64,000 nt of DNA, from the NCBI RefSeq assembly GCF_041270065.1, contig NZ_CP065958.1:4836001-4900000 (forward strand), read 5' to 3'. Origin of the DNA: Streptomyces fradiae (GTDB taxonomy: Bacteria; Actinomycetota; Actinomycetes; Streptomycetales; Streptomycetaceae). A program made the position numbers and the translations under genes. Within the stretch, counting starts at the first letter, position 1; every line of letters starts with the position of its first letter. A model generated the notes under the pieces. The model saw only the letters and a list, made by a program, of their open reading frames with translations. It was not told the DNA's origin and made no database searches. Below, one piece after another: positions 1 to 64,000 of this stretch.

Positions 1-558
1 GGTGAGATCGGTGCACTGGTGCACCGTGCGGTCGAGGGCGACGAGCAGGCCACCCACGACCTCCTCGCGCGCGTACATCCGCTCGCCCTGCGCTACTGCC
101 GCACCCGGCTGAACCGGCTGCCCGGTGATGCCCGTCACTTCGTCGAGGACCTCGCGCAGGAGGTCTGCGTCGCCGTCCTCATGGCGCTGCCGCGCTACAA
201 GGACACCGGCAGGCCCTTCGAGGCCTTCGTCTTCGCCATCGCCGGCCACAAGGTCGCCGACCTCCAGCGGGCCGCCATGCGGCACCCCGGATCGACGGCC
301 GTGCCCTCCGACGAGATGCCCGAGCGGCCCGACGACTCCCTCGGCCCCGAGGAGCGCGCGCTCCTCAGCGACGACGCCGAATGGGCCAAGAAGCTGCTCG
401 CCAACCTCCCGGAGAACCAGCGCGAACTCCTCGTGCTGCGGGTGGCCGTGGGGCTGACCGCCGAGGAGACCGGGCAGATGCTCGGGATGTCCCCGGGCGC
501 GGTCCGGGTCGCCCAGCACCGCGCGCTGAGCCGGCTGCGGGCGCTCGCCGAGCAGTAG
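1..558 (+). CDS. shbA: RNA polymerase sigma factor ShbA (5' end outside window)
   Basis: Sigma-70 family (ECF-like) sigma factor; in Streptomyces griseus ShbA directs transcription of hrdB, the principal sigma gene (established knowledge). The reading frame is open to the window edge, so codons before position 1 are missing. The visible part has region 2 ([19 protein letters not shown] and an [18 protein letters not shown] stretch, recognising the -10 element) and region 4 near the end ([24 protein letters not shown] and a [19 protein letters not shown] helix, binding the -35). It is followed about 190 bp later by guaB, the usual Streptomyces neighbour. I recognised it from the near-invariant family sequence. 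A GTG at 19 is an internal alternative start, but codons before it also fit the family, so a start upstream of the window is more likely. Confidence 0.85.
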
Positions 559-643
559 CCGCAGGTTCTCGCCGAACAGTGGCTGCGGGTGCCTGCCGGG
601 CAGTAAGGGTCTCCGTTCGCGGGTGTCCCTCACGTACACGTAG

Positions 644-2259
<1,616 letters not shown>

Positions 2260-2280
2260 CCGAGCGACGGCATACGTCTG

Positions 2281-2319
2281 GAAGGGGCGGTTCCGGCATG
2301 TGACCGGAGCCGCCCCTTC
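2281..2319 (+). terminator. guaB terminator hairpin
   Basis: A 16-bp stem (GAAGGGGCGGTTCCGG paired with CCGGAGCCGCCCCTTC, one G.T pair) with a 7-nt loop lies 36 bp after the guaB stop. It should separate guaB from guaB3 at least in part. Confidence 0.7.
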
Positions 2320-2373
2320 GGCGTGGTTCGGGGATACTGGTAGGCGCAGACCAAGAGGGAAAGGCCACACAAC

Positions 2374-3498
2374 GTGACTGAGATCGAGATCGGGCGCGGC
2401 AAGCGCGGCCGCAGGGCGTACGCGTTCGACGACATCGCCGTCGTACCGAGCCGGCGCACCCGGGACCCGAAGGAGGTCTCGATCGCCTGGCAGATCGACG
2501 CCTACCGCTTCGAGCTGCCCTTCCTGGCCGCCCCCATGGACTCGGTCGTCTCGCCGCAGACCGCCATCCACATCGGCGAGCTCGGCGGCCTCGGCGTGCT
2601 GAACCTCGAGGGCCTGTGGACCCGCTACGAGGACCCGCAGCCGCTGCTCGACGAGATCGCCGAGCTCGACGAGGCCACCGCGACCCGCCGTCTGCAGGAG
2701 ATCTACGCGGCGCCGATCAAGGAGGAGCTGATCGGGCAGCGCATCAAGGAGGTGCGCGACTCGGGCGTGGTCACCGCCGCCGCGCTCTCCCCGCAGCGCA
2801 CCGCGCAGTTCTCCAAGGCCGTGGTCGACGCCGGCGTGGACATCTTCGTCATCCGCGGCACCACCGTCTCCGCCGAGCACGTCTCCGGCGCCGCCGAGCC
2901 GCTCAACCTCAAGCAGTTCATCTACGAGCTCGACGTCCCCGTGATCGTCGGCGGCTGCGCCACCTACACCGCCGCCCTGCACCTGATGCGCACCGGCGCC
3001 GCGGGCGTCCTGGTCGGCTTCGGCGGCGGCGCCGCGCACACCACGCGCAACGTGCTCGGCATCCAGGTCCCGATGGCCACCGCCGTCGCGGACGTGGCCG
3101 CGGCCCGCCGCGACTACATGGACGAGTCCGGCGGCCGTTACGTGCACGTCATCGCCGACGGCGGCGTGGGCTGGTCCGGCGACCTCCCGAAGGCGATCGC
3201 CTGCGGCGCCGACGCGGTCATGATGGGCTCCCCGCTGGCCCGCGCCACGGACGCGCCCGGCAAGGGCCACCACTGGGGCATGGAGGCCGTCCACGAGGAC
3301 GTGCCGCGCGGCAAGCTGGTCGACCTCGGCATGGTCGGCACCACCGAGGAGATCCTCGCGGGCCCGTCCCACACCCCCGACGGCTCGATGAACTTCTTCG
3401 GCGCCCTGCGCCGCGCGATGGCCACCACGGGCTACAGCGAGCTCAAGGAGTTCCAGCGCGTCGAGGTCACGGTCGCGGAGTCCGAGCACAAGCGCTGA
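2374..3498 (+). CDS. guaB3: GuaB3 family IMP dehydrogenase-related protein
   Basis: 374-residue IMPDH/GMP-reductase superfamily barrel without CBS domains. Its N-terminus (AYAFDDIAVVPSRRTRD, AAPMDSVVSPQ) and C-terminus (ADGGVGWSGDLPKAIACGADAVMMG) match the actinobacterial GuaB3 group that always lies beside guaB. Start GTG 2374 follows GAGGGAAAGG. The catalytic loop reads GGGAAHTTRNVLG, where active IMPDH has GPGSxCTTR: the nucleophilic Cys is absent and its position is His. It therefore cannot form the usual thioimidate, and its reaction is uncertain. A bidirectional terminator follows. Position and family are secure; enzymatic role is unknown. Confidence 0.9.
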   Translation: MTEIEIGRGKRGRRAYAFDDIAVVPSRRTRDPKEVSIAWQIDAYRFELPFLAAPMDSVVSPQTAIHIGELGGLGVLNLEGLWTRYEDPQPLLDEIAELDEATATRRLQEIYAAPIKEELIGQRIKEVRDSGVVTAAALSPQRTAQFSKAVVDAGVDIFVIRGTTVSAEHVSGAAEPLNLKQFIYELDVPVIVGGCATYTAALHLMRTGAAGVLVGFGGGAAHTTRNVLGIQVPMATAVADVAAARRDYMDESGGRYVHVIADGGVGWSGDLPKAIACGADAVMMGSPLARATDAPGKGHHWGMEAVHEDVPRGKLVDLGMVGTTEEILAGPSHTPDGSMNFFGALRRAMATTGYSELKEFQRVEVTVAESEHKR

Positions 3499-3519
3499 CC
3501 CGCTGTCGTACGTACGCGA

Positions 3520-3551
3520 GAGGGCCCCGCACCGAGTGGTGCGGGGCCCTC
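3520..3551. terminator. bidirectional terminator, guaB3 / 163-aa membrane protein
   Basis: A perfect 14-bp stem (GAGGGCCCCGCACC) with loop GAGT lies between the convergent guaB3 and the minus-strand gene ending at 3586. Confidence 0.85.
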
Positions 3552-3585
3552 GTCGTACCCGTACGGCTGTCCGTACCCGTACGGC

Positions 3586-4077
3586 TCAGTCCGAGGCCTT
3601 CTTCGAGCCGCTGAACGCGGCGAAGGCGGCGAGGGCGAAGAACAGGAAGGTCAGCGGGTCCAGCTCTTCCTTCCAGGCCTGGGTGAGCACGTCGAAGTGG
3701 TCGAAGAAGAGCGTGGACGCCGAGACGTTCAGCTCCTTGCCGCCGATGATCGCCAGGGTGATCAGCTGGCCGAGGTAGACGGCGCCGAGCGAGAGCACCG
3801 CGCTGATCACCGGCAGGGCCGGGTTGCGGCCGCCCGCCTTGCCGGCGGCGAAGCCGACGAGGAAGCCCACGCCGACGGCCGCCCAGCCGATCTCCCGCTC
3901 GATGGCGCCGGCGATCGCGCCGTACACGCCGGCCGCGACGAGCGCGGCGACCACGGCCGCGACCAGGCCGAGCCCCATGTTGGAGCGGGCCGGCGGGGTC
4001 GGCGGCGCGACCGGGTACGGCTGGGGCTCGGCGCCCTGCGCGAACGGGTTGCCGGGCGGCGGAACGGACTGGCTCAT
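3586..4077 (-). CDS. small multi-pass membrane protein, unknown function
   Basis: 163 residues. A Pro/Gln-rich cytoplasmic N-terminus (about 30 residues) is followed by four hydrophobic segments (GLVAAVVAALVAAGVYGAI, GWAAVGVGFLVGFAAGKAGG, PVISAVLSLGAVYLGQLITLAI and LTFLFFALAAFAAFSG). A charged loop (DHFDVLTQAWKEELD) precedes the last one. ATG 4077 follows GGGGGATTCCC. I do not recognise a named family. A PafBC-type promoter match (CTGTCAGCG-N8-TAGCCT) sits at 4132-4154, giving a 5' UTR near 48 nt. If real, the gene would be DNA-damage inducible like pcrA in the same window; this is inference. Confidence 0.8.
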   Translation of the reverse strand: MSQSVPPPGNPFAQGAEPQPYPVAPPTPPARSNMGLGLVAAVVAALVAAGVYGAIAGAIEREIGWAAVGVGFLVGFAAGKAGGRNPALPVISAVLSLGAVYLGQLITLAIIGGKELNVSASTLFFDHFDVLTQAWKEELDPLTFLFFALAAFAAFSGSKKASD

Positions 4078-4131
4078 CTGGGAATCCCCCCTGGGATACG
4101 GCGACGCACGGCTGTGCGATCGAGCGCCCGG

Positions 4132-4154
4132 AGGCTAGCAGCCCGCGCTGACAG
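4132..4154 (-). promoter_or_regulatory. candidate RecA-independent (PafBC-type) promoter of the 163-aa membrane protein
   Basis: On the minus strand CTGTCAGCG, exactly 8 nt, then TAGCCT. The consensus is tTGTCRgtg-N8-TAnnnT. The upper-case core matches fully, but one of the three trailing bases (gtg) is GCG-type, so this is the weakest of the four matches in the window. Confidence 0.4.
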
Positions 4155-4210
4155 GGCGCACCGGATATCGGCGCCCCTTGTCACCACTGCCCGGATCGGG
4201 ACTGCCCGGG

Positions 4211-5464
4211 TCAGAGCCGGTGCGCCGCGCCCGCCGGGGTCGCCCCCCGGGTGTCGAGGAGGAGCTGGGCCTTCACCGCGAGGCCCTGGAGGTCGTAGGT
4301 GCGGTGGTGCTGCAGGAGGATCGTCAGGTCGGCGTGGGCGGCGGCCTCGTAGAGGGAGTCGGCGCGCGGGACCGGGAGGTCGCGGACGCGCCAGTCGGGG
4401 ACGTACGGGTCGTGGTAGCTGACCGCCGCGCCGAGGTCCATGAGCCGGCGGGCGATCTCGTCGGCGGGCGAGGCCTGGCGGTCGGCGAGATCGGGCTTGT
4501 ACGTGACCCCGAGCAGCAGGACCCGGGCGCCCCGCGCGGACTTGCCGTGCTCGTTGAGGAGCGTGGCGCAGCGCTGGACGACGTACTGCGGCATCCGCTC
4601 GTTGACCTGGCCGGCCAGTTCGACGAGCCGCAGCGGGCGGTGACCGGCGACGGTGTCGACGGGGACTCCGTGGCCGCCGACACCGGGGCCGGGGCGGAAG
4701 GCCTGGAAGCCGTAGGGCTTGGTCTCGGCGCAGCGGATGACGTCCCAGAGGTCGACGCCGAGTTCGTGGCAGAGCACCGCCATCTCGTTGACGAGGGCGA
4801 TGTTGACGTGCCGGAAGTTGGTCTCCAGGAGTTTGACGGTCTCCGCCTCGCGCGGCCCGCGGGCGCGCACCACCTTGTCGGTGAGGCGCCCGTAGAAGGC
4901 GGCGGCGGCCTCGGTGCAGGCGGGGGTGAGCCCGCCGATCACCTTGGGGGTGACGGCGAAGCCGTGGGCGCCGCCGTGCACCCGGCTGCCGGGGTCGAGG
5001 CGGCCGGGGGAGTACGCGAGGTGGAAGTCGCGGCCCGCGCGCAGCCCGGAGCCGGACTCCAGGAGTGCGCGCAGCGGGCCCTCGGTGGTGCCGGGCGGCA
5101 CCGGGGACTCCAGGAGCACGGTGGTGTGCGGGCGAAGGCGCGCGGCGAGCGCGCGGGCGGCGTCGGTGACGGCGCCGAGGTCGAGGGCGCCGTCCGGGCC
5201 GGGCGGGGTGGGGGCGCAGATGACGGCGGTGCGGACCCGGCCGAGTTCGGCGGGGTCGGTGGCGGGCCGGAAGCCGGCGGACAGCATCCGGCGGATCTCG
5301 GCGGCGGTGAGGGAGCCGTCCACGGGGGAACGTCCGGCGGCGAGTTCGGCGACGGCGCGTGGGTCGGTGTCGTAGCCGACGGTGTCGATGCCGGCCGAGG
5401 TGGCCGCCCTGGCGAGCGGGAGTCCGTGGTGGCCGAGGCCGATGACGGCGAGATCAGCGGGCAT
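4211..5464 (-). CDS. nucleotide-sugar dehydrogenase family protein lacking the catalytic Cys
   Basis: 417-residue member of the UDP-glucose / UDP-ManNAc dehydrogenase family. It has an N-terminal NAD Rossmann motif (VIGLGHHGLPLA), the middle domain with the conserved Lys/Asn helix (ETVKLLETNFRHVNIALVNEMA) and the C-terminal UDP-binding domain (GVTYKPDLADRQASPADEIARRL). The active-site segment reads GPGVGGHGVPVD: residue 265 is Gly (codon GGA, plus-strand bases 4668-4670) where catalytic members have Cys (GGHCxxVD). A normal two-step oxidation to the uronic acid should therefore not be possible. ATG 5464 follows GGGAAGG. No sugar-biosynthesis genes are adjacent. It may be an alcohol-to-aldehyde oxidase, an epimerase-like enzyme or a regulatory paralogue. 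Confidence 0.88.
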   Translation of the reverse strand: MPADLAVIGLGHHGLPLARAATSAGIDTVGYDTDPRAVAELAAGRSPVDGSLTAAEIRRMLSAGFRPATDPAELGRVRTAVICAPTPPGPDGALDLGAVTDAARALAARLRPHTTVLLESPVPPGTTEGPLRALLESGSGLRAGRDFHLAYSPGRLDPGSRVHGGAHGFAVTPKVIGGLTPACTEAAAAFYGRLTDKVVRARGPREAETVKLLETNFRHVNIALVNEMAVLCHELGVDLWDVIRCAETKPYGFQAFRPGPGVGGHGVPVDTVAGHRPLRLVELAGQVNERMPQYVVQRCATLLNEHGKSARGARVLLLGVTYKPDLADRQASPADEIARRLMDLGAAVSYHDPYVPDWRVRDLPVPRADSLYEAAAHADLTILLQHHRTYDLQGLAVKAQLLLDTRGATPAGAAHRL

Positions 5465-5771
5465 GGGGGATGGGCCGTCCTTCCCAGAAGCCGGGTAGCC
5501 GGAGGGGACGCGGTGCGCAAGCCCTGTGGACCGAAGGGGGCGAACGCAATGTCAGACTAAGAGTAAATATGACCGATTTGCGGGATTGTGCGGTCGAAGG
5601 TTGCCGAGTGTTATCCACAGGGTGGGGCGGGGGCGGTGGCTGAAGTCGGGGGGCCGGGACAGAATCGAGGGTGTGAGCCGGGCCACAGCGACCCGGTTCG
5701 CGTGCTGGAAGCCGGGACGTCGGGAAGTCCGGCAGGTCCGGCAAGTCGGGGGACGACGGGAGGCAGCCACC
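5465..5771. other. divergent intergenic region upstream of glpD
   Basis: 307 bp between two divergent genes, with no gene seen. It holds an AT-rich patch (about 5549-5577) unusual for this DNA. It also has a perfect DnaA-box-like TTATCCACA at 5611-5619, a partial opposite-strand box (CGGTCCACA on the minus strand, near 5524-5532), and imperfect GTCCGGCAGGTCCGGCAAG repeats at about 5725-5750 just before the glpD RBS. Confidence 0.6.
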
Positions 5772-7478
5772 GTGAGGACAGCGACACTGGGACCCGCCGA
5801 GCGCACCGAGGCGCTCGCGGCGATGGCCGAGCGCGAACTGGACGTCCTGGTCGTGGGCGCCGGAGTGGTCGGCGCCGGCACCGCCCTGGACGCCGCCACC
5901 AGAGGCCTCGCCACCGGTCTCGTCGAGGCCCGCGACTGGGCCTCCGGCACGTCCAGCCGGTCGAGCAAGCTGATCCACGGCGGCCTGCGCTATCTGGAGA
6001 TGCTCGACTTCGCGCTGGTCCGCGAGGCCCTGAAGGAGCGCGGCCTGCTGCTCGAACGGCTCGCACCCCATCTCGTGAAACCCGTCCCGTTCCTCTACCC
6101 GTTGCAGCACAAGGGCTGGGAGCGGCTGTACGCGGGCTCGGGCGTCGCGCTGTACGACGCGATGTCGGTCTCCTCCGGACACGGCCGCGGCCTCCCGGTG
6201 CACCGGCACCTCAGCCGCCGCGGCGCCCTGCGGGTCGCCCCCTGCCTGCGCAAGGACGCCCTGGTCGGCGCCCTGCAGTACTACGACGCACAGATGGACG
6301 ACGCCCGCTTCGTCACCACCCTGGTCCGCACCGCCGCGAGCTACGGGGCGCGGGTGGCCAGCCGGGCCCGGGTCGTCGGCTTCCTGCGCGAGGGCGAGCG
6401 GGTGGTCGGCGCCCGCGTCCAGGACGTCGAGGCCGGCGGGGAGTACGAGGTCAGGGCCCGTCAGATCGTCAACGCCACCGGGGTGTGGACCGACGACACC
6501 CAGGCCCTCATCGGCGAGCGCGGCCAGTTCCACGTCCGCGCCTCCAAGGGCATCCACCTCGTCGTGCCCAAGGACCGCATCCACTCCACCACCGGACTCA
6601 TCCTGCGCACCGAGAAGTCCGTGCTCTTCGTCATCCCCTGGGGCCGGCACTGGATCATCGGCACCACCGACACCGACTGGGACCTCGACAAGGCCCACCC
6701 GGCCGCCTCCAGCGCCGACATCGACTACCTCCTGGAACACGTCAACAGCGTGCTCGCCACCCCGCTCACCCGCGACGACGTCCAAGGGGTCTACGCGGGC
6801 CTGCGGCCCCTGCTGGCCGGCGAGTCCGACGCCACCAGCAAGCTCTCCCGCGAACACACCGTGGCCCACCCGGTGCCCGGCCTGGTCGTGGTGGCCGGCG
6901 GCAAGTACACGACCTACCGGGTGATGGCCCAGGACGCCGTCGACGAGGCCGTCCACGCCCTCGACAAGCGGGTCGCCGCCTGCGTCACCGAGGACACCCC
7001 GCTGCTCGGCGCCGAGGGCTACCGGGCGCTGTGGAACGCGCGGGCGGGCATCGCCGCCCGGGCCGGCCTCCACGTGGCCCGGGTCGAGCATCTGCTGGGC
7101 CGCTACGGCTCCCTGACGGAGGAGATCCTCGACCTGATCGCCGCCGACCCGGCCCTCGGCGCCCCGCTCCCCGCCGCCGAGGACTATCTGAAGGCCGAGA
7201 TCGTCTACGCCGCCTCGCACGAGGGCGCCCGCCACCTCGACGACGTCCTCACCCGGCGCACCCGCATCTCCATCGAGACCTTCGACCGGGGCACCCGCAG
7301 CGCCCGCGAATGCGCCGAACTCATGGCCCCGGTGCTCGGCTGGGACGCCCGGCAGATCGACAAGGAGGTCGAGCACTACGAGAAAAGGGTCGAGGCCGAG
7401 CGCGAATCCCAGCGCCAGCCCGACGACCTGACGGCGGACGCGGCCCGCCTCGGAGCACCGGACATCGTGCCCATCTGA
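5772..7478 (+). CDS. glpD: aerobic glycerol-3-phosphate dehydrogenase
   Basis: FAD-linked, membrane-associated oxidation of sn-glycerol 3-phosphate to dihydroxyacetone phosphate, feeding electrons to the quinone pool. 568 residues, the family length. The FAD Rossmann motif (VLVVGAGVVGAGTALDAATRG) is at about residues 25-45, then SSRSSKLIHGGLRYLE, and GTTDTDWDLDKAHPAAS in the substrate domain; the C-terminal DAO_C region includes the CAELMAPVLGW segment. Start GTG 5772 follows GGGAGGCAGCCACC; the frame is open further upstream, but that part is a low-complexity repeat and not family-like. Glycerol uptake genes (glpF/glpK) are not adjacent. Confidence 0.95.
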   Translation: MRTATLGPAERTEALAAMAERELDVLVVGAGVVGAGTALDAATRGLATGLVEARDWASGTSSRSSKLIHGGLRYLEMLDFALVREALKERGLLLERLAPHLVKPVPFLYPLQHKGWERLYAGSGVALYDAMSVSSGHGRGLPVHRHLSRRGALRVAPCLRKDALVGALQYYDAQMDDARFVTTLVRTAASYGARVASRARVVGFLREGERVVGARVQDVEAGGEYEVRARQIVNATGVWTDDTQALIGERGQFHVRASKGIHLVVPKDRIHSTTGLILRTEKSVLFVIPWGRHWIIGTTDTDWDLDKAHPAASSADIDYLLEHVNSVLATPLTRDDVQGVYAGLRPLLAGESDATSKLSREHTVAHPVPGLVVVAGGKYTTYRVMAQDAVDEAVHALDKRVAACVTEDTPLLGAEGYRALWNARAGIAARAGLHVARVEHLLGRYGSLTEEILDLIAADPALGAPLPAAEDYLKAEIVYAASHEGARHLDDVLTRRTRISIETFDRGTRSARECAELMAPVLGWDARQIDKEVEHYEKRVEAERESQRQPDDLTADAARLGAPDIVPI

Positions 7479-7642
7479 CCCGATAGGGGCACTTCCCGGG
7501 GGTGGCCGGCGTTCTCGGAGTGCGGACCCGGGGGAGTCACCGGTCCCGGAGTGAGGGACAATGAGCTCTCTTCCAGGGCTGGTTGCCGCATCGCGCGGGA
7601 GCGCCGGACGCGGGCGAGAAACAGGGATCGCAGAGGGGACGC

Positions 7643-10180
7643 ATGTCGGAGGCGGAGCAGTCGCGGGACACGGGGCAGGACCCCCGGCGGGACTCCGCCG
7701 CGGGCGCCGCCACCGACGGCGACCGGGGCGCGGTCCCGGCCGCGCGCAAGGCGGAGCGGGACGAGGCGGCGACCGTCGTGGACGCGGGTGCCGCGGCGGG
7801 CGGTGCGTCAGGCGCGGGTGCCGCGCGGGCGGACGGACCGGCCGACGGAGCCGAACCGCCCGCCGGGCGGGCTTCGGCGGATGCCGGCGCGGGTGCCGCG
7901 CCGGCGGCCGGGGCGGCGGGCGGTTCTGCGGACACGTCCGGGGACGGGCCTGCCGGCGCCAAGGCCGACGAGCCGGCTGGGGACGGTGGGCGCGGGGACG
8001 CGCCGAAGGACGCCGTCGCCGACGCCGCGCCGGTCGGGCTGACCAAGGCCGCGCCCAAGTCCGGGACCGGGAACGAGGCTGCGGCCGAGACCAGGGCTGC
8101 CGCCCGGTCCGGGGCACCGGCGCCGCAGGTCGGACCCGCCGATGGCGAAGCCGGATCGGCTGCCGGGCGGGCCTCGGCTACGGCGGCCGACCGGGCCGCC
8201 GCGCCCGCGGCGCGGCAGCCGGTCGGGCTCGGCAAGGCCACGAGCGCCGCGCGCAGCGGGTCCACCGACGGGGTCGCTCCCGTGGCCGGGTTCGGGGCCG
8301 ACGCGACCGGAACCGGCGGGCGCACCGGGCGCGCTGACGCCGCGTCCGCCGAGGGGCGGCTGCTCGCCGGGCGGTACCGGCTCGGGGTGGTCCTCGGCCG
8401 CGGCGGCATGGGCACGGTGTGGCGGGCGGTCGACGAGACCCTCGGCCGGACCGTCGCCGTGAAGGAGCTCCGCTTCCCCAACAGCATCGACGACGACGAG
8501 AAGCGTCGGCTCATCACCCGCACCCTGCGCGAGGCCAAGGCCATCGCCCGGATCCGCAACAACGGCGCCGTGACCGTCTACGACGTGGTCGACGAGGACG
8601 ACCGCCCGTGGATCGTCATGGAGCTCATCGAGGGCAAGTCCCTCGCCGACGCCGTGCGCGAGGACGGCACGCTCACCCCGCGCCGCGCCGCCGAGGTCGG
8701 CCTCGCCATCCTCGACGTGCTGCGCTCCGCGCACCGCGAGGGCATCCTGCACCGCGACGTGAAGCCGTCCAACGTGCTCATCGCCGAGGACGGCCGGGTC
8801 GTCCTCACCGACTTCGGCATCGCCCAGGTCGAGGGCGACCCCTCGATCACCTCCACCGGCATGCTCGTCGGCGCGCCCTCGTACATCTCGCCCGAGCGCG
8901 CCCGCGGCCACAAGCCCGGCCCCGCCGCCGACCTGTGGTCGCTCGGCGGACTTCTCTACGCCTCCGTCGAGGGCAGCCCGCCCTACGACAAGGGCTCCGC
9001 CATCGCCACCCTCACCGCGGTGATGACCGAACCGGTCGACCCGCCGAAGAACGCCGGGCCGCACCTGGAGAAGGTCATCTACGGCCTGCTCGCCAAGGAC
9101 CCCGACCAGCGGCTCGACGACAGCGGCGCCCGCGCCCTGCTGCGCGCCGTCCTCGACGCGCCCGAGGCACCGCCGGAGCCCTCGCCCGAGGCGACCCGGA
9201 TCGTGCCGCTGCCCCCGCTCCCCGAGAACCCGCCGGCCGCCCCCGAGGCGAAGCCCGCCGAGGCGGTCGCCGAGCGGATGCGCGGCGCCCTGAAGTCGGT
9301 GCGCAACGCCTCCGCGGCCCGCCCGGAGCCGCAGCGCCCGGCCACCGGCCCCGGTACCCCGGGCCGGCCCGCGCCCACCCGGGCCTCGCTCACCGACGTC
9401 GTCCCGCGCCGCACCCTGGTGATCATCGCCGCGGTCGTCGTCGCCGCACTGCTCGGCACGATCCTGTACGTCGCCCTCGGCGGCGGGGACGCCGCCGACC
9501 AGGGCAAGGGCGGCACCGACGGCGGCACCACCGCCTCCGCCGGCACCGACGGGCAGAACAAGGACAAGACCTCCGGCGACCCGAGCCAGCAGGGCAGCGG
9601 AGGCCAGCCGGCCGACACCGGCGGCGGCCAGAGCGGCACCACGCCCTCCGGACAGCCCGGCGGCGGCGACCAGGACGGCGACCAGGGCGACGACACCGGC
9701 GGCGGCACGGGAGCCAAGCTGCCCGCCGGCTATGTCATGGTGAGCAACGACCGCTTCCACTTCTCCATGGCGATGCCCTCCTCGTTCAGGATGACCGCCA
9801 TAGCGGGCGAGAACTCGGGCGGGATATTCAACGCCTCCAAGGGCTCGTTCCCGCGCGTCCAGGTCGACTTCAACGCCAGCCCGAAGGACGACGCGGCCGC
9901 CGCCTGGCGCGCCGCCATGGCCGGCGTCGCCGCCAGCAGCAACGGGTACAAGCACATCGGCATAGGGCCGGTCTCCTACAAGGGCTATCCGACCGTCGCG
10001 GACTGGGAGTTCGAGCGCACCCAGGCCGGGCAGCGGATCCACGTCCTCAACCGCGGCTTCAAGGTCGACGCCGACCACGGCTACTCGATCATGATCAGCT
10101 GCCAGGCCGACGCCTGGAACGAGGCGGAGTGCAAGACCCTGCGGGAGACCGCGTTCGTCACGTTCAGCCCCAAGGACTGA
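7643..10180 (+). CDS. membrane Ser/Thr protein kinase (first of three)
   Basis: 845-residue eukaryotic-type receptor kinase. It begins with about 235 residues of Ala/Gly/acidic low complexity. The kinase domain starts at about residue 242 (GRYRLGVVLGRGGMGTVWR), with the ATP-binding Lys in VAVKEL, catalytic HRDVKPSNVL (about 371), DFG (about 391), and the APE-like SPERARGH. A single membrane helix (VIIAAVVVAALLGTILYVAL, about 593-613) is followed by a Gly/Asp/Gln-rich linker and an extracytoplasmic domain of about 150 residues (about 693-845) resembling those of the next two genes. ATG 7643 follows GAGGGG. S. coelicolor has a cluster of eSTPK genes at this locus, linked to spore-wall formation (published, recalled). 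All catalytic residues are present. Confidence 0.92.
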   Translation: MSEAEQSRDTGQDPRRDSAAGAATDGDRGAVPAARKAERDEAATVVDAGAAAGGASGAGAARADGPADGAEPPAGRASADAGAGAAPAAGAAGGSADTSGDGPAGAKADEPAGDGGRGDAPKDAVADAAPVGLTKAAPKSGTGNEAAAETRAAARSGAPAPQVGPADGEAGSAAGRASATAADRAAAPAARQPVGLGKATSAARSGSTDGVAPVAGFGADATGTGGRTGRADAASAEGRLLAGRYRLGVVLGRGGMGTVWRAVDETLGRTVAVKELRFPNSIDDDEKRRLITRTLREAKAIARIRNNGAVTVYDVVDEDDRPWIVMELIEGKSLADAVREDGTLTPRRAAEVGLAILDVLRSAHREGILHRDVKPSNVLIAEDGRVVLTDFGIAQVEGDPSITSTGMLVGAPSYISPERARGHKPGPAADLWSLGGLLYASVEGSPPYDKGSAIATLTAVMTEPVDPPKNAGPHLEKVIYGLLAKDPDQRLDDSGARALLRAVLDAPEAPPEPSPEATRIVPLPPLPENPPAAPEAKPAEAVAERMRGALKSVRNASAARPEPQRPATGPGTPGRPAPTRASLTDVVPRRTLVIIAAVVVAALLGTILYVALGGGDAADQGKGGTDGGTTASAGTDGQNKDKTSGDPSQQGSGGQPADTGGGQSGTTPSGQPGGGDQDGDQGDDTGGGTGAKLPAGYVMVSNDRFHFSMAMPSSFRMTAIAGENSGGIFNASKGSFPRVQVDFNASPKDDAAAAWRAAMAGVAASSNGYKHIGIGPVSYKGYPTVADWEFERTQAGQRIHVLNRGFKVDADHGYSIMISCQADAWNEAECKTLRETAFVTFSPKD

Positions 10181-10201
10181 ACGGCGCACGTATCGTGAGA
10201 G

Positions 10202-10229
10202 GCCCCGCCCGACACCGTGAGGGCGGGGC
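10202..10229 (+). terminator. hairpin between kinase genes 1 and 2
   Basis: A perfect 9-bp stem GCCCCGCCC/GGGCGGGGC with a 10-nt loop lies 21 bp after the first kinase stop and 31 bp before the next start. It could attenuate read-through into the pseudokinase gene. Confidence 0.5.
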
Positions 10230-10260
10230 ACGGGGGACAGCAGGCGCGTGGGGAGGCGTC

Positions 10261-13188
10261 GTGGACGACTACGCCGGAAGGGTGCTCGCGGACCGCTACC
10301 GCCTGCCCCTGCCACCGCCGGACGCGTACGAGGCCGAATCCGCGGAGACCCGCGCCTTCGACACCTACAGCGGCCAGGAAGTGCGCATCCGTCAGGTGCC
10401 GCTGCCCGAGATCGTCGACGCCGAACTCCTCGACGACCGGCCCTACACGGAGCCCGGCCGGGCCACCCGCCGCCCCGCCGACCCGACCGTCCGGCGCGCC
10501 GTCGAGGCGGCCCAGGCCGCCGCCCGGATCCCCGACCACCCGCGCCTCGACCAGGTCTTCGACGTGTTCGCCGAGGCCGGTTCGCTGTGGATAGTGAGCG
10601 AGTTCGTCGCCGCCGTCCCGCTCTCCGAACTTCTCGCCGAGGGCCCGCTCAGCCCCTACCGCGCCGCCGAGATGGGCGCCGACCTGCTCACCGCCCTGCG
10701 CGCCCTGCACGCCCACGGCTGGACCCACCGCAACGTCACCGCCCGCACCGTCCTCGTCTGCGACGACGGCCGGGTCGTCCTCACCGGCCTCGCCGCCGGC
10801 GCCGCCGAGGAGGCCCTCTGCGGCTACGCCCCGGTGCCGGACGAGGACGAGCCGGACGACTTCCCGGTGTACCCGGAGACGCCGGAGCCGTACGAGCACG
10901 AGGCCGAGGCCCACGAGGCCGACCCGGAGCCGTACGAGGCCGAGGCGTACGAGACCGAGGCCTACGACCCGTACGAGACCGAGGCGTACGCGGAGTTCGG
11001 CGGCGGCACCGTGCTGCCCCCGGCCCGGGAGCCCGAGGAGGGTGACCCGGACGAGGCCTATCCCGACGAGGCCTATCTGGCCGGAACGGCACCCGACGAG
11101 GCCTACCTCGACGGGCCCGGCCGCGCCCCGGACGCTCACGAGGGCGACGACGAGGACCCCGATGACGGTCCCGAGGCGCCCGGTGCCACCGGATACGGAC
11201 CGCACGGCGGTACCCCGTACGGCCCCGGGCGCGCCGCTCGGCCCGAGCTGCCCGCGGCGTCGGTCGTGCCCGCGCCCGCCGTGCCGCCCGCCGGTGATCT
11301 GCGCCAGGCGCGCGCGGGGGCCATCGCCGCGTACCGCGCGGGCGCCCGCGCCGCCGCCCGGATCGGCGAGACCGGCGCCCTCCCGGCCCAGCGCCCCGCC
11401 GAGCCCGCCGGACCCGAGCAGCCGGAGCAGCCGGAGCAGTCCAACGAACCCGCGGGGCCGCCCGCCGGGCCGCCCGCCCCGCCCGAGCCCCAGTGGTGGA
11501 CCCGGGTCGGCGAGGACGACGACGATGACGGGGACGACGACGAGACGGGCGGCACGTACGGGCGCACGCCGCCGCCCCGCGCGTATCTGAAGGGGAACTG
11601 GACCGACGGCCCGCACGCCTCCCGCGACGGCGGCCGTTCCCTCCCGGCCGGCGGCGGTTCCGCGCTGCCCGCGCTCCCCGCCGGGTACCGGGCGGCCATG
11701 CCCGAGCCGGCCGCCGCGCCCGCCGGGCCGTCGGAGCCCGGCGCCGGCAGCCGTGTCGCCGACGCGTACCGCGGCCCGGCCACCCGGCTCGCCGCCGAGC
11801 GGGCCCGGCAGACCAGGATGGCCGTGGTCGGCGCCGTCACCGAGCGGTGGGCGCCGGAGCAGGCGGGCCCGGTCCACGAGCACTGGCGGCTGGCCCCGCC
11901 CATCGGCCCCGCCACCGACCTGTGGGCGCTCGGCGCGCTGCTCTACCGGGCCGTCCAGGGCCACGCCCCGTACCCCGAGGACAGCGCCGCCGAGCTGGTC
12001 CAGCTGGTCTGCGCCGAGCCGCCCGCCTTCGCCGAGGAGTGCGGCCCGCTGCGGCCGGTCGTGGAGTCGCTGCTGCGCCAGGACCCCACCGAGCGCCCCG
12101 ACGTCGAGGAGCTGAGCGGCTGGCTGCGCTCCCTGGTCCGTTCGGCGCCCGAGCCCGAGGCCGGCCTCGGTGTCGTCCCGCTGCCCTCGCCAGACGCCAC
12201 CCGGCTGCCCATCGTCCGCCGCCGCGGCGAACTGGTGCGCCGCAGACGCGGGGGAGCGGGCGGCGGACGGCACCGCCACCGCCAGGCCAAGGGCCGCACC
12301 GGGCGCGACATGCCGTACTCGGCGCACACCGCCCATCAGGCGACGGCGCACGCCTCGACGGCGCACGCCTCGACGGCGTACGCCGCGTACCCCGACGAGG
12401 CGGCGCACGAGGAGATACCGCAGCGCGCCTCCCGAGCCCCCCGCGGCCCCGGGCGCCCCTCGGGCTCCCCGCGCTCCCTCGGCCGGACGCTGCTGCTTCT
12501 GATTCTGCTGCTGCTCGCGGGAGCCGTCGCGTACGCCGTATGGTTCCTGCCCAAGTCGGGTGAGAGGGCGGACGGTTCCGGCGCGCCCCCGGCGAAGTCC
12601 GGCGCCCCGGCCAGTCCCTCGGCGCCGCCCGCCGACGGCGGCGGCCGCCCGACGGCCGGCACCACGACCGCGCCCACCCCGACGAAACCGGCCACCGCCA
12701 CCCCGCCGGCCGTCGACCCCTCCGCGCCCTCCCTGCGCGCCGGTTACGAGCTGCGCAAGGACCCCGAGGGCTTCCAGGTCGGCGTGGTGCGCGGCTGGCG
12801 CCGCAGTCCGATCAACGACGCCGGGCAAGTGCGCTTCACCGGCGGGGACTTCACCCTGATCGTGGTGCCCGGCCGGGACACCGTGGCGGCCAACGGCGCG
12901 GACCCGCTGGCGTACCAGCGGACCAAGGAGCGCGAGCTCCAGCCCTGGCGGGACTCGTCCTGGTCCGGCGCCTCCGGTCTGCGCCGGATCGACATCGGCA
13001 CCCAGGCCATGGCGGTCGGTCAGTTCACCTGGCAGGACAGCACCGGGCGCGAGGTGTTCGTGCGCAACCTCGCCCTGATCCAGGGCGGGAGCTATCACAT
13101 CGTGCAGGTCATCGGCCCGGAGAACGAGCGCGACAAGGTGTCCGAAATCTACGACCAGGCGGTGAAGGCCTACCGCGCCACCCGCTGA
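10261..13188 (+). CDS. membrane Ser/Thr pseudokinase with split kinase domain
   Basis: 975 residues, start GTG 10261 after GGGGAGG. The N-lobe is recognisable (YAGRVLADRYRLPLP), but the glycine-rich loop is lost and the ATP-binding Lys region reads VRIRQV. The catalytic loop is HRNVTARTVLV instead of HRDxKPxNVL (about residue 160), and the DFG position is LTGLAAG. About 360 residues rich in Glu/Asp/Tyr and Pro (repeats such as EAEAYETEAY) are inserted at about 185-545. Only after them does the C-lobe appear (GPATDLWALGALLYRAVQG, then LLRQDPTERPDVEELSGWL). A membrane helix (LLLLILLLLAGAVAYAVWFL, about 742-762) precedes an extracytoplasmic domain at about 823-975 shared with its neighbours. Catalysis is very unlikely; a scaffolding or allosteric partner role for the flanking kinases is inference. 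Confidence 0.9.
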   Translation: MDDYAGRVLADRYRLPLPPPDAYEAESAETRAFDTYSGQEVRIRQVPLPEIVDAELLDDRPYTEPGRATRRPADPTVRRAVEAAQAAARIPDHPRLDQVFDVFAEAGSLWIVSEFVAAVPLSELLAEGPLSPYRAAEMGADLLTALRALHAHGWTHRNVTARTVLVCDDGRVVLTGLAAGAAEEALCGYAPVPDEDEPDDFPVYPETPEPYEHEAEAHEADPEPYEAEAYETEAYDPYETEAYAEFGGGTVLPPAREPEEGDPDEAYPDEAYLAGTAPDEAYLDGPGRAPDAHEGDDEDPDDGPEAPGATGYGPHGGTPYGPGRAARPELPAASVVPAPAVPPAGDLRQARAGAIAAYRAGARAAARIGETGALPAQRPAEPAGPEQPEQPEQSNEPAGPPAGPPAPPEPQWWTRVGEDDDDDGDDDETGGTYGRTPPPRAYLKGNWTDGPHASRDGGRSLPAGGGSALPALPAGYRAAMPEPAAAPAGPSEPGAGSRVADAYRGPATRLAAERARQTRMAVVGAVTERWAPEQAGPVHEHWRLAPPIGPATDLWALGALLYRAVQGHAPYPEDSAAELVQLVCAEPPAFAEECGPLRPVVESLLRQDPTERPDVEELSGWLRSLVRSAPEPEAGLGVVPLPSPDATRLPIVRRRGELVRRRRGGAGGGRHRHRQAKGRTGRDMPYSAHTAHQATAHASTAHASTAYAAYPDEAAHEEIPQRASRAPRGPGRPSGSPRSLGRTLLLLILLLLAGAVAYAVWFLPKSGERADGSGAPPAKSGAPASPSAPPADGGGRPTAGTTTAPTPTKPATATPPAVDPSAPSLRAGYELRKDPEGFQVGVVRGWRRSPINDAGQVRFTGGDFTLIVVPGRDTVAANGADPLAYQRTKERELQPWRDSSWSGASGLRRIDIGTQAMAVGQFTWQDSTGREVFVRNLALIQGGSYHIVQVIGPENERDKVSEIYDQAVKAYRATR

Positions 13189-13359
13189 CCCCACCCGACG
13201 CCGCCTCCCGCCGGCCCCACCGCAACCCGCTGACGGGCGCTCACACAGGGTGGCTTGAAACCGCCTATGGTTACAGGTTGTTCCCAAAGCCCGCCCCGAG
13301 GTTCCGCACGCCGTCCTCCCCTCCGTAATCTTGTCTCCGAAGCGACCAAGCGGGGGCAC

Positions 13360-15117
13360 GTGGAACACTCTGAGAGCGCCGGGACCGGGCTGTTGCTGGC
13401 CGGGCGCTACCGGCTGGCCGAGTCCATCGGACGCGGCGGCATGGGCAAGGTCTGGCGCGCCCACGACGAGGTGCTGCACCGGGTCGTGGCCGTCAAGGAG
13501 TTGACGGCGGGCCGGTTCGTGGCCGAGGCCGATCGACTGGTTCTGCACGCCCGGACCCAGAAGGAGGCCCGGGCGGCCGCCCGGATCACCCACCCGGGCG
13601 TCGTCACCGTGCACGACGTCCTGGAGCACGACGACCGCCCGTGGATCGTCATGCAGTACGTGGACGGGCCCTCGCTCGCGGACGCGACCAAGGAGGCCGG
13701 GCCGATCGTGCCGCGCGAGGCGGCCAGGATCGGTCTGCACGTCCTCGGCGCGCTGCGCGCCGCGCACGCCGCCGGGGTGCTGCACCGCGACGTGAAGCCG
13801 GGCAACGTGCTGCTCGCGCGCGACGGCCGGGTGCTCATCACCGACTTCGGGATCGCCGCCATCGAGGGCGACTCCTCGATCACCCGCACCGGCGAACTCG
13901 TCGGCTCCATCGACTATCTGGCGCCCGAGCGGGTGCGCGGCGGCGACCCCGGCCCGGCCTCCGACCTGTGGTCGCTCGGCGCCACGCTGTACGCGGCGGT
14001 GGAGGGCAACTCGCCGTTCCGCCGCAGCTCGCCGATCAGCACCATGCAGGCCGTGGTGACGGAGGAGGCGCCGTACCCGGAGCGGGCCGGCGCGCTCGCG
14101 CCCGTGATCGTGGCGCTGCTGCGCAAGGACCCCGACCAGCGCCCGCAGGCCGACGAGGCCGAGCGGATGCTGCTCGACGCCATGGAGGGGCGAGCGCCGC
14201 AGTCCGCGCAGGCGTACGTGCCGACCCAGCGGATCGAGGCCGAGGAGCTGGCCGCCGCCGCGCCCGGGACGACGACCCCGCTGCCCGTACCGTACGAGGA
14301 GCAGCTCGCCGGCCCCGCCCAGGCCCCCGGCACCGCCCACGCCCCCGAGCCCCGTCAGCCCGTTCCGCACCCCGTTCACGCCCCGGTCGGCGCGCCGCCC
14401 GGCGCGACCGTCCCCGGTGGTCTGCCGCCGGGCGCCGGCCGGCCCTCCGGCGGGGGCCAGTCCTCCGGCGGGGGCCGCGGGCGCTGGCGCCCCGCCCTGC
14501 TCGCCGCCGTCCTCGCGGGCCTGCTCGCGGGCGGCGCGGTCTTCGTCGCGATGACGCAGTTCGGCGACAAGGGCGACCCGACCGGTCAGCACGGCACGAA
14601 GGACCCGTCCCAGGGCTCCTCGAAGGACCCCGCCGACGATCCGGCCAAGGGCGACGTCCCGGCCGGCTGGCACCGGGTCCAGGACCCGAAGGGCTTCAGC
14701 CTGGTCGTCCCCGACGGCTGGAAGCGGCAGAAGGACGGCGACCAGATCGACTACACCCCGGACAACGGCAAGCACCGCATCCGGATCAGCATCGACCCCT
14801 CGCCCGACTTCGAGAACCCCTACATGCACGTCCTCGACCTGGAGAAGACGCTCAAGAAGCGGCTCGACTACCAGCGGATCCTGCTGAACCAGAACACCTA
14901 CCGGGACCAGGTCAAGTCCGCGCGGTGGGAGTTCAGCTGGACCGAGAAGCAGGAGTTCCCGGGTCCCCGGCACGCGATCGACCAGATCTACTACGCGGAC
15001 GACGGCACCGAGTACGCCCTGTACATGGCCTCGCCGGAGGAGAGCTGGGAGACCACCCGGGAGCAGTTCGACGTCGTGACGCAGCACTGGCAGGCCCCGG
15101 GCGGCCAGTCGGACTGA
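13360..15117 (+). CDS. membrane Ser/Thr protein kinase (third of three)
   Basis: 585 residues, start GTG 13360 after GCGGGGG. The kinase domain spans about residues 14-275: GRYRLAESIGRGGMGKVWR, VAVKEL, HRDVKPGNVLL (about 142), ITDFGIAAIEGDSSITRTG and DYLAPERVRGG, so it should be active. A Pro/Gly-rich juxtamembrane region leads to a helix (LLAAVLAGLLAGGAVFVAM, about 380-399). The extracytoplasmic domain (about 430-585; WHRVQDPKGFSLVVPDGWKR and FDVVTQHW) is related to the C-terminal domains of the two upstream proteins, though ligand is unknown. A 171-bp gap upstream suggests its own promoter. The N-terminus can be extended in frame to ATG 13255, but that part is not kinase-like. Confidence 0.92.
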   Translation: MEHSESAGTGLLLAGRYRLAESIGRGGMGKVWRAHDEVLHRVVAVKELTAGRFVAEADRLVLHARTQKEARAAARITHPGVVTVHDVLEHDDRPWIVMQYVDGPSLADATKEAGPIVPREAARIGLHVLGALRAAHAAGVLHRDVKPGNVLLARDGRVLITDFGIAAIEGDSSITRTGELVGSIDYLAPERVRGGDPGPASDLWSLGATLYAAVEGNSPFRRSSPISTMQAVVTEEAPYPERAGALAPVIVALLRKDPDQRPQADEAERMLLDAMEGRAPQSAQAYVPTQRIEAEELAAAAPGTTTPLPVPYEEQLAGPAQAPGTAHAPEPRQPVPHPVHAPVGAPPGATVPGGLPPGAGRPSGGGQSSGGGRGRWRPALLAAVLAGLLAGGAVFVAMTQFGDKGDPTGQHGTKDPSQGSSKDPADDPAKGDVPAGWHRVQDPKGFSLVVPDGWKRQKDGDQIDYTPDNGKHRIRISIDPSPDFENPYMHVLDLEKTLKKRLDYQRILLNQNTYRDQVKSARWEFSWTEKQEFPGPRHAIDQIYYADDGTEYALYMASPEESWETTREQFDVVTQHWQAPGGQSD

Positions 15118-15179
15118 GCGGACGGGGCGGACGGAGCGAGCAGCCTGAGTAGAGGCGAATCGCACGCCCGACCGGACAC

Positions 15180-15220
15180 AAGCCCCTGATCAGGGCTTAT
15201 GTGCCAGCGAACACTGGCAC
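15180..15220 (+). terminator. tandem hairpins after the third kinase gene
   Basis: AAGCCC/GGGCTT (15180-15198) is followed by a perfect GTGCCAG-cgaaca-CTGGCAC stem-loop (15201-15220). They lie between the kinase gene and the promoter of the dehydrogenase gene. Confidence 0.5.
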
Positions 15221-15292
15221 GATGTGCGCACCCGGTGAAAACGCGTTACCGACGGGTACCCAAAGCCGGGAATGCCGCCTACCCTCGCCCTC

Positions 15293-16948
15293 ATGACGGA
15301 CTCGCAGGCACCCTCCACCACGGTCACGGCAACGGCCACCGCCACCCCGGCCCCGGCGACCCCCGGCACCAACCCCGTCGCCGCCGCCCCCGCCGGTGCG
15401 CGCACCGCCGCCGGCGTGGTCACGCCCGAGCTGGTCGCCCGGCTCACCCGCGGGGTCGCCGGCTCCGGCCGTACCGCCAACCACACCCCCTTCACCGGGG
15501 AGAAGCTGGCGGACCTGCCCGAGGCCACCCCCGAGGACGTCGCCGAGGCCTACCGCCGCGCCCGCGCCGCCCAGGCCGCCTGGGCCGCGACCCCCGTCAA
15601 GACCCGCGCCGGCGTGCTGCTGCGCTTCCACGACCTGGTCCTCCGGCGCCAGTCCGAGGTCCTCGACCTCATCCAGCTGGAGACCGGCAAGGCCCGGCTG
15701 CACGCCCACGAGGAGGTGCAGGCCGTCGCCGTCGCCGCCCGCCACTACGGCCGCAAGGCCCCCTCGTACCTGCGTCCCAAGCACCACACCGGCGTCGTCC
15801 CGACCCTCACCAAGGTCACCGAGCTGCGCCAGCCGCGCGGGGTCGTCGGCCAGATCGCGCCCTGGAACTACCCCCTGGAGCTGTCGGTCGGCGACGCCCT
15901 GCCCGCCTTCGTCTCCGGCAACGCCGTGGTCATGAAGCCGGACACCGAGACCGCGCTGACCGCCCTGTGGGCCCGCGACCTGCTGATCGAGGCCGGTCTC
16001 CCCGCCGAGGTCTTCCAGGTCGTGCTCGGCGAGGGCCCGGTCGTCGGCCCCGAGGTCGTCAAGCACGCCGACTACGTCTCCTTCACCGGCTCCACCCGCA
16101 CCGGCCGCGAGGTCGCCCAGGGCGCCGCCGCCCGTCTGGTCGGCGTCAGCCTGGAGCTCGGCGGCAAGAACGCCATGCTGGTCCTCAAGGACGCCGACGT
16201 CGAGAAGGCCGCCGCCGGCGCCGTCCGCGCCTGCTTCTCCTCCGCCGGCCAGCTGTGCATCTCCATCGAGCGGCTGTACGTCCACGAGTCGATCGCCGAC
16301 GACTTCGTCGCCCGGTTCGCCGCCCGCACCAAGGCCATGCGGCTCGGCAACTCCCTCGCGTACGGCGCCGAGATGGGCTCCCTGGTCGGCGAGCGCCAGC
16401 TGGAGACCGTCACCCGGCACGTCGAGGAGGCCGTCGCCAAGGGCGCCAAGCTGGTCGCCGGCGGCGTCGCCCGGCCCGACATCGGCCCGTACTTCTTCGA
16501 GCCGACCATCCTCGACGGCGTCGACGCCCCGATGGCCGTCTGCACCGAGGAGACCTTCGGCCCGGTCGTCTCGATCTACCGCTTCCGGGACGAGGACGAG
16601 GTCGTCGCGCTCGCCAACGCCACCCCGTACGGCCTGAACTCCTCCGTCTGGACCACCGACTCCCGCCGGGGCCACGCGGTGGCCGCCCGGCTGCGCACCG
16701 GCACCGTCAACATCAACGAGGGGTACGCGCCCGCGTACGGCAGCGTGCAGTCCCCGATGGGCGGCATGAAGGACTCCGGCCTCGGCCGGCGCCACGGCTC
16801 CGAGGGCATCCTCAAGTACACCGAGGCCCAGACCGTGGCCCAGCAGCGGCTGCTCCCGCTCGCGCCCTCCTTCGGGATGGACGACGAGAAGTACGCCGCC
16901 TTCATGAGCACCTCCCTGAAGGTCATGAAGGCCCTGCGCCTCCGCTGA
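15293..16948 (+). CDS. gabD2: succinate-semialdehyde dehydrogenase (NAD(P)+)
   Basis: 551-residue aldehyde dehydrogenase oxidising succinic semialdehyde to succinate (GABA shunt or bypass of 2-oxoglutarate dehydrogenase). It shows the cofactor motif GQIAPWNYPLELSVGDALPAF, FTGSTRTGREVA, the general-base motif VSLELGGKNAMLVLKDAD, and the nucleophile Cys in AGQLCISIERLYV. The C-terminal SPMGGMKDSGLGRRHG segment is typical. The first 45 residues are Thr/Ala/Pro-rich and not part of the fold. ATG 15293 lacks an SD sequence and lies 7 nt after a -10-like TACCCT (15280-15285), so the transcript is probably leaderless. Substrate assignment rests on overall resemblance; other aldehydes are possible. 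Confidence 0.85.
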   Translation: MTDSQAPSTTVTATATATPAPATPGTNPVAAAPAGARTAAGVVTPELVARLTRGVAGSGRTANHTPFTGEKLADLPEATPEDVAEAYRRARAAQAAWAATPVKTRAGVLLRFHDLVLRRQSEVLDLIQLETGKARLHAHEEVQAVAVAARHYGRKAPSYLRPKHHTGVVPTLTKVTELRQPRGVVGQIAPWNYPLELSVGDALPAFVSGNAVVMKPDTETALTALWARDLLIEAGLPAEVFQVVLGEGPVVGPEVVKHADYVSFTGSTRTGREVAQGAAARLVGVSLELGGKNAMLVLKDADVEKAAAGAVRACFSSAGQLCISIERLYVHESIADDFVARFAARTKAMRLGNSLAYGAEMGSLVGERQLETVTRHVEEAVAKGAKLVAGGVARPDIGPYFFEPTILDGVDAPMAVCTEETFGPVVSIYRFRDEDEVVALANATPYGLNSSVWTTDSRRGHAVAARLRTGTVNINEGYAPAYGSVQSPMGGMKDSGLGRRHGSEGILKYTEAQTVAQQRLLPLAPSFGMDDEKYAAFMSTSLKVMKALRLR

Positions 16949-16996
16949 CGCCCTGACGTCCTTCCCCGATCACCCCTTTCTCGTACGAGGAGAGCC

Positions 16997-18802
16997 ATGA
17001 CCGCGGTACCCCCTGCCCAGAATCAGGCCGAGGACGGTTCGTACGACTACGACGTCGTGGTCGTCGGCTCCGGCTTCGGCGGCTCGGTCACGGCCCTCCG
17101 GCTCACCGAGAAGGGCTACCGGGTCGGCGTCCTGGAGGCCGGCCGCCGCTACACCCGCGAGAGCCTGCCGAAGAACTCCTGGGACCTGAAGAACTTCCTC
17201 TGGGCCCCGACCCTCGGTCTCTACGGCATCCAGCGCATCCATCTGCTCGGCAACGTCATGGTGCTCGCGGGCGCCGGCGTCGGCGGCGGCTCGCTCAACT
17301 ACGCCAACACCCTCTACGAGCCGCTCGCCCCGTTCTTCGACGACCCGCAGTGGAAGGACATCACCGACTGGCGCGACGAGCTCGCCCCGTACTACGACCA
17401 GGCCAAGCGGATGCTGGGCGTCCGGCTCAACCCGACGATGACCCCGTCCGACGTGCACCTGAAGGCCACCGCCCAGGCCATGGGCATCGGCGACACCTTC
17501 CACATGGCCCCGGTCGGCGTCTTCTTCGGCGACGGCTCCGACGCGGACGGTACGGCGAAGGCGCGGCCGGGCGGCGAGGTCGCCGACCCGTACTTCGGCG
17601 GCGCGGGCCCGGCCCGCAAGGCCTGCACCGAGTGCGGCGAGTGCATGACCGGCTGCCGGCACGGCGCCAAGAACACCCTCAACGAGAACTACCTCTACCT
17701 CGCCGAGAAGGCCGGCGCGGTCGTCCACCCGATGACCACCGTGGTCGCCCTCACCGAGGACTCGCGCGGCGGCTACGCCGTGAAGACGCTGCCCACCGAC
17801 AACCGCAAGAAGGGCGCCGGACGCACCTTCACCGCCCGCCGGGTGGTCGTCGCGGCCGGTACGTACGGCACCCAGACCCTGCTGCACCGGATGAAGGACA
17901 CCGGACTCCTTCCCCACATCTCCGGCCGCCTCGGCGAGCTGACCCGCACCAACTCCGAGGCCCTGGTCGGCTCGCAGACCACCGACCGCCGCTACCGCAA
18001 GCGGCACGGCAAGGAGCGCGCCGACTTCACCAAGGGCGTCGCGATCACCTCGTCCATCCACCCTGACGAGAACACCCACATCGAGCCGGTCCGTTACGGC
18101 AAGGGCTCCAACTCCATGGGCGGCCTCACCGTCCTCCAGGTGCCCTACGGCGCGCACCGGGTCCGCAAGTGGCTCCTGGAGATCGTCAAGCACCCGACCC
18201 TCGCGCTGCGGTCGCTGTCCAACCGCCGCTGGTCGGAGCGCACCATCATCGGCCTGGTCATGCAGTCCCTGGACAACTCCCTGACCACCTTCCGCAAGCC
18301 CGGCGGCCTCGGCAAGGGCCTGCTCACCGCCCGCCAGGGGCACGGCGCGCCCAACCCGACCCAGATCGAGGCCGCGACCCGCGCCGCCTCCCTGATGGCC
18401 GAGGAGATCAACGGCTTCGCCGGCTCCAACGTCGGCGAGCTGATGGGCACCCCGCTGACCGCCCACTTCCTGGGCGGCTGCCCGATCGGCGCCGACGCCG
18501 AGTCCGGCGTCATCGACCCGTACCACCGGCTCTACGGCCACCCGGGCATCTCGGTGGTCGACGGCGCGGCCGTCTCCGCCAACCTCGGCGTCAATCCCTC
18601 GCTGACGATCACGGCGCAGGCCGAGCGGGCGATGTCCTTCTGGCCGAACAAGGGCGAGCAGGACCCGCGGCCGGGCCAGGGCGAGGCGTACGTACGGGTC
18701 GCGGCCGTCCAGCCGGCCTCCCCGGCCGTCCCGGCGGAGGCCTTCGGCGCGCTGAAGCTGCCGTTCCTGGGCATCCCGGCGGTCCCGCCGAAGAAGGCCT
18801 GA
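16997..18802 (+). CDS. GMC-type FAD oxidoreductase (cholesterol-oxidase-like)
   Basis: 601 residues. The N-terminal FAD Rossmann motif is VVVVGSGFGGSVTALRL; GGGSLNYANTL and the C-terminal HFLGGCPIGAD and DGAAVSANLGVNPSLTITAQAE motifs define the GMC family. Unusually, about residues 213-226 read CTECGECMTGCRHG, a ferredoxin-like Cx2Cx2Cx3C spacing. ATG 16997 follows GGAGAGCC, 48 bp after the dehydrogenase stop, so the two are probably one operon. M. tuberculosis choD sits next to guaB3 (established), which supports orthology at family level. Substrate (sterol or other hydrophobic alcohol) is not shown here. Confidence 0.87.
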   Translation: MTAVPPAQNQAEDGSYDYDVVVVGSGFGGSVTALRLTEKGYRVGVLEAGRRYTRESLPKNSWDLKNFLWAPTLGLYGIQRIHLLGNVMVLAGAGVGGGSLNYANTLYEPLAPFFDDPQWKDITDWRDELAPYYDQAKRMLGVRLNPTMTPSDVHLKATAQAMGIGDTFHMAPVGVFFGDGSDADGTAKARPGGEVADPYFGGAGPARKACTECGECMTGCRHGAKNTLNENYLYLAEKAGAVVHPMTTVVALTEDSRGGYAVKTLPTDNRKKGAGRTFTARRVVVAAGTYGTQTLLHRMKDTGLLPHISGRLGELTRTNSEALVGSQTTDRRYRKRHGKERADFTKGVAITSSIHPDENTHIEPVRYGKGSNSMGGLTVLQVPYGAHRVRKWLLEIVKHPTLALRSLSNRRWSERTIIGLVMQSLDNSLTTFRKPGGLGKGLLTARQGHGAPNPTQIEAATRAASLMAEEINGFAGSNVGELMGTPLTAHFLGGCPIGADAESGVIDPYHRLYGHPGISVVDGAAVSANLGVNPSLTITAQAERAMSFWPNKGEQDPRPGQGEAYVRVAAVQPASPAVPAEAFGALKLPFLGIPAVPPKKA

Positions 18803-18844
18803 ACGGATCACGGGAGACCCCGGCCGGACTCCGGAAAATGGAAA

Positions 18845-18876
18845 GGGCGCTGCACCCCCCTCCGAGTGCAGCGCCC
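18845..18876 (+). terminator. terminator after GMC oxidoreductase gene
   Basis: A perfect 11-bp stem GGGCGCTGCAC/GTGCAGCGCCC with a 10-nt loop, 43 bp after the stop codon. Confidence 0.8.
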
Positions 18877-18952
18877 CTCCAGCTTTCGGGTGGTGCTGCA
18901 TAGATGACCGGTGACCTGGGGGATTGGTTGTAGCCCGCTCACGAGATCTTTA

Positions 18953-18968
18953 TGTGACGCGCGTCACG
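18953..18968. promoter_or_regulatory. CRP-like palindrome
   Basis: TGTGA-CGCGCG-TCACG, with a perfect 14-bp GTGACGC/GCGTCAC palindrome. It fits the CRP/FNR-type consensus TGTGA-N6-TCACA in all but the last base. No gene starts close to it on either strand. Confidence 0.4.
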
Positions 18969-19429
18969 TGGGGCGGGGGCGTACAACACAGGGGCCCCGC
19001 GTCGCGATTCCGGTCGCGGGCGCGGGGCCCCTGGAAGCGGCACCGGCGTCAGGGCTGCGGCGGTGCCTGGGGAACGGCGCCGGGGGGTGGAGCGCCGTGG
19101 TGGTGTCGGGGGTTCGTGGGGTGTGAGGCTCGTGGGGGAGCGGGACGGGGGTCTCGGATCGGGGGTCCTGGATCGATCGGCCGGTTGCGGCCGGCCCCGG
19201 GCGTCCCCGGGACCGACCGCCCTTGATGGGTGACCGGGCTGCTGTCCCCTGCCGTCCGGTCACATGCGCTGGGGCGAGGTCCCACGACGCACCAGAGGTA
19301 CGTCACACGCCCCAGCGAAGCCACGCGTGGTCTTTTTTGGGCCCGCCCCTGGCTGGCACGGACAACACGCCCAACGAAGGGGTGCCGGGCGCGGTCACGC
19401 GCCGTACGGGTGAGAACGGCACCGAACTC

Positions 19430-19447
19430 GGGTGCGGGGGCGCACCC
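19430..19447 (-). terminator. probable terminator of the chorismate mutase gene
   Basis: 7-bp stem GGGTGCG/CGCACCC with loop GGGG, 22 bp beyond the minus-strand stop at 19469. Confidence 0.55.
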
Positions 19448-19468
19448 TCGTGGTCCACGGACCTCGGC

Positions 19469-19795
19469 TCAGACGCGGCCGCGGCACAGCTCCAGCATCG
19501 TCATCGCGAGCGCCGTGCCCGGCTTGCCCAGGGCGTCGCGGTAGTGGCCGAGCACCTCCATCTCGCGGGCGAGGTTCACCCGCCGGCCGCCGGAGGAGAT
19601 CCGGGCCTCCTGGATGACGGCCGAGACGGCCATCCGTTCCTGGATCAGACCGATGATCCGGTCGTCGAGCGCGTCGATGCGCTCGCGGGCGTCGCCGATC
19701 AGGGCCGCGGCCTCGGCGGTCCGGGCGCCGGTCTGCTCGGTGACGGTCCGGGCGGTGGCGGTCTGCTGGGGGACCGTGGTGGTCTGCGTGCTCAT
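19469..19795 (-). CDS. chorismate mutase (AroQ class)
   Basis: Converts chorismate to prephenate, the branch to Phe and Tyr. 108 residues: about 25 polar leader residues and then the all-helical AroQ domain. The catalytic helices are visible as ARERIDALDDRIIGLIQERMAVSAVIQEARI, which includes the conserved Asp/Arg positions, followed by an RRVNLAREMEVLGHYRDAL helix. ATG 19795 follows GAGGAG. Upstream on the same strand lies a short leader peptide with clustered Phe and Tyr codons and an intrinsic terminator (19858-19980), the classic layout of transcription attenuation. In M. tuberculosis the corresponding small mutase gene lies beside uvrD1; here pcrA is 12 kb away. Confidence 0.93.
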   Translation of the reverse strand: MSTQTTTVPQQTATARTVTEQTGARTAEAAALIGDARERIDALDDRIIGLIQERMAVSAVIQEARISSGGRRVNLAREMEVLGHYRDALGKPGTALAMTMLELCRGRV

Positions 19796-19857
19796 GGTGG
19801 GCTCCTCGGGGTGTCGGGTCCGGGAGCCCCGGGGCCGGTGGCCCGGGACAAGCAGAA

Positions 19858-19884
19858 CGCCCCGGGCCTTGTCGGCCCGGGGCG
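19858..19884 (-). terminator. attenuator terminator before chorismate mutase
   Basis: A perfect 11-bp stem CGCCCCGGGCC/GGCCCGGGGCG with a 5-nt loop is followed on the minus strand by TTCTGCTTGT. It sits 24 bp after the leader-peptide stop and 62 bp before the structural gene. The GGGCCG of its 5' arm and loop can alternatively pair with CGGCCC in the leader just after the Tyr codon, which gives a possible antiterminator. Confidence 0.6.
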
Positions 19885-19908
19885 CCTGGGAAGTCGCTTG
19901 TCAGTTGC

Positions 19909-19980
19909 TCAAGCAGCACGACCATGGCAGCCGGTGGGCCGGTTGCCATAGGTAAAGACGAAGGTCGTGAGCTTGCGCAT
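19909..19980 (-). CDS. Phe/Tyr leader peptide (23 codons)
   Basis: The peptide begins [14 protein letters not shown] and ends in TGA at 19909-19911. Codons 7-11 are TTC GTC TTT ACC TAT. TTT and TAT are rare in this very GC-rich genome, so a cluster of Phe and Tyr codons that includes them is striking. It is followed by a terminator hairpin and then chorismate mutase, whose pathway makes Phe and Tyr. ATG 19980 has no clear SD; a CATACT box ends 7 nt upstream, so it may be leaderless. It is too short for routine gene callers. The coding and attenuation roles are inference from layout and codons. Confidence 0.6.
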
Positions 19981-20062
19981 GGCCCCAGTATGGACCCCGC
20001 GCGGAAGCCGGGGGCAACCCGGGTTCGGATGGTGAGACGAAAGCCGGCCGCGGCGCGCCGGT

Positions 20063-20105
20063 AGAATCGACAAATAGCCCCCTTCGGGGGAACCCCCCGG
20101 GGAAC
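20063..20105 (+). promoter_or_regulatory. guaA: guaA promoter -10 and 5' UTR hairpins
   Basis: A TAGAAT -10-like hexamer at 20063-20068 precedes a C/G-run hairpin region (CCCCCTTCGGGGG and CCCCCCGGGG). The UTR is about 55 nt and its hairpins could modulate guaA expression. No convincing -35 element was seen. Confidence 0.4.
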
Positions 20106-20132
20106 CCCTCCTACCGCCGGAAGGCCGCCGTA

Positions 20133-21725
20133 GTGTCATCAGCGCCCCCCGCTGCCGCGCCCGACGTCACCAACCCGGACGTAGTCCTCGTTGTCGACTT
20201 CGGGGCCCAGTACGCCCAGCTCATCGCCCGACGCGTCCGTGAGGCGCGGGTCTACAGCGAGATCGTCCCGTCCACCATGCCGGTGGCCGAGATGCTGGCC
20301 AAGAACCCGAAGGCGATCATCCTGTCCGGCGGCCCGTCGTCGGTCTACGCCGAGGGCGCCCCGCGCCTCGACCGCGAGATCTTCGAGGCCGGCGTCCCCG
20401 TCTTCGGCATGTGCTACGGCTTCCAGCTGATGGCCACCACGCTCGGCGGCACCGTCGACAACACCGGTGCCCGTGAGTACGGCCGCACCCCGCTGCACGT
20501 CTCCAAGTCCGGCTCCACCCTCTTCGAGGGCACCCCGGCCGAGCAGTCGGTGTGGATGTCGCACGGCGACGCCTGCTCCGCCGCGCCCGAGGGCTTCGCC
20601 GTCACCGCGTCCACCGACGTCGTGCCGGTCGCCGCCTTCGAGAACGACGAGAAGAAGCTGTACGGCGTCCAGTACCACCCCGAGGTGCTGCACTCCACGC
20701 ACGGCCAGCAGATCCTGGAGCACTTCCTCTACCGCGGCGCCGGCATCGAGCCCACCTGGACGACCGGCAACGTCATCGAGGAGCAGGTCGCGGCCATCCG
20801 CGCCCAGGTCGGCGACAAGCGCGCCATCTGCGGTCTGTCCGGCGGCGTCGACTCCGCCGTGGCCGCCGCGCTCGTCCAGAAGGCCATCGGCGACCAGCTC
20901 ACCTGCGTCTACGTCGACCACGGTCTGATGCGCAAGGGCGAGACCCAGCAGGTCGAGAAGGACTTCGTCGCCGCGACCGGCGCCCGCCTGGTGGTCGTCG
21001 ACGCGGAGAAGCGCTTCCTCGACGCCCTCGCCGGCGTCTCCGACCCGGAGACCAAGCGGAAGATCATCGGCCGCGAGTTCATCCGCGTCTTCGAGCAGGC
21101 GCAGCTGGAGATCCTCCAGGAGGAGGGCCCCGAGGTCGCCTTCCTGGTCCAGGGCACCCTGTACCCGGACATCGTCGAGTCCGGCGGCGGCACCGGCACC
21201 GCCAACATCAAGTCCCACCACAACGTGGGCGGACTCCCCGACGACATCGAGTTCGAGCTCGTCGAGCCGCTGCGGCAGCTCTTCAAGGACGAGGTCCGCA
21301 TGGTCGGCCAGGAGCTCGGCCTGCCGGACGAGATCGTCCAGCGCCAGCCGTTCCCCGGCCCCGGCCTCGGCATCCGCATCGTCGGCGAGGTCACCAAGGA
21401 GCGCCTGGACCTGCTGCGCGAGGCCGACGCCATCGCCCGCGAGGAGCTGACCGCCGCCGGTCTCGACCGCGAGATCTGGCAGTGCCCGGTCGTGCTGCTC
21501 GCCGACGTCCGCTCCGTCGGCGTCCAGGGTGACGGCCGCACCTACGGCCACCCGATCGTGCTGCGCCCGGTGTCCTCCGAGGACGCCATGACCGCCGACT
21601 GGTCGCGCCTGCCGTACGAGGTGCTCGCCCGCATCTCGACCCGCATCACCAACGAGGTCGCCGACGTCAACCGCGTCGTCCTCGACGTGACCAGCAAGCC
21701 GCCGGGCACCATCGAGTGGGAGTAG
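20133..21725 (+). CDS. guaA: GMP synthase (glutamine-hydrolysing)
   Basis: Amidates XMP to GMP with ATP and glutamine. 530 residues, start GTG 20133 after GGAAGG. The class I amidotransferase domain carries the nucleophile Cys in [12 protein letters not shown] (about residue 93) and the His-x-Glu in YHPEVLHS. The ATP-pyrophosphatase domain follows (P-loop [13 protein letters not shown] at about 233), with a C-terminal dimerisation domain ending in KPPGTIEWE. It completes with guaB, 18 kb away, the IMP-to-GMP branch. A hairpin terminator lies 42 bp downstream. Confidence 0.97.
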
Positions 21726-21767
21726 TCCCTCCCGTACGCGCTGCCGTACGCGCAGCCGTGCGGGATT

Positions 21768-21807
21768 GAAGCCGTCGGCCCCCGTTTCGCACCGGGGGCG
21801 GCGGCTT
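21768..21807 (+). terminator. guaA terminator
   Basis: GAAGCCG/CGGCTTC and GCCCCCG/CGGGGGC stems, separated by small bulges, around the loop TTTCGCAC; 42 bp after the guaA stop. Confidence 0.65.
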
Positions 21808-21865
21808 CGCCGTTTGTCCGTACGGACTCTGGTGAGTTGACCTGCCGGGCGTTACCTTCCGGCGC

Positions 21866-22672
21866 ATGACCGAGATCCCGGCGCCCGCCCCCGCCCCGGC
21901 CCCCGTCCCCGTCGACCGGCTCCACTTCGCCATGCCGCCCGTCCACGCGACGGCCGGCGAGGAGCGCGCCCACCGCAAGCAGCGGCTCGCCGCCGCGCTG
22001 CGGACCTTCGGGCGGCTCGGTTACGAGGAGGGCGTCTCCGGGCACATCACCGCCCGCGACCCCGAGCACCCCGACTGCTACTGGGTGAACCCCTTCGGCG
22101 CCCCCTTCGCCGACCTCACCGCGAGCGATCTCATCCTGGTCAACGGCGCCGGACAGGTCGTGTACGGCGACCACCACGTCAACCAGGCCGCCTTCACCGT
22201 GCACGCGGCCGTGCACCGGGCCAGGCCCGACGTGGTCGCGGTCGCCCACACCCACTCCCCGCACGGCCGGGCGCTCGCCGCGCTCGGCGAACTGCTCGAC
22301 CCGATCACCCAGGAGTCCTGCGCCTTCTACCAGGACCACGCCCTCTACGACGCCTACACCGGGGTCGTCGTCGACCCCGAGGAAGGGCGCCGGATCGCCG
22401 TCGCGCTCGGCACCTTCAAGGCCATCGTGCTGCGCAACCACGGACTGCTCACGGTCGGCTCCTCGGTCGACGCGGCGGCCTGGTGGTTCATCGCCATGGA
22501 ACGCTGCGCCCAGGTACAGCTGACCGCCCGGGCCGCCGGCAAACCGGTCCTGATCGACCACCGCGACGCCGTCGCCACCCGCGAGCAGCTGGGCAGCGAC
22601 CTGGTGGCCTGGATCAACTACCAGCCGCTGTGGCGGCGGATCAGCCGGGCGGAGCCCGAACTCCTGTCGTAG
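21866..22672 (+). CDS. class II aldolase/adducin family protein
   Basis: 268 residues of the fold shared by fuculose-1-phosphate aldolase and ribulose-5-phosphate 4-epimerase. The metal site is visible as AVAHTHSPHGRALAA and the LRNHGLLTVG segment; GYEEGVSGHITARD and the PFGAPFADLTASDLILV segment match the adducin-like subgroup. The first 16 residues are an Ala/Pro repeat. A -10-like TTACCT (21852-21857) ends 8 nt before ATG 21866 and there is no SD, so a leaderless transcript is likely. The sugar phosphate substrate cannot be told from the sequence. It stands alone, not in a sugar operon. Confidence 0.85.
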   Translation: MTEIPAPAPAPAPVPVDRLHFAMPPVHATAGEERAHRKQRLAAALRTFGRLGYEEGVSGHITARDPEHPDCYWVNPFGAPFADLTASDLILVNGAGQVVYGDHHVNQAAFTVHAAVHRARPDVVAVAHTHSPHGRALAALGELLDPITQESCAFYQDHALYDAYTGVVVDPEEGRRIAVALGTFKAIVLRNHGLLTVGSSVDAAAWWFIAMERCAQVQLTARAAGKPVLIDHRDAVATREQLGSDLVAWINYQPLWRRISRAEPELLS

Positions 22673-22808
22673 AACACTCCTTTCCGTCAATGTGATGACT
22701 CTTCAATCACTCCCGCGCGAGGGGTGCCGGACCCCGCGAAGGGGCATCGCGTGCGGCACAATTCCCAGGAATCAACAGGCAGTTGACCGATCGGGAAGGG
22801 GGCGCGCC

Positions 22809-24050
22809 ATGGCGGTGCAAGAGGCGAGACAGGACGGGGCGTGCCTCGCGGAGGGCGGCGGCTGCCCACACTGCGAACGCTCCGGCCACCGGCGGGCCGT
22901 GGCCGCCTTCCTCGCCCGGCGCGACGAGCTCGCCGCCGGCCACGGAGTGCCCGCCGCTCTTGCCCACTCGCCGGTCGCCTCCCGCCAGTGGGTCTCCGAC
23001 GAGCTGGCCCAGTCCGCCCGTACGGTGGCGGCGCACGGCCCGGCGGCCGGCCACGCCCGCTCCGGCCGGGTCCACCGCGGCACCCTGGCCGCCGTGTGGG
23101 GCGCCGTCCTGGCCCTGCTCCTCGGGCAGGCCCTTACCGCCCTCGGCACCGGTTGGACCACGCCGCGCACCGCCGCCCTCGGCGCCGCCGCACTGCTCGC
23201 CGCCGCCCTCACCGGCGCGGCCCGGCTGCACCGCGACCGGGGCGGCGTCCTCGCCCCGCTGCTCGGCGAGGACAACCGGCTGTCCACCTCCCGCACCGTC
23301 GCCGCCTGCTGGCTCCTCCTCTCCGTCCTCGCCCTGCTCCAGCTCGCCCTCCTCCTCGCCCTCGGCGCCCCCTCCGTGGACCTCGGACTGCGGCGCGGCG
23401 CCGGACTGCTCGCCGTCCTCGCCCTCACCGGCTGGACCGTGGTGACCTCCCGGCTCGTGGTGTCGCTGCGGGTGGCCGCCCGCCGGCTGCAGAAGGTCCG
23501 CGCCGACCGGCCCCGGCCCGCCGACCTGCTGTGCGACGACGACGGCCGGGCCGACCTCGCCGACGTTCAGTACGTCCTCGTCTCCACCTCCGTCCTCGCC
23601 GTCACCGCCGTCCGGCTCTGCCGCGCCCCCGACCGGCTGCCCGAACTTCCCTGGGCCCTGGTGCTCCTCCTCGCCGTCTCGGTGACCTGCCACCTCGCCG
23701 CCAAGTGCGCCCAGGGCGGCCGGCCCAAGATCTTCTCGGTGGTCCGCTCCCGCGAGGCGGGCGACCTCGACGCCCCGATCCGCACCGGCGACGACATCGA
23801 GATCCGCGGCACCGGCTTCGTCCCGGCCGGCGCCGCCGCCCCCGAGCCGCTGACCCGCCTGGTCGTCCGGGTCGGCCCGGTCCACGCCCATGTCCCGCTG
23901 GTCCCCGTCCCCGGCGGCTTCGCCAACCCCACCGACACCGTCCTCACCGTCCCGCTCCCCGCCGACGTGGAACCGGGCCGGGTCGAGGTGTCGGTGGTGA
24001 CCGCCGCGGGCGTCGAGACCAACCGGGTCACCATCGACGTCCTCGACTGA
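22809..24050 (+). CDS. polytopic membrane protein with C-terminal IPT/TIG-like domain
   Basis: 413 residues; ATG 22809 after GGGAAGGGGG is preferred over the more upstream ATG 22692. A short N-terminal CPHC motif (GGGCPHCERSGH) is followed by six hydrophobic segments between about residues 95 and 305 (for example VWGAVLALLLGQALTALG and LLLSVLALLQLALLLALG). After the last helix comes a beta-rich segment, RPKIFSVVRSREAGDLDAP then GDDIEIRGTGFVPAG and VEVSVVTAAGVETNRV. It resembles an immunoglobulin-like IPT/TIG fold. I do not recognise a named function. It lies between the aldolase-II gene and a DoxX gene, all on the plus strand. Confidence 0.8.
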   Translation: MAVQEARQDGACLAEGGGCPHCERSGHRRAVAAFLARRDELAAGHGVPAALAHSPVASRQWVSDELAQSARTVAAHGPAAGHARSGRVHRGTLAAVWGAVLALLLGQALTALGTGWTTPRTAALGAAALLAAALTGAARLHRDRGGVLAPLLGEDNRLSTSRTVAACWLLLSVLALLQLALLLALGAPSVDLGLRRGAGLLAVLALTGWTVVTSRLVVSLRVAARRLQKVRADRPRPADLLCDDDGRADLADVQYVLVSTSVLAVTAVRLCRAPDRLPELPWALVLLLAVSVTCHLAAKCAQGGRPKIFSVVRSREAGDLDAPIRTGDDIEIRGTGFVPAGAAAPEPLTRLVVRVGPVHAHVPLVPVPGGFANPTDTVLTVPLPADVEPGRVEVSVVTAAGVETNRVTIDVLD

Positions 24051-24207
24051 CCGCCGCCAGGCCCCCGGACGGGTCTCCGTCCCTTTCCAGCCCCCTTCCC
24101 GCCCCATTTCCCGCTCCTTTCCCGGCCCCGGGAATGTCCCCGCGCGGCGAATGCGGGGAGAATCGTGCCCTGAACGCAGGTACGGGGCTCGGAGAGGTGG
24201 CCGGAAG

Positions 24208-24762
24208 ATGGCGGGACGGACGGACGGAACGACCGAGGGCCCGGACTCCGGCGGCCGGTCCGGCGGCTCGGCTCTCCTCACCGGCCCGGGCGTCCCCGGC
24301 GGCTGGAAGGCGCTCGCCACCCGCTACGCCCTCGTGCCCCTGCGGATCTTCCTCGGCATCACCTTCATCTACGCCGGACTCGACAAGCTCACCGACTCCT
24401 CCTTCCTCGCCGACACCGGCCCCGAGTCCATCGGTGAGGTCATGCGGGGCGTCCGGGACACCTCGGCCCTGCCCGCCCTCGTCGACCTGGCCCTCAAGAG
24501 CCCCGTCGGCTTCGGCTACGCCATCGCCCTCGGCGAGCTCGCCGTCGGCATCGGCACCCTCTTCGGGCTCTTCGCCCGGGTGGCCGCGCTCGGCGGGGCG
24601 CTGATCTCGCTGAGCCTGTGGCTGACCGTCAGCTGGCAGGTGAACCCGTACTACCTCGGCAACGACCTCGCCTACCTCATGTCCTGGCTGCCGCTGCTGC
24701 TCGCCGGCGCCCCCGTGCTCTCGCTCGACGCGCTCCTCGCCGACCGCCGGCGTATGCGATAG
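24208..24762 (+). CDS. DoxX family membrane protein
   Basis: 184 residues with four membrane helices in the DoxX pattern: PLRIFLGITFIYAGLDKLTD in the first helix, then GYAIALGELAVGIGTLFGLF, VAALGGALISLSLWLTVSW and MSWLPLLLAGAPVLSLDAL. DoxX proteins are linked to thiol/redox homeostasis at the membrane; no specific partner is encoded nearby. ATG 24208 is used, with GGAGAGG 10 nt upstream. Its 3' end overlaps, antisense, the small membrane gene at 24672-24932 by 91 bp. Confidence 0.85.
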   Translation: MAGRTDGTTEGPDSGGRSGGSALLTGPGVPGGWKALATRYALVPLRIFLGITFIYAGLDKLTDSSFLADTGPESIGEVMRGVRDTSALPALVDLALKSPVGFGYAIALGELAVGIGTLFGLFARVAALGGALISLSLWLTVSWQVNPYYLGNDLAYLMSWLPLLLAGAPVLSLDALLADRRRMR

Positions 24763-24932
24763 GCCGTCCAGGACGTCACGGCCGCGAGGCCGAGGCCCCC
24801 GCACAGCACCGGTATCACCAGGTACCAGGCGACGGACCAGGCACCGCTCGCGTCGCCCAGGAACAGCGCCGCAAGGGCGAGCGCCGCCAGGCCCAGGACC
24901 AGCCGCCCGGGCCGGAACTCATGAAGCAGCAC
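24672..24932 (-). CDS. small two-helix membrane protein coupled to the PspC gene
   Basis: 86 residues starting at GTG 24932 (VLLHEFRPGRL). There are two membrane helices (LVLGLAALALAALFL and VAWYLVIPVLCGGLGLAAVTSW) and a basic, Ser-rich tail. The start overlaps the 3' end of the upstream PspC gene by 14 bp, suggesting translational coupling. The 3' end runs antisense through 91 bp of the DoxX gene. The fit of helices to this frame and the coupling are the evidence; no family was recognised. Confidence 0.65.
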   Translation of the reverse strand: MLLHEFRPGRLVLGLAALALAALFLGDASGAWSVAWYLVIPVLCGGLGLAAVTSWTAYRIRRRSARSASSESTGAPASSSGSQDMR

Positions 24933-26394
24933 GGGTGACCTCCACCTGTCCGAGGGCGACCTCCAGGAAGAGGTCGATCGTGCCGCCCGGGGCGACCCCC
25001 GGCGGCGGGACGAGCGTCCGGGTCTCGTCCAGGTCCGGCGCGATGTCGATGTCGTCACCCGAGGGGCCCGTCGGCGCGGTCGGCACCACTGGCGGCACCG
25101 GCGCCGGTATCGCGCTCGGCGACACCGACGACCGCCCGGGATCCGTCGGGGCCGTCGGGGCGACCGGCGGCACCGGGCGGCTCGGCTGGTCCGGCGGCAG
25201 CTGCAGATCGCCCAGGCCCACCTGGGCGCGCAGCGTCACCGTCGCGTTCCGCGGCACGATCACCTCCAGCTTGCCCGCGCCGACCTCCACCCGCGTCGAC
25301 ACCTTCGTCCCCGCCGGGACGGCGAGCCGCGACAGGTCGAGCGTGCCCACTCCGGTGCCCAGCTCGTACTGCGGCTGCACCCCGGCGACCGCCGCCGGCC
25401 GCCAGGTCTCCCGGGCCCAGACGGTCGAGATCTCCTTCGGGAGCGCCGAGGCGACCGCGAGGAGACCCGCCGTGAGGACCATCAGACACAGCGTGCCGAA
25501 CCCGGTGCGGCCGAGGAAGCTGCTGACGAGCAGCCCGACCCCGATCACCCCGAGCGCCGCCGCGAGACCGATCTGCAGACTGGTGCCCAGCGGATGCCCG
25601 TCCCACGACAGACCCGTGCCCAGACCGCCGGCCATCAGCGCCAGCAGGAACACCAGGCCGCCGATCGACAGCGGCTCGCCGCCCACCCGGGCCGAGGGCG
25701 TCGGACGCCCCGGCAGCGGGGTGCCCCACTGCCCGCCGGGCGTCGGCACCTCCCCGTCGACCCTGCCGTCCTTGTCGACGATCCCGTGCGGGCCCCAGAG
25801 ATAACCGATGGCGACCTTGCCGGTCGACCCGTCCTTGACGAGCGGGTCCCGCCACCAGGACGGCCACTCCACCAGCGGCGGAGCCTTGGTCTCCGGCGGC
25901 GCCTCGGCGACCGCGAGCGCCGCGGCCGCGTCTATCCGGCCGCCCTCCTCGGCCGTCGCGGCGACCGACGGCCGCCGCTGCGACCACACCGCCGCCCCGC
26001 TCACCGCGACCGAGAGGATCAGCGCGAACGCCAGCGTCCCCCCGTTCCGCAGCATCGACAGGAAGATCCCGCAGCCCACGAGCGCCATCAGCACCGCGGA
26101 CAGCGACGAGCCCGACACCCGGCCGGTGAGCAGCCTGCGGCCCTCGTTGTCCTCCTCGCCCGCGAGCGGTATCACCAGCCACGCGAAGCCGTAGAAGATC
26201 AGTCCGACGCCGCCCGTCACCGCGAGCACGCCCAGCGCGACGCGGAAGATCACCGGGTCCAGGTCGAAGTGCCGGCCGAGGCCGCCGCACACGCCGGCCA
26301 CGACCTTCTGCCCGCGCGACCGCCGCAACGGCGGGGCGGGCGGGGCGTCCGCCGGCGGCGGGGCCTCGTGGGGCGAAGGCATGGAACTCGTCAT
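24919..26394 (-). CDS. PspC domain membrane protein
   Basis: 491 residues. An N-terminal PspC domain (about residues 25-85; RRSRGQKVVAGVCGGLGRHF, then the FYGFAWLVIPLA helix) is followed by several membrane helices (about 95-140 and 225-300). A C-terminal beta-rich extracytoplasmic domain follows (YELGTGVGTLDLSRLAVPAG and VEVGAGKLEVIVPRNATV), with a Pro-rich insert, that resembles the LiaF-like/adhesin repeat fold. ATG 26394 was chosen because it precedes the PspC domain. It is divergent from a PspC-containing histidine kinase with 156 bp between starts. Envelope-stress sensing with that kinase is inferred; in Bacillus, LiaF-type proteins inhibit a related kinase. Confidence 0.85.
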   Translation of the reverse strand: MTSSMPSPHEAPPPADAPPAPPLRRSRGQKVVAGVCGGLGRHFDLDPVIFRVALGVLAVTGGVGLIFYGFAWLVIPLAGEEDNEGRRLLTGRVSGSSLSAVLMALVGCGIFLSMLRNGGTLAFALILSVAVSGAAVWSQRRPSVAATAEEGGRIDAAAALAVAEAPPETKAPPLVEWPSWWRDPLVKDGSTGKVAIGYLWGPHGIVDKDGRVDGEVPTPGGQWGTPLPGRPTPSARVGGEPLSIGGLVFLLALMAGGLGTGLSWDGHPLGTSLQIGLAAALGVIGVGLLVSSFLGRTGFGTLCLMVLTAGLLAVASALPKEISTVWARETWRPAAVAGVQPQYELGTGVGTLDLSRLAVPAGTKVSTRVEVGAGKLEVIVPRNATVTLRAQVGLGDLQLPPDQPSRPVPPVAPTAPTDPGRSSVSPSAIPAPVPPVVPTAPTGPSGDDIDIAPDLDETRTLVPPPGVAPGGTIDLFLEVALGQVEVTRAAS

Positions 26395-26550
26395 GCGTCC
26401 ATGGTGACCGCCCGTGACGCCCCGCGGCACCGGGACCGACCCTGCCTTGACCCTGATCTTCCCGGGGCCCCGTACCCCGAGACGGTTCCGGGGCCGATAT
26501 CCGGGCGGACCCTGATGCCCGAGGGCCGCCGGACGTGTGACGATCGGTGC

Positions 26551-27819
26551 ATGTCCGCATCCGCTCGTGTCACCGACCTCGACGAACCGCCCGTGCGCAA
26601 GCTCTACCGCAGCGCCGACGGCCGGTGGCTCGGCGGTGTCGCGCGCGGTCTCGCCGGACACCTCGGCCTGCCGGTGATCTGGGTCCGCGCGTTCTTCGTG
26701 GCCCTCATGCTCGCCGACGGCCTCGGAGCGCTGCTGTACGCGGTGTTCTGGATCGTCGTCCCGCTCGGCGTCGGCGGCCGCTCCGCGCCCCGCCCGATGT
26801 TCGAGACCACCCCCGACGGCCGCAAACGGCTCCGCAAGCCCGACCGCGGCCAGGTCTTCGCGCTGATCGCGCTGGCCGTCGGCATCTCCGCCTTCGTCGG
26901 CAACCTCAACGTGGACAAGCAGGCCGGCCGCTACATCTGGCCCTCGCTGCTGATCGGCGTCGGCGTCGTCCTCGTCTGGCGGCAGGCCGACAACGCGCGG
27001 CGGGCCAGCTGGACCGACCCAGGCCGGCGTCGCCGGGTCTTCCAGCTCGCGCGCGGCCTCGTCGGCGTCGGCCTGGTCGGCACCGGACTCGCCGTCTTCA
27101 TGGTGGTCCGCGGCTCCGCCGCCCAGCTCGGCACCGCGCTGACCGCCGCCGTCGCCGTGCTCACCGGCATAGCCCTGCTCGCCGGGCCCTGGCTGGTGCG
27201 CATGTCGCAGGACCTCGGCGAGGAGCGGACGCTGCGCATCCGCGCCCAGGAGCGTGCCGAGGTCGCCGCCCACGTCCACGACTCGGTGCTGCACACCCTC
27301 ACCCTGATCCAGCGCAACGCCGAGGACCCGGGCGAGGTGCGCCGGCTCGCCCGCGCCCAGGAGCGGGAGCTGCGGAACTGGCTGTACAAGCCGGAGGGCA
27401 CCGGCAAGGACGAGGACGAGGAGCCCTCGACCCTCGCCGAGGCCGTCAAGCGCGCGGCGGCCGAGGTCGAGGACAAGCACGGCGTGCCGCTGGAGGTCGT
27501 GGTCGTCGGCGACTGCCCGCTCGACGAGAAACTGGGCGCGCAGATGCAGGCCGCGCGCGAGGCGATGGTCAACGCCGCCAAGTACGGTGGCGAGGGCGGG
27601 CCGGTGCAGGTGTACGCGGAGGTGGAGGGCCGGATGGTCTTCGTCTCCGTGCGGGACCGCGGCCCCGGCTTCGACCTGGACGCGGTGCCGGACGACCGGA
27701 TGGGCGTAAGAGAATCGATCATCGGCCGGATGCAGCGCAACGGCGGATCGGCACGGCTGAGATCCGTGCCGGGCGGGGGCACCGAAGTGGAGCTGGAGAT
27801 GGAGAGGGCGGACGGATGA
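26551..27819 (+). CDS. PspC-domain sensor histidine kinase
   Basis: 422 residues. The N-terminal PspC domain (about 15-75; LYRSADGRWLGGVARGLAGHLG) is directly fused to further membrane helices (about 105-215), then a HisKA_3-like phosphoacceptor box ERAEVAAHVHDSVLHTLTLI (His about 245) and an HATPase_c domain with the N-box REAMVNAAKYGG and a G-box in RDRGPGFDLD. ATG 26551 has no SD and follows a GACGAT -10-like box by 6 nt, so it is probably leaderless. Its stop overlaps the response-regulator start in an ATGA. The PspC fold likely senses the membrane and signals to the next gene. Confidence 0.92.
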   Translation: MSASARVTDLDEPPVRKLYRSADGRWLGGVARGLAGHLGLPVIWVRAFFVALMLADGLGALLYAVFWIVVPLGVGGRSAPRPMFETTPDGRKRLRKPDRGQVFALIALAVGISAFVGNLNVDKQAGRYIWPSLLIGVGVVLVWRQADNARRASWTDPGRRRRVFQLARGLVGVGLVGTGLAVFMVVRGSAAQLGTALTAAVAVLTGIALLAGPWLVRMSQDLGEERTLRIRAQERAEVAAHVHDSVLHTLTLIQRNAEDPGEVRRLARAQERELRNWLYKPEGTGKDEDEEPSTLAEAVKRAAAEVEDKHGVPLEVVVVGDCPLDEKLGAQMQAAREAMVNAAKYGGEGGPVQVYAEVEGRMVFVSVRDRGPGFDLDAVPDDRMGVRESIIGRMQRNGGSARLRSVPGGGTEVELEMERADG

Positions 27820-28529
27820 GCGACGGGACCGAGGCCGTGACCGAAGACGGGGCGGCGGCGGACGCGGGGCGCCGGGTGCGGGTCGTGCTCGTCGACGACC
27901 ACCGCATGTTCCGCACCGGGGTGCAGGCCGAGATCGGCCGCACCGATGTGACGGGCGTCGAGGTGGTCGGCGAGGCCGCCGACGTCGACCAGGCGGTCAC
28001 CGTGATCACCGCCACCCGACCCGAGGTCGTCCTCCTCGACGTGCACCTGCCGGGCGGCGGCGGCGTCGAGGTGCTGCGCCGCTGCGCCGGCCTGATGGCG
28101 GCGGCCGAGAACCCGGTCCGCTTCCTGGCCCTCTCCGTGTCCGACGCGGCCGAGGACGTCATCGGGGTGATCCGGGGCGGCGCCCGCGGCTATGTCACCA
28201 AGACGATCACCGGCACCGACCTGGTCGACTCGATCTTCCGGGTCCAGGAGGGCGACGCGGTGTTCTCGCCGCGCCTCGCGGGCTTCGTCCTGGACGCCTT
28301 CGCGTCGACCGACGCCCCGCCGGTGGACGAGGACCTCGACCGGCTCACCCAGCGGGAGCGCGAGGTGCTGCGGCTGATCGCCCGCGGCTACGCGTACAAG
28401 GAGATCGCCAAGCAGCTCTTCATCTCGGTGAAGACGGTCGAGTCCCATGTCTCGGCGGTGCTGCGCAAGCTCCAGCTGTCCAACCGGCACGAGCTGACCC
28501 GCTGGGCCGCCGCCCGCCGCCTCGTCTGA
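27816..28529 (+). CDS. NarL/LuxR-family response regulator
   Basis: 237 residues. The receiver domain has the acidic pair in VVLVDDHRMFR, phosphoacceptor Asp in VVLLDVHLPGG (about 74) and Lys in YVTKTITG. A C-terminal LuxR helix-turn-helix follows (LTQREREVLRLIARGYAYKE, then VKTVESHVSAVLRKL). It overlaps the kinase gene by 4 nt (ATGA), so the pair is translationally coupled. Targets are unknown; the divergent PspC gene next door is the obvious candidate. Confidence 0.95.
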   Translation: MSDGTEAVTEDGAAADAGRRVRVVLVDDHRMFRTGVQAEIGRTDVTGVEVVGEAADVDQAVTVITATRPEVVLLDVHLPGGGGVEVLRRCAGLMAAAENPVRFLALSVSDAAEDVIGVIRGGARGYVTKTITGTDLVDSIFRVQEGDAVFSPRLAGFVLDAFASTDAPPVDEDLDRLTQREREVLRLIARGYAYKEIAKQLFISVKTVESHVSAVLRKLQLSNRHELTRWAAARRLV

Positions 28530-28562
28530 CCTCCCGGGGCGGCCTCAGGGGCGGGATCCGGG

Positions 28563-29651
28563 TCACCCCACCCGGGTCGCGCCCGCGAAGGGCATCTCGT
28601 CGATCGGGGCGACCCGCACCGGGGCGCCCGGGCGCGGGGCGTGGATCATCTGGCCGCCGCCGATGTAGAGGCCGACGTGGCTGATGCCGGAGTAGAAGAA
28701 CACCAGGTCGCCGGGGGCCAGTTCGGAGCGGGAGACCCGGCGGCCGGCGTTGATCTGGGTGTAGGTGGTGCGCGGCAGCGACACCCCGGCCGCCCGCCAG
28801 GCGGCCTGGGTGAGCCCCGAGCAGTCGTAGGCGGACGGCCCGGTCGCGCCCCACACGTACGGCTTGCCGAGCTGCGCCCGGGCGAAGGAGATGGCCGCCG
28901 CGGCGCGGCTGGTCGGGGCGGAGATCGGCCCGCGCAAGGTGCCCGCCCGGTCGGCCCGGTCCGCGGCGGCCGGGCCGGCGGAGGAGGCGCCCGCCGCGTC
29001 GTGGCTGCCGGCGGCGACGGCGGCCTCGTAGCGGGCCCGTTCCTCGGCGGTGAGCCGGGCGAGCAGGGTCCGCGCGGCGTCCAGCTTGGTCTGCACGGTG
29101 GTCTTCTGCCGGCGCAGCTCGGCCTCGTGCGCCCGCAGCTCCGTCAGCCGGCCCTCGGACTGGGCCCGCAGCTGTCGGACGGCGGTGAGCTCACGCCGTA
29201 CCGCGGTGAGGGCGGCGGCCTGCCGGTCCCCGGCCTTCTCGGCGAGCGCGGCCCGCTCCAGGTACTGGTCCGGGTCCGAGGTCAGCGCGAGCTGGATGGC
29301 CGGGTCGAGCCCGCCGGAGCGGTACTGCGCGGCGGCGACCGCGCCGAGCGCGTCGCGGGAGCGGTTGAGCCGCTCGGTCCGCCGGGCGGCCTCGTCGCGC
29401 AGCCGGTCGAAGCCGGCCCGTGCCGCGTCGGCCTGCTCCTTCGCCCCGTTGTACTTCTCGGTCGCGACCTCGGCCTCCTCGTACAGCCGGTCGACCTGGG
29501 CCTTGACCTGCGCCGGAGTGGGGTTGGGCGCTGCGTGCCCGGAGCCTTCGAAGACGGTCGCGGTGGCCGCCGAGGCGAGGGCCAGGGTGGCGGCGGTGCG
29601 GACGGCCTGGCCGCCGAGGGGGGACTGCTTGGGCCTGCGGTGTGCTGCCAC
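28563..29651 (-). CDS. secreted NlpC/P60 peptidoglycan hydrolase
   Basis: 362 residues, start GTG 29651 (VAAHRRPKQ). A signal peptide (AATLALASAATATVFEGSGHA, cleavage near residue 40) is followed by a coiled coil of about 190 residues and a C-terminal NlpC/P60 domain. The catalytic Cys is in YDCSGLTQAAW, the His in ISHVGLYIGGG, and the third residue in QMIHAPRPG. The enzyme should cut D-Glu-diamino-acid bonds of stem peptides outside the cell. It is paralogous along its length to 30400-31569. The SD (AAAGGA) is 14 nt from the GTG, a long spacing. It is convergent with the response-regulator gene at 33 bp. Confidence 0.92.
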   Translation of the reverse strand: MAAHRRPKQSPLGGQAVRTAATLALASAATATVFEGSGHAAPNPTPAQVKAQVDRLYEEAEVATEKYNGAKEQADAARAGFDRLRDEAARRTERLNRSRDALGAVAAAQYRSGGLDPAIQLALTSDPDQYLERAALAEKAGDRQAAALTAVRRELTAVRQLRAQSEGRLTELRAHEAELRRQKTTVQTKLDAARTLLARLTAEERARYEAAVAAGSHDAAGASSAGPAAADRADRAGTLRGPISAPTSRAAAAISFARAQLGKPYVWGATGPSAYDCSGLTQAAWRAAGVSLPRTTYTQINAGRRVSRSELAPGDLVFFYSGISHVGLYIGGGQMIHAPRPGAPVRVAPIDEMPFAGATRVG

Positions 29652-30004
29652 GAGGGCGGGTCACATCCTTTCCCTGTGGGGGACGCTGCCCGCCGGGGCC
29701 GGCGGCGGCCCGCACAGGGGAACGCGCCGCCGCCGGTTTTCTCGGCGGGGGCGGCCGACAACCGCCGGAGTACGGCGGTGGTGGGGAGCCGGCCACCTGG
29801 GGGAGGACGCTAAACCTGGCCCCCGCCCGGCGGCCCGGCGTTGACCGCAATTGGCGCGGGATGGCGTTTCGGGACCGTTCCCGTTCGTCCGGGGCGTTGC
29901 TCGGACGGCCCTTCGGGCAGCCCCCTGACCGATGCGCGCCGATGCGCGGGACAAGGTGGACCCGCCCCGAAGCCCCTGCTATGGCCCCGGTTAGGCTCCG
30001 CCCC
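29652..30004. other. divergent non-coding region between NlpC gene and small membrane gene
   Basis: 353 bp, no gene seen. It holds GC-rich hairpins (around 29725-29760), a TAGCGT -10-like box for the minus-strand NlpC gene (about 29808-29813) and, at its right end, a TAGGCT box serving the plus-strand gene. I checked for the c-di-AMP (ydaO) riboswitch found before some actinobacterial wall-hydrolase genes and did not see its conserved segments. Confidence 0.5.
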
Positions 30005-30358
30005 ATGGACGTACTCATTCATGTCTTCGTCGCCCTGCACATCATCGGAATCGGCGCGCTGCTCGGCGGATTCCTCACCCAGATGAAGGCGATGGGCGCC
30101 GGTACGGCCCGCTTCACCCCGGCGATGCTGCACGGTGCCCTGACCATGCTGGTCACCGGCGTCGCGCTCGTCGGCATACACCAGGCCGAGGGCCACACCG
30201 TCAACAACATCAAGATCGGCGTGAAGCTCGCGATCCTGGTCGTCATCCTCGGCCTGGTCTACGTGAAGCGCGACGAGGAGCAGGTCGACAAGGCCCTCTT
30301 CGGCGCGGTCGGCGGCCTGACCCTGGCGAACATCTTCATCGCCACCCTCTGGGTCTGA
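30005..30358 (+). CDS. small four-helix membrane protein
   Basis: 117 residues with four predicted helices (LIHVFVALHIIGIGALLGGFL, MLHGALTMLVTGVALVGIH, IGVKLAILVVILGLVYVK and LFGAVGGLTLANIFIATLWV) and almost no loops. ATG 30005 lies 7 nt after a TAGGCT -10-like box (29992-29997) and has no SD, so the mRNA is probably leaderless. It sits between two NlpC/P60 genes. I do not recognise a function. Confidence 0.8.
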   Translation: MDVLIHVFVALHIIGIGALLGGFLTQMKAMGAGTARFTPAMLHGALTMLVTGVALVGIHQAEGHTVNNIKIGVKLAILVVILGLVYVKRDEEQVDKALFGAVGGLTLANIFIATLWV

Positions 30359-30380
30359 GCCGCCCCGCAAGCATCGCCCC

Positions 30381-30415
30381 CGTGCGCCCCGCCTGACGCT
30401 CAGGCCGGGCGCACG
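30381..30415. terminator. bidirectional terminator overlapping the NlpC stop
   Basis: A 16-bp stem with one mismatch (CGTGCGCCC and CGCCTGA arms) and a 3-nt loop lies between the convergent genes. Its right arm includes the stop codon at 30400-30402 of the minus-strand gene. Confidence 0.7.
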
Positions 30416-31569
30416 CTGCCGTAGATCGGCATGTAGTAGATCGACTCCTCGCGGACGTAGGCGCCCGGCTTCGGGGCGTGGATCATCTTGCCGCCGCCGA
30501 TGTAGATGCCGACGTGGCTGATGTCGTCGTAGAAGAAGACGAGATCGCCGGGGAGCAGGTCGGCGGTGGCGACCCGGGTGCCGACCTTCACCTGGTCCCA
30601 GGTGGTCCGGGGGAGGTCGACGCCGGCGGCGCGCCAGGCGGCCTGGGTGAGGCCGGAGCAGTCGTACGACTCGGGGCCGGTCGCGCCCCACACGTACGGC
30701 TTGCCGATCTGGGCACGGGCGAAGGCCAGCGCCTCGGCGGCCTTCGTCGCGTACGAGGAGTCGCCGGTCGGCGGCGGCGTCGTGGGCGTCGGGTCCGGCG
30801 TGGGCGTGGTGGGCGTGGGGGTGGCCTCCTTGCGGGCCGCCTCCTCGGCCGCCGCCTTCGCGGCCGCCTCCGCCTTGGCCTTCTCCTCCGCCTTGCGGCG
30901 CGCCTCGGCCTCCCGCTTGCGCTCCAGCTCCGCGAGCCGCGCCTTCTCCTCGGCCGTCAGCTTCGCGAGCAGCGTGCGCGCCTCGGCGAGCTTGCCCTGC
31001 ACGGTCTGCTTGGTGCGCCGCAGCTTGTTCTGCGAGGCGGTGAGGGCGGCCAGGCTCCGGGTGGCCTCCTGCCGCTGCTTCGCGGCGGCGGCGCGCTGGG
31101 ACTCGTACGTCCGGACCGCCTCGCGCTGCTGCTGCGACAGCCGGTCCATCAGGTGGGTCTGGTCGAAGTAGTCCTGCGGGCTGTCCGCGAAGATCAGGGT
31201 GGCGGTCGGGCCGACCGCCCCGCCCCGGTACTGGGCCGCCGCGTACGCGCCGAGCGCGCGCCGCGAGGTGTTGATCTCGTCGGTGCGGCGGGCCACGTCG
31301 TCGAGGACCTTGGCAAGCTCGCGCCGCTGCCGGTCGGTGGCCTCCTTGGCCCGGTCGTACTCCTGGGTGGCCACGCCGGCCTCCCGGTACAGCTGGTCGA
31401 CCTTCTCCTTGATCTCCTCGACCGTGGGCTTGGCCGCGGGCGCGGGCGCCGCCGGGGCGGCCTGCGCGCTCTGCCCGGACAGCAGGGTCACCGAGGCGAG
31501 CGCGGCCGTCGTGACACCGACGGCGGAGGACTGGGGACGGGTGGTGCGCGGCTTGCGATGGGTCGCCAA
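30400..31569 (-). CDS. secreted NlpC/P60 peptidoglycan hydrolase (second)
   Basis: 389 residues from TTG 31569 (LATHRKPR). This start is chosen because AAGGAG lies 9 nt upstream and the peptide aligns with the paralogue start VAAHRRPK; ATG 31578 directly abuts AAGGAG. The signal peptide ends near AQAAPA; a coiled coil of about 220 residues with an Ala/Glu/Lys-rich stretch and a Thr-Pro linker leads to the NlpC/P60 domain. It has Cys in YDCSGLTQAAW, His in ISHVGIYIGGG and the KMIHAPKPG motif. It is expected to be secreted and to cut peptidoglycan stem peptides during growth or division. The two paralogues flank a small membrane gene. Confidence 0.92.
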   Translation of the reverse strand: MATHRKPRTTRPQSSAVGVTTAALASVTLLSGQSAQAAPAAPAPAAKPTVEEIKEKVDQLYREAGVATQEYDRAKEATDRQRRELAKVLDDVARRTDEINTSRRALGAYAAAQYRGGAVGPTATLIFADSPQDYFDQTHLMDRLSQQQREAVRTYESQRAAAAKQRQEATRSLAALTASQNKLRRTKQTVQGKLAEARTLLAKLTAEEKARLAELERKREAEARRKAEEKAKAEAAAKAAAEEAARKEATPTPTTPTPDPTPTTPPPTGDSSYATKAAEALAFARAQIGKPYVWGATGPESYDCSGLTQAAWRAAGVDLPRTTWDQVKVGTRVATADLLPGDLVFFYDDISHVGIYIGGGKMIHAPKPGAYVREESIYYMPIYGSVRPA

Positions 31570-31884
31570 GGCCGGCATCTCCTTCCGTGGACGCCGGCAC
31601 GCGACGGCCCGAGTGGCGTGGGGGTGGGCCGGGTACGACGTGGGTCGGCGTGGGCCGCCCGCTCGGCGTGGTTCGCCGACGGTGGAGTGCGGTAGGGGAC
31701 GGGCTGCTTGGGCGTGCACGCTAGCGACCCCTGGGACGGGTGGGAAGCCCGGTGCGCCTTATGTCCGATACATTTTCGTGACCTGAAGCGGATCGTCGCC
31801 CTCCGTGAGATCGCGGTCACGTAGGCGGTCGCGTTCGCGGGACCGGGACCGGCTGTCAGTCCGGCGCCCTAGACTCGTTAGGCG
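31570..31884. other. divergent regulatory region, NlpC/P60 gene and pcrA
   Basis: 315 bp with no gene seen. On the minus strand it holds a likely NlpC promoter (TAGCGT -10 near 31722-31727 with TTCCCA 17 bp upstream). On the plus strand it ends in the PafBC-type promoter of pcrA. Confidence 0.5.
31853..31875 (+). promoter_or_regulatory. pcrA: RecA-independent (PafBC-type) DNA-damage promoter of pcrA
   Basis: CTGTCAGTC, exactly 8 nt, then TAGACT. The published consensus is tTGTCRgtg-N8-TAnnnT, and all core bases match. The -10 ends 9 nt before the ATG, so the damage transcript would be leaderless or nearly so. Confidence 0.7.
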
Positions 31885-34335
31885 ATGAGCAACAGCCTCT
31901 TTGACGACAGCTTCCTGGCGAGCCTCCAGCACCACGCGGAGGAGCCCCCGCCCCTGCCCGAGGACGACGAGCACGGCGCCCCCGCCGCGGAGGAGGTCCC
32001 GCACGACCTCTTCGGGGAGCACTTCGACGCGCCCCCGGCCGGCCGCGACGCCTACTACCGCGACGGTGCCCACCGCCCCGTCGCGGACCCCGCCGCGCTC
32101 CTGGACGGGCTCAACGAGCAGCAGGCGGCCGCCGTCGTCCACACCGGCTCGCCGCTGCTCATCGTCGCGGGCGCGGGCTCCGGCAAGACCCGGGTGCTCA
32201 CCCACCGCATCGCGTATCTCCTGGGCACCCGGCACGTCCACCCCGGCCAGATACTCGCCATCACCTTCACCAACAAGGCCGCCGGCGAGATGAAGGAGCG
32301 CGTCGAGCAGCTCGTCGGCCCGCGCGCCAACGCCATGTGGGTGTCCACCTTCCACAGCGCGTGCGTGCGCATCCTGCGCCGCGAGTCGAAGAAGCTCGGC
32401 TTCACGTCCTCCTTCTCGATCTACGACGCCGCCGACTCCAAGCGCCTGATGGCGCTGGTCTGCCGCGACCTGGACCTCGACCCGAAGAAGTTCCCGCCGA
32501 AGTCCTTCAGCGCCAAGATCTCCAACCTGAAGAACGAGCTGATCGACGAGGAGACCTTCGCCGACCAGGCCGCCGACGGTTTCGAGAAGACCCTCGCCGA
32601 GGCCTACCGGATGTACCAGGCCCGGCTGCGCGAGGCCAACGCGCTGGACTTCGACGACATCATCATGACGACGGTCCACCTGCTCCAGGCCTTCCCGGAC
32701 GTCGCCGAGCACTACCGCCGCCGCTTCCGGCACGTCCTCGTCGACGAGTACCAGGACACCAACCACGCCCAGTACACGCTGGTACGGGAGCTCGTCGGCA
32801 CCGGGTACGAGGACCTCGGCCCGGCCGAGCTGTGCGTCGTCGGCGACGCCGACCAGTCGATCTACGCCTTCCGCGGCGCGACCATCCGCAACATCCTCCA
32901 GTTCGAGGAGGACTACCCGGACGCGACCACGATCCTCCTGGAGCAGAACTACCGCTCCACGCAGACGATCCTGTCCGCCGCCAACGCCGTCATCGAGCGC
33001 AACGAGTCCCGCCGCCCCAAGAACCTCTGGACCAACGCGGGCGCCGGCGCGCAGATCACCGGCTACGTCGCCGACACCGAGCACGACGAGGCGCAGTTCG
33101 TCGCCGACGAGATCGACCGGCTGACGGACGCCGGCGACGCCAAGGCCGGCGACGTCGCCGTCTTCTACCGCACCAACGCCCAGTCCCGCGTCTTCGAAGA
33201 GATCTTCATCCGCGTCGGCCTGCCCTACAAGGTCGTCGGCGGCGTGCGCTTCTACGAGCGCAAGGAGGTCCGGGACGTCCTCGCCTATCTGCGCGTCCTC
33301 GCCAACCCCGAGGACAACGTGCCGCTGCGCCGCATCCTCAACGTGCCCAAGCGCGGCATCGGCGAGCGCGCCGAGGCGATGATCGACGCCCTCTCCCTGC
33401 GCGAGAAGATCACCTTCCCGCAGGCCCTCAAGCGGGTCGACGAGGCGTACGGCATGGCGGCCCGCTCCGCCAACGCCGTCAAGCGCTTCAACACCCTCAT
33501 GGAGGAGCTGCGCACCATCGTCGCCTCGGGCGCCGGACCCGCCGTGGTCCTGGAGGCCGTGCTCGAACGGACCGGCTATCTCGCCGAGCTGCAGGCCTCC
33601 ACCGACCCGCAGGACGAGACCCGGATCGAGAACCTCCAGGAACTCGCCGCCGTGGCCCTCGAGTTCGAGCAGGAGCGGGGCGAGGAGGGCGGCACGCTCC
33701 CGGAGTTCCTGGAGCAGGTCGCGCTCGTCGCCGACTCCGACCAGATCCCCGACGAGGACGAGGAGGGCGCCGGCGTCATCACCCTGATGACCCTGCACAC
33801 CGCCAAGGGCCTCGAGTTCCCGGTGGTCTTCCTCACCGGCATGGAGGACGGCGTCTTCCCGCACATGCGCGCCCTCGGCCAGACCAAGGAGCTGGAGGAG
33901 GAGCGCCGCCTGGCGTACGTGGGCATCACCCGCGCCCGCGAGCGGCTCTATCTGACGCGCTCCGCGATGCGCAGCGCCTGGGGCCAGCCCTCGTACAACC
34001 CGGCCTCGCGCTTCCTGGAGGAGATCCCGGCGACGTATCTGGAGTGGAAGCGGACCGGCCCGATGGCCAAGCCCGCCGGCCCGACCTCCGGGATCACGTC
34101 CTCGCTGTCCTCCTCGCGCTCCCGCTCCGGCCCGTCCGGTTTCGCCACCCGCCGCACCAGCGACAAGCCGGTGATCTCGCTGCAGATCGGCGACCGGGTC
34201 ACCCACGACCAGTTCGGCCTCGGCACGGTCATGGCCGTGCAGGGCGCGGGCGCCGACGCGCAGGCGACGATCGACTTCGGCGGCGAGAAGCCGAAGCGAC
34301 TGCTGCTGCGGTACGCGCCGGTGGAGAAGCTGTAG
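31885..34335 (+). CDS. pcrA: ATP-dependent DNA helicase PcrA/UvrD1
   Basis: Superfamily 1A 3'-5' helicase acting in nucleotide-excision repair and in clearing proteins from DNA. 816 residues. The acidic N-terminus of about 70 residues is followed by the Q-motif (LNEQQAAAV), Walker A IVAGAGSGKTRVL (about 96), motif II VDEYQDTN, motif III GDADQSIYAFRGA, motif IV LEQNYRST, motif V TLHTAKGLEFPVVF and motif VI VGITRARERLYLT. The C-terminal GDRVTHDQFGLGTVMAV Tudor-like domain contacts RNA polymerase in related proteins. Neighbours pcrA/M23 peptidase are conserved with M. tuberculosis uvrD1/Rv0950c. Regulation by the PafBC-type promoter is inferred from the motif just upstream. Confidence 0.97.
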   Translation: MSNSLFDDSFLASLQHHAEEPPPLPEDDEHGAPAAEEVPHDLFGEHFDAPPAGRDAYYRDGAHRPVADPAALLDGLNEQQAAAVVHTGSPLLIVAGAGSGKTRVLTHRIAYLLGTRHVHPGQILAITFTNKAAGEMKERVEQLVGPRANAMWVSTFHSACVRILRRESKKLGFTSSFSIYDAADSKRLMALVCRDLDLDPKKFPPKSFSAKISNLKNELIDEETFADQAADGFEKTLAEAYRMYQARLREANALDFDDIIMTTVHLLQAFPDVAEHYRRRFRHVLVDEYQDTNHAQYTLVRELVGTGYEDLGPAELCVVGDADQSIYAFRGATIRNILQFEEDYPDATTILLEQNYRSTQTILSAANAVIERNESRRPKNLWTNAGAGAQITGYVADTEHDEAQFVADEIDRLTDAGDAKAGDVAVFYRTNAQSRVFEEIFIRVGLPYKVVGGVRFYERKEVRDVLAYLRVLANPEDNVPLRRILNVPKRGIGERAEAMIDALSLREKITFPQALKRVDEAYGMAARSANAVKRFNTLMEELRTIVASGAGPAVVLEAVLERTGYLAELQASTDPQDETRIENLQELAAVALEFEQERGEEGGTLPEFLEQVALVADSDQIPDEDEEGAGVITLMTLHTAKGLEFPVVFLTGMEDGVFPHMRALGQTKELEEERRLAYVGITRARERLYLTRSAMRSAWGQPSYNPASRFLEEIPATYLEWKRTGPMAKPAGPTSGITSSLSSSRSRSGPSGFATRRTSDKPVISLQIGDRVTHDQFGLGTVMAVQGAGADAQATIDFGGEKPKRLLLRYAPVEKL

Positions 34336-34373
34336 CGGTAGCCGTAGCGGCTGTCTTGTTGCGGGCGTTACGG

Positions 34374-34412
34374 CGAAGGGGCCCCGGCCGGTGATCGGTC
34401 GGGGCCCCTTCG
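34374..34412. terminator. bidirectional terminator, pcrA / M23 peptidase
   Basis: A 17-bp stem with one G.T pair (CGAAGGGGCCCCGGCCG) and a 5-nt loop between convergent genes. Confidence 0.85.
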
Positions 34413-34427
34413 CGTACGGGTGCGGGC

Positions 34428-36020
34428 TCAGCTGGTCGGGTCGAGACCGTGCTTGAGCAGCCAGGGCAGCGGGTCGATCGCCGAGCCGCCGCCCGGCCGG
34501 ACCTCGAAGTGGAGGTGCGGGCCGGTGGAGTTGCCGGAGTTGCCGGAGTACGCGATGACGTCGCCGGCCTTGACCTTGCCGGAGCGGATCTTGGTGCTGC
34601 TGAGGTGGCAGTACCAGGTCTCGGTGCCGTCCGGGGAGGTCACGATCGCCATGTTGCCGTAGGCGCTGTTCCACTGGGTGCGGACGGTGCCGTCGGTCGC
34701 GGCCATCACGGGCGTGCCGTACTGCACCGGGAAGTCGATGCCGGTGTGCAGCGACATCCAATTGACGCCGGCCTGGCCGTAGCGGGCGCTGAGCTGGTGC
34801 AGCTTCACCGGGAGCAGGAACTTGGGGCGGAGGGCCTCCTTGCGGGCGGCCTCCTCCTCGCGCTTCTTCTTCTCCGCCTCCTGGCGGAGCTTCAGGTCGA
34901 TGCGCTCCTGGGTGCGGCTGGCGCGGTCGCCGAAGTCGCGGGCGTCGGCGCTGAGCGCGGCGAGCTGCGTGTCCAGCTTGCTGTTGGCGGCGACCTGCTG
35001 CACCGAGGCCGGGTCGGCGGCGGCGAGGGAGGTCGTGTCGTCCTTCTGGTCCGCGCCGGAGTCGGTGAGTCCGCTCACCGAGGCGGCGGCGATGCCGGCG
35101 ACGCCCATCACGCAGGCGGAGGGGACGGCGACGGTGAGGAGCGCGGAGCGCTTGGCGGGCGTACGGCGCCGGCCGCGGCTGCCGCCGCCGGCGCGGCGCA
35201 CCGGGCGGGCCGGCAGCTCGGCGCCGGCGAGCGCGGCGCCGTCGAGCTCCAGGGCGACCATGGTCTCGGCGTCGTGGAAGGTGTCGGGGCCGGAGTCCGG
35301 CTCGCCGTGCTCCCGCTCGGCCCCGGCGTCCGCGTCCGCGTAGGTCTCGTGGGCCGCGTCCGCGTAGTCCGCGTCCGTGTAGTCCGCATACGCGGCGTGC
35401 TCGGAGAGCTCGACCTGCTCGGGCTGTTCGGTGTGCTCGGAGTACGTGGGGTACTCGGCGTAGGCGTAGCCGGAGTCGTACGTCGTGCCGTACTCGGCGG
35501 AGTACTCGGGCGTGGAGTACTCGGACGCCGAATATTCGGGGGCCACGTATTCGGGTGCCGAGTATTCGGCGGCGGGAAATTCGGTGGCGGAGAACTCCGC
35601 GCTGTGATCAGGTGTGTACTGCTGGGGGACGATCGGCTCGGCCGTGCCCTGGTTCCAGGCGGTGGCGTCGTAGGCGCCGGTCTCGTAGCCCGGGGTCGTC
35701 CACTGGGCGGTGGTGTCGTACGAGGCGAAGGCGGCGGCCTCGTACTGGCCGGTCTGCTGGGCCTCGGTCCACGCGGTGGCGTCCCACTGGCCGGTGGCGG
35801 TGTAGGAGCCGTAGGAGCCGGTGTCCCACTGGCCACTCTGGCCGCTCTGGTCGGCGTAACCGGTGTAGTCGCCGTATGCGCTCTGACCCGTGTCGTATCC
35901 GTAAGCGGAGGCGTACTCGGTGCCGGTGGCGCCGGTGCCGAACAGGGGGTCTACGGCGAAGCTGCCTGTGGTCTGGGTGGCGTCCGTGACGTACCCGGCG
36001 TGGGGGTGCTGGTCGTTCAC
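34428..36020 (-). CDS. M23 peptidase with Tyr-rich cytoplasmic N-terminus
   Basis: 530 residues from GTG 36020 (a TTG lies directly before it). About 285 residues precede the only clear membrane helix (LLTVAVPSACVMGVAGIAAASVSG, about 292-315). They are dominated by Tyr, acidic and Gln/Thr residues with short repeats such as EYSAPEYVAPEYSASEY, so a large low-complexity domain should sit in the cytoplasm. After the helix come a coiled coil (about 340-395) and a LytM/M23 domain with HTGIDFPVQYGTPVMAATDG and the metal-site HLHF. The second catalytic motif is intact, suggesting an active endopeptidase or an amidase activator. Orthologous position to M. tuberculosis Rv0950c. Possible Tyr phosphorylation or phase behaviour of the tail is speculation. 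Confidence 0.9.
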   Translation of the reverse strand: MNDQHPHAGYVTDATQTTGSFAVDPLFGTGATGTEYASAYGYDTGQSAYGDYTGYADQSGQSGQWDTGSYGSYTATGQWDATAWTEAQQTGQYEAAAFASYDTTAQWTTPGYETGAYDATAWNQGTAEPIVPQQYTPDHSAEFSATEFPAAEYSAPEYVAPEYSASEYSTPEYSAEYGTTYDSGYAYAEYPTYSEHTEQPEQVELSEHAAYADYTDADYADAAHETYADADAGAEREHGEPDSGPDTFHDAETMVALELDGAALAGAELPARPVRRAGGGSRGRRRTPAKRSALLTVAVPSACVMGVAGIAAASVSGLTDSGADQKDDTTSLAAADPASVQQVAANSKLDTQLAALSADARDFGDRASRTQERIDLKLRQEAEKKKREEEAARKEALRPKFLLPVKLHQLSARYGQAGVNWMSLHTGIDFPVQYGTPVMAATDGTVRTQWNSAYGNMAIVTSPDGTETWYCHLSSTKIRSGKVKAGDVIAYSGNSGNSTGPHLHFEVRPGGGSAIDPLPWLLKHGLDPTS

Positions 36021-36065
36021 CAACTTCTCTCTCGCCTCGGCAGCAGGGGGTCAAGCAGTGGCGTG

Positions 36066-36095
36066 ACTGTACCCGGCGGTACGCGCGGCGGACAA
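36066..36095 (-). promoter_or_regulatory. sigma-70-type promoter of the M23 peptidase gene
   Basis: On the minus strand TTGTCC, 18 bp, TACAGT; predicted start about 40 nt before the GTG. Good match to the Streptomyces HrdB-type consensus. Confidence 0.55.
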
Positions 36096-36174
36096 TCTTC
36101 AAGGTGTTTCGAGCCGCCCGGAACCGGGCAATCGGCCGTCTTTCGGTGGGTACCGGGGACAGGTTTGGCTCTGT

Positions 36175-36196
36175 GTTCGAAGAACGTTCGAAGAAC
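36175..36196. repeat. 11-bp tandem repeat upstream of the M23 gene
   Basis: GTTCGAAGAAC occurs twice in perfect tandem (36175-36185 and 36186-36196), about 80 bp upstream of the predicted promoter. It contains TCGAA-N5-TTCGA, one base short of the actinobacterial SOS box spacing. Confidence 0.7.
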
Positions 36197-36270
36197 GGGC
36201 ACATTCTGACGGCTCGTCAGGTCCGTCGGGTCCGCAAAGTCGGCCAGAAGGGCCAGACGTGTCAGACGCG

Positions 36271-37092
36271 TCAGGCCACCGAGGACGCCCCCGCCGCATC
36301 GTCCCGCGCGCCGGCCGCCGGACCGCCCTCGTCGAGGGCGCGCAGGATGCCGGCCGCGACCGTCGGGTGCACCGGCAGCGCCAGATGCCCGATACCGCTG
36401 ACCCGCACGTTCTGCACGATGAGGTCCGGGTGCTCGAGGCGCGCCGTCTCCACCGGGACCATCACCTGGTCCAGATCGCTCCAGAAACTCACGAAACGGG
36501 TACGACAGCCCGGCGCCGGGCCCGCCAGCTCCCGCAGCACCTCCGAACCCGGCCGCATCTGGCGCACCAGCGGATGCGCGTCCGCCACGGCCAGCGGCGC
36601 GAAGGCCGTGCCGGAGTGCGGGGTGCCCAGCATGGCCAGGGTGCGCACCCGGGCGTCACCGCCCAGGCGCTGTACGTAATAACGGGCGATGAGCCCGCCC
36701 AGGCTGTGGCCCACCAGATCGACCTCTGTGTGTCCGGTGCGGTCGAGGAGGTCGGTCACCCGGCGGTCGAGCAGCTCCGCGGCGGTGCGCAGGTCGCAGG
36801 TGAGCGGGGAGTAGTTGAGCGACTCGACACAGTCGCGGCCGTGCCGGGCCAGGGCGCGGCGCAGCAGGACGAAGACCGAGCGGTTGTCGACGAAGCCGTG
36901 CAGCAGCACCACCGGGCGGGCGGCCGGGCCGCGGGCACCGGCGGTGGCGCCGGAGGCGGCCGGGGAACCGGCGGTGGTGCGGCGTTCACCGACGAGTCCC
37001 GAGGGATACAGGGCCAGATGTCCCGCGAGGACCGCCAGCTCCAGGGCGGCGGCCTTCATCCGGTCGGCGAGCGCGGTGGGGAAGAGCTCCAT
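36271..37092 (-). CDS. alpha/beta-hydrolase, lipase-like
   Basis: 273 residues from ATG 37092 after GGAGGTCGGCG. The oxyanion segment [15 protein letters not shown] is followed by the nucleophile elbow [16 protein letters not shown] (Ser about 141), an Asp in [10 protein letters not shown] and the His in [11 protein letters not shown], the order of triacylglycerol lipases. The N-terminal helix ([18 protein letters not shown]) could act as an uncleaved signal or membrane anchor. Substrate unknown. It is divergent from icmB (starts 224 bp apart). Confidence 0.88.
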
Positions 37093-37316
37093 CGCCGACC
37101 TCCGTCCCGAACGGCGGTGCGCCGCACCTCCGTGCCGTGCGGCTGGCGGCGCGGGTGTACGGCGACCCCGATGCGGCTCCTCCGGGGAGCGATCCATGTC
37201 CCACGTGTGATTTCCCCCTCCCTGTCCACCGCGAAACGGGCGCGTGCGGGATGCTGGCGATAACGTTCGTTCACCTCCCCGGCAAAGACGCGCGGGGGTC
37301 GCATGTGGAGGCAGTG

Positions 37317-37724
37317 ATGGGTGTGACCGGTCCGATCCGCGTGGTGGTCGCCAAGCCGGGTCTCGACGGCCACGATCGCGGGGCCAAGGTGATCGCGCGG
37401 GCGCTGCGCGACGCCGGTATGGAGGTCATCTACACGGGCCTCCACCAGACGCCCGAGCAGATCGTCGACACCGCCATCCAGGAGGACGCCGACGCGATCG
37501 GCCTGTCCATCCTCTCCGGCGCGCACAACACGCTCTTCGTGAAGGTCCTGGAGCTGCTGAAGGAGCGCGACGCGGAGGACATCAAGGTCTTCGGCGGCGG
37601 CATCATCCCGGACGCCGACATCGCTCCCCTCAAGGAGAAGGGCGTCGCCGAGATCTTCACCCCCGGCGCCACCACCGCCGCGATCGTGGAGTGGGTCAAC
37701 GCGAACGTGCGCGTGGCGGCCTGA
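37317..37724 (+). CDS. icmB: cobalamin-binding small subunit of isobutyryl-CoA mutase
   Basis: 135 residues consisting of a single B12-binding domain: [15 protein letters not shown] holds the DxHxxG cobalt-ligand motif (His near residue 20), then [13 protein letters not shown] and [11 protein letters not shown]. Length and sequence match IcmB, which together with the separately encoded IcmA interconverts isobutyryl-CoA and n-butyryl-CoA, linking valine catabolism to butyryl-CoA. In S. coelicolor icmA and icmB are unlinked (recalled), and no icmA is seen here. ATG 37317 follows GTGGAGG. A bidirectional hairpin lies downstream. Confidence 0.9.
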
Positions 37725-37739
37725 ACGGCCTGACACCGT

Positions 37740-37765
37740 ACCCCGGGGTCCCCGGACCCTGGGGT
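37740..37765. terminator. bidirectional terminator, icmB / DUF5691
   Basis: 11-bp stem ACCCCGGGGTC/GACCCTGGGGT with one G.T pair and a 4-nt loop, between the convergent stops. Confidence 0.65.
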
Positions 37766-37787
37766 GTGCGCTGGTCCCTCGGGTCGC

Positions 37788-39383
37788 TCAGCTTGCGCCG
37801 CTCAGCTCCGCGTGCATCGCCGCCCGCAGCTCCAGGGTGGACACCAGCCGCTGGAAGGCCTCCGACCAGTAGCCCGCGGCGCCCGGCGACGCGTCCTCCG
37901 GTTCGGCGGACACGGTGGTGAGCGCCGCGAGCTGCGGCGCCGCGTCCGGAGCCAGACAGCGCTCGGCAAGCCCCATCACGCCGCTGAAGCTCCACGGATA
38001 GCTGCCGGCGTCCCGCGCGATGTCCAGGGCGTCCACGACCGCCCGGCCCAGCGGCTCCGCCCACGGCACCGCGCACACCCCGAGCAGCTGGAACGCCTCC
38101 GACAGGCCGTGCGCCGCTATGAACGAGGCGACCCAGCCGGCCCGCTCCTCCGCGCCGAGCGTCGCGAGCAGCTGTGCCCGCTCCGCGAGCGAGGACGTGC
38201 CCGGGCCCGTGGCCTGCGGGGCGGCCGGGGAACCGAGCAGCGCCCGCGACCAGGCCGCGTCCCGCTGCCGTACCGCCGCCCGGCACCAGGCCGCGTGGAG
38301 CTCGGCCTGCCAGTCGTCCGCGACCGGCAGCGCCACGATCTCCTCCGGCGACCGCCCGCCGAACCGGGCCGGCCAGCAGCCCAGCGGCGCCGCCTCCACC
38401 AGCTGGCCCAGCCACCAGGACCGCTCGCCCCGCCCGGTCGGCGGGGTCGGCACCACCCCGTCGTGTCGCATCCCCGCGTCGCACTCGTGCGGCGCCTCGA
38501 CCACGATCGTCTCCGCGCCCCGCGTACGGTCCAGGGACACGCACGACGCGGCGCGCCCCGCCATCCGACCGGCCAGCGCGGACGCGGGCAGCGCCGAGAG
38601 CAGTTCGGCGGCCGTCGCCCGTACGTTACGGCTGCGGTCGGACAGGGCCGCCTCCAGGAACTCCTCGTCCGACGGACCGAGCCCCGCCCGCAGCGAGTCC
38701 AGGAACATCAGCCGGTCCTCGGCCCGCTCCGCGCCCCAGGTCGAGGCGAGCAACTCCCGGCCCCGCGCCGGATCCTCGGCCCGCACGGCGGCCAGCAACG
38801 CGACCCGCTCCGCGAACAGGCCCTCCTCCCACAGCGCGCGCACCCCCTCCGCATCGGCCGGATCGGGCAGCGCTCCCGCGCCGCCGCCCCCGCCCGTGCC
38901 GCGCAGGGCGAACTTCCACTCCGGGTTCAGCCGGGCCAGCCACAGGCCCCGGGGCCCGGCGAAGGCCAGCGCCTGGGGCCGCAGATCCGTCCGGGCGCGC
39001 GCCGCGTCGAGCAGTGCGGGCAGTGCGGCGGCCGGCGCGCGACAGCCCCGCTCGTTGGCGGCCGCCAGCCACTGCGGCAACAGCTCCGCCAGATCCGGCG
39101 CCGCCCCGCGCCGCCCCCCGGCCGGCGCGGGCGCGGCCCGGCCCGCGAGCAACTGCCCCAACCGCCGCCGCGCCGCCGCCGGCAGCACGGGCCGCGCGTC
39201 CTCCGGCGCCACCTCCAACGGCGCCGCGGCCGCCCCGGGCCGCAGCCCCGCCCTGCGACGCACGGTGTGCACGGCCGCGGCATCGAGCAGCGCGACCGCC
39301 CCGCCGTCCCCGCCGCCCGGCGCGAGCGGCTTCCGGTCGGTGCCAAGGAGCGCGGACGTGACGAGGTCTTCCCAGGCGTTCAT
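37788..39383 (-). CDS. DUF5691 family protein of the MoxR/SWIM system
   Basis: 531 residues, all-alpha and HEAT-like in appearance: repeated Ala/Leu-rich helices such as LLAAVRAEDPARGRELLAST and LEAALSDRSRNVRATAAELL, where the latter resembles a HEAT repeat. It begins MNAWEDLVTSALLGTDRKPL, the family signature, at ATG 39383 with TGGAGGAG upstream. It lies on the same strand as the SWIM gene but 535 bp downstream of it. DUF5691 genes usually accompany SWIM, MoxR, DUF5682 and VWA genes in Streptomyces (recalled). Its biochemical role is unknown; a protein-binding scaffold is the most the sequence supports. Confidence 0.85.
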   Translation of the reverse strand: MNAWEDLVTSALLGTDRKPLAPGGGDGGAVALLDAAAVHTVRRRAGLRPGAAAAPLEVAPEDARPVLPAAARRRLGQLLAGRAAPAPAGGRRGAAPDLAELLPQWLAAANERGCRAPAAALPALLDAARARTDLRPQALAFAGPRGLWLARLNPEWKFALRGTGGGGGAGALPDPADAEGVRALWEEGLFAERVALLAAVRAEDPARGRELLASTWGAERAEDRLMFLDSLRAGLGPSDEEFLEAALSDRSRNVRATAAELLSALPASALAGRMAGRAASCVSLDRTRGAETIVVEAPHECDAGMRHDGVVPTPPTGRGERSWWLGQLVEAAPLGCWPARFGGRSPEEIVALPVADDWQAELHAAWCRAAVRQRDAAWSRALLGSPAAPQATGPGTSSLAERAQLLATLGAEERAGWVASFIAAHGLSEAFQLLGVCAVPWAEPLGRAVVDALDIARDAGSYPWSFSGVMGLAERCLAPDAAPQLAALTTVSAEPEDASPGAAGYWSEAFQRLVSTLELRAAMHAELSGAS

Positions 39384-39918
39384 GGACTCCTCCAGAGGTG
39401 GTTGGGTGGCTGACGGGGGCGGGGTGGGGTGGGCTGTGGCCTTCGAGCAGGTCGCCCGGGCCGGGCCGAGGGCCGGCCGGACGGGAGGCGGATCGGGTCG
39501 GAGCGGGTCGGACCGGGTCGGAGCGAAGCCGGGAACGGCGGCCGGTGCGGGCGGCCTTGGGACAAGGGCGGTGCCGGCCGTGATGCCCAGGGGGTGTCTC
39601 GCCGACCATGTGGCGCTCGCGACCGGTCGGACAGGACACCCCTCGGCTCGGGACACCTCTCGGCCGTGCGCCCGGGGACGCCGAAGCGGACGGACCCCGT
39701 CTGGCGGTGCCGGTGCCGACGGCCTTCTCCCGGCCGCGCCCGAAGGGCGCCGCAGGAGCGCGACCCGGCGGATTCGGCCTCCGCTCCGGCCGGGACAGGA
39801 GAAGCGGTGCTGTCCCCGCTGAGCCACGACTTCGTACCCGGGCGGGATACGGAACCTCCCGGCCGGCTCCGCGAGCGCGGCGCTGTCCGCCCCGGCGCGG
39901 GGCTGCATGAGGCACGGC
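39384..39918. other. 535-bp gap between SWIM and DUF5691 genes
   Basis: No convincing gene on either strand: the open frames are Arg/Gly/Pro-rich and lack family-like features. It contains a 3.5-copy 10-bp tandem repeat and a run of related GGTCGG words. Such a long gap inside an otherwise compact locus is unusual and may hold a promoter or an RNA for DUF5691. Confidence 0.5.
39491..39525. repeat. 10-bp tandem repeat, 3.5 copies
   Basis: GATCGGGTCG, GAGCGGGTCG, GACCGGGTCG and GAGCG: period 10 with only position 3 varying. It lies about 110 bp upstream of the DUF5691 start (minus strand). Confidence 0.75.
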
Positions 39919-41292
39919 CTACACCAGCGGCACCGTCTCCCCGGGCGCGTCCGGGGACCAGGCGGCGAGCGGGGTGAAGCCCTGGTGGCCTATCTCGCCG
40001 AACACGCGGAGCGGGGTGCCGCCCGAGAGGGCGACCAGGCGCCAGAGGCCGGGCTGTTGCTGGGCTGACCGGGTCAGCGGTATCGCCTCGCGCTCCGGGG
40101 TTGCGCCCGGGGCGGTCCCGTACGGCTCCGAGTCGGCGAGCTGCCAGCCGTACTCCGCGCGGGCCGGGACCACGTCGGTGAGGGTGACCGGCCAGGCGTC
40201 CAGCCACGGGTCCTCGCGCAGCGCGCGTCCGTAGGTGTCGAGGGCGGCGCCCACGGGGGTGCCCTCCGGGGGTGGGCCGGCGGGGGCGGGCGGGGCGAAC
40301 TGCTCCACCAGTTCGGCGCGGAGTCCGCCGCCGGACGTGTGGGGGCGCAGCTCCGCGTCCAGGACGGCGCCGACGGGCAGGGCCAGTTGGGGCGCGCGGC
40401 CGGCCGCGCCGAAGGAGAGCAGCAGGGCCGTACGTCCGCTGCCGCGGCCGTGCAGCCAGATGCGACGGGTCGTCAGTCGGCTGTTTGCCGTGTCGTACTG
40501 GGCGAGCACCAGCCAGCGGTCCCGCAGCGGCGGGCCCTCCGGCGGGGCCGACAGGCCGACCCGGCTGCGGACGGTCGCGGCCAGCGGGCCGGGCAGCCGG
40601 TCCGCGGACAGCCAGGCCCGGTCGAGGAGATGGGTCAGCGCGCACTCCTCCAGGAGCCGCACCGGCCAGCCCGGCACGGAGCCCGGTATTGCACCCAACT
40701 CCCGGACCCGACCCGCGAGTCCGGGCGCCTGCGCGTCGACCATGCGGGCCGCCGTCTCCTCCCACAGCCCGTACCCCGCCTGCTCCGCCGAGGCGAGCCC
40801 GCCGCTCAGCAGGTCGGCGAGCCGCTGCTCCAACTCCTGGGCGCCCGCGGTGATCCGGGCCGCCCGGCGCTCCGCCCGGCGGCGCGCGGCCTCCGGGTCG
40901 GCGGGGCCCGCGTCCGGAGCGGTCCGTGCCGCCTCCGCCCGCGCGCGCCGGCCCGCGAGCCAGGTCTCCGCCCAGTCGGGCGCCTCGCCGGCCGCCGGCA
41001 CCGCCGCCCCGTCCGGGTCCCCCGCCCACAGCAACAGCAGCCCGAGCCCGTGCTTGCACGGGAACTTCCGGCTCGGGCAACTGCACGAGTACGCCGGGCC
41101 CGTGGTGTCCACCACCGTCCGGTACGGCGTGCTTCCGCTGCCCCTGCACAGGCCCCAGACGGCCCGGCCGTCGAAGCCCGCGCCGGACCACGGCCCGGGC
41201 GTGCCCAGCTTGCTTCCCGCTCTGCGCGACGCGTCGTCAGGAGCCAGTGCCAGCACCTGGTCCGCCGTCCAGCGCACCCCCTGCTCAGTCAT
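39919..41292 (-). CDS. SWIM zinc-finger protein of the MoxR system
   Basis: 457 residues from ATG 41292. The SWIM motif at about 70-82 reads CSCPSRKFPCKHGLGL (CxC...CxH), expected to bind zinc and DNA or protein. Most of the remainder is a helical domain (about 110-250) and a beta-rich C-terminal half with no recognised catalytic motif. E. coli YehQ, encoded beside a MoxR ATPase (YehL) and a VWA protein (YehP), is the known relative by organisation. The ATG is 7 nt after the -10 of a PafBC-type promoter, so the damage-induced mRNA would be leaderless. An ATG/GTG further upstream (41322) lies inside that promoter and is rejected. Confidence 0.9.
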   Translation of the reverse strand: MTEQGVRWTADQVLALAPDDASRRAGSKLGTPGPWSGAGFDGRAVWGLCRGSGSTPYRTVVDTTGPAYSCSCPSRKFPCKHGLGLLLLWAGDPDGAAVPAAGEAPDWAETWLAGRRARAEAARTAPDAGPADPEAARRRAERRAARITAGAQELEQRLADLLSGGLASAEQAGYGLWEETAARMVDAQAPGLAGRVRELGAIPGSVPGWPVRLLEECALTHLLDRAWLSADRLPGPLAATVRSRVGLSAPPEGPPLRDRWLVLAQYDTANSRLTTRRIWLHGRGSGRTALLLSFGAAGRAPQLALPVGAVLDAELRPHTSGGGLRAELVEQFAPPAPAGPPPEGTPVGAALDTYGRALREDPWLDAWPVTLTDVVPARAEYGWQLADSEPYGTAPGATPEREAIPLTRSAQQQPGLWRLVALSGGTPLRVFGEIGHQGFTPLAAWSPDAPGETVPLV

Positions 41293-41299
41293 GCGAACG

Positions 41300-41322
41300 A
41301 CCGTACGGGCCACCACTGACAA
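41300..41322 (-). promoter_or_regulatory. RecA-independent (PafBC-type) promoter of the SWIM gene
   Basis: On the minus strand TTGTCAGTG, exactly 8 nt, TACGGT: a perfect match to tTGTCRgtg-N8-TAnnnT. Transcription should start at or next to the ATG at 41292. Confidence 0.75.
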
Positions 41323-41370
41323 CCGCCTCGCGCACGGCTCCCACCTGCGGTTTCCCCCGGTCGGGGCCGA

Positions 41371-41393
41371 TTGTCAGTGGCATGGTGCACCGT
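41371..41393 (+). promoter_or_regulatory. RecA-independent (PafBC-type) promoter of the MoxR operon
   Basis: On the plus strand TTGTCAGTG, exactly 8 nt, CACCGT. The nine upstream bases are perfect and the -10 differs at its first base (C for T). With the opposite-strand copy it forms a 10-bp inverted repeat, CCACTGACAA (41313-41322) and TTGTCAGTGG (41371-41380). The predicted start is near 41400, 32 nt before the ATG. Confidence 0.7.
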
Positions 41394-41431
41394 GGATTTC
41401 ACAGCAGGTCGAACGATCTGGAGGGGGACCC

Positions 41432-42619
41432 ATGACCCTGCCCGAAACCACCACGACCACCGCCGCGTCCACTCCGGCGGACAGCGGGAACGACTGCGGG
41501 AACGACTGCGGGAACGACAGCGGGATCGGCAGCGCGAAGGACCGCGTGCTGCGGCCGCACGCCGAGGACGCCTTCGCCCACGAACTCGCCGCGCTCGCCG
41601 CCCAGGACGACCGGACCCGGCCCGCCCGCTGGAAGCTCTCGCCCTGGGCCGTCGCCACCTATCTCCTCGGCGGCACGCTGCCCGACGGCACGGTGATCAC
41701 ACCGAAGTACGTCGGCCCGCGCCGCATCGTCGAGGTCGCCGTCACCACGCTCGCCACCGACCGCGCCCTGCTCCTCCTCGGCGTCCCCGGCACCGCCAAG
41801 ACCTGGGTGTCCGAGCACCTGGCCGCCGCCGTCAGCGGCGACTCCACCCTGCTCGTCCAGGGCACCGCGGGCACGCCCGAGGAGGCCGTCCGCTACGGCT
41901 GGAACTACGCGCAGCTGCTCGCCCACGGCCCCAGCCGCGACGCCCTCGTGCCCAGCCCGGTCATGCGCGCCATGGACCGGGGCATGACCGCCCGCGTCGA
42001 GGAGCTCACCCGCATCCCCGCCGACGTGCAGGACACCCTCATCACCATCCTGTCCGAGAAGACCCTGCCGATCCCCGAACTGGGCGAAGAGGTCCAGGCG
42101 GTCGGCGGGTTCAACCTCATCGCCACCGCCAACGACCGCGACCGCGGTGTCAACGAGCTGTCCAGCGCGCTGCGGCGCCGCTTCAACACCGTCGTGCTGC
42201 CGCTGCCGGCCACCCCGGACGCCGAGGTGGACATCGTGTCCCGTCGGGTCGACCAGATCGGGCGCTCGCTCGACCTGCCCGCCGTGCCGGACGGCGTGGA
42301 CGAGATCCGCCGGGTCGTCACCGTCTTCCGCGAGCTGCGCGACGGCGTCACCACCGACGGGCGCACCAAGGTCAAGTCGCCCTCCGGGACGCTGTCCACG
42401 GCCGAGGCGATCTCCGTCGTCACCGGCGGCCTCGCCCTCGCCGCCCACTTCGGCGACGGCGTGCTGCGCTCGGCCGACGTCGCCGCGGGGCTGCTCGGCG
42501 CGGTGGTCCGTGACCCGGCGGCCGACCGGGTCGTCTGGCAGGAGTACCTGGAGACGGTGGTCCGGGAAAGAGACGGATGGAAGGACTTCTACCGCGCCTG
42601 CCGCGAGGTGAGCGCATGA
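41432..42619 (+). CDS. MoxR-type AAA+ ATPase
   Basis: 395 residues from ATG 41432 after GAGGGGG. Walker A is LLGVPGTAKTWVSEH (about 112-121), the sensor/Walker B region includes VEELTRIPADVQDTLITILSE with GGFNLIATANDRDRG, and an Arg-finger LSSALRRRFN follows. The N-terminus has a NDCGNDCGNDSG repeat encoded by a 12-bp tandem repeat. MoxR ATPases act as chaperones that load or remodel VWA-domain partners; the VWA gene lies two genes downstream. The stop overlaps the DUF5682 start by ATGA. Close organisational relative: E. coli yehL. Confidence 0.93.
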   Translation: MTLPETTTTTAASTPADSGNDCGNDCGNDSGIGSAKDRVLRPHAEDAFAHELAALAAQDDRTRPARWKLSPWAVATYLLGGTLPDGTVITPKYVGPRRIVEVAVTTLATDRALLLLGVPGTAKTWVSEHLAAAVSGDSTLLVQGTAGTPEEAVRYGWNYAQLLAHGPSRDALVPSPVMRAMDRGMTARVEELTRIPADVQDTLITILSEKTLPIPELGEEVQAVGGFNLIATANDRDRGVNELSSALRRRFNTVVLPLPATPDAEVDIVSRRVDQIGRSLDLPAVPDGVDEIRRVVTVFRELRDGVTTDGRTKVKSPSGTLSTAEAISVVTGGLALAAHFGDGVLRSADVAAGLLGAVVRDPAADRVVWQEYLETVVRERDGWKDFYRACREVSA

Positions 42620-44973
42620 CCCGCCTGACGGGCGGCGCCGTGCCCGCCCCGGCCGCCGGGCCGGGAGCGGCGGGCCGCCCCGGACCCGCCGCCGGCCCTG
42701 CGCCCGCCGCCGGCCCCCTCGTGCTCGGCGTTCGACACCACGGGCCCGGGTCCGCGCGGGCCGTGCTGGCCGCGCTCGATGCCGGACGGCCCAAGGCCGT
42801 TCTCATCGAGGGGCCGCCCGAGGCCGACGGGCTGGTCGGGCTTGCCGCCGAGGAGGGGATGCGGCCTCCGGTCGCGCTGCTGGCGCATGCCGTCGACGAC
42901 CCGGGGCGGGCCGCGTTCTGGCCGATGGCCGAGTTCTCGCCCGAGTGGGCCGCGATCCGCTGGGCCCTGGCGCACGGCGCGGAGGTCCGGTTCATCGACC
43001 TGCCCGCCGTGCACACCCTGGCCGCCTCCGATCCCACCTGGGACGACAGTGAGGAGTACGCGTCCGAGGACGCGGGGGCCGGGCTGCGCGTCGACCCCGT
43101 CGCCGAGCTCGCCCGCACCGCCGGGCACGACGACGCGGAGCGCTGGTGGGAGGACGTCGTCGAACTGCGCGGCGCCACCGACCCGTTCGCGCCCTTCGAG
43201 GCTCTCGCCGAGGCGATGGGCGCCCTGCGCGAGGCGTACGGGCACGGCGGCCACCCGCGCGACCTGGTGCGCGAGGCGCACATGCGGATCCGGCTGCGCG
43301 CCGCGCAGAAGGAGTTCGGCGACGACGTCGCCGTCGTCTGCGGCGCCTGGCACGTGCCCGCACTGCGCCGCCGCGGCACCGTCACCGCAGACCGCGCCCT
43401 GCTCAAGGGCCTGCCCAAGGTGAAGGCCGAACTGACCTGGGTGCCCTGGACCCACCGCCGGCTCGCCCGCCGCTCCGGATACGGCGCGGGCATCGAGGCC
43501 CCCGGCTGGTACGCGCATCTGTTCACCGCCCCCGACCGGCCCGTCGAGCGCTGGATGACCAAGGTCGCGGGCCTGCTCAGGGCCGAGGACCTGCCCGTCT
43601 CCTCCGCCCATGTCATCGAGGCCGTACGGCTCGCCGACACCCTCGCCGCGCTGCGCGGCCGGCCGCTCGCCGGGCTCGGCGAGACCACCGACGCGATCCG
43701 CGCCGTCATGGGCGACGGCTCCGACGCCGCCCTCGACCTGGTCCGCGACCGGCTCGTCGTCGGCGACGTCCTCGGCACCGTCCCGGCCGCCGCGCCCGCC
43801 GTCCCGCTCCAGCGCGACCTCGAACGGCTCCAGCGCTCGCTGCGCCTCAAGCCGGAGGCCCAGGAGCGCGAACTCGACCTCGACCTGCGCAAGGACAACG
43901 ACGCGGCCCGCAGCCGGCTGCTGCACCGGCTCCGGCTGCTCGGCGTCACCTGGGGCGACCCCGTCGCCGGCCGCGGCTCCACCGGCACCTTCCGGGAGAG
44001 CTGGCGGCTGCGCTGGGAGCCCGAACTCCACGTCCAGATCGCCGAGGCGGGCGTCTGGGGCACCACCGTCGAGGCCGCCGCCACCGCCTGGGCCGAGTCC
44101 CAGGCGGCCGCCGCCGACGACCTCGCCGCCATCACCTCGCTCGCCGAGCGCTGTCTGCTCGCCGGCCTCACCGACGCCCTGCCCGCCGTCCTCCACGCGC
44201 TCGCCGACCGCGCCGCCCTCGACACCGACGTCGCCCACCTCGCCCAGGCCCTCCCGGCCCTGGCCCGCGCCCTGCGCTACGGCGACGTCCGTGCCACCGA
44301 CACCACCGCCCTCCGCGAGGTCGCCGCCGGCCTCGCCGAACGCATCTGCGTCGGCCTGCCGCCCGCCTGCGCGGCCCTCGACGCGGACGCCGCCGCGGAG
44401 ATGCGCGAACGCCTCGACGGCGTCCACACGGCGATCGCGCTCCTCACCGACCGGGGCGATCTCGCCGACCGCTGGGCCGGGGTGCTGCGGCGGCTGGCCG
44501 GGCGGGAGCGGGTGCCCGGGGTGCTGCGGGGGAGAGCCGTGCGGCTGCTGCTCGACGAGGGGCGGTTCGCGGTGGACGAGGCGGCCCGGCTGATGGGGCT
44601 CGCCCTGTCACCCGGGGCTCCGCCCGCCGATGCCGCGGGCTGGGTCGAGGGGTTCGTCGGCGGGGCCTCCGGGGGCGGGCTGCTGCTCGTGCACGACGAG
44701 CGGCTGCTCGGCCTGGTCGACGACTGGCTCGGCGGCGTGAGCGCCGACGCGTTCACCGACGTACTGCCGCTGCTGCGGCGCACCTTCGCCGCGTACGAGC
44801 CGGGGGTCCGGCGCACCCTCGGCGAGCTCGTCGCCCGCGGCCCGGCCGGCCCCGGCGGCCCCGCCGCGGCCGCGGCCGCCACCCCCGGCTTCGCGCCCGA
44901 ACCCGACGAGCGCCGGGCCGACGCCGTACTGCCCCTGCTCCACCTCATCCTCGGTACGGAGGTCCCCGCATGA
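42616..44973 (+). CDS. DUF5682 family protein, possible TraB/ChaN-like fold
   Basis: 785 residues, overlapping its neighbours by 4 nt at both ends (ATGA), so MoxR-DUF5682-VWA are translationally coupled. After a 35-residue Ala/Pro/Gly lead comes LVLGVRHHGPGSARAVLAAL, then KAVLIEGPPEADGLV, FIDLPAVH and later VAVVCGAWHVPALRR (about residues 243-257). This order (G-x-RHH, then an E-G-P strand end, then GAWHVP) resembles the conserved His/Glu layout of the TraB/TIKI/ChaN-like superfamily, so a metal-dependent hydrolase is possible. The remaining 500 residues are helical. Relative by organisation: E. coli yehM. Function is unknown. Confidence 0.85.
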   Translation: MTRLTGGAVPAPAAGPGAAGRPGPAAGPAPAAGPLVLGVRHHGPGSARAVLAALDAGRPKAVLIEGPPEADGLVGLAAEEGMRPPVALLAHAVDDPGRAAFWPMAEFSPEWAAIRWALAHGAEVRFIDLPAVHTLAASDPTWDDSEEYASEDAGAGLRVDPVAELARTAGHDDAERWWEDVVELRGATDPFAPFEALAEAMGALREAYGHGGHPRDLVREAHMRIRLRAAQKEFGDDVAVVCGAWHVPALRRRGTVTADRALLKGLPKVKAELTWVPWTHRRLARRSGYGAGIEAPGWYAHLFTAPDRPVERWMTKVAGLLRAEDLPVSSAHVIEAVRLADTLAALRGRPLAGLGETTDAIRAVMGDGSDAALDLVRDRLVVGDVLGTVPAAAPAVPLQRDLERLQRSLRLKPEAQERELDLDLRKDNDAARSRLLHRLRLLGVTWGDPVAGRGSTGTFRESWRLRWEPELHVQIAEAGVWGTTVEAAATAWAESQAAAADDLAAITSLAERCLLAGLTDALPAVLHALADRAALDTDVAHLAQALPALARALRYGDVRATDTTALREVAAGLAERICVGLPPACAALDADAAAEMRERLDGVHTAIALLTDRGDLADRWAGVLRRLAGRERVPGVLRGRAVRLLLDEGRFAVDEAARLMGLALSPGAPPADAAGWVEGFVGGASGGGLLLVHDERLLGLVDDWLGGVSADAFTDVLPLLRRTFAAYEPGVRRTLGELVARGPAGPGGPAAAAAATPGFAPEPDERRADAVLPLLHLILGTEVPA

Positions 44974-46154
44974 CGACCACGCGCCTGACGACTACGCCCA
45001 CGGACGACGAGCGGCTGCGCCGCTGGCGCCTCGTCCTCGGCGGGGGCGAGGCCGACGGCACCGGGCGGGCGCTCACCGGAACCGACGCCGCCATGGACGG
45101 GGCGCTGACCGCGCTCTACGGCAACGGCGGCAACGGCGGCAAGGGTGGCAAGAGCGACAAGGGGGCGCGCGGCGGCGGGCTCGGCGGGTCCGCGCCCTCC
45201 GTGGCGCGCTGGCTCGGGGACATCCGCACGTACTTCCCCAGCTCCGTCGTGCAGGTCATGCAGCGCGACGCCATCGAGCGGCTCGGGCTGGCCACGCTGC
45301 TCCTGGAACCGGAGATGCTGGCGGCCGTCGAGCCGGACGTGCACCTCGTCGGGACACTGCTCTCGCTCAACAAGGCGATGCCCGAGACCACCAAGGAGAC
45401 CGCCCGCGCCGTGGTCCGCAAGGTCGTCGAGGACCTGGAGAAGCGGCTCGCCGCCCGCACCCGGGCCACCCTCACCGGCGCGCTGGACCGCTCGGCCCGG
45501 ATCAGCCGGCCGCGGCACCGGGACATCGACTGGGACCGCACCATCCGCGCCAACCTCAAGAACTACCTGCCCGAGCACGGCACGGTCGTCCCCGAGCGGC
45601 TCGTCGGACACGGGCGGGCGTCCCAGGCGGTCAAGAAGGAGGTGGTGCTCTGCATCGACCAGTCCGGCTCCATGGCCGCCTCCGTCGTCTACGCCTCCGT
45701 CTTCGGTGCCGTCCTCGCCTCCATGCGCTCCCTCGCCACCCGGCTCGTCGTCTTCGACACCGCTGTCGTCGACCTCACCGAGCAGCTCGACGACCCGGTC
45801 GACGTGCTCTTCGGCACCCAGCTCGGCGGCGGCACCGACATCAACCGGGCGCTCGCCTACTGCCAGTCCAGGATCACCCGCCCCGCCGACACCGTCGTCG
45901 TCCTCATCAGCGATCTGTACGAGGGCGGCATCCGCGACGAGATGCTGAAGCGGGTCGCGGCGATGAAGGCCTCCGGGGTGCAGTTCGTGACCCTGCTCGC
46001 GCTCTCCGACGAGGGCGCGCCCGCCTACGACCGGGACCATGCCGCGGCGCTCGCCGCGCTCGGCGCCCCCGCCTTCGCCTGCACCCCCGACCTCTTCCCC
46101 GAGATCATGGCCGCCGCCCTGGAGAAGCGCCCGCTCCCGATACCCGAGGCGTGA
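44970..46154 (+). CDS. VWA domain protein partner of the MoxR ATPase
   Basis: 394 residues, start ATG 44970 overlapping the DUF5682 stop (ATGA). A Gly/Lys-rich stretch (GNGGNGGKGGKSDKG) follows an N-terminal helical segment. The C-terminal half is a von Willebrand A domain with a perfect MIDAS: DQSGSMAAS (about residue 229), the Thr in LGGGTDINRAL and the Asp in LISDLYEGG. Such proteins bind metal-dependently to partners inserted or remodelled by MoxR ATPases. Relative by organisation: E. coli yehP. Last gene of the operon; a weak hairpin follows. Confidence 0.93.
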   Translation: MTTTRLTTTPTDDERLRRWRLVLGGGEADGTGRALTGTDAAMDGALTALYGNGGNGGKGGKSDKGARGGGLGGSAPSVARWLGDIRTYFPSSVVQVMQRDAIERLGLATLLLEPEMLAAVEPDVHLVGTLLSLNKAMPETTKETARAVVRKVVEDLEKRLAARTRATLTGALDRSARISRPRHRDIDWDRTIRANLKNYLPEHGTVVPERLVGHGRASQAVKKEVVLCIDQSGSMAASVVYASVFGAVLASMRSLATRLVVFDTAVVDLTEQLDDPVDVLFGTQLGGGTDINRALAYCQSRITRPADTVVVLISDLYEGGIRDEMLKRVAAMKASGVQFVTLLALSDEGAPAYDRDHAAALAALGAPAFACTPDLFPEIMAAALEKRPLPIPEA

Positions 46155-46585
46155 GGCCCGACGACTGACGGGGCCCGGCCGGCGAGGACCGGCCCGGGTG
46201 CGGAATCCGTCGCCGCCGGCCACCCGGACGGGCGCCGCCGGCGCGACTGAGGTCCATATCACAGTCGCACCCCACCCGCCCTCACTCCGCGCACCGGCGA
46301 GCCGTGAGCGGGTCAATCCCCGCCCCCCGCCTGCCACAAGGGCCCACCGGGCCCGGGGCCCCACCGCTCCGGTCCGCCCCGTCGCGCCTACGTTCTGTGA
46401 CCCGTATCACCGCTCTCCTGTGATCTGCGATTTAGGGACCCACGGCCCACGGGGATAACCTGCGAGACGGACATGCCGCGTCCACGGACACCGTGTACGC
46501 CTCCCTAGTGACAGCGCAGTCACGTTGCCCTCCGCGGCACGCCCACGCAGACAACGAACCGCGATCATCTAGAAAAGGGACGCGC
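46155..46585. other. 431-bp regulatory region upstream of sucC
   Basis: No gene seen. It holds a weak GC hairpin (46173-46198, possible terminator of the VWA gene), a CRP-like site at 46396-46410, a probable promoter (TTTAGG, 17 bp, GATAAC at 46454-46459) and a second inverted repeat GTGAC-N6-GTCAC (46508-46523) in the leader of sucC. Confidence 0.6.
46396..46410. promoter_or_regulatory. CRP-like site upstream of sucCD
   Basis: TGTGA-CCCGTA-TCAC, matching TGTGA-N6-TCACA except the last base. Its centre is about 62 bp upstream of the start predicted from the GATAAC -10, the classical class I activator distance. Confidence 0.5.
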
Positions 46586-47764
46586 GTGGACCTGTTCGAG
46601 TACCAGGCGAGGGACCTCTTCGCCAAGCACGGTGTACCGGTGCTGGCCGGTGAAGTCATCGACACGCCTGAGGCGGCGCGCGAGGCCACCGAGCGGCTTG
46701 GCGGCAAGTCGGTCGTCAAGGCGCAGGTGAAGGTCGGCGGCCGCGGCAAGGCCGGCGGCGTCAAGCTCGCCGCCACCCCGGACGAGGCCGTCGCCCGCGC
46801 GACGGACATCCTGGGCATGGACATCAAGGGCCACACGGTCCACAAGGTGATGATCGCGGAGACCGCTCCGGAGATCGTCGAGGAGTACTACGTCTCGTAC
46901 CTCCTCGACCGCACCAACCGCACCTTCCTCGCCATGGCCTCCGTGGCCGGTGGCATGGACATCGAGGAGGTCGCCGCGACGACCCCCGAGAAGCTCGCGA
47001 AGGTGCCGGTCGACTCCAACAAGGGCGTCGACATCGTCAAGGCCCGCGAGATCGTCGCCCAGGCGCAGTTCCCGGCCGAGGTCGCCGAGAAGGTCGCCGA
47101 GGTCCTCGTGACCCTGTGGAAGACCTTCGTCGCCGAGGACGCGCTCCTCGTCGAGGTCAACCCGCTGGCCAAGGTCGCCTCCGGCGACATCCTGGCCCTC
47201 GACGGCAAGGTGTCCCTCGACGAGAACGCCGACTTCCGTCAGCCCGAGCACGAGGCGCTCGAGGACAAGGCCGCAGCCAACCCGCTCGAGGCTGCTGCCA
47301 AGGCCAAGGGCCTCAACTACGTCAAGCTCGACGGCGAGGTCGGCATCATCGGCAACGGCGCCGGCCTGGTCATGTCGACCCTGGACGTCGTCGCGTACGC
47401 CGGTGAGAACCACGGCGGCGTGAAGCCGGCCAACTTCCTCGACATCGGCGGCGGCGCCTCCGCCGAGGTCATGGCGAACGGCCTGGAGATCATCCTCGGC
47501 GACCCGGACGTCAAGTCCGTGTTCGTCAACGTCTTCGGCGGCATCACCGCCTGTGACGAGGTCGCCAACGGCATCGTGCAGGCCCTGGAGCTGCTCGCCT
47601 CGAAGGGCGAGGAAGTCACCAAGCCGCTGGTCGTGCGCCTTGACGGCAACAACGCGGAGCTGGGTCGCAAGATCCTGTCGGACGCCAACCACCCGCTCGT
47701 GCAGCGCGTGGACACCATGGACGGCGCGGCCGACAAGGCCGCCGAGCTCGCGGCTGCGAAGTAA
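46586..47764 (+). CDS. sucC: succinyl-CoA synthetase, beta subunit
   Basis: Couples succinyl-CoA cleavage to ADP/GDP phosphorylation in the TCA cycle. 392 residues from GTG 46586 after AAAAGGGA. N-terminal ATP-grasp fold: [19 protein letters not shown] opening, [16 protein letters not shown] nucleotide loop, VEVNPLAK, then [12 protein letters not shown] and [18 protein letters not shown] at the subunit interface. The sucD gene follows after 19 bp. Same position as in M. tuberculosis (sucC between the M23 gene and sucD). Confidence 0.97.
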
Positions 47765-47783
47765 GGGACGAGGACACACAGCC

Positions 47784-48668
47784 ATGGCTATCTTCCTCAA
47801 CAAGGACAGCAAGGTCATCGTCCAGGGCATGACCGGTGCCACGGGCATGAAGCACACCAAGCTCATGCTGGGTGACGGCACCAACATCGTCGGCGGCGTG
47901 AACCCGCGCAAGGCGGGCACCAAGGTCGACTTCGACGGCACCGAGATCCCGGTCTTCGGCACCGTCGCCGAGGCCATGAAGGAGACCGGCGCCAACGTCT
48001 CGGTCCTCTTCGTGCCGCCGGCCTTCGCCAAGGCCGCCGTGGTCGAGGCGATCGACGCCGAGATCCCGCTCGCCGTGGTCATCACCGAGGGCATCGCGGT
48101 GCACGACTCCGCCGCGTTCTACGCGTACGCCGTGGAGAAGGGCAACAAGACCCGCCTCATCGGCCCGAACTGCCCCGGTCTCATCACCCCGGGCCAGTCG
48201 AACGCCGGCATCATCCCGGGCGACATCACCAAGCCGGGCCGCATCGGCCTGGTCTCGAAGTCCGGCACGCTGACGTACCAGATGATGTACGAGCTCCGTG
48301 ACATCGGCTTCTCCTCCGCCGTCGGCATCGGTGGCGACCCGGTCATCGGCACCACGCACATCGACGCCCTCGCGGCGTTCGAGGCGGACCCCGACACCGA
48401 CCTGATCGTCATGATCGGCGAGATCGGCGGCGACGCCGAGGAGCGTGCGGCCGACTTCATCAAGGCCAACGTCACCAAGCCGGTCGTCGGCTACGTCGCG
48501 GGCTTCACCGCGCCCGAGGGCAAGACCATGGGCCACGCCGGCGCCATCGTCTCCGGCTCCTCCGGCACCGCCGCGGCGAAGAAGGAGGCCCTTGAGGCCG
48601 CCGGTGTGAAGGTCGGCAAGACCCCGACCGAGACCGCCAAGCTGGCGCGCGCCATCCTCGCGGGCTGA
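47784..48668 (+). CDS. sucD: succinyl-CoA synthetase, alpha subunit
   Basis: 294 residues. CoA-binding Rossmann domain ([18 protein letters not shown]), [12 protein letters not shown] and the phosphorylated active-site His in [11 protein letters not shown] (about residue 252). ATG 47784 lies 19 bp after sucC; the GAGGA there acts as RBS. Forms the alpha-beta enzyme with SucC. A long perfect terminator follows. Confidence 0.97.
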
Positions 48669-48685
48669 TCGCGGCACCACGCATC

Positions 48686-48730
48686 AGTGGGCCCCGCCCC
48701 GACCGGTTCACGGTCGGGGCGGGGCCCACT
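48686..48730. terminator. bidirectional terminator after sucCD
   Basis: A perfect 19-bp stem (AGTGGGCCCCGCCCCGACC) with a 7-nt loop, between convergent sucD and the minus-strand gene ending at 48742. Confidence 0.9.
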
Positions 48731-48741
48731 CGCATACGCGC

Positions 48742-50115
48742 TTACTCTGCTGCCGGGACCAGGCGTTCCGGGCCCGGGTTCGGGGCCGTACGCAGCATCT
48801 CGCGCAGCTCCTTGTCCTCCGGGCGCAGCTTCTGCGGGCCGCCGCGGACCGGGACGCCTTCGACGACCTCGCCCGGCGCGTTCACCGGGATGTACTGGGT
48901 CGGCGCGGTCGCCGCGGTGAGGGCCGTGACGGCGATCAGCGCCGCCGTCACCCCCACCACCGCCCGGGTCAGCAGCCGCGAGCGACGCTCGCTGCCGGTC
49001 CGCACCGCCCGCGCGGCGGGCAGGGTGGCCGTCGGCGCCTCCGCGACGAGCGCGCCGAGCCGCCGCTGCAGCGCCTCGGGTTCGGCGAGGTCGGGGATCT
49101 TCTGTCCGATGACCGTACGGGCGTGCAGCAGCCGGTTCCCGGCGGCCGGGGTGCTCGCCTCGGTCTCGGCGGCGGTCTCCGGCAGGTCCAGGCCCAGCCC
49201 GTCGTACAGCAGCACGGTCCGGCGGTACGGGGCGGGCAGATCGAGCAGCGCGCCGAGCAGCGCCCGCCGCGCGGCCTCGGTCGGCGGTGAGTCCGGGTGC
49301 CGGTGGCGGCGCCGGAAGCGGTGCCAGGGCGAGAGCGCGTACTCGTACGCCGTCGCCCGCACCCAGCCCACCGGGTCGCCGTCCATGGCCACCTCGGGCC
49401 AGTGCTGCCAGGCGTGGTGGAAGGCGTACTCGACCGACTCGCGGGAGAGCCGGCGGCGCCCGGTGAGCAGATAGGTCTGGTGGACCAGGCCGGGGGCGGC
49501 GTGGTCGTAGAGGGCGTCGAAGGCCTCCTCCGGCGTGGGGCCGGGGAAGGTGGTGGCCGCCGGGGCGGGCGCGGGCGTGACGGGCTCCGATGCCGCGGGC
49601 TCCGGCGCGGGGGCCGGAGCAGGGGCCGGAGTCTCCGACGCGGGCGCCTCCTCCTCCGCCACCGGTGCCGGTTTCAGCCGCTCCTGGGCCCGCTCCTGGG
49701 CCCGCTCCTCGGCAGGCTCCTCGGCGGCTTCGGCCGTTCGGGTGACGGGCCGGGGCGTCGGCTTCGGGGCCGCCGGCCTCTGGGCCGCGGGCTTCGCCGG
49801 ACCCGGCGCCGCCGGGGACTTCGGCGGGCGCGCGGCGCCCTTGGCGGCCGGGCGGGGCCGGGTGGCCGCGGGGGACGGCCGGGCGGGCTTCTCCGTACGG
49901 GGCGCGGCGGGCTCCTCGTAGACGCCGAGCAGCTTCGCGTACGCCTCCCGCTTACGGCCCCGCGGGGAGCTGCGGCCGGTCTCCCAGGCGCGGACGGTGG
50001 CCCGGGTGACGCCCAGGGCCTCCGCGACCTGGTCCTCGCTGAGGGAGAGCGACTCCCGCAGCCGGCGCCGCTCCTTGGGGGAGGGGAGCTGGACGGAGGG
50101 GCTCGTCGGACTCAT
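48742..50115 (-). CDS. membrane protein with XRE helix-turn-helix and sigma-like domain
   Basis: 457 residues from ATG 50115 after GGGAGG. The N-terminal Cro/C1-type HTH (about 10-65; LRESLSLSEDQVAEALGVTR and RAWETGRSSPRGRKREAYAK) is followed by a long Ala/Pro/Glu linker (about 70-190), an ECF-sigma-like segment (about 193-345; EAFDALYDHAAPGLVHQTYL, YAFHHAWQHWPEV, LLDLPAPYRRTVLLYDGLG), one membrane helix (AVVGVTAALIAVTALTAA, about 387-405) and a short outer tail. It combines DNA-binding, sigma-like and membrane parts in one chain. Whether the sigma-like part binds RNA polymerase is unknown. Transcribed away from the DUF6350 gene with 111 bp between starts. Confidence 0.85.
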   Translation of the reverse strand: MSPTSPSVQLPSPKERRRLRESLSLSEDQVAEALGVTRATVRAWETGRSSPRGRKREAYAKLLGVYEEPAAPRTEKPARPSPAATRPRPAAKGAARPPKSPAAPGPAKPAAQRPAAPKPTPRPVTRTAEAAEEPAEERAQERAQERLKPAPVAEEEAPASETPAPAPAPAPEPAASEPVTPAPAPAATTFPGPTPEEAFDALYDHAAPGLVHQTYLLTGRRRLSRESVEYAFHHAWQHWPEVAMDGDPVGWVRATAYEYALSPWHRFRRRHRHPDSPPTEAARRALLGALLDLPAPYRRTVLLYDGLGLDLPETAAETEASTPAAGNRLLHARTVIGQKIPDLAEPEALQRRLGALVAEAPTATLPAARAVRTGSERRSRLLTRAVVGVTAALIAVTALTAATAPTQYIPVNAPGEVVEGVPVRGGPQKLRPEDKELREMLRTAPNPGPERLVPAAE

Positions 50116-50226
50116 CGGCGTCGACCTCCCACAGCGCGACTCCGGACGGAAATGCACATAAACGTATCTTGAGCGACACAACGGCCATTCGCCTGTTACG
50201 AGGGCAAACAGCGTGTCGCTGGCAGC

Positions 50227-51810
50227 ATGAGCCCTGTGACGCACCTGACCGTCGAGCAGCGCCCCGCACTGGCGCCCGCCGCCCTGGCCACCGCCTTCGT
50301 GCGCGGCGGAGTGGCGGCGGGCCTCGGCCTCGGCGCGGTCGCCGTGCTCGTGACCGCCGCCTGGATCGCCTCGCCGTTCCCCGACAGCGGCCCCGCCGGA
50401 GCCCTGCACACGGCCGCCGGGCTGTGGCTGCTCGCGCACGGCGCCGATCTGATCCGCACCGACACCGTCTCCGGCGTGCCCGCCCCGCTCGGCGTCACCC
50501 CGCTGCTGCTCACCGCCCTGCCGCTGTGGCTGGCGCACCGGGCGGCCCGCGACACCCTGGACCCCGACCCCGACCCCGACTCGGACTCGGACTCGGACCC
50601 GGACTCGAACCCGGGCGCGGGCCGCCTCCGGCCCTCGCCGGTCGGCGCCGTCGCGGCCGTCACCGCGGGATATCTGCTGGTCGTGGCGGCCGTCGTGGTC
50701 TACACGGAGGCCGGGACGCTGCCCGCGGACCTGGTAGCCACGGGCGTCTGGACGCCGGTCACCGTCTTCGCGGCGGCCGCCGCGGGCGCCTGGACCGCGC
50801 ACGGCCGGCCGCTGCCGGACCGGGCGCAGTACGCGGTCGCCCTGCGCGCCGCGGTACCGGCCCTGGCCGTGCTCGGCGCGGGCGGCGCGCTGCTCTTCGG
50901 GGCCTCGCTGTTCTGGCACGTCGGCGACGCGCAGACGTCCTTCGACGGGCTCGCGGGGGAGTGGTCGGGCCGGGCCTCGGTCGCGCTCCTCGCCTGCGCG
51001 CTGCTGCCGAACGCCGCCCTCTGGGGTCTCGCGTACGGACTCGGCCCCGGCTTCTCGCTCGGTACGGGCGCCCTGGTCACCCCGCTCGGCTTCACCGGCA
51101 CCCCGGCCGCCCCCGACTTCCCGCTGCTCGCGGCGCTGCCCGGCGCGGGCCCGGGCCGGTGGCTGCACTGGGCCGCGCTCGCGGTCCCGGTGGTGGCGGC
51201 GCTCGTCGCCGGGCACCGGGTGGGCCGGGCGGCGCGCGCCTGGACGGCGCAGGACACGGCGCTGACGGCGCTGGGCGCGGCCTGGGTGTCCGGGGCGGCC
51301 GTCGCCGTCCTCACCGCGCTCGCCGGCGGCCCGCTGGGCTCGGGCCGGCTGGCCGTCTTCGGACCGGTGTGGTGGCAGACCGGTGCGGCGGCGGTGCTGT
51401 GGTGCGGGGCGGTCGGCGTGCCGACGGCGTTCGCGGTACGGGCCTGGGGCCGCCGCGCCGAACGCCGCGCCGCGACCCCCGCCGCCCCGCAGGTCCCGGC
51501 GCCCGGCCAGGGCCCCGTCCCCGTACCGGAGGCGGAGCCCGTACCGCCCAAGTCCGTACTGCCGCAGCCCGCTCCGGAGACGGCCGGCGCCCTGGCCCGG
51601 CTCGACGCGCTGGAGGAGCTGGACGACGGGGTGGACGAGGACTACGGCTTCCTGCCCGCCGCCTGGGAACCCGCGGCGGAACCCGTGCCGGATCCTTCAC
51701 CGAAACCGAAACCGGAACCGAAACCGGAACCGGAACCGAAACCGAAACCGGATCCCGAGCAGGCCGCCCCACCGGCCCCGGCCCCGGCCCCGGCCCCCGA
51801 CGGCGACTGA
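50227..51810 (+). CDS. DUF6350 (PerM-like) cell-division membrane protein
   Basis: 527 residues with about ten hydrophobic segments up to residue 410, then a Pro/Glu/Lys-rich cytoplasmic tail. The position directly before purN-purH matches M. tuberculosis perM (Rv0955), a membrane protein needed for division under stress, and DUF6350 is its family. ATG 50227 has no clear SD. Two short DNA repeats are visible: DPDPD/DSDSD codons (50560-50612) and alternating PKPKPEPK codons (51690-51752). Its stop at 51808-51810 is directly adjacent to the opposite-strand stop at 51811. Confidence 0.82.
51690..51752 (+). repeat. 6-bp repeat encoding a Pro-Lys/Pro-Glu tail
   Basis: CCGAAACCGGAA-type hexamers repeated about ten times, encoding a [16 protein letters not shown] stretch. 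An analogous 6-bp repeat (GACCCC/GACTCG) at 50560-50612 encodes DPDP/DSDS in a loop of the same protein. Both are slippage-prone. Confidence 0.7.
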
Positions 51811-52500
51811 CTACTCGTGCACGCCCAGCGTGTCCTGCAGCGGCTTCGGGAGCAGGTCGTTGCAGGCCAGCTGGCTCTGCTTGGTCAGGGCGTCGGCCCG
51901 GCACTCGTAGAAGTCGCGGTAGACGAAGTGCACGAGGAAGCCGCTGCCGACGATCATCAGGGCGAGCGCGGAGGCCACCAGTCCGCTGATCGCCGCGGTC
52001 TGCTTCGCGCGGTTCGCGGTGGCCGCCGCGGCGACGCGCTCGGCGGACGGCGGACCTTCCGGGGCCTTCGCGCGGGCCCGCAGGGAGCTGATCGCCCAGT
52101 AGACGCCGAGCGCGCCGAGCAGCAGCGCCAGCTCCTGGATGAAGAAGGAGAAGAAGAAGGCCCACATGCCCGCGAGCACCGCGTACCGCGCGCGCCGCTG
52201 CGCCGGGTCCGTCGGGTCCCAGCGCAGCCCGGGGCCCTGGCCGCCGTCCGGCCCGCCGCCGGGGCCGCCGCCCTGGCCGCCGCCGCCCGAGGAGCGCTCG
52301 GGGCGGCCGCCGAAGCCGTCGGAGGAACGGCCCGGCTGACTGCTGCTCCAGCCCGGACCTCCGGCCGAACCCCCGGTCTGACCTCCGGCCGAGCCCTGGT
52401 CGGAGCCCTCCGGGAGTCTTGGCTGCCACGGCTGGTCCGGCTGCCCCTCCGGCGGCGGGGCGAACGGGTTGCTGTCGTTCGTGGACTGGCGATCCGGCAT
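51811..52500 (-). CDS. membrane protein with Gly/Pro-rich N-terminus, unknown
   Basis: 229 residues from ATG 52500. A cytoplasmic Pro/Gln/Gly-rich first 90 residues are followed by two membrane helices near residues 107-130 (GMWAFFFSFFIQELALLLGALG) and one near 168-190 (ISGLVASALALMIVGSGFLVHFV). A Cys pair lies in the outer tail (YECRADALTKQSQLACNDLL). The position between the PerM-like gene and purN differs from M. tuberculosis (Rv0954 precedes perM), but it may be the counterpart. No function recognised. Confidence 0.8.
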   Translation of the reverse strand: MPDRQSTNDSNPFAPPPEGQPDQPWQPRLPEGSDQGSAGGQTGGSAGGPGWSSSQPGRSSDGFGGRPERSSGGGGQGGGPGGGPDGGQGPGLRWDPTDPAQRRARYAVLAGMWAFFFSFFIQELALLLGALGVYWAISSLRARAKAPEGPPSAERVAAAATANRAKQTAAISGLVASALALMIVGSGFLVHFVYRDFYECRADALTKQSQLACNDLLPKPLQDTLGVHE

Positions 52501-52672
52501 GTGCTGGACGTCTTCCCTCTGTCTGTGTGCGCGGGTGTGGCGTGCAGGTGCGCGTGCGGCTGTGGCGTGCGGCCCGGTCGTGATGTGACGCGGTGTCGCA
52601 TGTCGTCGGACCCTGACGCTACCCCCCGGTCACGCCCCCGTCCCGTGGGGGTTGTCCGGAGTGCCGGTATCG

Positions 52673-52700
52673 TTGCTGACGGTCGGGCCCTTCGTAGGGT
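52673..52700 (+). promoter_or_regulatory. probable purNH promoter
   Basis: TTGCTG, 16 bp, TAGGGT; the predicted start near 52707 gives a UTR of about 60 nt. No ZTP (pfl) riboswitch features (GGCGAACA ... CCGCCUGGGCA) were seen in it. Confidence 0.5.
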
Positions 52701-52765
52701 TCCCCGTATCGAGGGATGCGATTCGTTCGTACGACCGCACAAACACCACGGAAAGAGTGACCGCA

Positions 52766-53395
52766 GTGGCTGCCGCCCGCCTCGTCGTCCTGGTCTCCGG
52801 CTCCGGCACGAACCTCCAGGCCCTGCTGGACGCGATCGCCGCCGACCCCGAGGGCCCCGAGGGCTACGGTGCCGAGATCGTCGCCGTCGGCGCGGACCGC
52901 GACGCGATCGCCGGCCTGGAGCGCGCCGAGCGCGCCGGGATCCCCACCTTCGTGTGCCGGGTCAAGGACCACGCGAGCCGCGAGGAGTGGGACCGGGCGC
53001 TGACCGAGGCCACCGCCGCGTACGAGCCGGACCTGGTCGTCTCGGCCGGTTTCATGAAGATCGTCGGCAAGGAGTTCCTCGCCCGCTTCGGCGGCCGGGT
53101 CGTCAACACCCACCCGGCACTTCTCCCCAGTTTTCCCGGCGCGCACGGCGTGCGCGACGCCCTCGCCTACGGCGCGAAGGTCACCGGATGCACCGTCCAC
53201 TTCGTCGACGACGGCGTCGACACCGGCCCGATCATCGCCCAGGGCGTGGTCGAGGTGCGGGACGAGGACGATGAGGCCGCGCTCCACGAGCGCATCAAGG
53301 AAGTCGAGCGATCGCTGCTCGTCGAGGTCGTGGGGCGGCTCGCCCGCAACGGCTACAGCATTGAGGGACGAAAGGTTCATGTCGGTGAGCACTGA
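52766..53395 (+). CDS. purN: phosphoribosylglycinamide formyltransferase
   Basis: Transfers formyl from 10-formyl-THF to GAR in purine synthesis. 209 residues from GTG 52766, spaced 10 nt from GGAAAG; a GTG at 52757 is too close to the RBS. Signatures [14 protein letters not shown], the active site [15 protein letters not shown] and [20 protein letters not shown] are all present. It overlaps purH by 17 bp, so the two are coupled. Confidence 0.95.
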
Positions 53396-54944
53396 CGTTG
53401 TTAAGCCCATCCGCCGAGCGCTGGTCAGCGTCTACGACAAGACGGGGCTCGAGGAGCTCGCCCGTGGGCTGCACGAGGCCGGCGTCGAGCTGGTCTCCAC
53501 CGGCTCCACCGCGTCGAAGATCGCCGCGGCCGGCGTCCCGGTCACCAAGGTCGAGGAGCTGACCGGCTTCCCCGAGTGCCTGGACGGCCGCGTCAAGACG
53601 CTGCACCCGCGCGTGCACGCCGGCATCCTCGCCGACCTGCGCCTGGAGTCGCACCGCGCGCAGCTCGCCGAGCTCGGCGTGGAGCCCTTCGACCTGGTCG
53701 TGGTGAACCTCTACCCGTTCCGCGAGACCGTCGCCTCCGGCGCCACGCCGGACGAGTGCGTCGAGCAGATCGACATCGGCGGCCCGTCGATGGTCCGCGC
53801 CGCCGCCAAGAACCACCCGTCGGTCGCCATCGTCACCAGCCCCGAGCGGTACGCGGACGTCCTCGGCGCCGTCCGTTCCGGCGGCTTCGACCTGAAGGCC
53901 CGCAAGCGGCTCGCCGCCGAGGCCTTCCAGCACACCGCCGCGTACGACGTGGCCGTCGCCTCCTGGTTCGCCGACGACTACGCCGCCGCCGACGACAGCG
54001 GCTTCCCGGACTTCCTGGGCGCCACGTACGAGCGGAACAACGTGCTGCGCTACGGCGAGAACCCGCACCAGGGCGCCGCGCTCTACGTCGACGGCACGGG
54101 CGGCCTCGCCCAGGCCGAGCAGCTGCACGGCAAGGAGATGTCGTACAACAACTACACGGACACCGACGCCGCGCGCCGGGCCGCGTACGACCACACAGAG
54201 CCGTGCGTCGCGATCATCAAGCACGCCAACCCGTGCGGCATCGCGATCGGCGCGGACGTCGCCGAGGCGCACCGCAAGGCGCACGCCTGCGACCCGCTGT
54301 CCGCGTTCGGCGGCGTCATCGCCGTCAACCGCCCGGTCTCCGTCGCCATGGCCGAGCAGGTCGCCGAGATCTTCACCGAGGTCATCGTGGCCCCCGGCTA
54401 CGAGGACGGCGCGGTCGAGGTCCTCGCCAAGAAGAAGAACATCCGCGTGCTGCGCGCCGAGGGCGCCCCGGCCAACCCGGTCGAGGTCAAGCCGATCGAC
54501 GGCGGCGCGCTCCTCCAGGTCACCGACCGCCTGCAGGCGGAGGGCGACGACCCGGCGAACTGGACCCTGGCCACCGGCGAGGCCCTCTCGGCCGACGAGC
54601 TCGCCGAGCTCGCCTTCGCCTGGAAGGCCTGCCGTGCGGTCAAGTCCAACGCGATCCTGCTCGCCAAGGACGGCGCCTCGGTCGGCGTCGGCATGGGCCA
54701 GGTCAACCGCGTCGACTCCGCGAAGCTCGCCGTCGAGCGGGCCGGCGAGGAGCGCGCCCGCGGCTCGTACGCCGCCTCGGACGCCTTCTTCCCCTTCCCG
54801 GACGGCCTGGAGATCCTGACCGCCGCCGGCGTGAAGGCGGTCGTGCAGCCGGGCGGCTCGGTCCGCGACGAGCTGGTGGTCGAGGCCGCGAAGAAGGCCG
54901 GCGTGACGATGTACTTCACGGGTACGCGCCACTTCTTCCACTGA
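53379..54944 (+). CDS. purH: bifunctional AICAR transformylase / IMP cyclohydrolase
   Basis: Final two steps to IMP. 521 residues from ATG 53379, inside the end of purN, with GAAAGG upstream. The N-terminal cyclohydrolase domain has [16 protein letters not shown] and the [15 protein letters not shown] segment. The transformylase domain has the [12 protein letters not shown] motif and [11 protein letters not shown] with the catalytic Lys-His. A perfect 21-bp terminator follows within 16 bp. Confidence 0.97.
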
Positions 54945-54960
54945 CGGTCACCCGGCGGTG

Positions 54961-55005
54961 GACGGGCCGGGGGCCGGGGCGCAGCGCCCCGGCCCCCGGC
55001 CCGTC
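54961..55005 (+). terminator. purH terminator
   Basis: A perfect 21-bp stem, starting GACGGGCCGGGGGCC, with loop CAG, 16 bp after the purH stop. Confidence 0.9.
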
Positions 55006-55080
55006 CGCGATTCCGCCGCTCGCGGGACCTCTGTTCTAATGAATTGCTCTTTTCGTCGGCGGTCGGTCCCTGGGGGCACG

Positions 55081-56541
55081 GTGTTGGATCTGCAGAACGG
55101 TTCCACGGCGGAGCCCTCCGCGCCCGAGGCCGACGGCGGGCCCGCGGACGGGTCGCCCGGCGGTCTCGCGCCCGCACCCGTCCGCCCGTACGCGATCGTC
55201 GCCGCCGTGTTCGGCGCGCTGTACTTCCTCTACTCCTGGGTGCAGTACGAACACTTCCGCACGCCCTCCTGGGACCTCGGGATCTTCGAGCAGTCCGTCA
55301 GGGCGTACGCCGAGCTGCGCGCCCCGATCGTCGACATCAAGGGCCCCGGCTTCCTCATACTCGGGGACCACTTCAGTCCCGTGACGGCGCTCCTCGCGCC
55401 GCTCTACTGGGTGTGGTCCTCCCCGCTCGCGCTGCTCTTCGCGCAGGCCGCGCTGTTCGCCGCCTCCGCCGCCGTGGTCGGCCGCACCGCCCAGCAGGTG
55501 CTCGGCAGCCGGGCCGCCGGAATCGCCCTCACCGTGGCGTACGGGCTGTCATGGGGCCTCCAGGAGGCCGTCAAGTCCGACTTCCACGAGATCGCCTTCG
55601 CCGTCCCGCTGCTCGCCCTGACCTGCCGGGCGCTGCTCCTCGGCCGCTGGACCGCCGCCGTCGCCTGGTCCCTGCCGCTGGTCCTGGTCAAGGAGGACAT
55701 GGGCCTGACGGTCGCCATGGTCGGCGCGGTGCTGTTCCTGAAGGGGCAGCGGCGGCTCGGCGCCGCCCTCGCCGCCTTCGGCACGGCCTTCTTCGCGCTC
55801 ACCGTGCTCGTGCTCATCCCGGCCGCCAGCCGGGTCGGCCAGTACGACTACTGGGCCAAGATCGAGAAGGGCGGCGACGGCAGCCAGGTCTCGTTCGCCG
55901 ACTCGCTCCTCGGCGCGTTCCAGCACGGCGAGAAGTGGGAGATGCTCCTCTTCCTCGTCGGCGTCACCGGCTTCCTGTGCCTGCGCTCCCCGCTGATGCT
56001 GCTGGTGCTGCCCACCCTCGGCTGGCGGTTCCTCTCGCACGACTCCAACCACTGGGGCATGTTCTGGCACTACAACGCCATCCTGATGCCGGTGGTGTTC
56101 CTCGCCCTGGTCGACGCGGTCCGCGCGGTGCGCACCTCGCCGCGGCCCTGGCTCGTCGCGTACGGGCGGGTGGCGGTGCCCGTCGTCACGGCGATCGCGC
56201 TCGTGCACGCCCTCGACATGCCGCTGCGCGAGCTGACCCGCCCCGACACCTACCGCACGGACTCCCGCACCCTCGACGCGCGGCGCGCGGTCGCGGCGGT
56301 GCCGGCGGGCGCGAGCGTCGAGACGAACGTGACGCTCATGGCCCACCTCACCGGGAACCACACCGTCTACTGGGTCGGCGGCGCGCAGGGCGTCCACCCC
56401 GACTACCTCGCCCTCGACCTCTCCTCCGGCTGGTCCCAGCCGGTCACCGACCCGGTCGCGCTGGCCGCCCAGCTGCACCCGGAGGCGCGGTACGCGGTGA
56501 CGGCGATGGCGGGGCAGTTCGCGGTGCTCAAGCGGCAGTGA
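55081..56541 (+). CDS. DUF2079 polytopic membrane protein
   Basis: 486 residues from GTG 55081 after TGGGGG; an earlier in-frame start would lie in the purH terminator. Eight to ten membrane helices with conserved motifs [19 protein letters not shown] and [18 protein letters not shown], then LKEDMG- and [17 protein letters not shown] motifs. This is the DUF2079 family, predicted glycosyltransferase-C-like (acidic residues in the first outer loop). Substrate unknown. It does not belong to the pur operon because of the intervening terminator. Confidence 0.88.
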
Positions 56542-56563
56542 GGCCGCGGTCGGTTGCGGCGGT

Positions 56564-56617
56564 GCGTACGCGAAGGGGCCCCGGTTCCGGACGGAACGGG
56601 GGCCCCTTCGCGTACGC
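56564..56617. terminator. bidirectional terminator, DUF2079 / membrane protein
   Basis: A 25-bp stem with one mismatch (GCGTACGCGAAGGGGCCCC start) and loop GGAC, between convergent genes. The longest stem in the window. Confidence 0.9.
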
Positions 56618-56630
56618 CGCGAGACCGGGA

Positions 56631-57254
56631 TCAGAAGCGCGGGCGCTTGAACCAGGCCGCAGCGTCGCCCTTCGCGAAGAAGACGATGACCAGGATGCCG
56701 AGCACGAGGCTGACCAGCGCGAAGACGTTGGCGCCGAGGAGGCTGATCAGGCTGCCCAGGGTCACGAGCGAGCCGTAGACGATGCCGCCGACGCGGACGC
56801 CGTTGCCGCCGGTCGCCGTCTTGACGGCCGTCATGATCGCCCAGACGCCGAAGGCGACGGCGATGATGCCGACGACGACGAAGACGCCGGTGAGGGCGGC
56901 CGAGGCGCCCTCGGTGTTGCTGAACTCACTGCTGCTCTTCGACATCTCGTCGACGAACGCGCTGCCGCCCACCGCGGCGGCGATGCCGCCGAGGACCTGG
57001 AGCACGCCCAGGATCCACAGCATCACGCGGGCCGCCTTCACGCCGCCCGGCATCTCCGCCGGTGCGCCCGGGTACCCGCCGCCGTACGGCGACACCGGCG
57101 GGGCCGCCGGGTAGCCGTAGCCCTGCTGCGGCGGGACGCCCTGCGGGGCCTGCTGGGGGTAGCCGTAACCGGGCTGGCCCTGCGGGGGCTGGCCGTATCC
57201 GGGCTGGCCCTGCGGCTGCTGGCCGTAGGGGTTGTTCGGGTCGCCGAAGCTCAT
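56631..57254 (-). CDS. Gln/Pro/Tyr-rich membrane protein
   Basis: 207 residues from ATG 57254 after CGGAGGA. The first 70 residues are repeats of the [10 protein letters not shown] type, followed by four helices ([63 protein letters not shown] and [18 protein letters not shown]). Common in actinobacteria; function unknown. Starts 240 bp from the divergent folD gene. Confidence 0.85.
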
Positions 57255-57494
57255 CGGGGGTTCCTCCGTTGGTTCCTGTGCAGGGACGTGCGTCGCGGCC
57301 CTGCGCGGAGGAGGTGTCATGCGTGTCTCACGACGTATGAGCGGTGTTGCCCCCCGGCACTGCTCGCGGCACTGCGCAGATCATCGTCGTCAAAACGGCG
57401 ACTGCTTGTCCAGTCGATACGCAGTGCGGTTGTGCAAGTGCAACCTCTGCTTCCGAATTGGAATCCGGCGGGGCCCATCCGGGAAGATGTCCGC

Positions 57495-58355
57495 ATGAGC
57501 GCCCAGATTCTCGATGGCAAGGCCACCGCAGCCGCGATCAAGTCCGATCTGACCGTCCGTGTGGCGGCTCTCAAGGAGCGGGGCGTCACGCCCGGCCTCG
57601 GCACCGTCCTGGTCGGCGACGACCCGGGCAGCCAGAAGTACGTCGCCGGCAAGCACCGCGACTGCGCGCAGGTCGGCATCGCCTCCATCCAGCGCGAACT
57701 CCCCGGCACCGCCACGCAGGAGGAGATCGAGGCGGTCGTGCGCGAGCTCAACGAGGACCCGGCCTGCACCGGTTACATCGTGCAGCTGCCGCTCCCCAAG
57801 GGCATCGACGAGAACCGCATCCTGGAGCTCATGGACCCGGCGAAGGACGCCGACGGCCTGCACCCGATGAACCTCGGCCGGCTCGTCCTCAACGAGCCCG
57901 CCCCGCTGCCCTGCACCCCCAACGGCGTCATCACGCTGCTGCGCCGGCACGGCGTGGAGATCAACGGCGCGGAGGTCGTGGTCGTGGGCCGGGGCGTGAC
58001 CATCGGGCGCCCCATGCCGCTGCTGCTGACCCGCCGCTCCGAGAACGCCACCGTGACCCAGTGCCACACCGGCACCAAGGACCTCGCGGCGCACCTGCGG
58101 CGCGCCGACATCATCGTCGCGGCGGCCGGTGTCGGGCATCTGATCAAGCCGGAGGACGTGAAGCCGGGCGCGGCCGTGCTCGACGTCGGCGTCTCGCGCG
58201 ACGCCGACGGCAAGATCGTCGGCGACGTCCACCCGGGCGTGACCGAGGTGGCCGGCTGGATCTCCCCGAACCCGGGCGGCGTCGGCCCGATGACCCGCGC
58301 CCAGCTGCTCGTCAACGTCGTCGAGGCCGCCGAGCGCGCGGCCGGGGTCCGCTGA
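57495..58355 (+). CDS. folD: methylene-THF dehydrogenase / cyclohydrolase
   Basis: Interconverts 5,10-methylene-, methenyl- and 10-formyl-THF, supplying purN and purH. 286 residues from ATG 57495 with GGGAAG 8 nt upstream. The catalytic KHRDC region, [31 protein letters not shown], and the NADP loop [20 protein letters not shown] and [12 protein letters not shown] motifs are clear. The GRGVTIGRP segment normally reads GRSxxVGxP. A DUF3017 gene follows after 2 bp. Confidence 0.96.
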
Positions 58356-58357
58356 CC

Positions 58358-58885
58358 ATGTCTTCCTCCGACGCGGAGGTGCCGCGGACCTCGGAGGAGC
58401 CGGACGCCGGTGCGGACCCCGGTGCCGGTGCGGGTGTGGGTGCGGCCGAGGGGGCCCCGGCTGCCGATGGGGCCGAGGCCGTACGCCCGCGCCGCCACCC
58501 CCGGGCCACGCTCACGACCACGACCGCCCGCCCCGAGGGCGGCGGCCGGGCGGCGCCGGGCGACGCGTCGGCGCCCGCGCGCCAGTGGCCGCTGCTCACC
58601 GTGCTCGGCCTGTCCGCGCTCGGGCTGCTGATCGTGGGCACCGACCTGTTCCCGCAGGCCTTCCGGGTCGGCACCCTGCTGGTCGGGGCGGCGCTCCTGA
58701 CCGGTGCGGTGCTGCGCCGCGTACTGCCCTCGGTCGGCATGCTGGCGGTGCGCTCCCGCTTCACCGACATGATCACGTACGGGGTGATGGGCGGCCTGAT
58801 CGTGCTGCTCGCCCTGATGGTGCAGCCGGAGCCCTGGCTGCGGATCCCGTTCCTGGAGGACATCCTCCATCTGACGGTGAGCTGA
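58358..58885 (+). CDS. DUF3017 membrane protein
   Basis: 175 residues, starting 2 bp after the folD stop with no separate SD, so probably translated by re-initiation. The N-terminal 85 residues are Ala/Gly/Pro low complexity. Three membrane helices follow (LLTVLGLSALGLLIVGTDLF, RVGTLLVGAALLTGAVLRRV and ITYGVMGGLIVLLALMV). This matches DUF3017, which is widely coupled to folD in actinobacteria; function unknown. A terminator lies 23 bp downstream. Confidence 0.88.
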   Translation: MSSSDAEVPRTSEEPDAGADPGAGAGVGAAEGAPAADGAEAVRPRRHPRATLTTTTARPEGGGRAAPGDASAPARQWPLLTVLGLSALGLLIVGTDLFPQAFRVGTLLVGAALLTGAVLRRVLPSVGMLAVRSRFTDMITYGVMGGLIVLLALMVQPEPWLRIPFLEDILHLTVS

Positions 58886-58907
58886 GGCCTGCCTCGCAGA
58901 GAAGTGA

Positions 58908-58945
58908 CGGCGCCCGTCCTCTCCCCCGTGGGAGGACGGGCGCCG
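58908..58945 (+). terminator. folD-DUF3017 operon terminator
   Basis: A perfect 14-bp stem CGGCGCCCGTCCTC/GAGGACGGGCGCCG with a 10-nt loop. Confidence 0.85.
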
Positions 58946-60208
<1,263 letters not shown>

Positions 60209-60224
60209 GTCTGACCGCTTTCCT

Positions 60225-60261
60225 CAGCGCCCCCGGCCGGATTCTCCGGCCGGGGGCGCTG
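60225..60261. terminator. bidirectional terminator, mdh / PEP-mutase family gene
   Basis: A perfect 16-bp stem CAGCGCCCCCGGCCGG/CCGGCCGGGGGCGCTG with loop ATTCT, followed by a T-rich GTGTTGTGT. Confidence 0.9.
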
Positions 60262-60280
60262 TGTTGTGTCCGGGGCCGGG

Positions 60281-61015
60281 CTATGCGCCGCGCAACTCCT
60301 CGGCCAGAGCGCGGACATGGTCGAGCGTACGGAGCAACAGGCCCGGGCCGAAGGTGATGCGGGTCGCGCCCAGGCGGCCGAGCTCCGCGAACGGCGGGCT
60401 GTCCGGGCGGGCCAGGAAGTTGAGGGGCAGGTCCGCGCCGAGACCAGAACGCAGGGCCGGCAGGTCGGCGACCGGGGCGGCGATCGGGTACACGCAGTCG
60501 GCGCCCGCCGCCGCGTACCGCAGGGACCGGGCCACGGCCGCGGTCGCGGGGGCGGGGACGTCGCGCAGGTAGACGTCGACGCGGGCGTTGACGAAGAGCG
60601 CGTCCCCGGCCTCCGCCCGTACCGCCGCCAGCAGGTCGGCGTGCTCATGGGCGTCCCTCAGACCGCCCCGGCCGTCGGAGTCCTCCAGGTTCACTCCGGC
60701 CGCGCCGGTCTCCAGGACCCGTTCGACGAGCTCCTTCGGCGCGAGCCCGTAACCGCCCTCCACGTCCGCGGTCACCGGGACGGACACCGCCCGGACGATC
60801 CGCGCGACCTGGGCGAACATCTCGTCGGCGGGCGTGCTCCCGTCCTCGTACCCCAGCGAGCGGGCGATCCCGGCGCTGGGCGTGGCGAGGGCCGGGAAGC
60901 CGGCCGCCTCGAAGGCGACGGCGCTCGCCGCGTCCCACGGGCCGGGCAGCACCAGCGGATCGCCGGCCGCCCGGCCGAGGTGCAGCGCGCGGAGCGCGAG
61001 GGCCGGACCGCTCAC
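60281..61015 (-). CDS. isocitrate lyase / PEP mutase family protein
   Basis: 244 residues from GTG 61015, overlapping the AhpD-like gene stop by 4 nt (GTGA). TIM barrel with PGPWDAASAVAFEAAGFPA, SVPVTADVEGGYG, AAGVNLEDSDG and FVNARVDVYLR, the metal-binding pattern of the PEP-mutase/ICL superfamily. It lacks the KKCGH loop of true isocitrate lyase, so a C-C or P-C lyase on another small 2-oxo or carboxy acid is more likely. Substrate unknown. The coupling with a carboxymuconolactone-decarboxylase-type gene is conserved-looking. Confidence 0.85.
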   Translation of the reverse strand: MSGPALALRALHLGRAAGDPLVLPGPWDAASAVAFEAAGFPALATPSAGIARSLGYEDGSTPADEMFAQVARIVRAVSVPVTADVEGGYGLAPKELVERVLETGAAGVNLEDSDGRGGLRDAHEHADLLAAVRAEAGDALFVNARVDVYLRDVPAPATAAVARSLRYAAAGADCVYPIAAPVADLPALRSGLGADLPLNFLARPDSPPFAELGRLGATRITFGPGLLLRTLDHVRALAEELRGA

Positions 61016-61536
61016 TTCTTGTACGCCCCGGGGGTGTAGTGGCCCGGGACCATCCGGGTGGTCACGGCGATCCGGTTCCAGGAGTTGATCGTCACGATCG
61101 CGCCGATGACGTGCGCGAGCTCGGTCTCCTCGAAGTGGCGGGCCGCCTCCGCGTACACCTCGTCCGGCACGAAGCCGTCGGTGAGGACGGTGACCGCCTC
61201 CGTCAGGGCAAGGGCGGCGAGCTCCCGCTCCGTGTAGAAGTGCTTCGACTCGCGCCAGGCCGCCAGCTGCACGATCCGCTGGACGCTCTCGCCCGCCGCC
61301 AGCGCGTCCTTGGTGTGCATGTCCAGGCAGAAGGCGCAGTTGTTGATCTGCGAGGCGCGGATCTTGATCAGCTCGTAGAGCTTCGGCTCGACGTGCTTGG
61401 ACGCGGCGATCTCCAGGCCGATCATGGCCTTGTAGAACTCGGGGTGGCGCTCGGCGAAGGCCTGCCGGGCCGGGTGCTCGGGAACGTATGCCGTCGTGGC
61501 GGCCTGTGCGGTGTCCTGCGTCGTGGTGGTGGTCAT
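61012..61536 (-). CDS. AhpD-like carboxymuconolactone-decarboxylase family protein
   Basis: 174 residues from ATG 61536 (a GTG at 61545 lies closer to the promoter). The redox motif NNCAFCLDMHTKDA (Cx2C...H) and the YELIKIRASQI helix match AhpD/CMD peroxidase-type proteins, which reduce peroxides or act as trimeric oxidoreductases. There is no SD; a TACGGT -10-like box lies 7 nt upstream, giving a leaderless transcript. Divergent from the MocR regulator with only 47 bp between starts, so probably regulated by it. Confidence 0.88.
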   Translation of the reverse strand: MTTTTTQDTAQAATTAYVPEHPARQAFAERHPEFYKAMIGLEIAASKHVEPKLYELIKIRASQINNCAFCLDMHTKDALAAGESVQRIVQLAAWRESKHFYTERELAALALTEAVTVLTDGFVPDEVYAEAARHFEETELAHVIGAIVTINSWNRIAVTTRMVPGHYTPGAYKK

Positions 61537-61583
61537 GCCGACCACCGTACGGACCGGGTGGTGCCCAGGTATGGTCCATTCCC
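61537..61583. promoter_or_regulatory. 47-bp divergent promoter with inverted GGACC/GGTCC
   Basis: It contains TACGGT for the minus strand and TATGGT (61570-61575) for the plus strand, each within about 8 nt of its ATG. The inverted words GGACC and GGTCC, about 20 bp apart, are a candidate MocR operator. Both transcripts should be leaderless. Confidence 0.5.
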
Positions 61584-63023
61584 ATGGTGAATGACTGGGC
61601 CACTTTCGGCGCCGACCTGCACCTCGAACCGTACGGGCAGGGGGAGGGCCTGCGCGAGGGCCTGATGAACGCGCTCCGCGACGCCGTGCGCAGCGGGCGC
61701 CTCGCCGCCGGGACCCGGCTGCCCTCCTCGCGCTCCCTCGCCGCCGACCTGGGCGTGGCCCGCAACACCGTCGCCGACGCCTACGCCGAGCTCGTCGCCG
61801 AGGGCTGGCTCACCGCCCGGCAGGGCTCCGGCACCCGCGTGGCCCAGCGCTCCGTACCCCGCCGCCAGGCCCCGCGGGCCGCCCCCGCCGTCGCCCCGCA
61901 CAGCCGCTCCGTCACCGCGCTGCCCGCCGGGAAGCCCACGTACAACCTGCGCCCCGGCACCCCCGACCTCGCCTCCTTCCCCCGCGCCGACTGGCTCAAG
62001 GCCGCCCGCAAGGCGCTCATGGCCGCGCCCGACGAGGCCTTCGGTTACGGCGACCCGCGCGGCCGCATCGAACTGCGCACCGTGCTCGCCGAATACCTCG
62101 CGCGGGCCCGCGGCGTGTACGCGCGGCCCGAACGGATCGTGCTCTGCTCGGGGTTCGTGCACGGCCTGATGCTGATGGGGCAGGTGCTGCGGGCCCGCGG
62201 GGTGCGGGAGGTGGCCGTCGAGTCGTACGGCCTCGACGTCCACTGGGACCTGCTCGCCGGCGCCGGGCTGCGGATGCCGGCCCTGCCGTTCGACGAACGC
62301 GGCACCCGCACCGAGGAGTTGGGGGCGCAGGAGCGGGGTGCGATCGGGGCGGTCCTGCTGACGCCCGCCCACCAGTTCCCGACCGGCGGCGCCCTCCGGC
62401 CCGACCGGCGCGCGGCGGCCGTCGACTGGGCGCGGGCGGCCGGCGGGCTGCTCCTGGAGGACGACTACGACGGCGAGTTCCGCTACGACCGGCAGCCGGT
62501 GGGCGCCTTGCAGGGGCTCGACCCGGACCGGGTCGTCTACCTCGGCACCGCGAGCAAGTCCCTCGCGCCGGGCCTGCGGATCGCCTGGATGGTGCTGCCC
62601 GAACAGCTCGTCGACGAGGTCGTCGCGACGAAGGGCACCGTCGACTGGGTGTCCAGCGCGACCGACCAGCTCACCTTCGCGGAGTTCCTCGCCTCCGGCG
62701 CGTACGACCGGCACGTACGGGCCATGCGGCTGCGCTACCGGCGCCGCCGCGACCAGCTCGTCGCGGCGGTCGCCGCCGCCTCGCCCGAGACCCGGATCAG
62801 CGGCATCGCGGCCGGACTGCACGCGGTCCTCGAACTCCCCGAGGGCACCGAGGAGTCGGTGCTGCGCGCCGCCGCCTTCCAGGGCCTGGCCCTGCTCGGC
62901 ATCAACCGCTTCCGCCACCCCACCGTCCCGCGCACCCGCGACGCCCTGGTCGTCGGCTACGGCACCCCCTCGGACAGCGCCTGGTCGGGCGCGCTCGAGG
63001 CGCTCTGCCGGGTGCTGCCCTAG
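61584..63023 (+). CDS. MocR/PdxR-type transcriptional regulator
   Basis: 479 residues: an N-terminal GntR winged helix (LREGLMNALRDAVRSGRLAAG, then LPSSRSLAADLGVARNTVADAY) joined to a fold-type I aminotransferase domain (from about residue 115) with the PLP Lys in GTASKSLAPGLRIAW (about 330) and an intact Asp in LEDDYDGEFRYDRQPVG. Such proteins bind PLP and usually autoregulate. It probably controls the divergent AhpD-like/PEP-mutase pair. ATG 61584, leaderless. Its stop shares CTAG with the convergent dienelactone hydrolase gene. Confidence 0.92.
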   Translation: MVNDWATFGADLHLEPYGQGEGLREGLMNALRDAVRSGRLAAGTRLPSSRSLAADLGVARNTVADAYAELVAEGWLTARQGSGTRVAQRSVPRRQAPRAAPAVAPHSRSVTALPAGKPTYNLRPGTPDLASFPRADWLKAARKALMAAPDEAFGYGDPRGRIELRTVLAEYLARARGVYARPERIVLCSGFVHGLMLMGQVLRARGVREVAVESYGLDVHWDLLAGAGLRMPALPFDERGTRTEELGAQERGAIGAVLLTPAHQFPTGGALRPDRRAAAVDWARAAGGLLLEDDYDGEFRYDRQPVGALQGLDPDRVVYLGTASKSLAPGLRIAWMVLPEQLVDEVVATKGTVDWVSSATDQLTFAEFLASGAYDRHVRAMRLRYRRRRDQLVAAVAAASPETRISGIAAGLHAVLELPEGTEESVLRAAAFQGLALLGINRFRHPTVPRTRDALVVGYGTPSDSAWSGALEALCRVLP

Positions 63024-63850
63024 GGCCTGTCCGGCCGTGTCTGGCGAGGCAGCAGCCGGGCGGTGAGGAAGGCGAGGATCTCGTCGCGGGCGCGGAGGGT
63101 CGGATGCCCGGCCTCGTCGACGAGGTGCGCCGTGACGACGCTGTGCGGGGAGCCGACGACCTCGGCGAAGAAGGGCGGCGGGGCGGGGTTCGCGGCGCTG
63201 TCCGGCAGGACCCGGCCGTCGAACGCGTCGCCGAGGAGCGCGCGGTACGCAGCGAAGCGCTGCCCCGTGCACCAGCGGTCGCCCTCGAAGCGGTAGGCGA
63301 GGACGGTGAGCCCGTCGCGGGTCAGCCGGTCACGGACGGCCCGCGCGTCGGCCGGGTCCAGCTCGATCCCGGCGGGGTCGTCGAGGGGGAGGGAGGGATG
63401 GTTGACGACGGGCGCGACGACGGCCGGCTCCAGGGCCATGGTGAGCGCGAAGTTGCCGGTGAAGCAGAGCCCGATCGCGCCCACGCCGGGCCCGCCGCAC
63501 TCCGCGTGCGCCTGGCGCGCAAGGCCGCGCAGCCACCGGGTGACGGGGCTGGTGCCGCCGCCGGCGAACGCGCGGAACTCCGCGCTGACGCAGGCCCGGC
63601 GGACCACCTCCTGACCGCCGTCGGCCGTAGGGAACGCGCCGTCGGTGCCGAACAGGGACGGCACGTACACGGTCAGGCCCGCGTCCCGCACCCAGCGGGC
63701 GAGCCGCAGCACGTCGGGGCTGATGCCCGGCATCTCGGGCAGCACGACGACGGCGGGCCCGGCGCCGGCGACGTACACGTGCTTGGTCACGCCGTGGACG
63801 GTGACGCGGCGGCGGTCGAAGTCCTCGATGGGATCGTCGTCTCTGGTCAT
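63020..63850 (-). CDS. dienelactone hydrolase family protein
   Basis: 276 residues. Alpha/beta hydrolase with the Cys nucleophile in GAIGLCFTGNFALTMAL (about 147), an Asp region around LAYRFEGDRWC and a catalytic His in VDEAGHPTL. The PEMPGISPDVLRLARWV segment supports the DLH family (carboxymethylenebutenolidase-like). ATG 63850. Its stop overlaps the MocR stop in CTAG. Substrate unknown. Confidence 0.85.
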   Translation of the reverse strand: MTRDDDPIEDFDRRRVTVHGVTKHVYVAGAGPAVVVLPEMPGISPDVLRLARWVRDAGLTVYVPSLFGTDGAFPTADGGQEVVRRACVSAEFRAFAGGGTSPVTRWLRGLARQAHAECGGPGVGAIGLCFTGNFALTMALEPAVVAPVVNHPSLPLDDPAGIELDPADARAVRDRLTRDGLTVLAYRFEGDRWCTGQRFAAYRALLGDAFDGRVLPDSAANPAPPPFFAEVVGSPHSVVTAHLVDEAGHPTLRARDEILAFLTARLLPRQTRPDRP

Positions 63851-64000
63851 GGGCGTCAGCGTGACGGGCCGTGAGGTGTCCCGTTGAGGGGCCGGATCGC
63901 CAATGCCAGGGGTGATCTCGCCAGAGTGGGTGAGTGCTGGGGCTGCGGTGTGGATCGATGTCTTGACGAACGGAATGTCCGGGGTCGAATGTGTGACCCT
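63851..64000. other. right end, no gene seen
   Basis: The last 150 bp hold no open frame I can support; it may be the promoter region of the next gene outside the window. Confidence 0.4.

Follow-up and report, generated by a model that had tools for sequence, protein, structure and literature searches.

The window analysed here, a 64-kb stretch of Streptomyces fradiae DNA, carried five genes that Pfam searches confirmed as encoding DUF5691, SWIM, AAA_5 (MoxR), DUF5682 and VWA_CoxE proteins. The DUF5691 gene (nt 37788–39383; PF18944) and the SWIM zinc-finger gene (nt 39919–41292; PF04434) lay on the minus strand; moxR, encoding a YehL-like AAA+ ATPase (nt 41432–42619; AAA_5), the gene for a YehM-like DUF5682 protein (nt 42577–44973; PF18934) and that for a CoxE/YehP-like VWA protein (nt 44970–46154; PF05762, VWA_CoxE) lay on the plus strand. 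The coordinates of the DUF5682 gene are those of the ORF start, and its true start may lie further inside the ORF than nt 42577. Since 535 nt lie between the SWIM stop and the DUF5691 start in the window, co-transcription of these two genes is not certain here.

Only two exact copies of TTGTCAGTG were present in the window, facing opposite ways and both situated between the SWIM gene and moxR. The minus-strand element (nt 41322–41300), TTGTCAGTGGTGGCCCGTACGGT, consisted of a -26 box TTGTCAGTG at nt 41322–41314 and a -10 hexamer TACGGT at nt 41305–41300, and the plus-strand element (nt 41371–41393), TTGTCAGTGGCATGGTGCACCGT, of the same box at nt 41371–41379 and a hexamer CACCGT at nt 41388–41393. 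The gap between 9-mer and hexamer was exactly 8 nt in both, just as the earlier note had described this opposed pair, and 48 nt lay between the back-to-back boxes. This layout corresponds to the RecA-NDp promoter consensus of mycobacteria, given as tTGTCRgtg - 8 nt - TannnT in the part of PMC5656591 that was available, where the promoters are assigned to PafBC; the elements are accordingly termed PafBC-type here. The hexamer on the SWIM side matched TAnnnT exactly, and in that on the moxR side C replaced the first T. Of the 39 genome sites described below, 17 had C as the first base, and YAnnnT was therefore used as the search hexamer. With up to two mismatches, TTGTCRGTG-N8-YAnnnT matched 20 times in the 64 kb, the SWIM/moxR pair alone being free of mismatches. 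A role of TTGTCA as a housekeeping -35 was ruled out by the distance of merely 11 nt to the hexamer, and a chance origin of the sites was discarded, as it was not reproduced by the backward pattern, wrong spacers or permuted cores.

The SWIM ATG (nt 41292) was located 7 nt past the -10 hexamer of the minus-strand element, so that the SWIM mRNA is probably leaderless. This start was chosen from a conserved distance: in 73 genus loci, an ATG was the first start codon met downstream of the SWIM-side site at 7 nt in 68 and at 6 nt in two. The TTG at nt 41322, taken as the SWIM start by the ORF finder, sits inside the promoter box and is not the likely start. The moxR ATG (nt 41432) was 38 nt past the end of the plus-strand element and was preceded by a good ribosome-binding site, GGAGGGGG, at nt 41420–41427.

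Conservation of the two elements

An orthologue of MoxR was found in 56 of 61 genomes of the genus, as a single match in each, and a MoxR gene in 72 of the 296 genomes of a class-wide sample, including 30 of the 31 that belong to the genus. Among 83 genus loci, the moxR-side site showed no mismatch in 77 and one in six, and the SWIM-side site none in 68, one in five, three in eight and four in two, as against at least two mismatches at every locus for the backward control. A set of 80 Streptomyces loci, defined as those with the nearest MoxR genes and overlapping partly with the 83, contained the exact site on the moxR side in 76 and on the SWIM side in 60. Beyond the genus, 35 loci from 14 other genera of the family, taken from 35 of 63 genomes with a match, carried sites with one mismatch or none on the moxR side in 31 and on the SWIM side in 19 (two or fewer in 32 and 26, respectively); at least two mismatches were seen at the SWIM side in 16 and at the moxR side in four of the 35.

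Outside the family, the genes where mapped were arranged SWIM-DUF5691-MoxR-DUF5682-VWA, all in one direction, with some loci ending at a contig edge and DUF5691 not being detected at one locus (L199). Of 36 such loci, 32 had the core TGTC-N12-YAnnnT-N6-8-start where SWIM begins, and none of the 36 matched when any of 13 other spacers or any of 11 permuted cores was put in its place. The set omits L162–L166 (four distant MoxR matches and one contig end); L168, L195 and L200, which had no SWIM match, reduced it from 39 to 36, and L185, cut by a contig end, was counted as a miss. The matches came from three family labels (f15, f16 and f37). Two f4 loci (L183 and L186) possessed a variant -10, TGTCGGTG-N8-TACAA, as judged by eye, and no promoter core was found at the SWIM start of the lone f22 locus (L205). 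Since the gene order differs outside the family, yet the core stays at the SWIM start, this promoter type has stayed with the SWIM gene. Conservation of the motif at orthologous MoxR/SWIM loci, which the earlier note had named as a check on its proposal, was hence borne out within the genus, among other genera of the family and, as regards the start of the SWIM gene, in further families.

The promoter class across the genome and its regulator

In the genome, a single contig of 7.88 Mb, TTGTCRGTG-N8-YAnnnT occurred 39 times exactly versus 0 for the backward pattern, and the bare TTGTCRGTG 220 times versus 41 backwards. The hexamer followed at N8 in 39 of these 220 copies (18%), compared with about 1% estimated from base composition. 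Omission of the two module sites and of four sites without a convincing downstream start (L009, L015, L025 and L039) left 33 genes, with start codons picked by the analyst; in 20 of them the start codon so picked lay 6–7 nt past the hexamer. Domain scans covered 30 of the 33 downstream proteins (all except those of L013, L036 and L037), and half of the scanned proteins (15/30) were associated with repair, replication or topology. These were two uracil-DNA glycosylases, DinB, RuvC, a 5'-3' exonuclease, a RecD2-like helicase, MGMT, an MGMT-like protein, RadA (a label given on the strength of its domains and sequence), a family-A DNA polymerase, DnaX, Lhr, RecA, topoisomerase IV A and LexA. The remaining 15 included WGR, macro-domain, DUF4132, pentapeptide-repeat, DUF218, DUF4259, Imm21 and YunG proteins, a DtxR-type repressor, two transporters, a methyltransferase and three proteins without a match. 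All 31 Streptomyces genomes scanned held such sites, 13 to 91 in each versus 0 to 3 backwards.

Genes for PafB and PafC were located in tandem near 1.474 Mb, after a gene that was named FKBP-like by the analyst. Their products matched PafB and PafC of structure 7p5x over almost the full length (E values of 3.8e-52 and 1.3e-54, respectively), and the presumed recognition helix of PafB, EDAFNRMFERDKDDLRELG against DEAFSRMFERDKNELRDLG in 7p5x PafB, was nearly unchanged.

Both divergent elements are thus probably genuine PafBC-dependent damage promoters, an assignment strongly supported by comparison and to which we give a probability of roughly 0.87. The earlier note had identified them as such: the conservation of the sites, the repair genes marked by the class and the PafB and PafC encoded in the genome all speak for the damage-promoter identity, while the dependence on PafBC is a step that we still infer. 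The -26 box, the 8-nt spacing, a -10 hexamer tolerating C at its first base, the presence of PafB and PafC and the company of repair genes are common to the mycobacterial promoters and the present ones, whereas the Streptomyces host, the divergent pair, the MoxR/SWIM cargo and a recurrent GCAGGTC 7–8 nt upstream of the box (see below) set the latter apart from the mycobacterial regulon. Extension of the promoter class to other Actinobacteria has been presented in a review (PMC8223512, in the part available). For S. venezuelae, Stratton et al. 2022 (PMC9380542, in the part available) report that a first motif search spoke against conservation of the PafBC motif of M. smegmatis. The presence of such sites at the expected position ahead of repair genes, in all 31 genus genomes scanned, bears on whether Streptomyces has a PafBC-type response, a question that this study left open. 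No description of a Streptomyces PafBC regulon, or of the module as its member, was found in the open-access literature. The module is regarded as a well-supported new member of a published promoter class, and the cargo is a machine about which little is known.

Several further sites were observed. An exact PafBC-type site lay 107 nt ahead of the chosen start of a LexA-family gene (L034), which would bring SOS under the influence of PafBC. Exact sites were also borne by a macro-domain gene (L038) and by the DUF4132 and WGR genes (L001 and L033), whose families are represented next to yehL in E. coli by yehI and yehF. Within the window, a two-mismatch PafBC-like site, CTGTCAGTC-N8-TAGACT (nt 31853–31875, plus strand), was situated 9 nt ahead of the ATG at nt 31885 of a gene that, from its sequence, encodes a UvrD/PcrA-like helicase.

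Function of the module and its links to DNA topology

Three of the five proteins had homologues in E. coli: the moxR product shared 39% identity with YehL (E = 3e-71), the DUF5682 protein 28% with YehM (E = 6e-43) and the VWA protein 37% with YehP (E = 9e-77). YehQ and the SWIM protein both contain PF04434, yet gave no BLAST match with each other, and the yehLMPQ region is without a DUF5691 counterpart. To our knowledge, E. coli has no PafBC. Almost no literature was found on this widespread MoxR system, to which the damage promoters would give a functional setting. The pairing of an AAA+ MoxR protein with a VWA partner also recalls RavA-ViaA and NorQ-NorD, and the VWA protein matched the ViaA model weakly (23 of the 500 bits needed); those pairs work on respiratory enzymes or in metal insertion, whereas the present one adds SWIM, DUF5682, DUF5691 and a damage promoter.

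By analogy with mycobacteria, accumulation of single-stranded DNA would cause PafBC to join the housekeeping RNA polymerase at the -26 box TTGTCAGTG, and transcription would start about 7 nt past the -10 hexamer in both directions, yielding leftward the probably leaderless SWIM mRNA, perhaps extending into DUF5691, and rightward moxR-DUF5682-VWA. Cells under genotoxic or topological stress would in this way make a YehLMPQ-type MoxR/VWA remodelling machine, in which the SWIM protein may bind DNA or a partner, MoxR-VWA may act as motor and adaptor, and DUF5682 may be a ChaN/EreC-like domain carried by a scaffold of helical repeats; the superfamily is what we take to be that of Tiki and EreA. The role that appears most likely, although put forward tentatively and at well under even odds, is to remodel nucleoprotein complexes, at the expense of ATP, where DNA is damaged or over-wound. 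With somewhat less reserve, but still short of an even chance, it may be suggested that the MoxR, VWA, SWIM and DUF5682 proteins together with WGR and DUF4132 proteins constitute an ancient machine for genotoxic and topological stress, one that takes apart or shields protein-DNA complexes where the DNA is over-wound or broken. Different lineages would have placed this machine under unrelated damage regulators, and SCO4804 would act on topA through it. The regulators would be PafBC here, DdrO for the WGR and DUF4132 genes of Deinococcus, and LexA, the regulator named for MolR of E. coli.

SCO4804 enters through work on topA in S. coelicolor. In the available part of Gongerowska-Jac et al. 2021 (PMC8120823), topA promoter activity falls when sco4804 carries a transposon and increases when the gene is overexpressed, sco4803-4805 rise about eightfold on TopA depletion, and SCO4804 binds DNA only non-specifically and does not contact TopA directly, from which the authors infer an indirect effect; in their view, sco4804 and its neighbours also do not share an operon. 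That part of the paper names neither SWIM nor MoxR, and PafBC is likewise absent from it. Judging from gene order, length (815 aa) and relatives, sco4803, sco4804 and sco4805 are likely the MoxR, DUF5682 and VWA genes, respectively, so that the topA factor would correspond to the DUF5682 gene of the module. The downstream landmark for this gene order was sucCD, presumably sco4808-4809. SCO4804 would then be one component of a machine induced by damage, a reinterpretation that is testable. In a TopA-depleted strain, recA, recX, dnaE2, dinP, uvrA and lexA are induced, which is ascribed to LexA, and the repair genes also go up when topA is up-regulated (Szafran et al. 2019, PMC6637917, in the part available). 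As the signal for the activator is described as single-stranded DNA (PMC11804915, in the part available), and hypernegative DNA could supply it, PafBC could explain the rise of both the module and the repair genes. The rise on topA up-regulation is left unexplained by a single-stranded DNA signal from hypernegative DNA; since several repair genes share it, the signal may be damage in general.

Three other explanations were weighed against PafBC control. That TopA-depletion response, as the available part of Szafran et al. presents it, would favour placing the module in the LexA/SOS regulon, with or without PafBC as a second regulator, as would the PafBC-type site at the lexA-like gene L034. 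However, the exact palindrome GAAC-N4-GTTC was present in none of 83 genus loci within 600 nt upstream of moxR, and LexA as sole control was dropped for this reason. One-mismatch palindromes were somewhat frequent (25 of 83 loci, with 3, 5, 6 and 13 for four control palindromes), one of them, GAAC-N4-GTAC at nt 41295–41306, lying over the SWIM -10, so that an added LexA control is conceivable; membership of this regulon is nevertheless considered unlikely. Slightly more improbable is that the promoters sense supercoiling itself, hypernegative DNA opening weak -10 hexamers and DUF5682 feeding back on topA, with PafBC incidental. The available text of Gongerowska-Jac et al. does call sco4803-4805 supercoiling-dependent and reports the effect of SCO4804 on the topA promoter, but supercoiling alone would leave unexplained the conserved -26 box and fixed N8 common to recA, ruvC, radA and further genes, and, as far as the two topA papers were available, the rise of repair genes in the same TopA-depleted strain and the lack of specific topA promoter binding or direct TopA interaction by SCO4804 also argue against it.

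A ternary-type MoxR-vWA conflict system, in which the damage promoter would detect invaders, is very improbable. Such systems occur in Streptomyces according to the available part of PMC7159879, and the module shares their MoxR plus vWA core and matches bpMoxR weakly; yet that score was 22.2 against a cut-off of 27 bits, PADLOC returned no match for any of the five proteins, and no VMAP or effector families were among their matches to Pfam models. Nor is the distribution of the MoxR orthologue, in 56 of 61 genus genomes, patchy.

Box spacing and the GCAGGTC element

Both boxes were present in 138 of 163 genus loci (83 + 80, partly overlapping). Box spacings shorter than 70 nt, available for 127 genus loci, were only 26–27, 36–39, 47–49 or 59–61 nt; exceptions of 29, 41 and 51 nt were seen at three loci of other genera. 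In view of these exceptions, and as relatedness of the loci was not controlled for, strict helical phasing of the boxes was dropped in favour of a mere tendency.

The sequence GCAGGTC, an element 7–8 nt upstream of the -26 box of which we know of no description, was found on either strand in 102 of 121 unique inter-box sequences shorter than 75 nt (L040–L122 and L214–L293). Of the copies on the moxR strand, 67 of 69 ended 7–8 nt ahead of the moxR box, and the 33 on the SWIM strand were situated 7–8 nt (25 copies) or 18–20 nt (8 copies) from the SWIM box; the window itself contained GCAGGTC in degenerate forms only. The element could serve as a contact point for the alpha subunit of the polymerase or for some other factor. 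The composite GCAGGTC-N7/8-TTGTCRGTG occurred one to five times per genome in 47 of 61 genus genomes, with the backward control found in one of 61. It also precedes other genes with PafBC-type sites (likeness of their proteins judged by eye), and this recurrence led to rejection of GCAGGTC as an operator private to the present locus.
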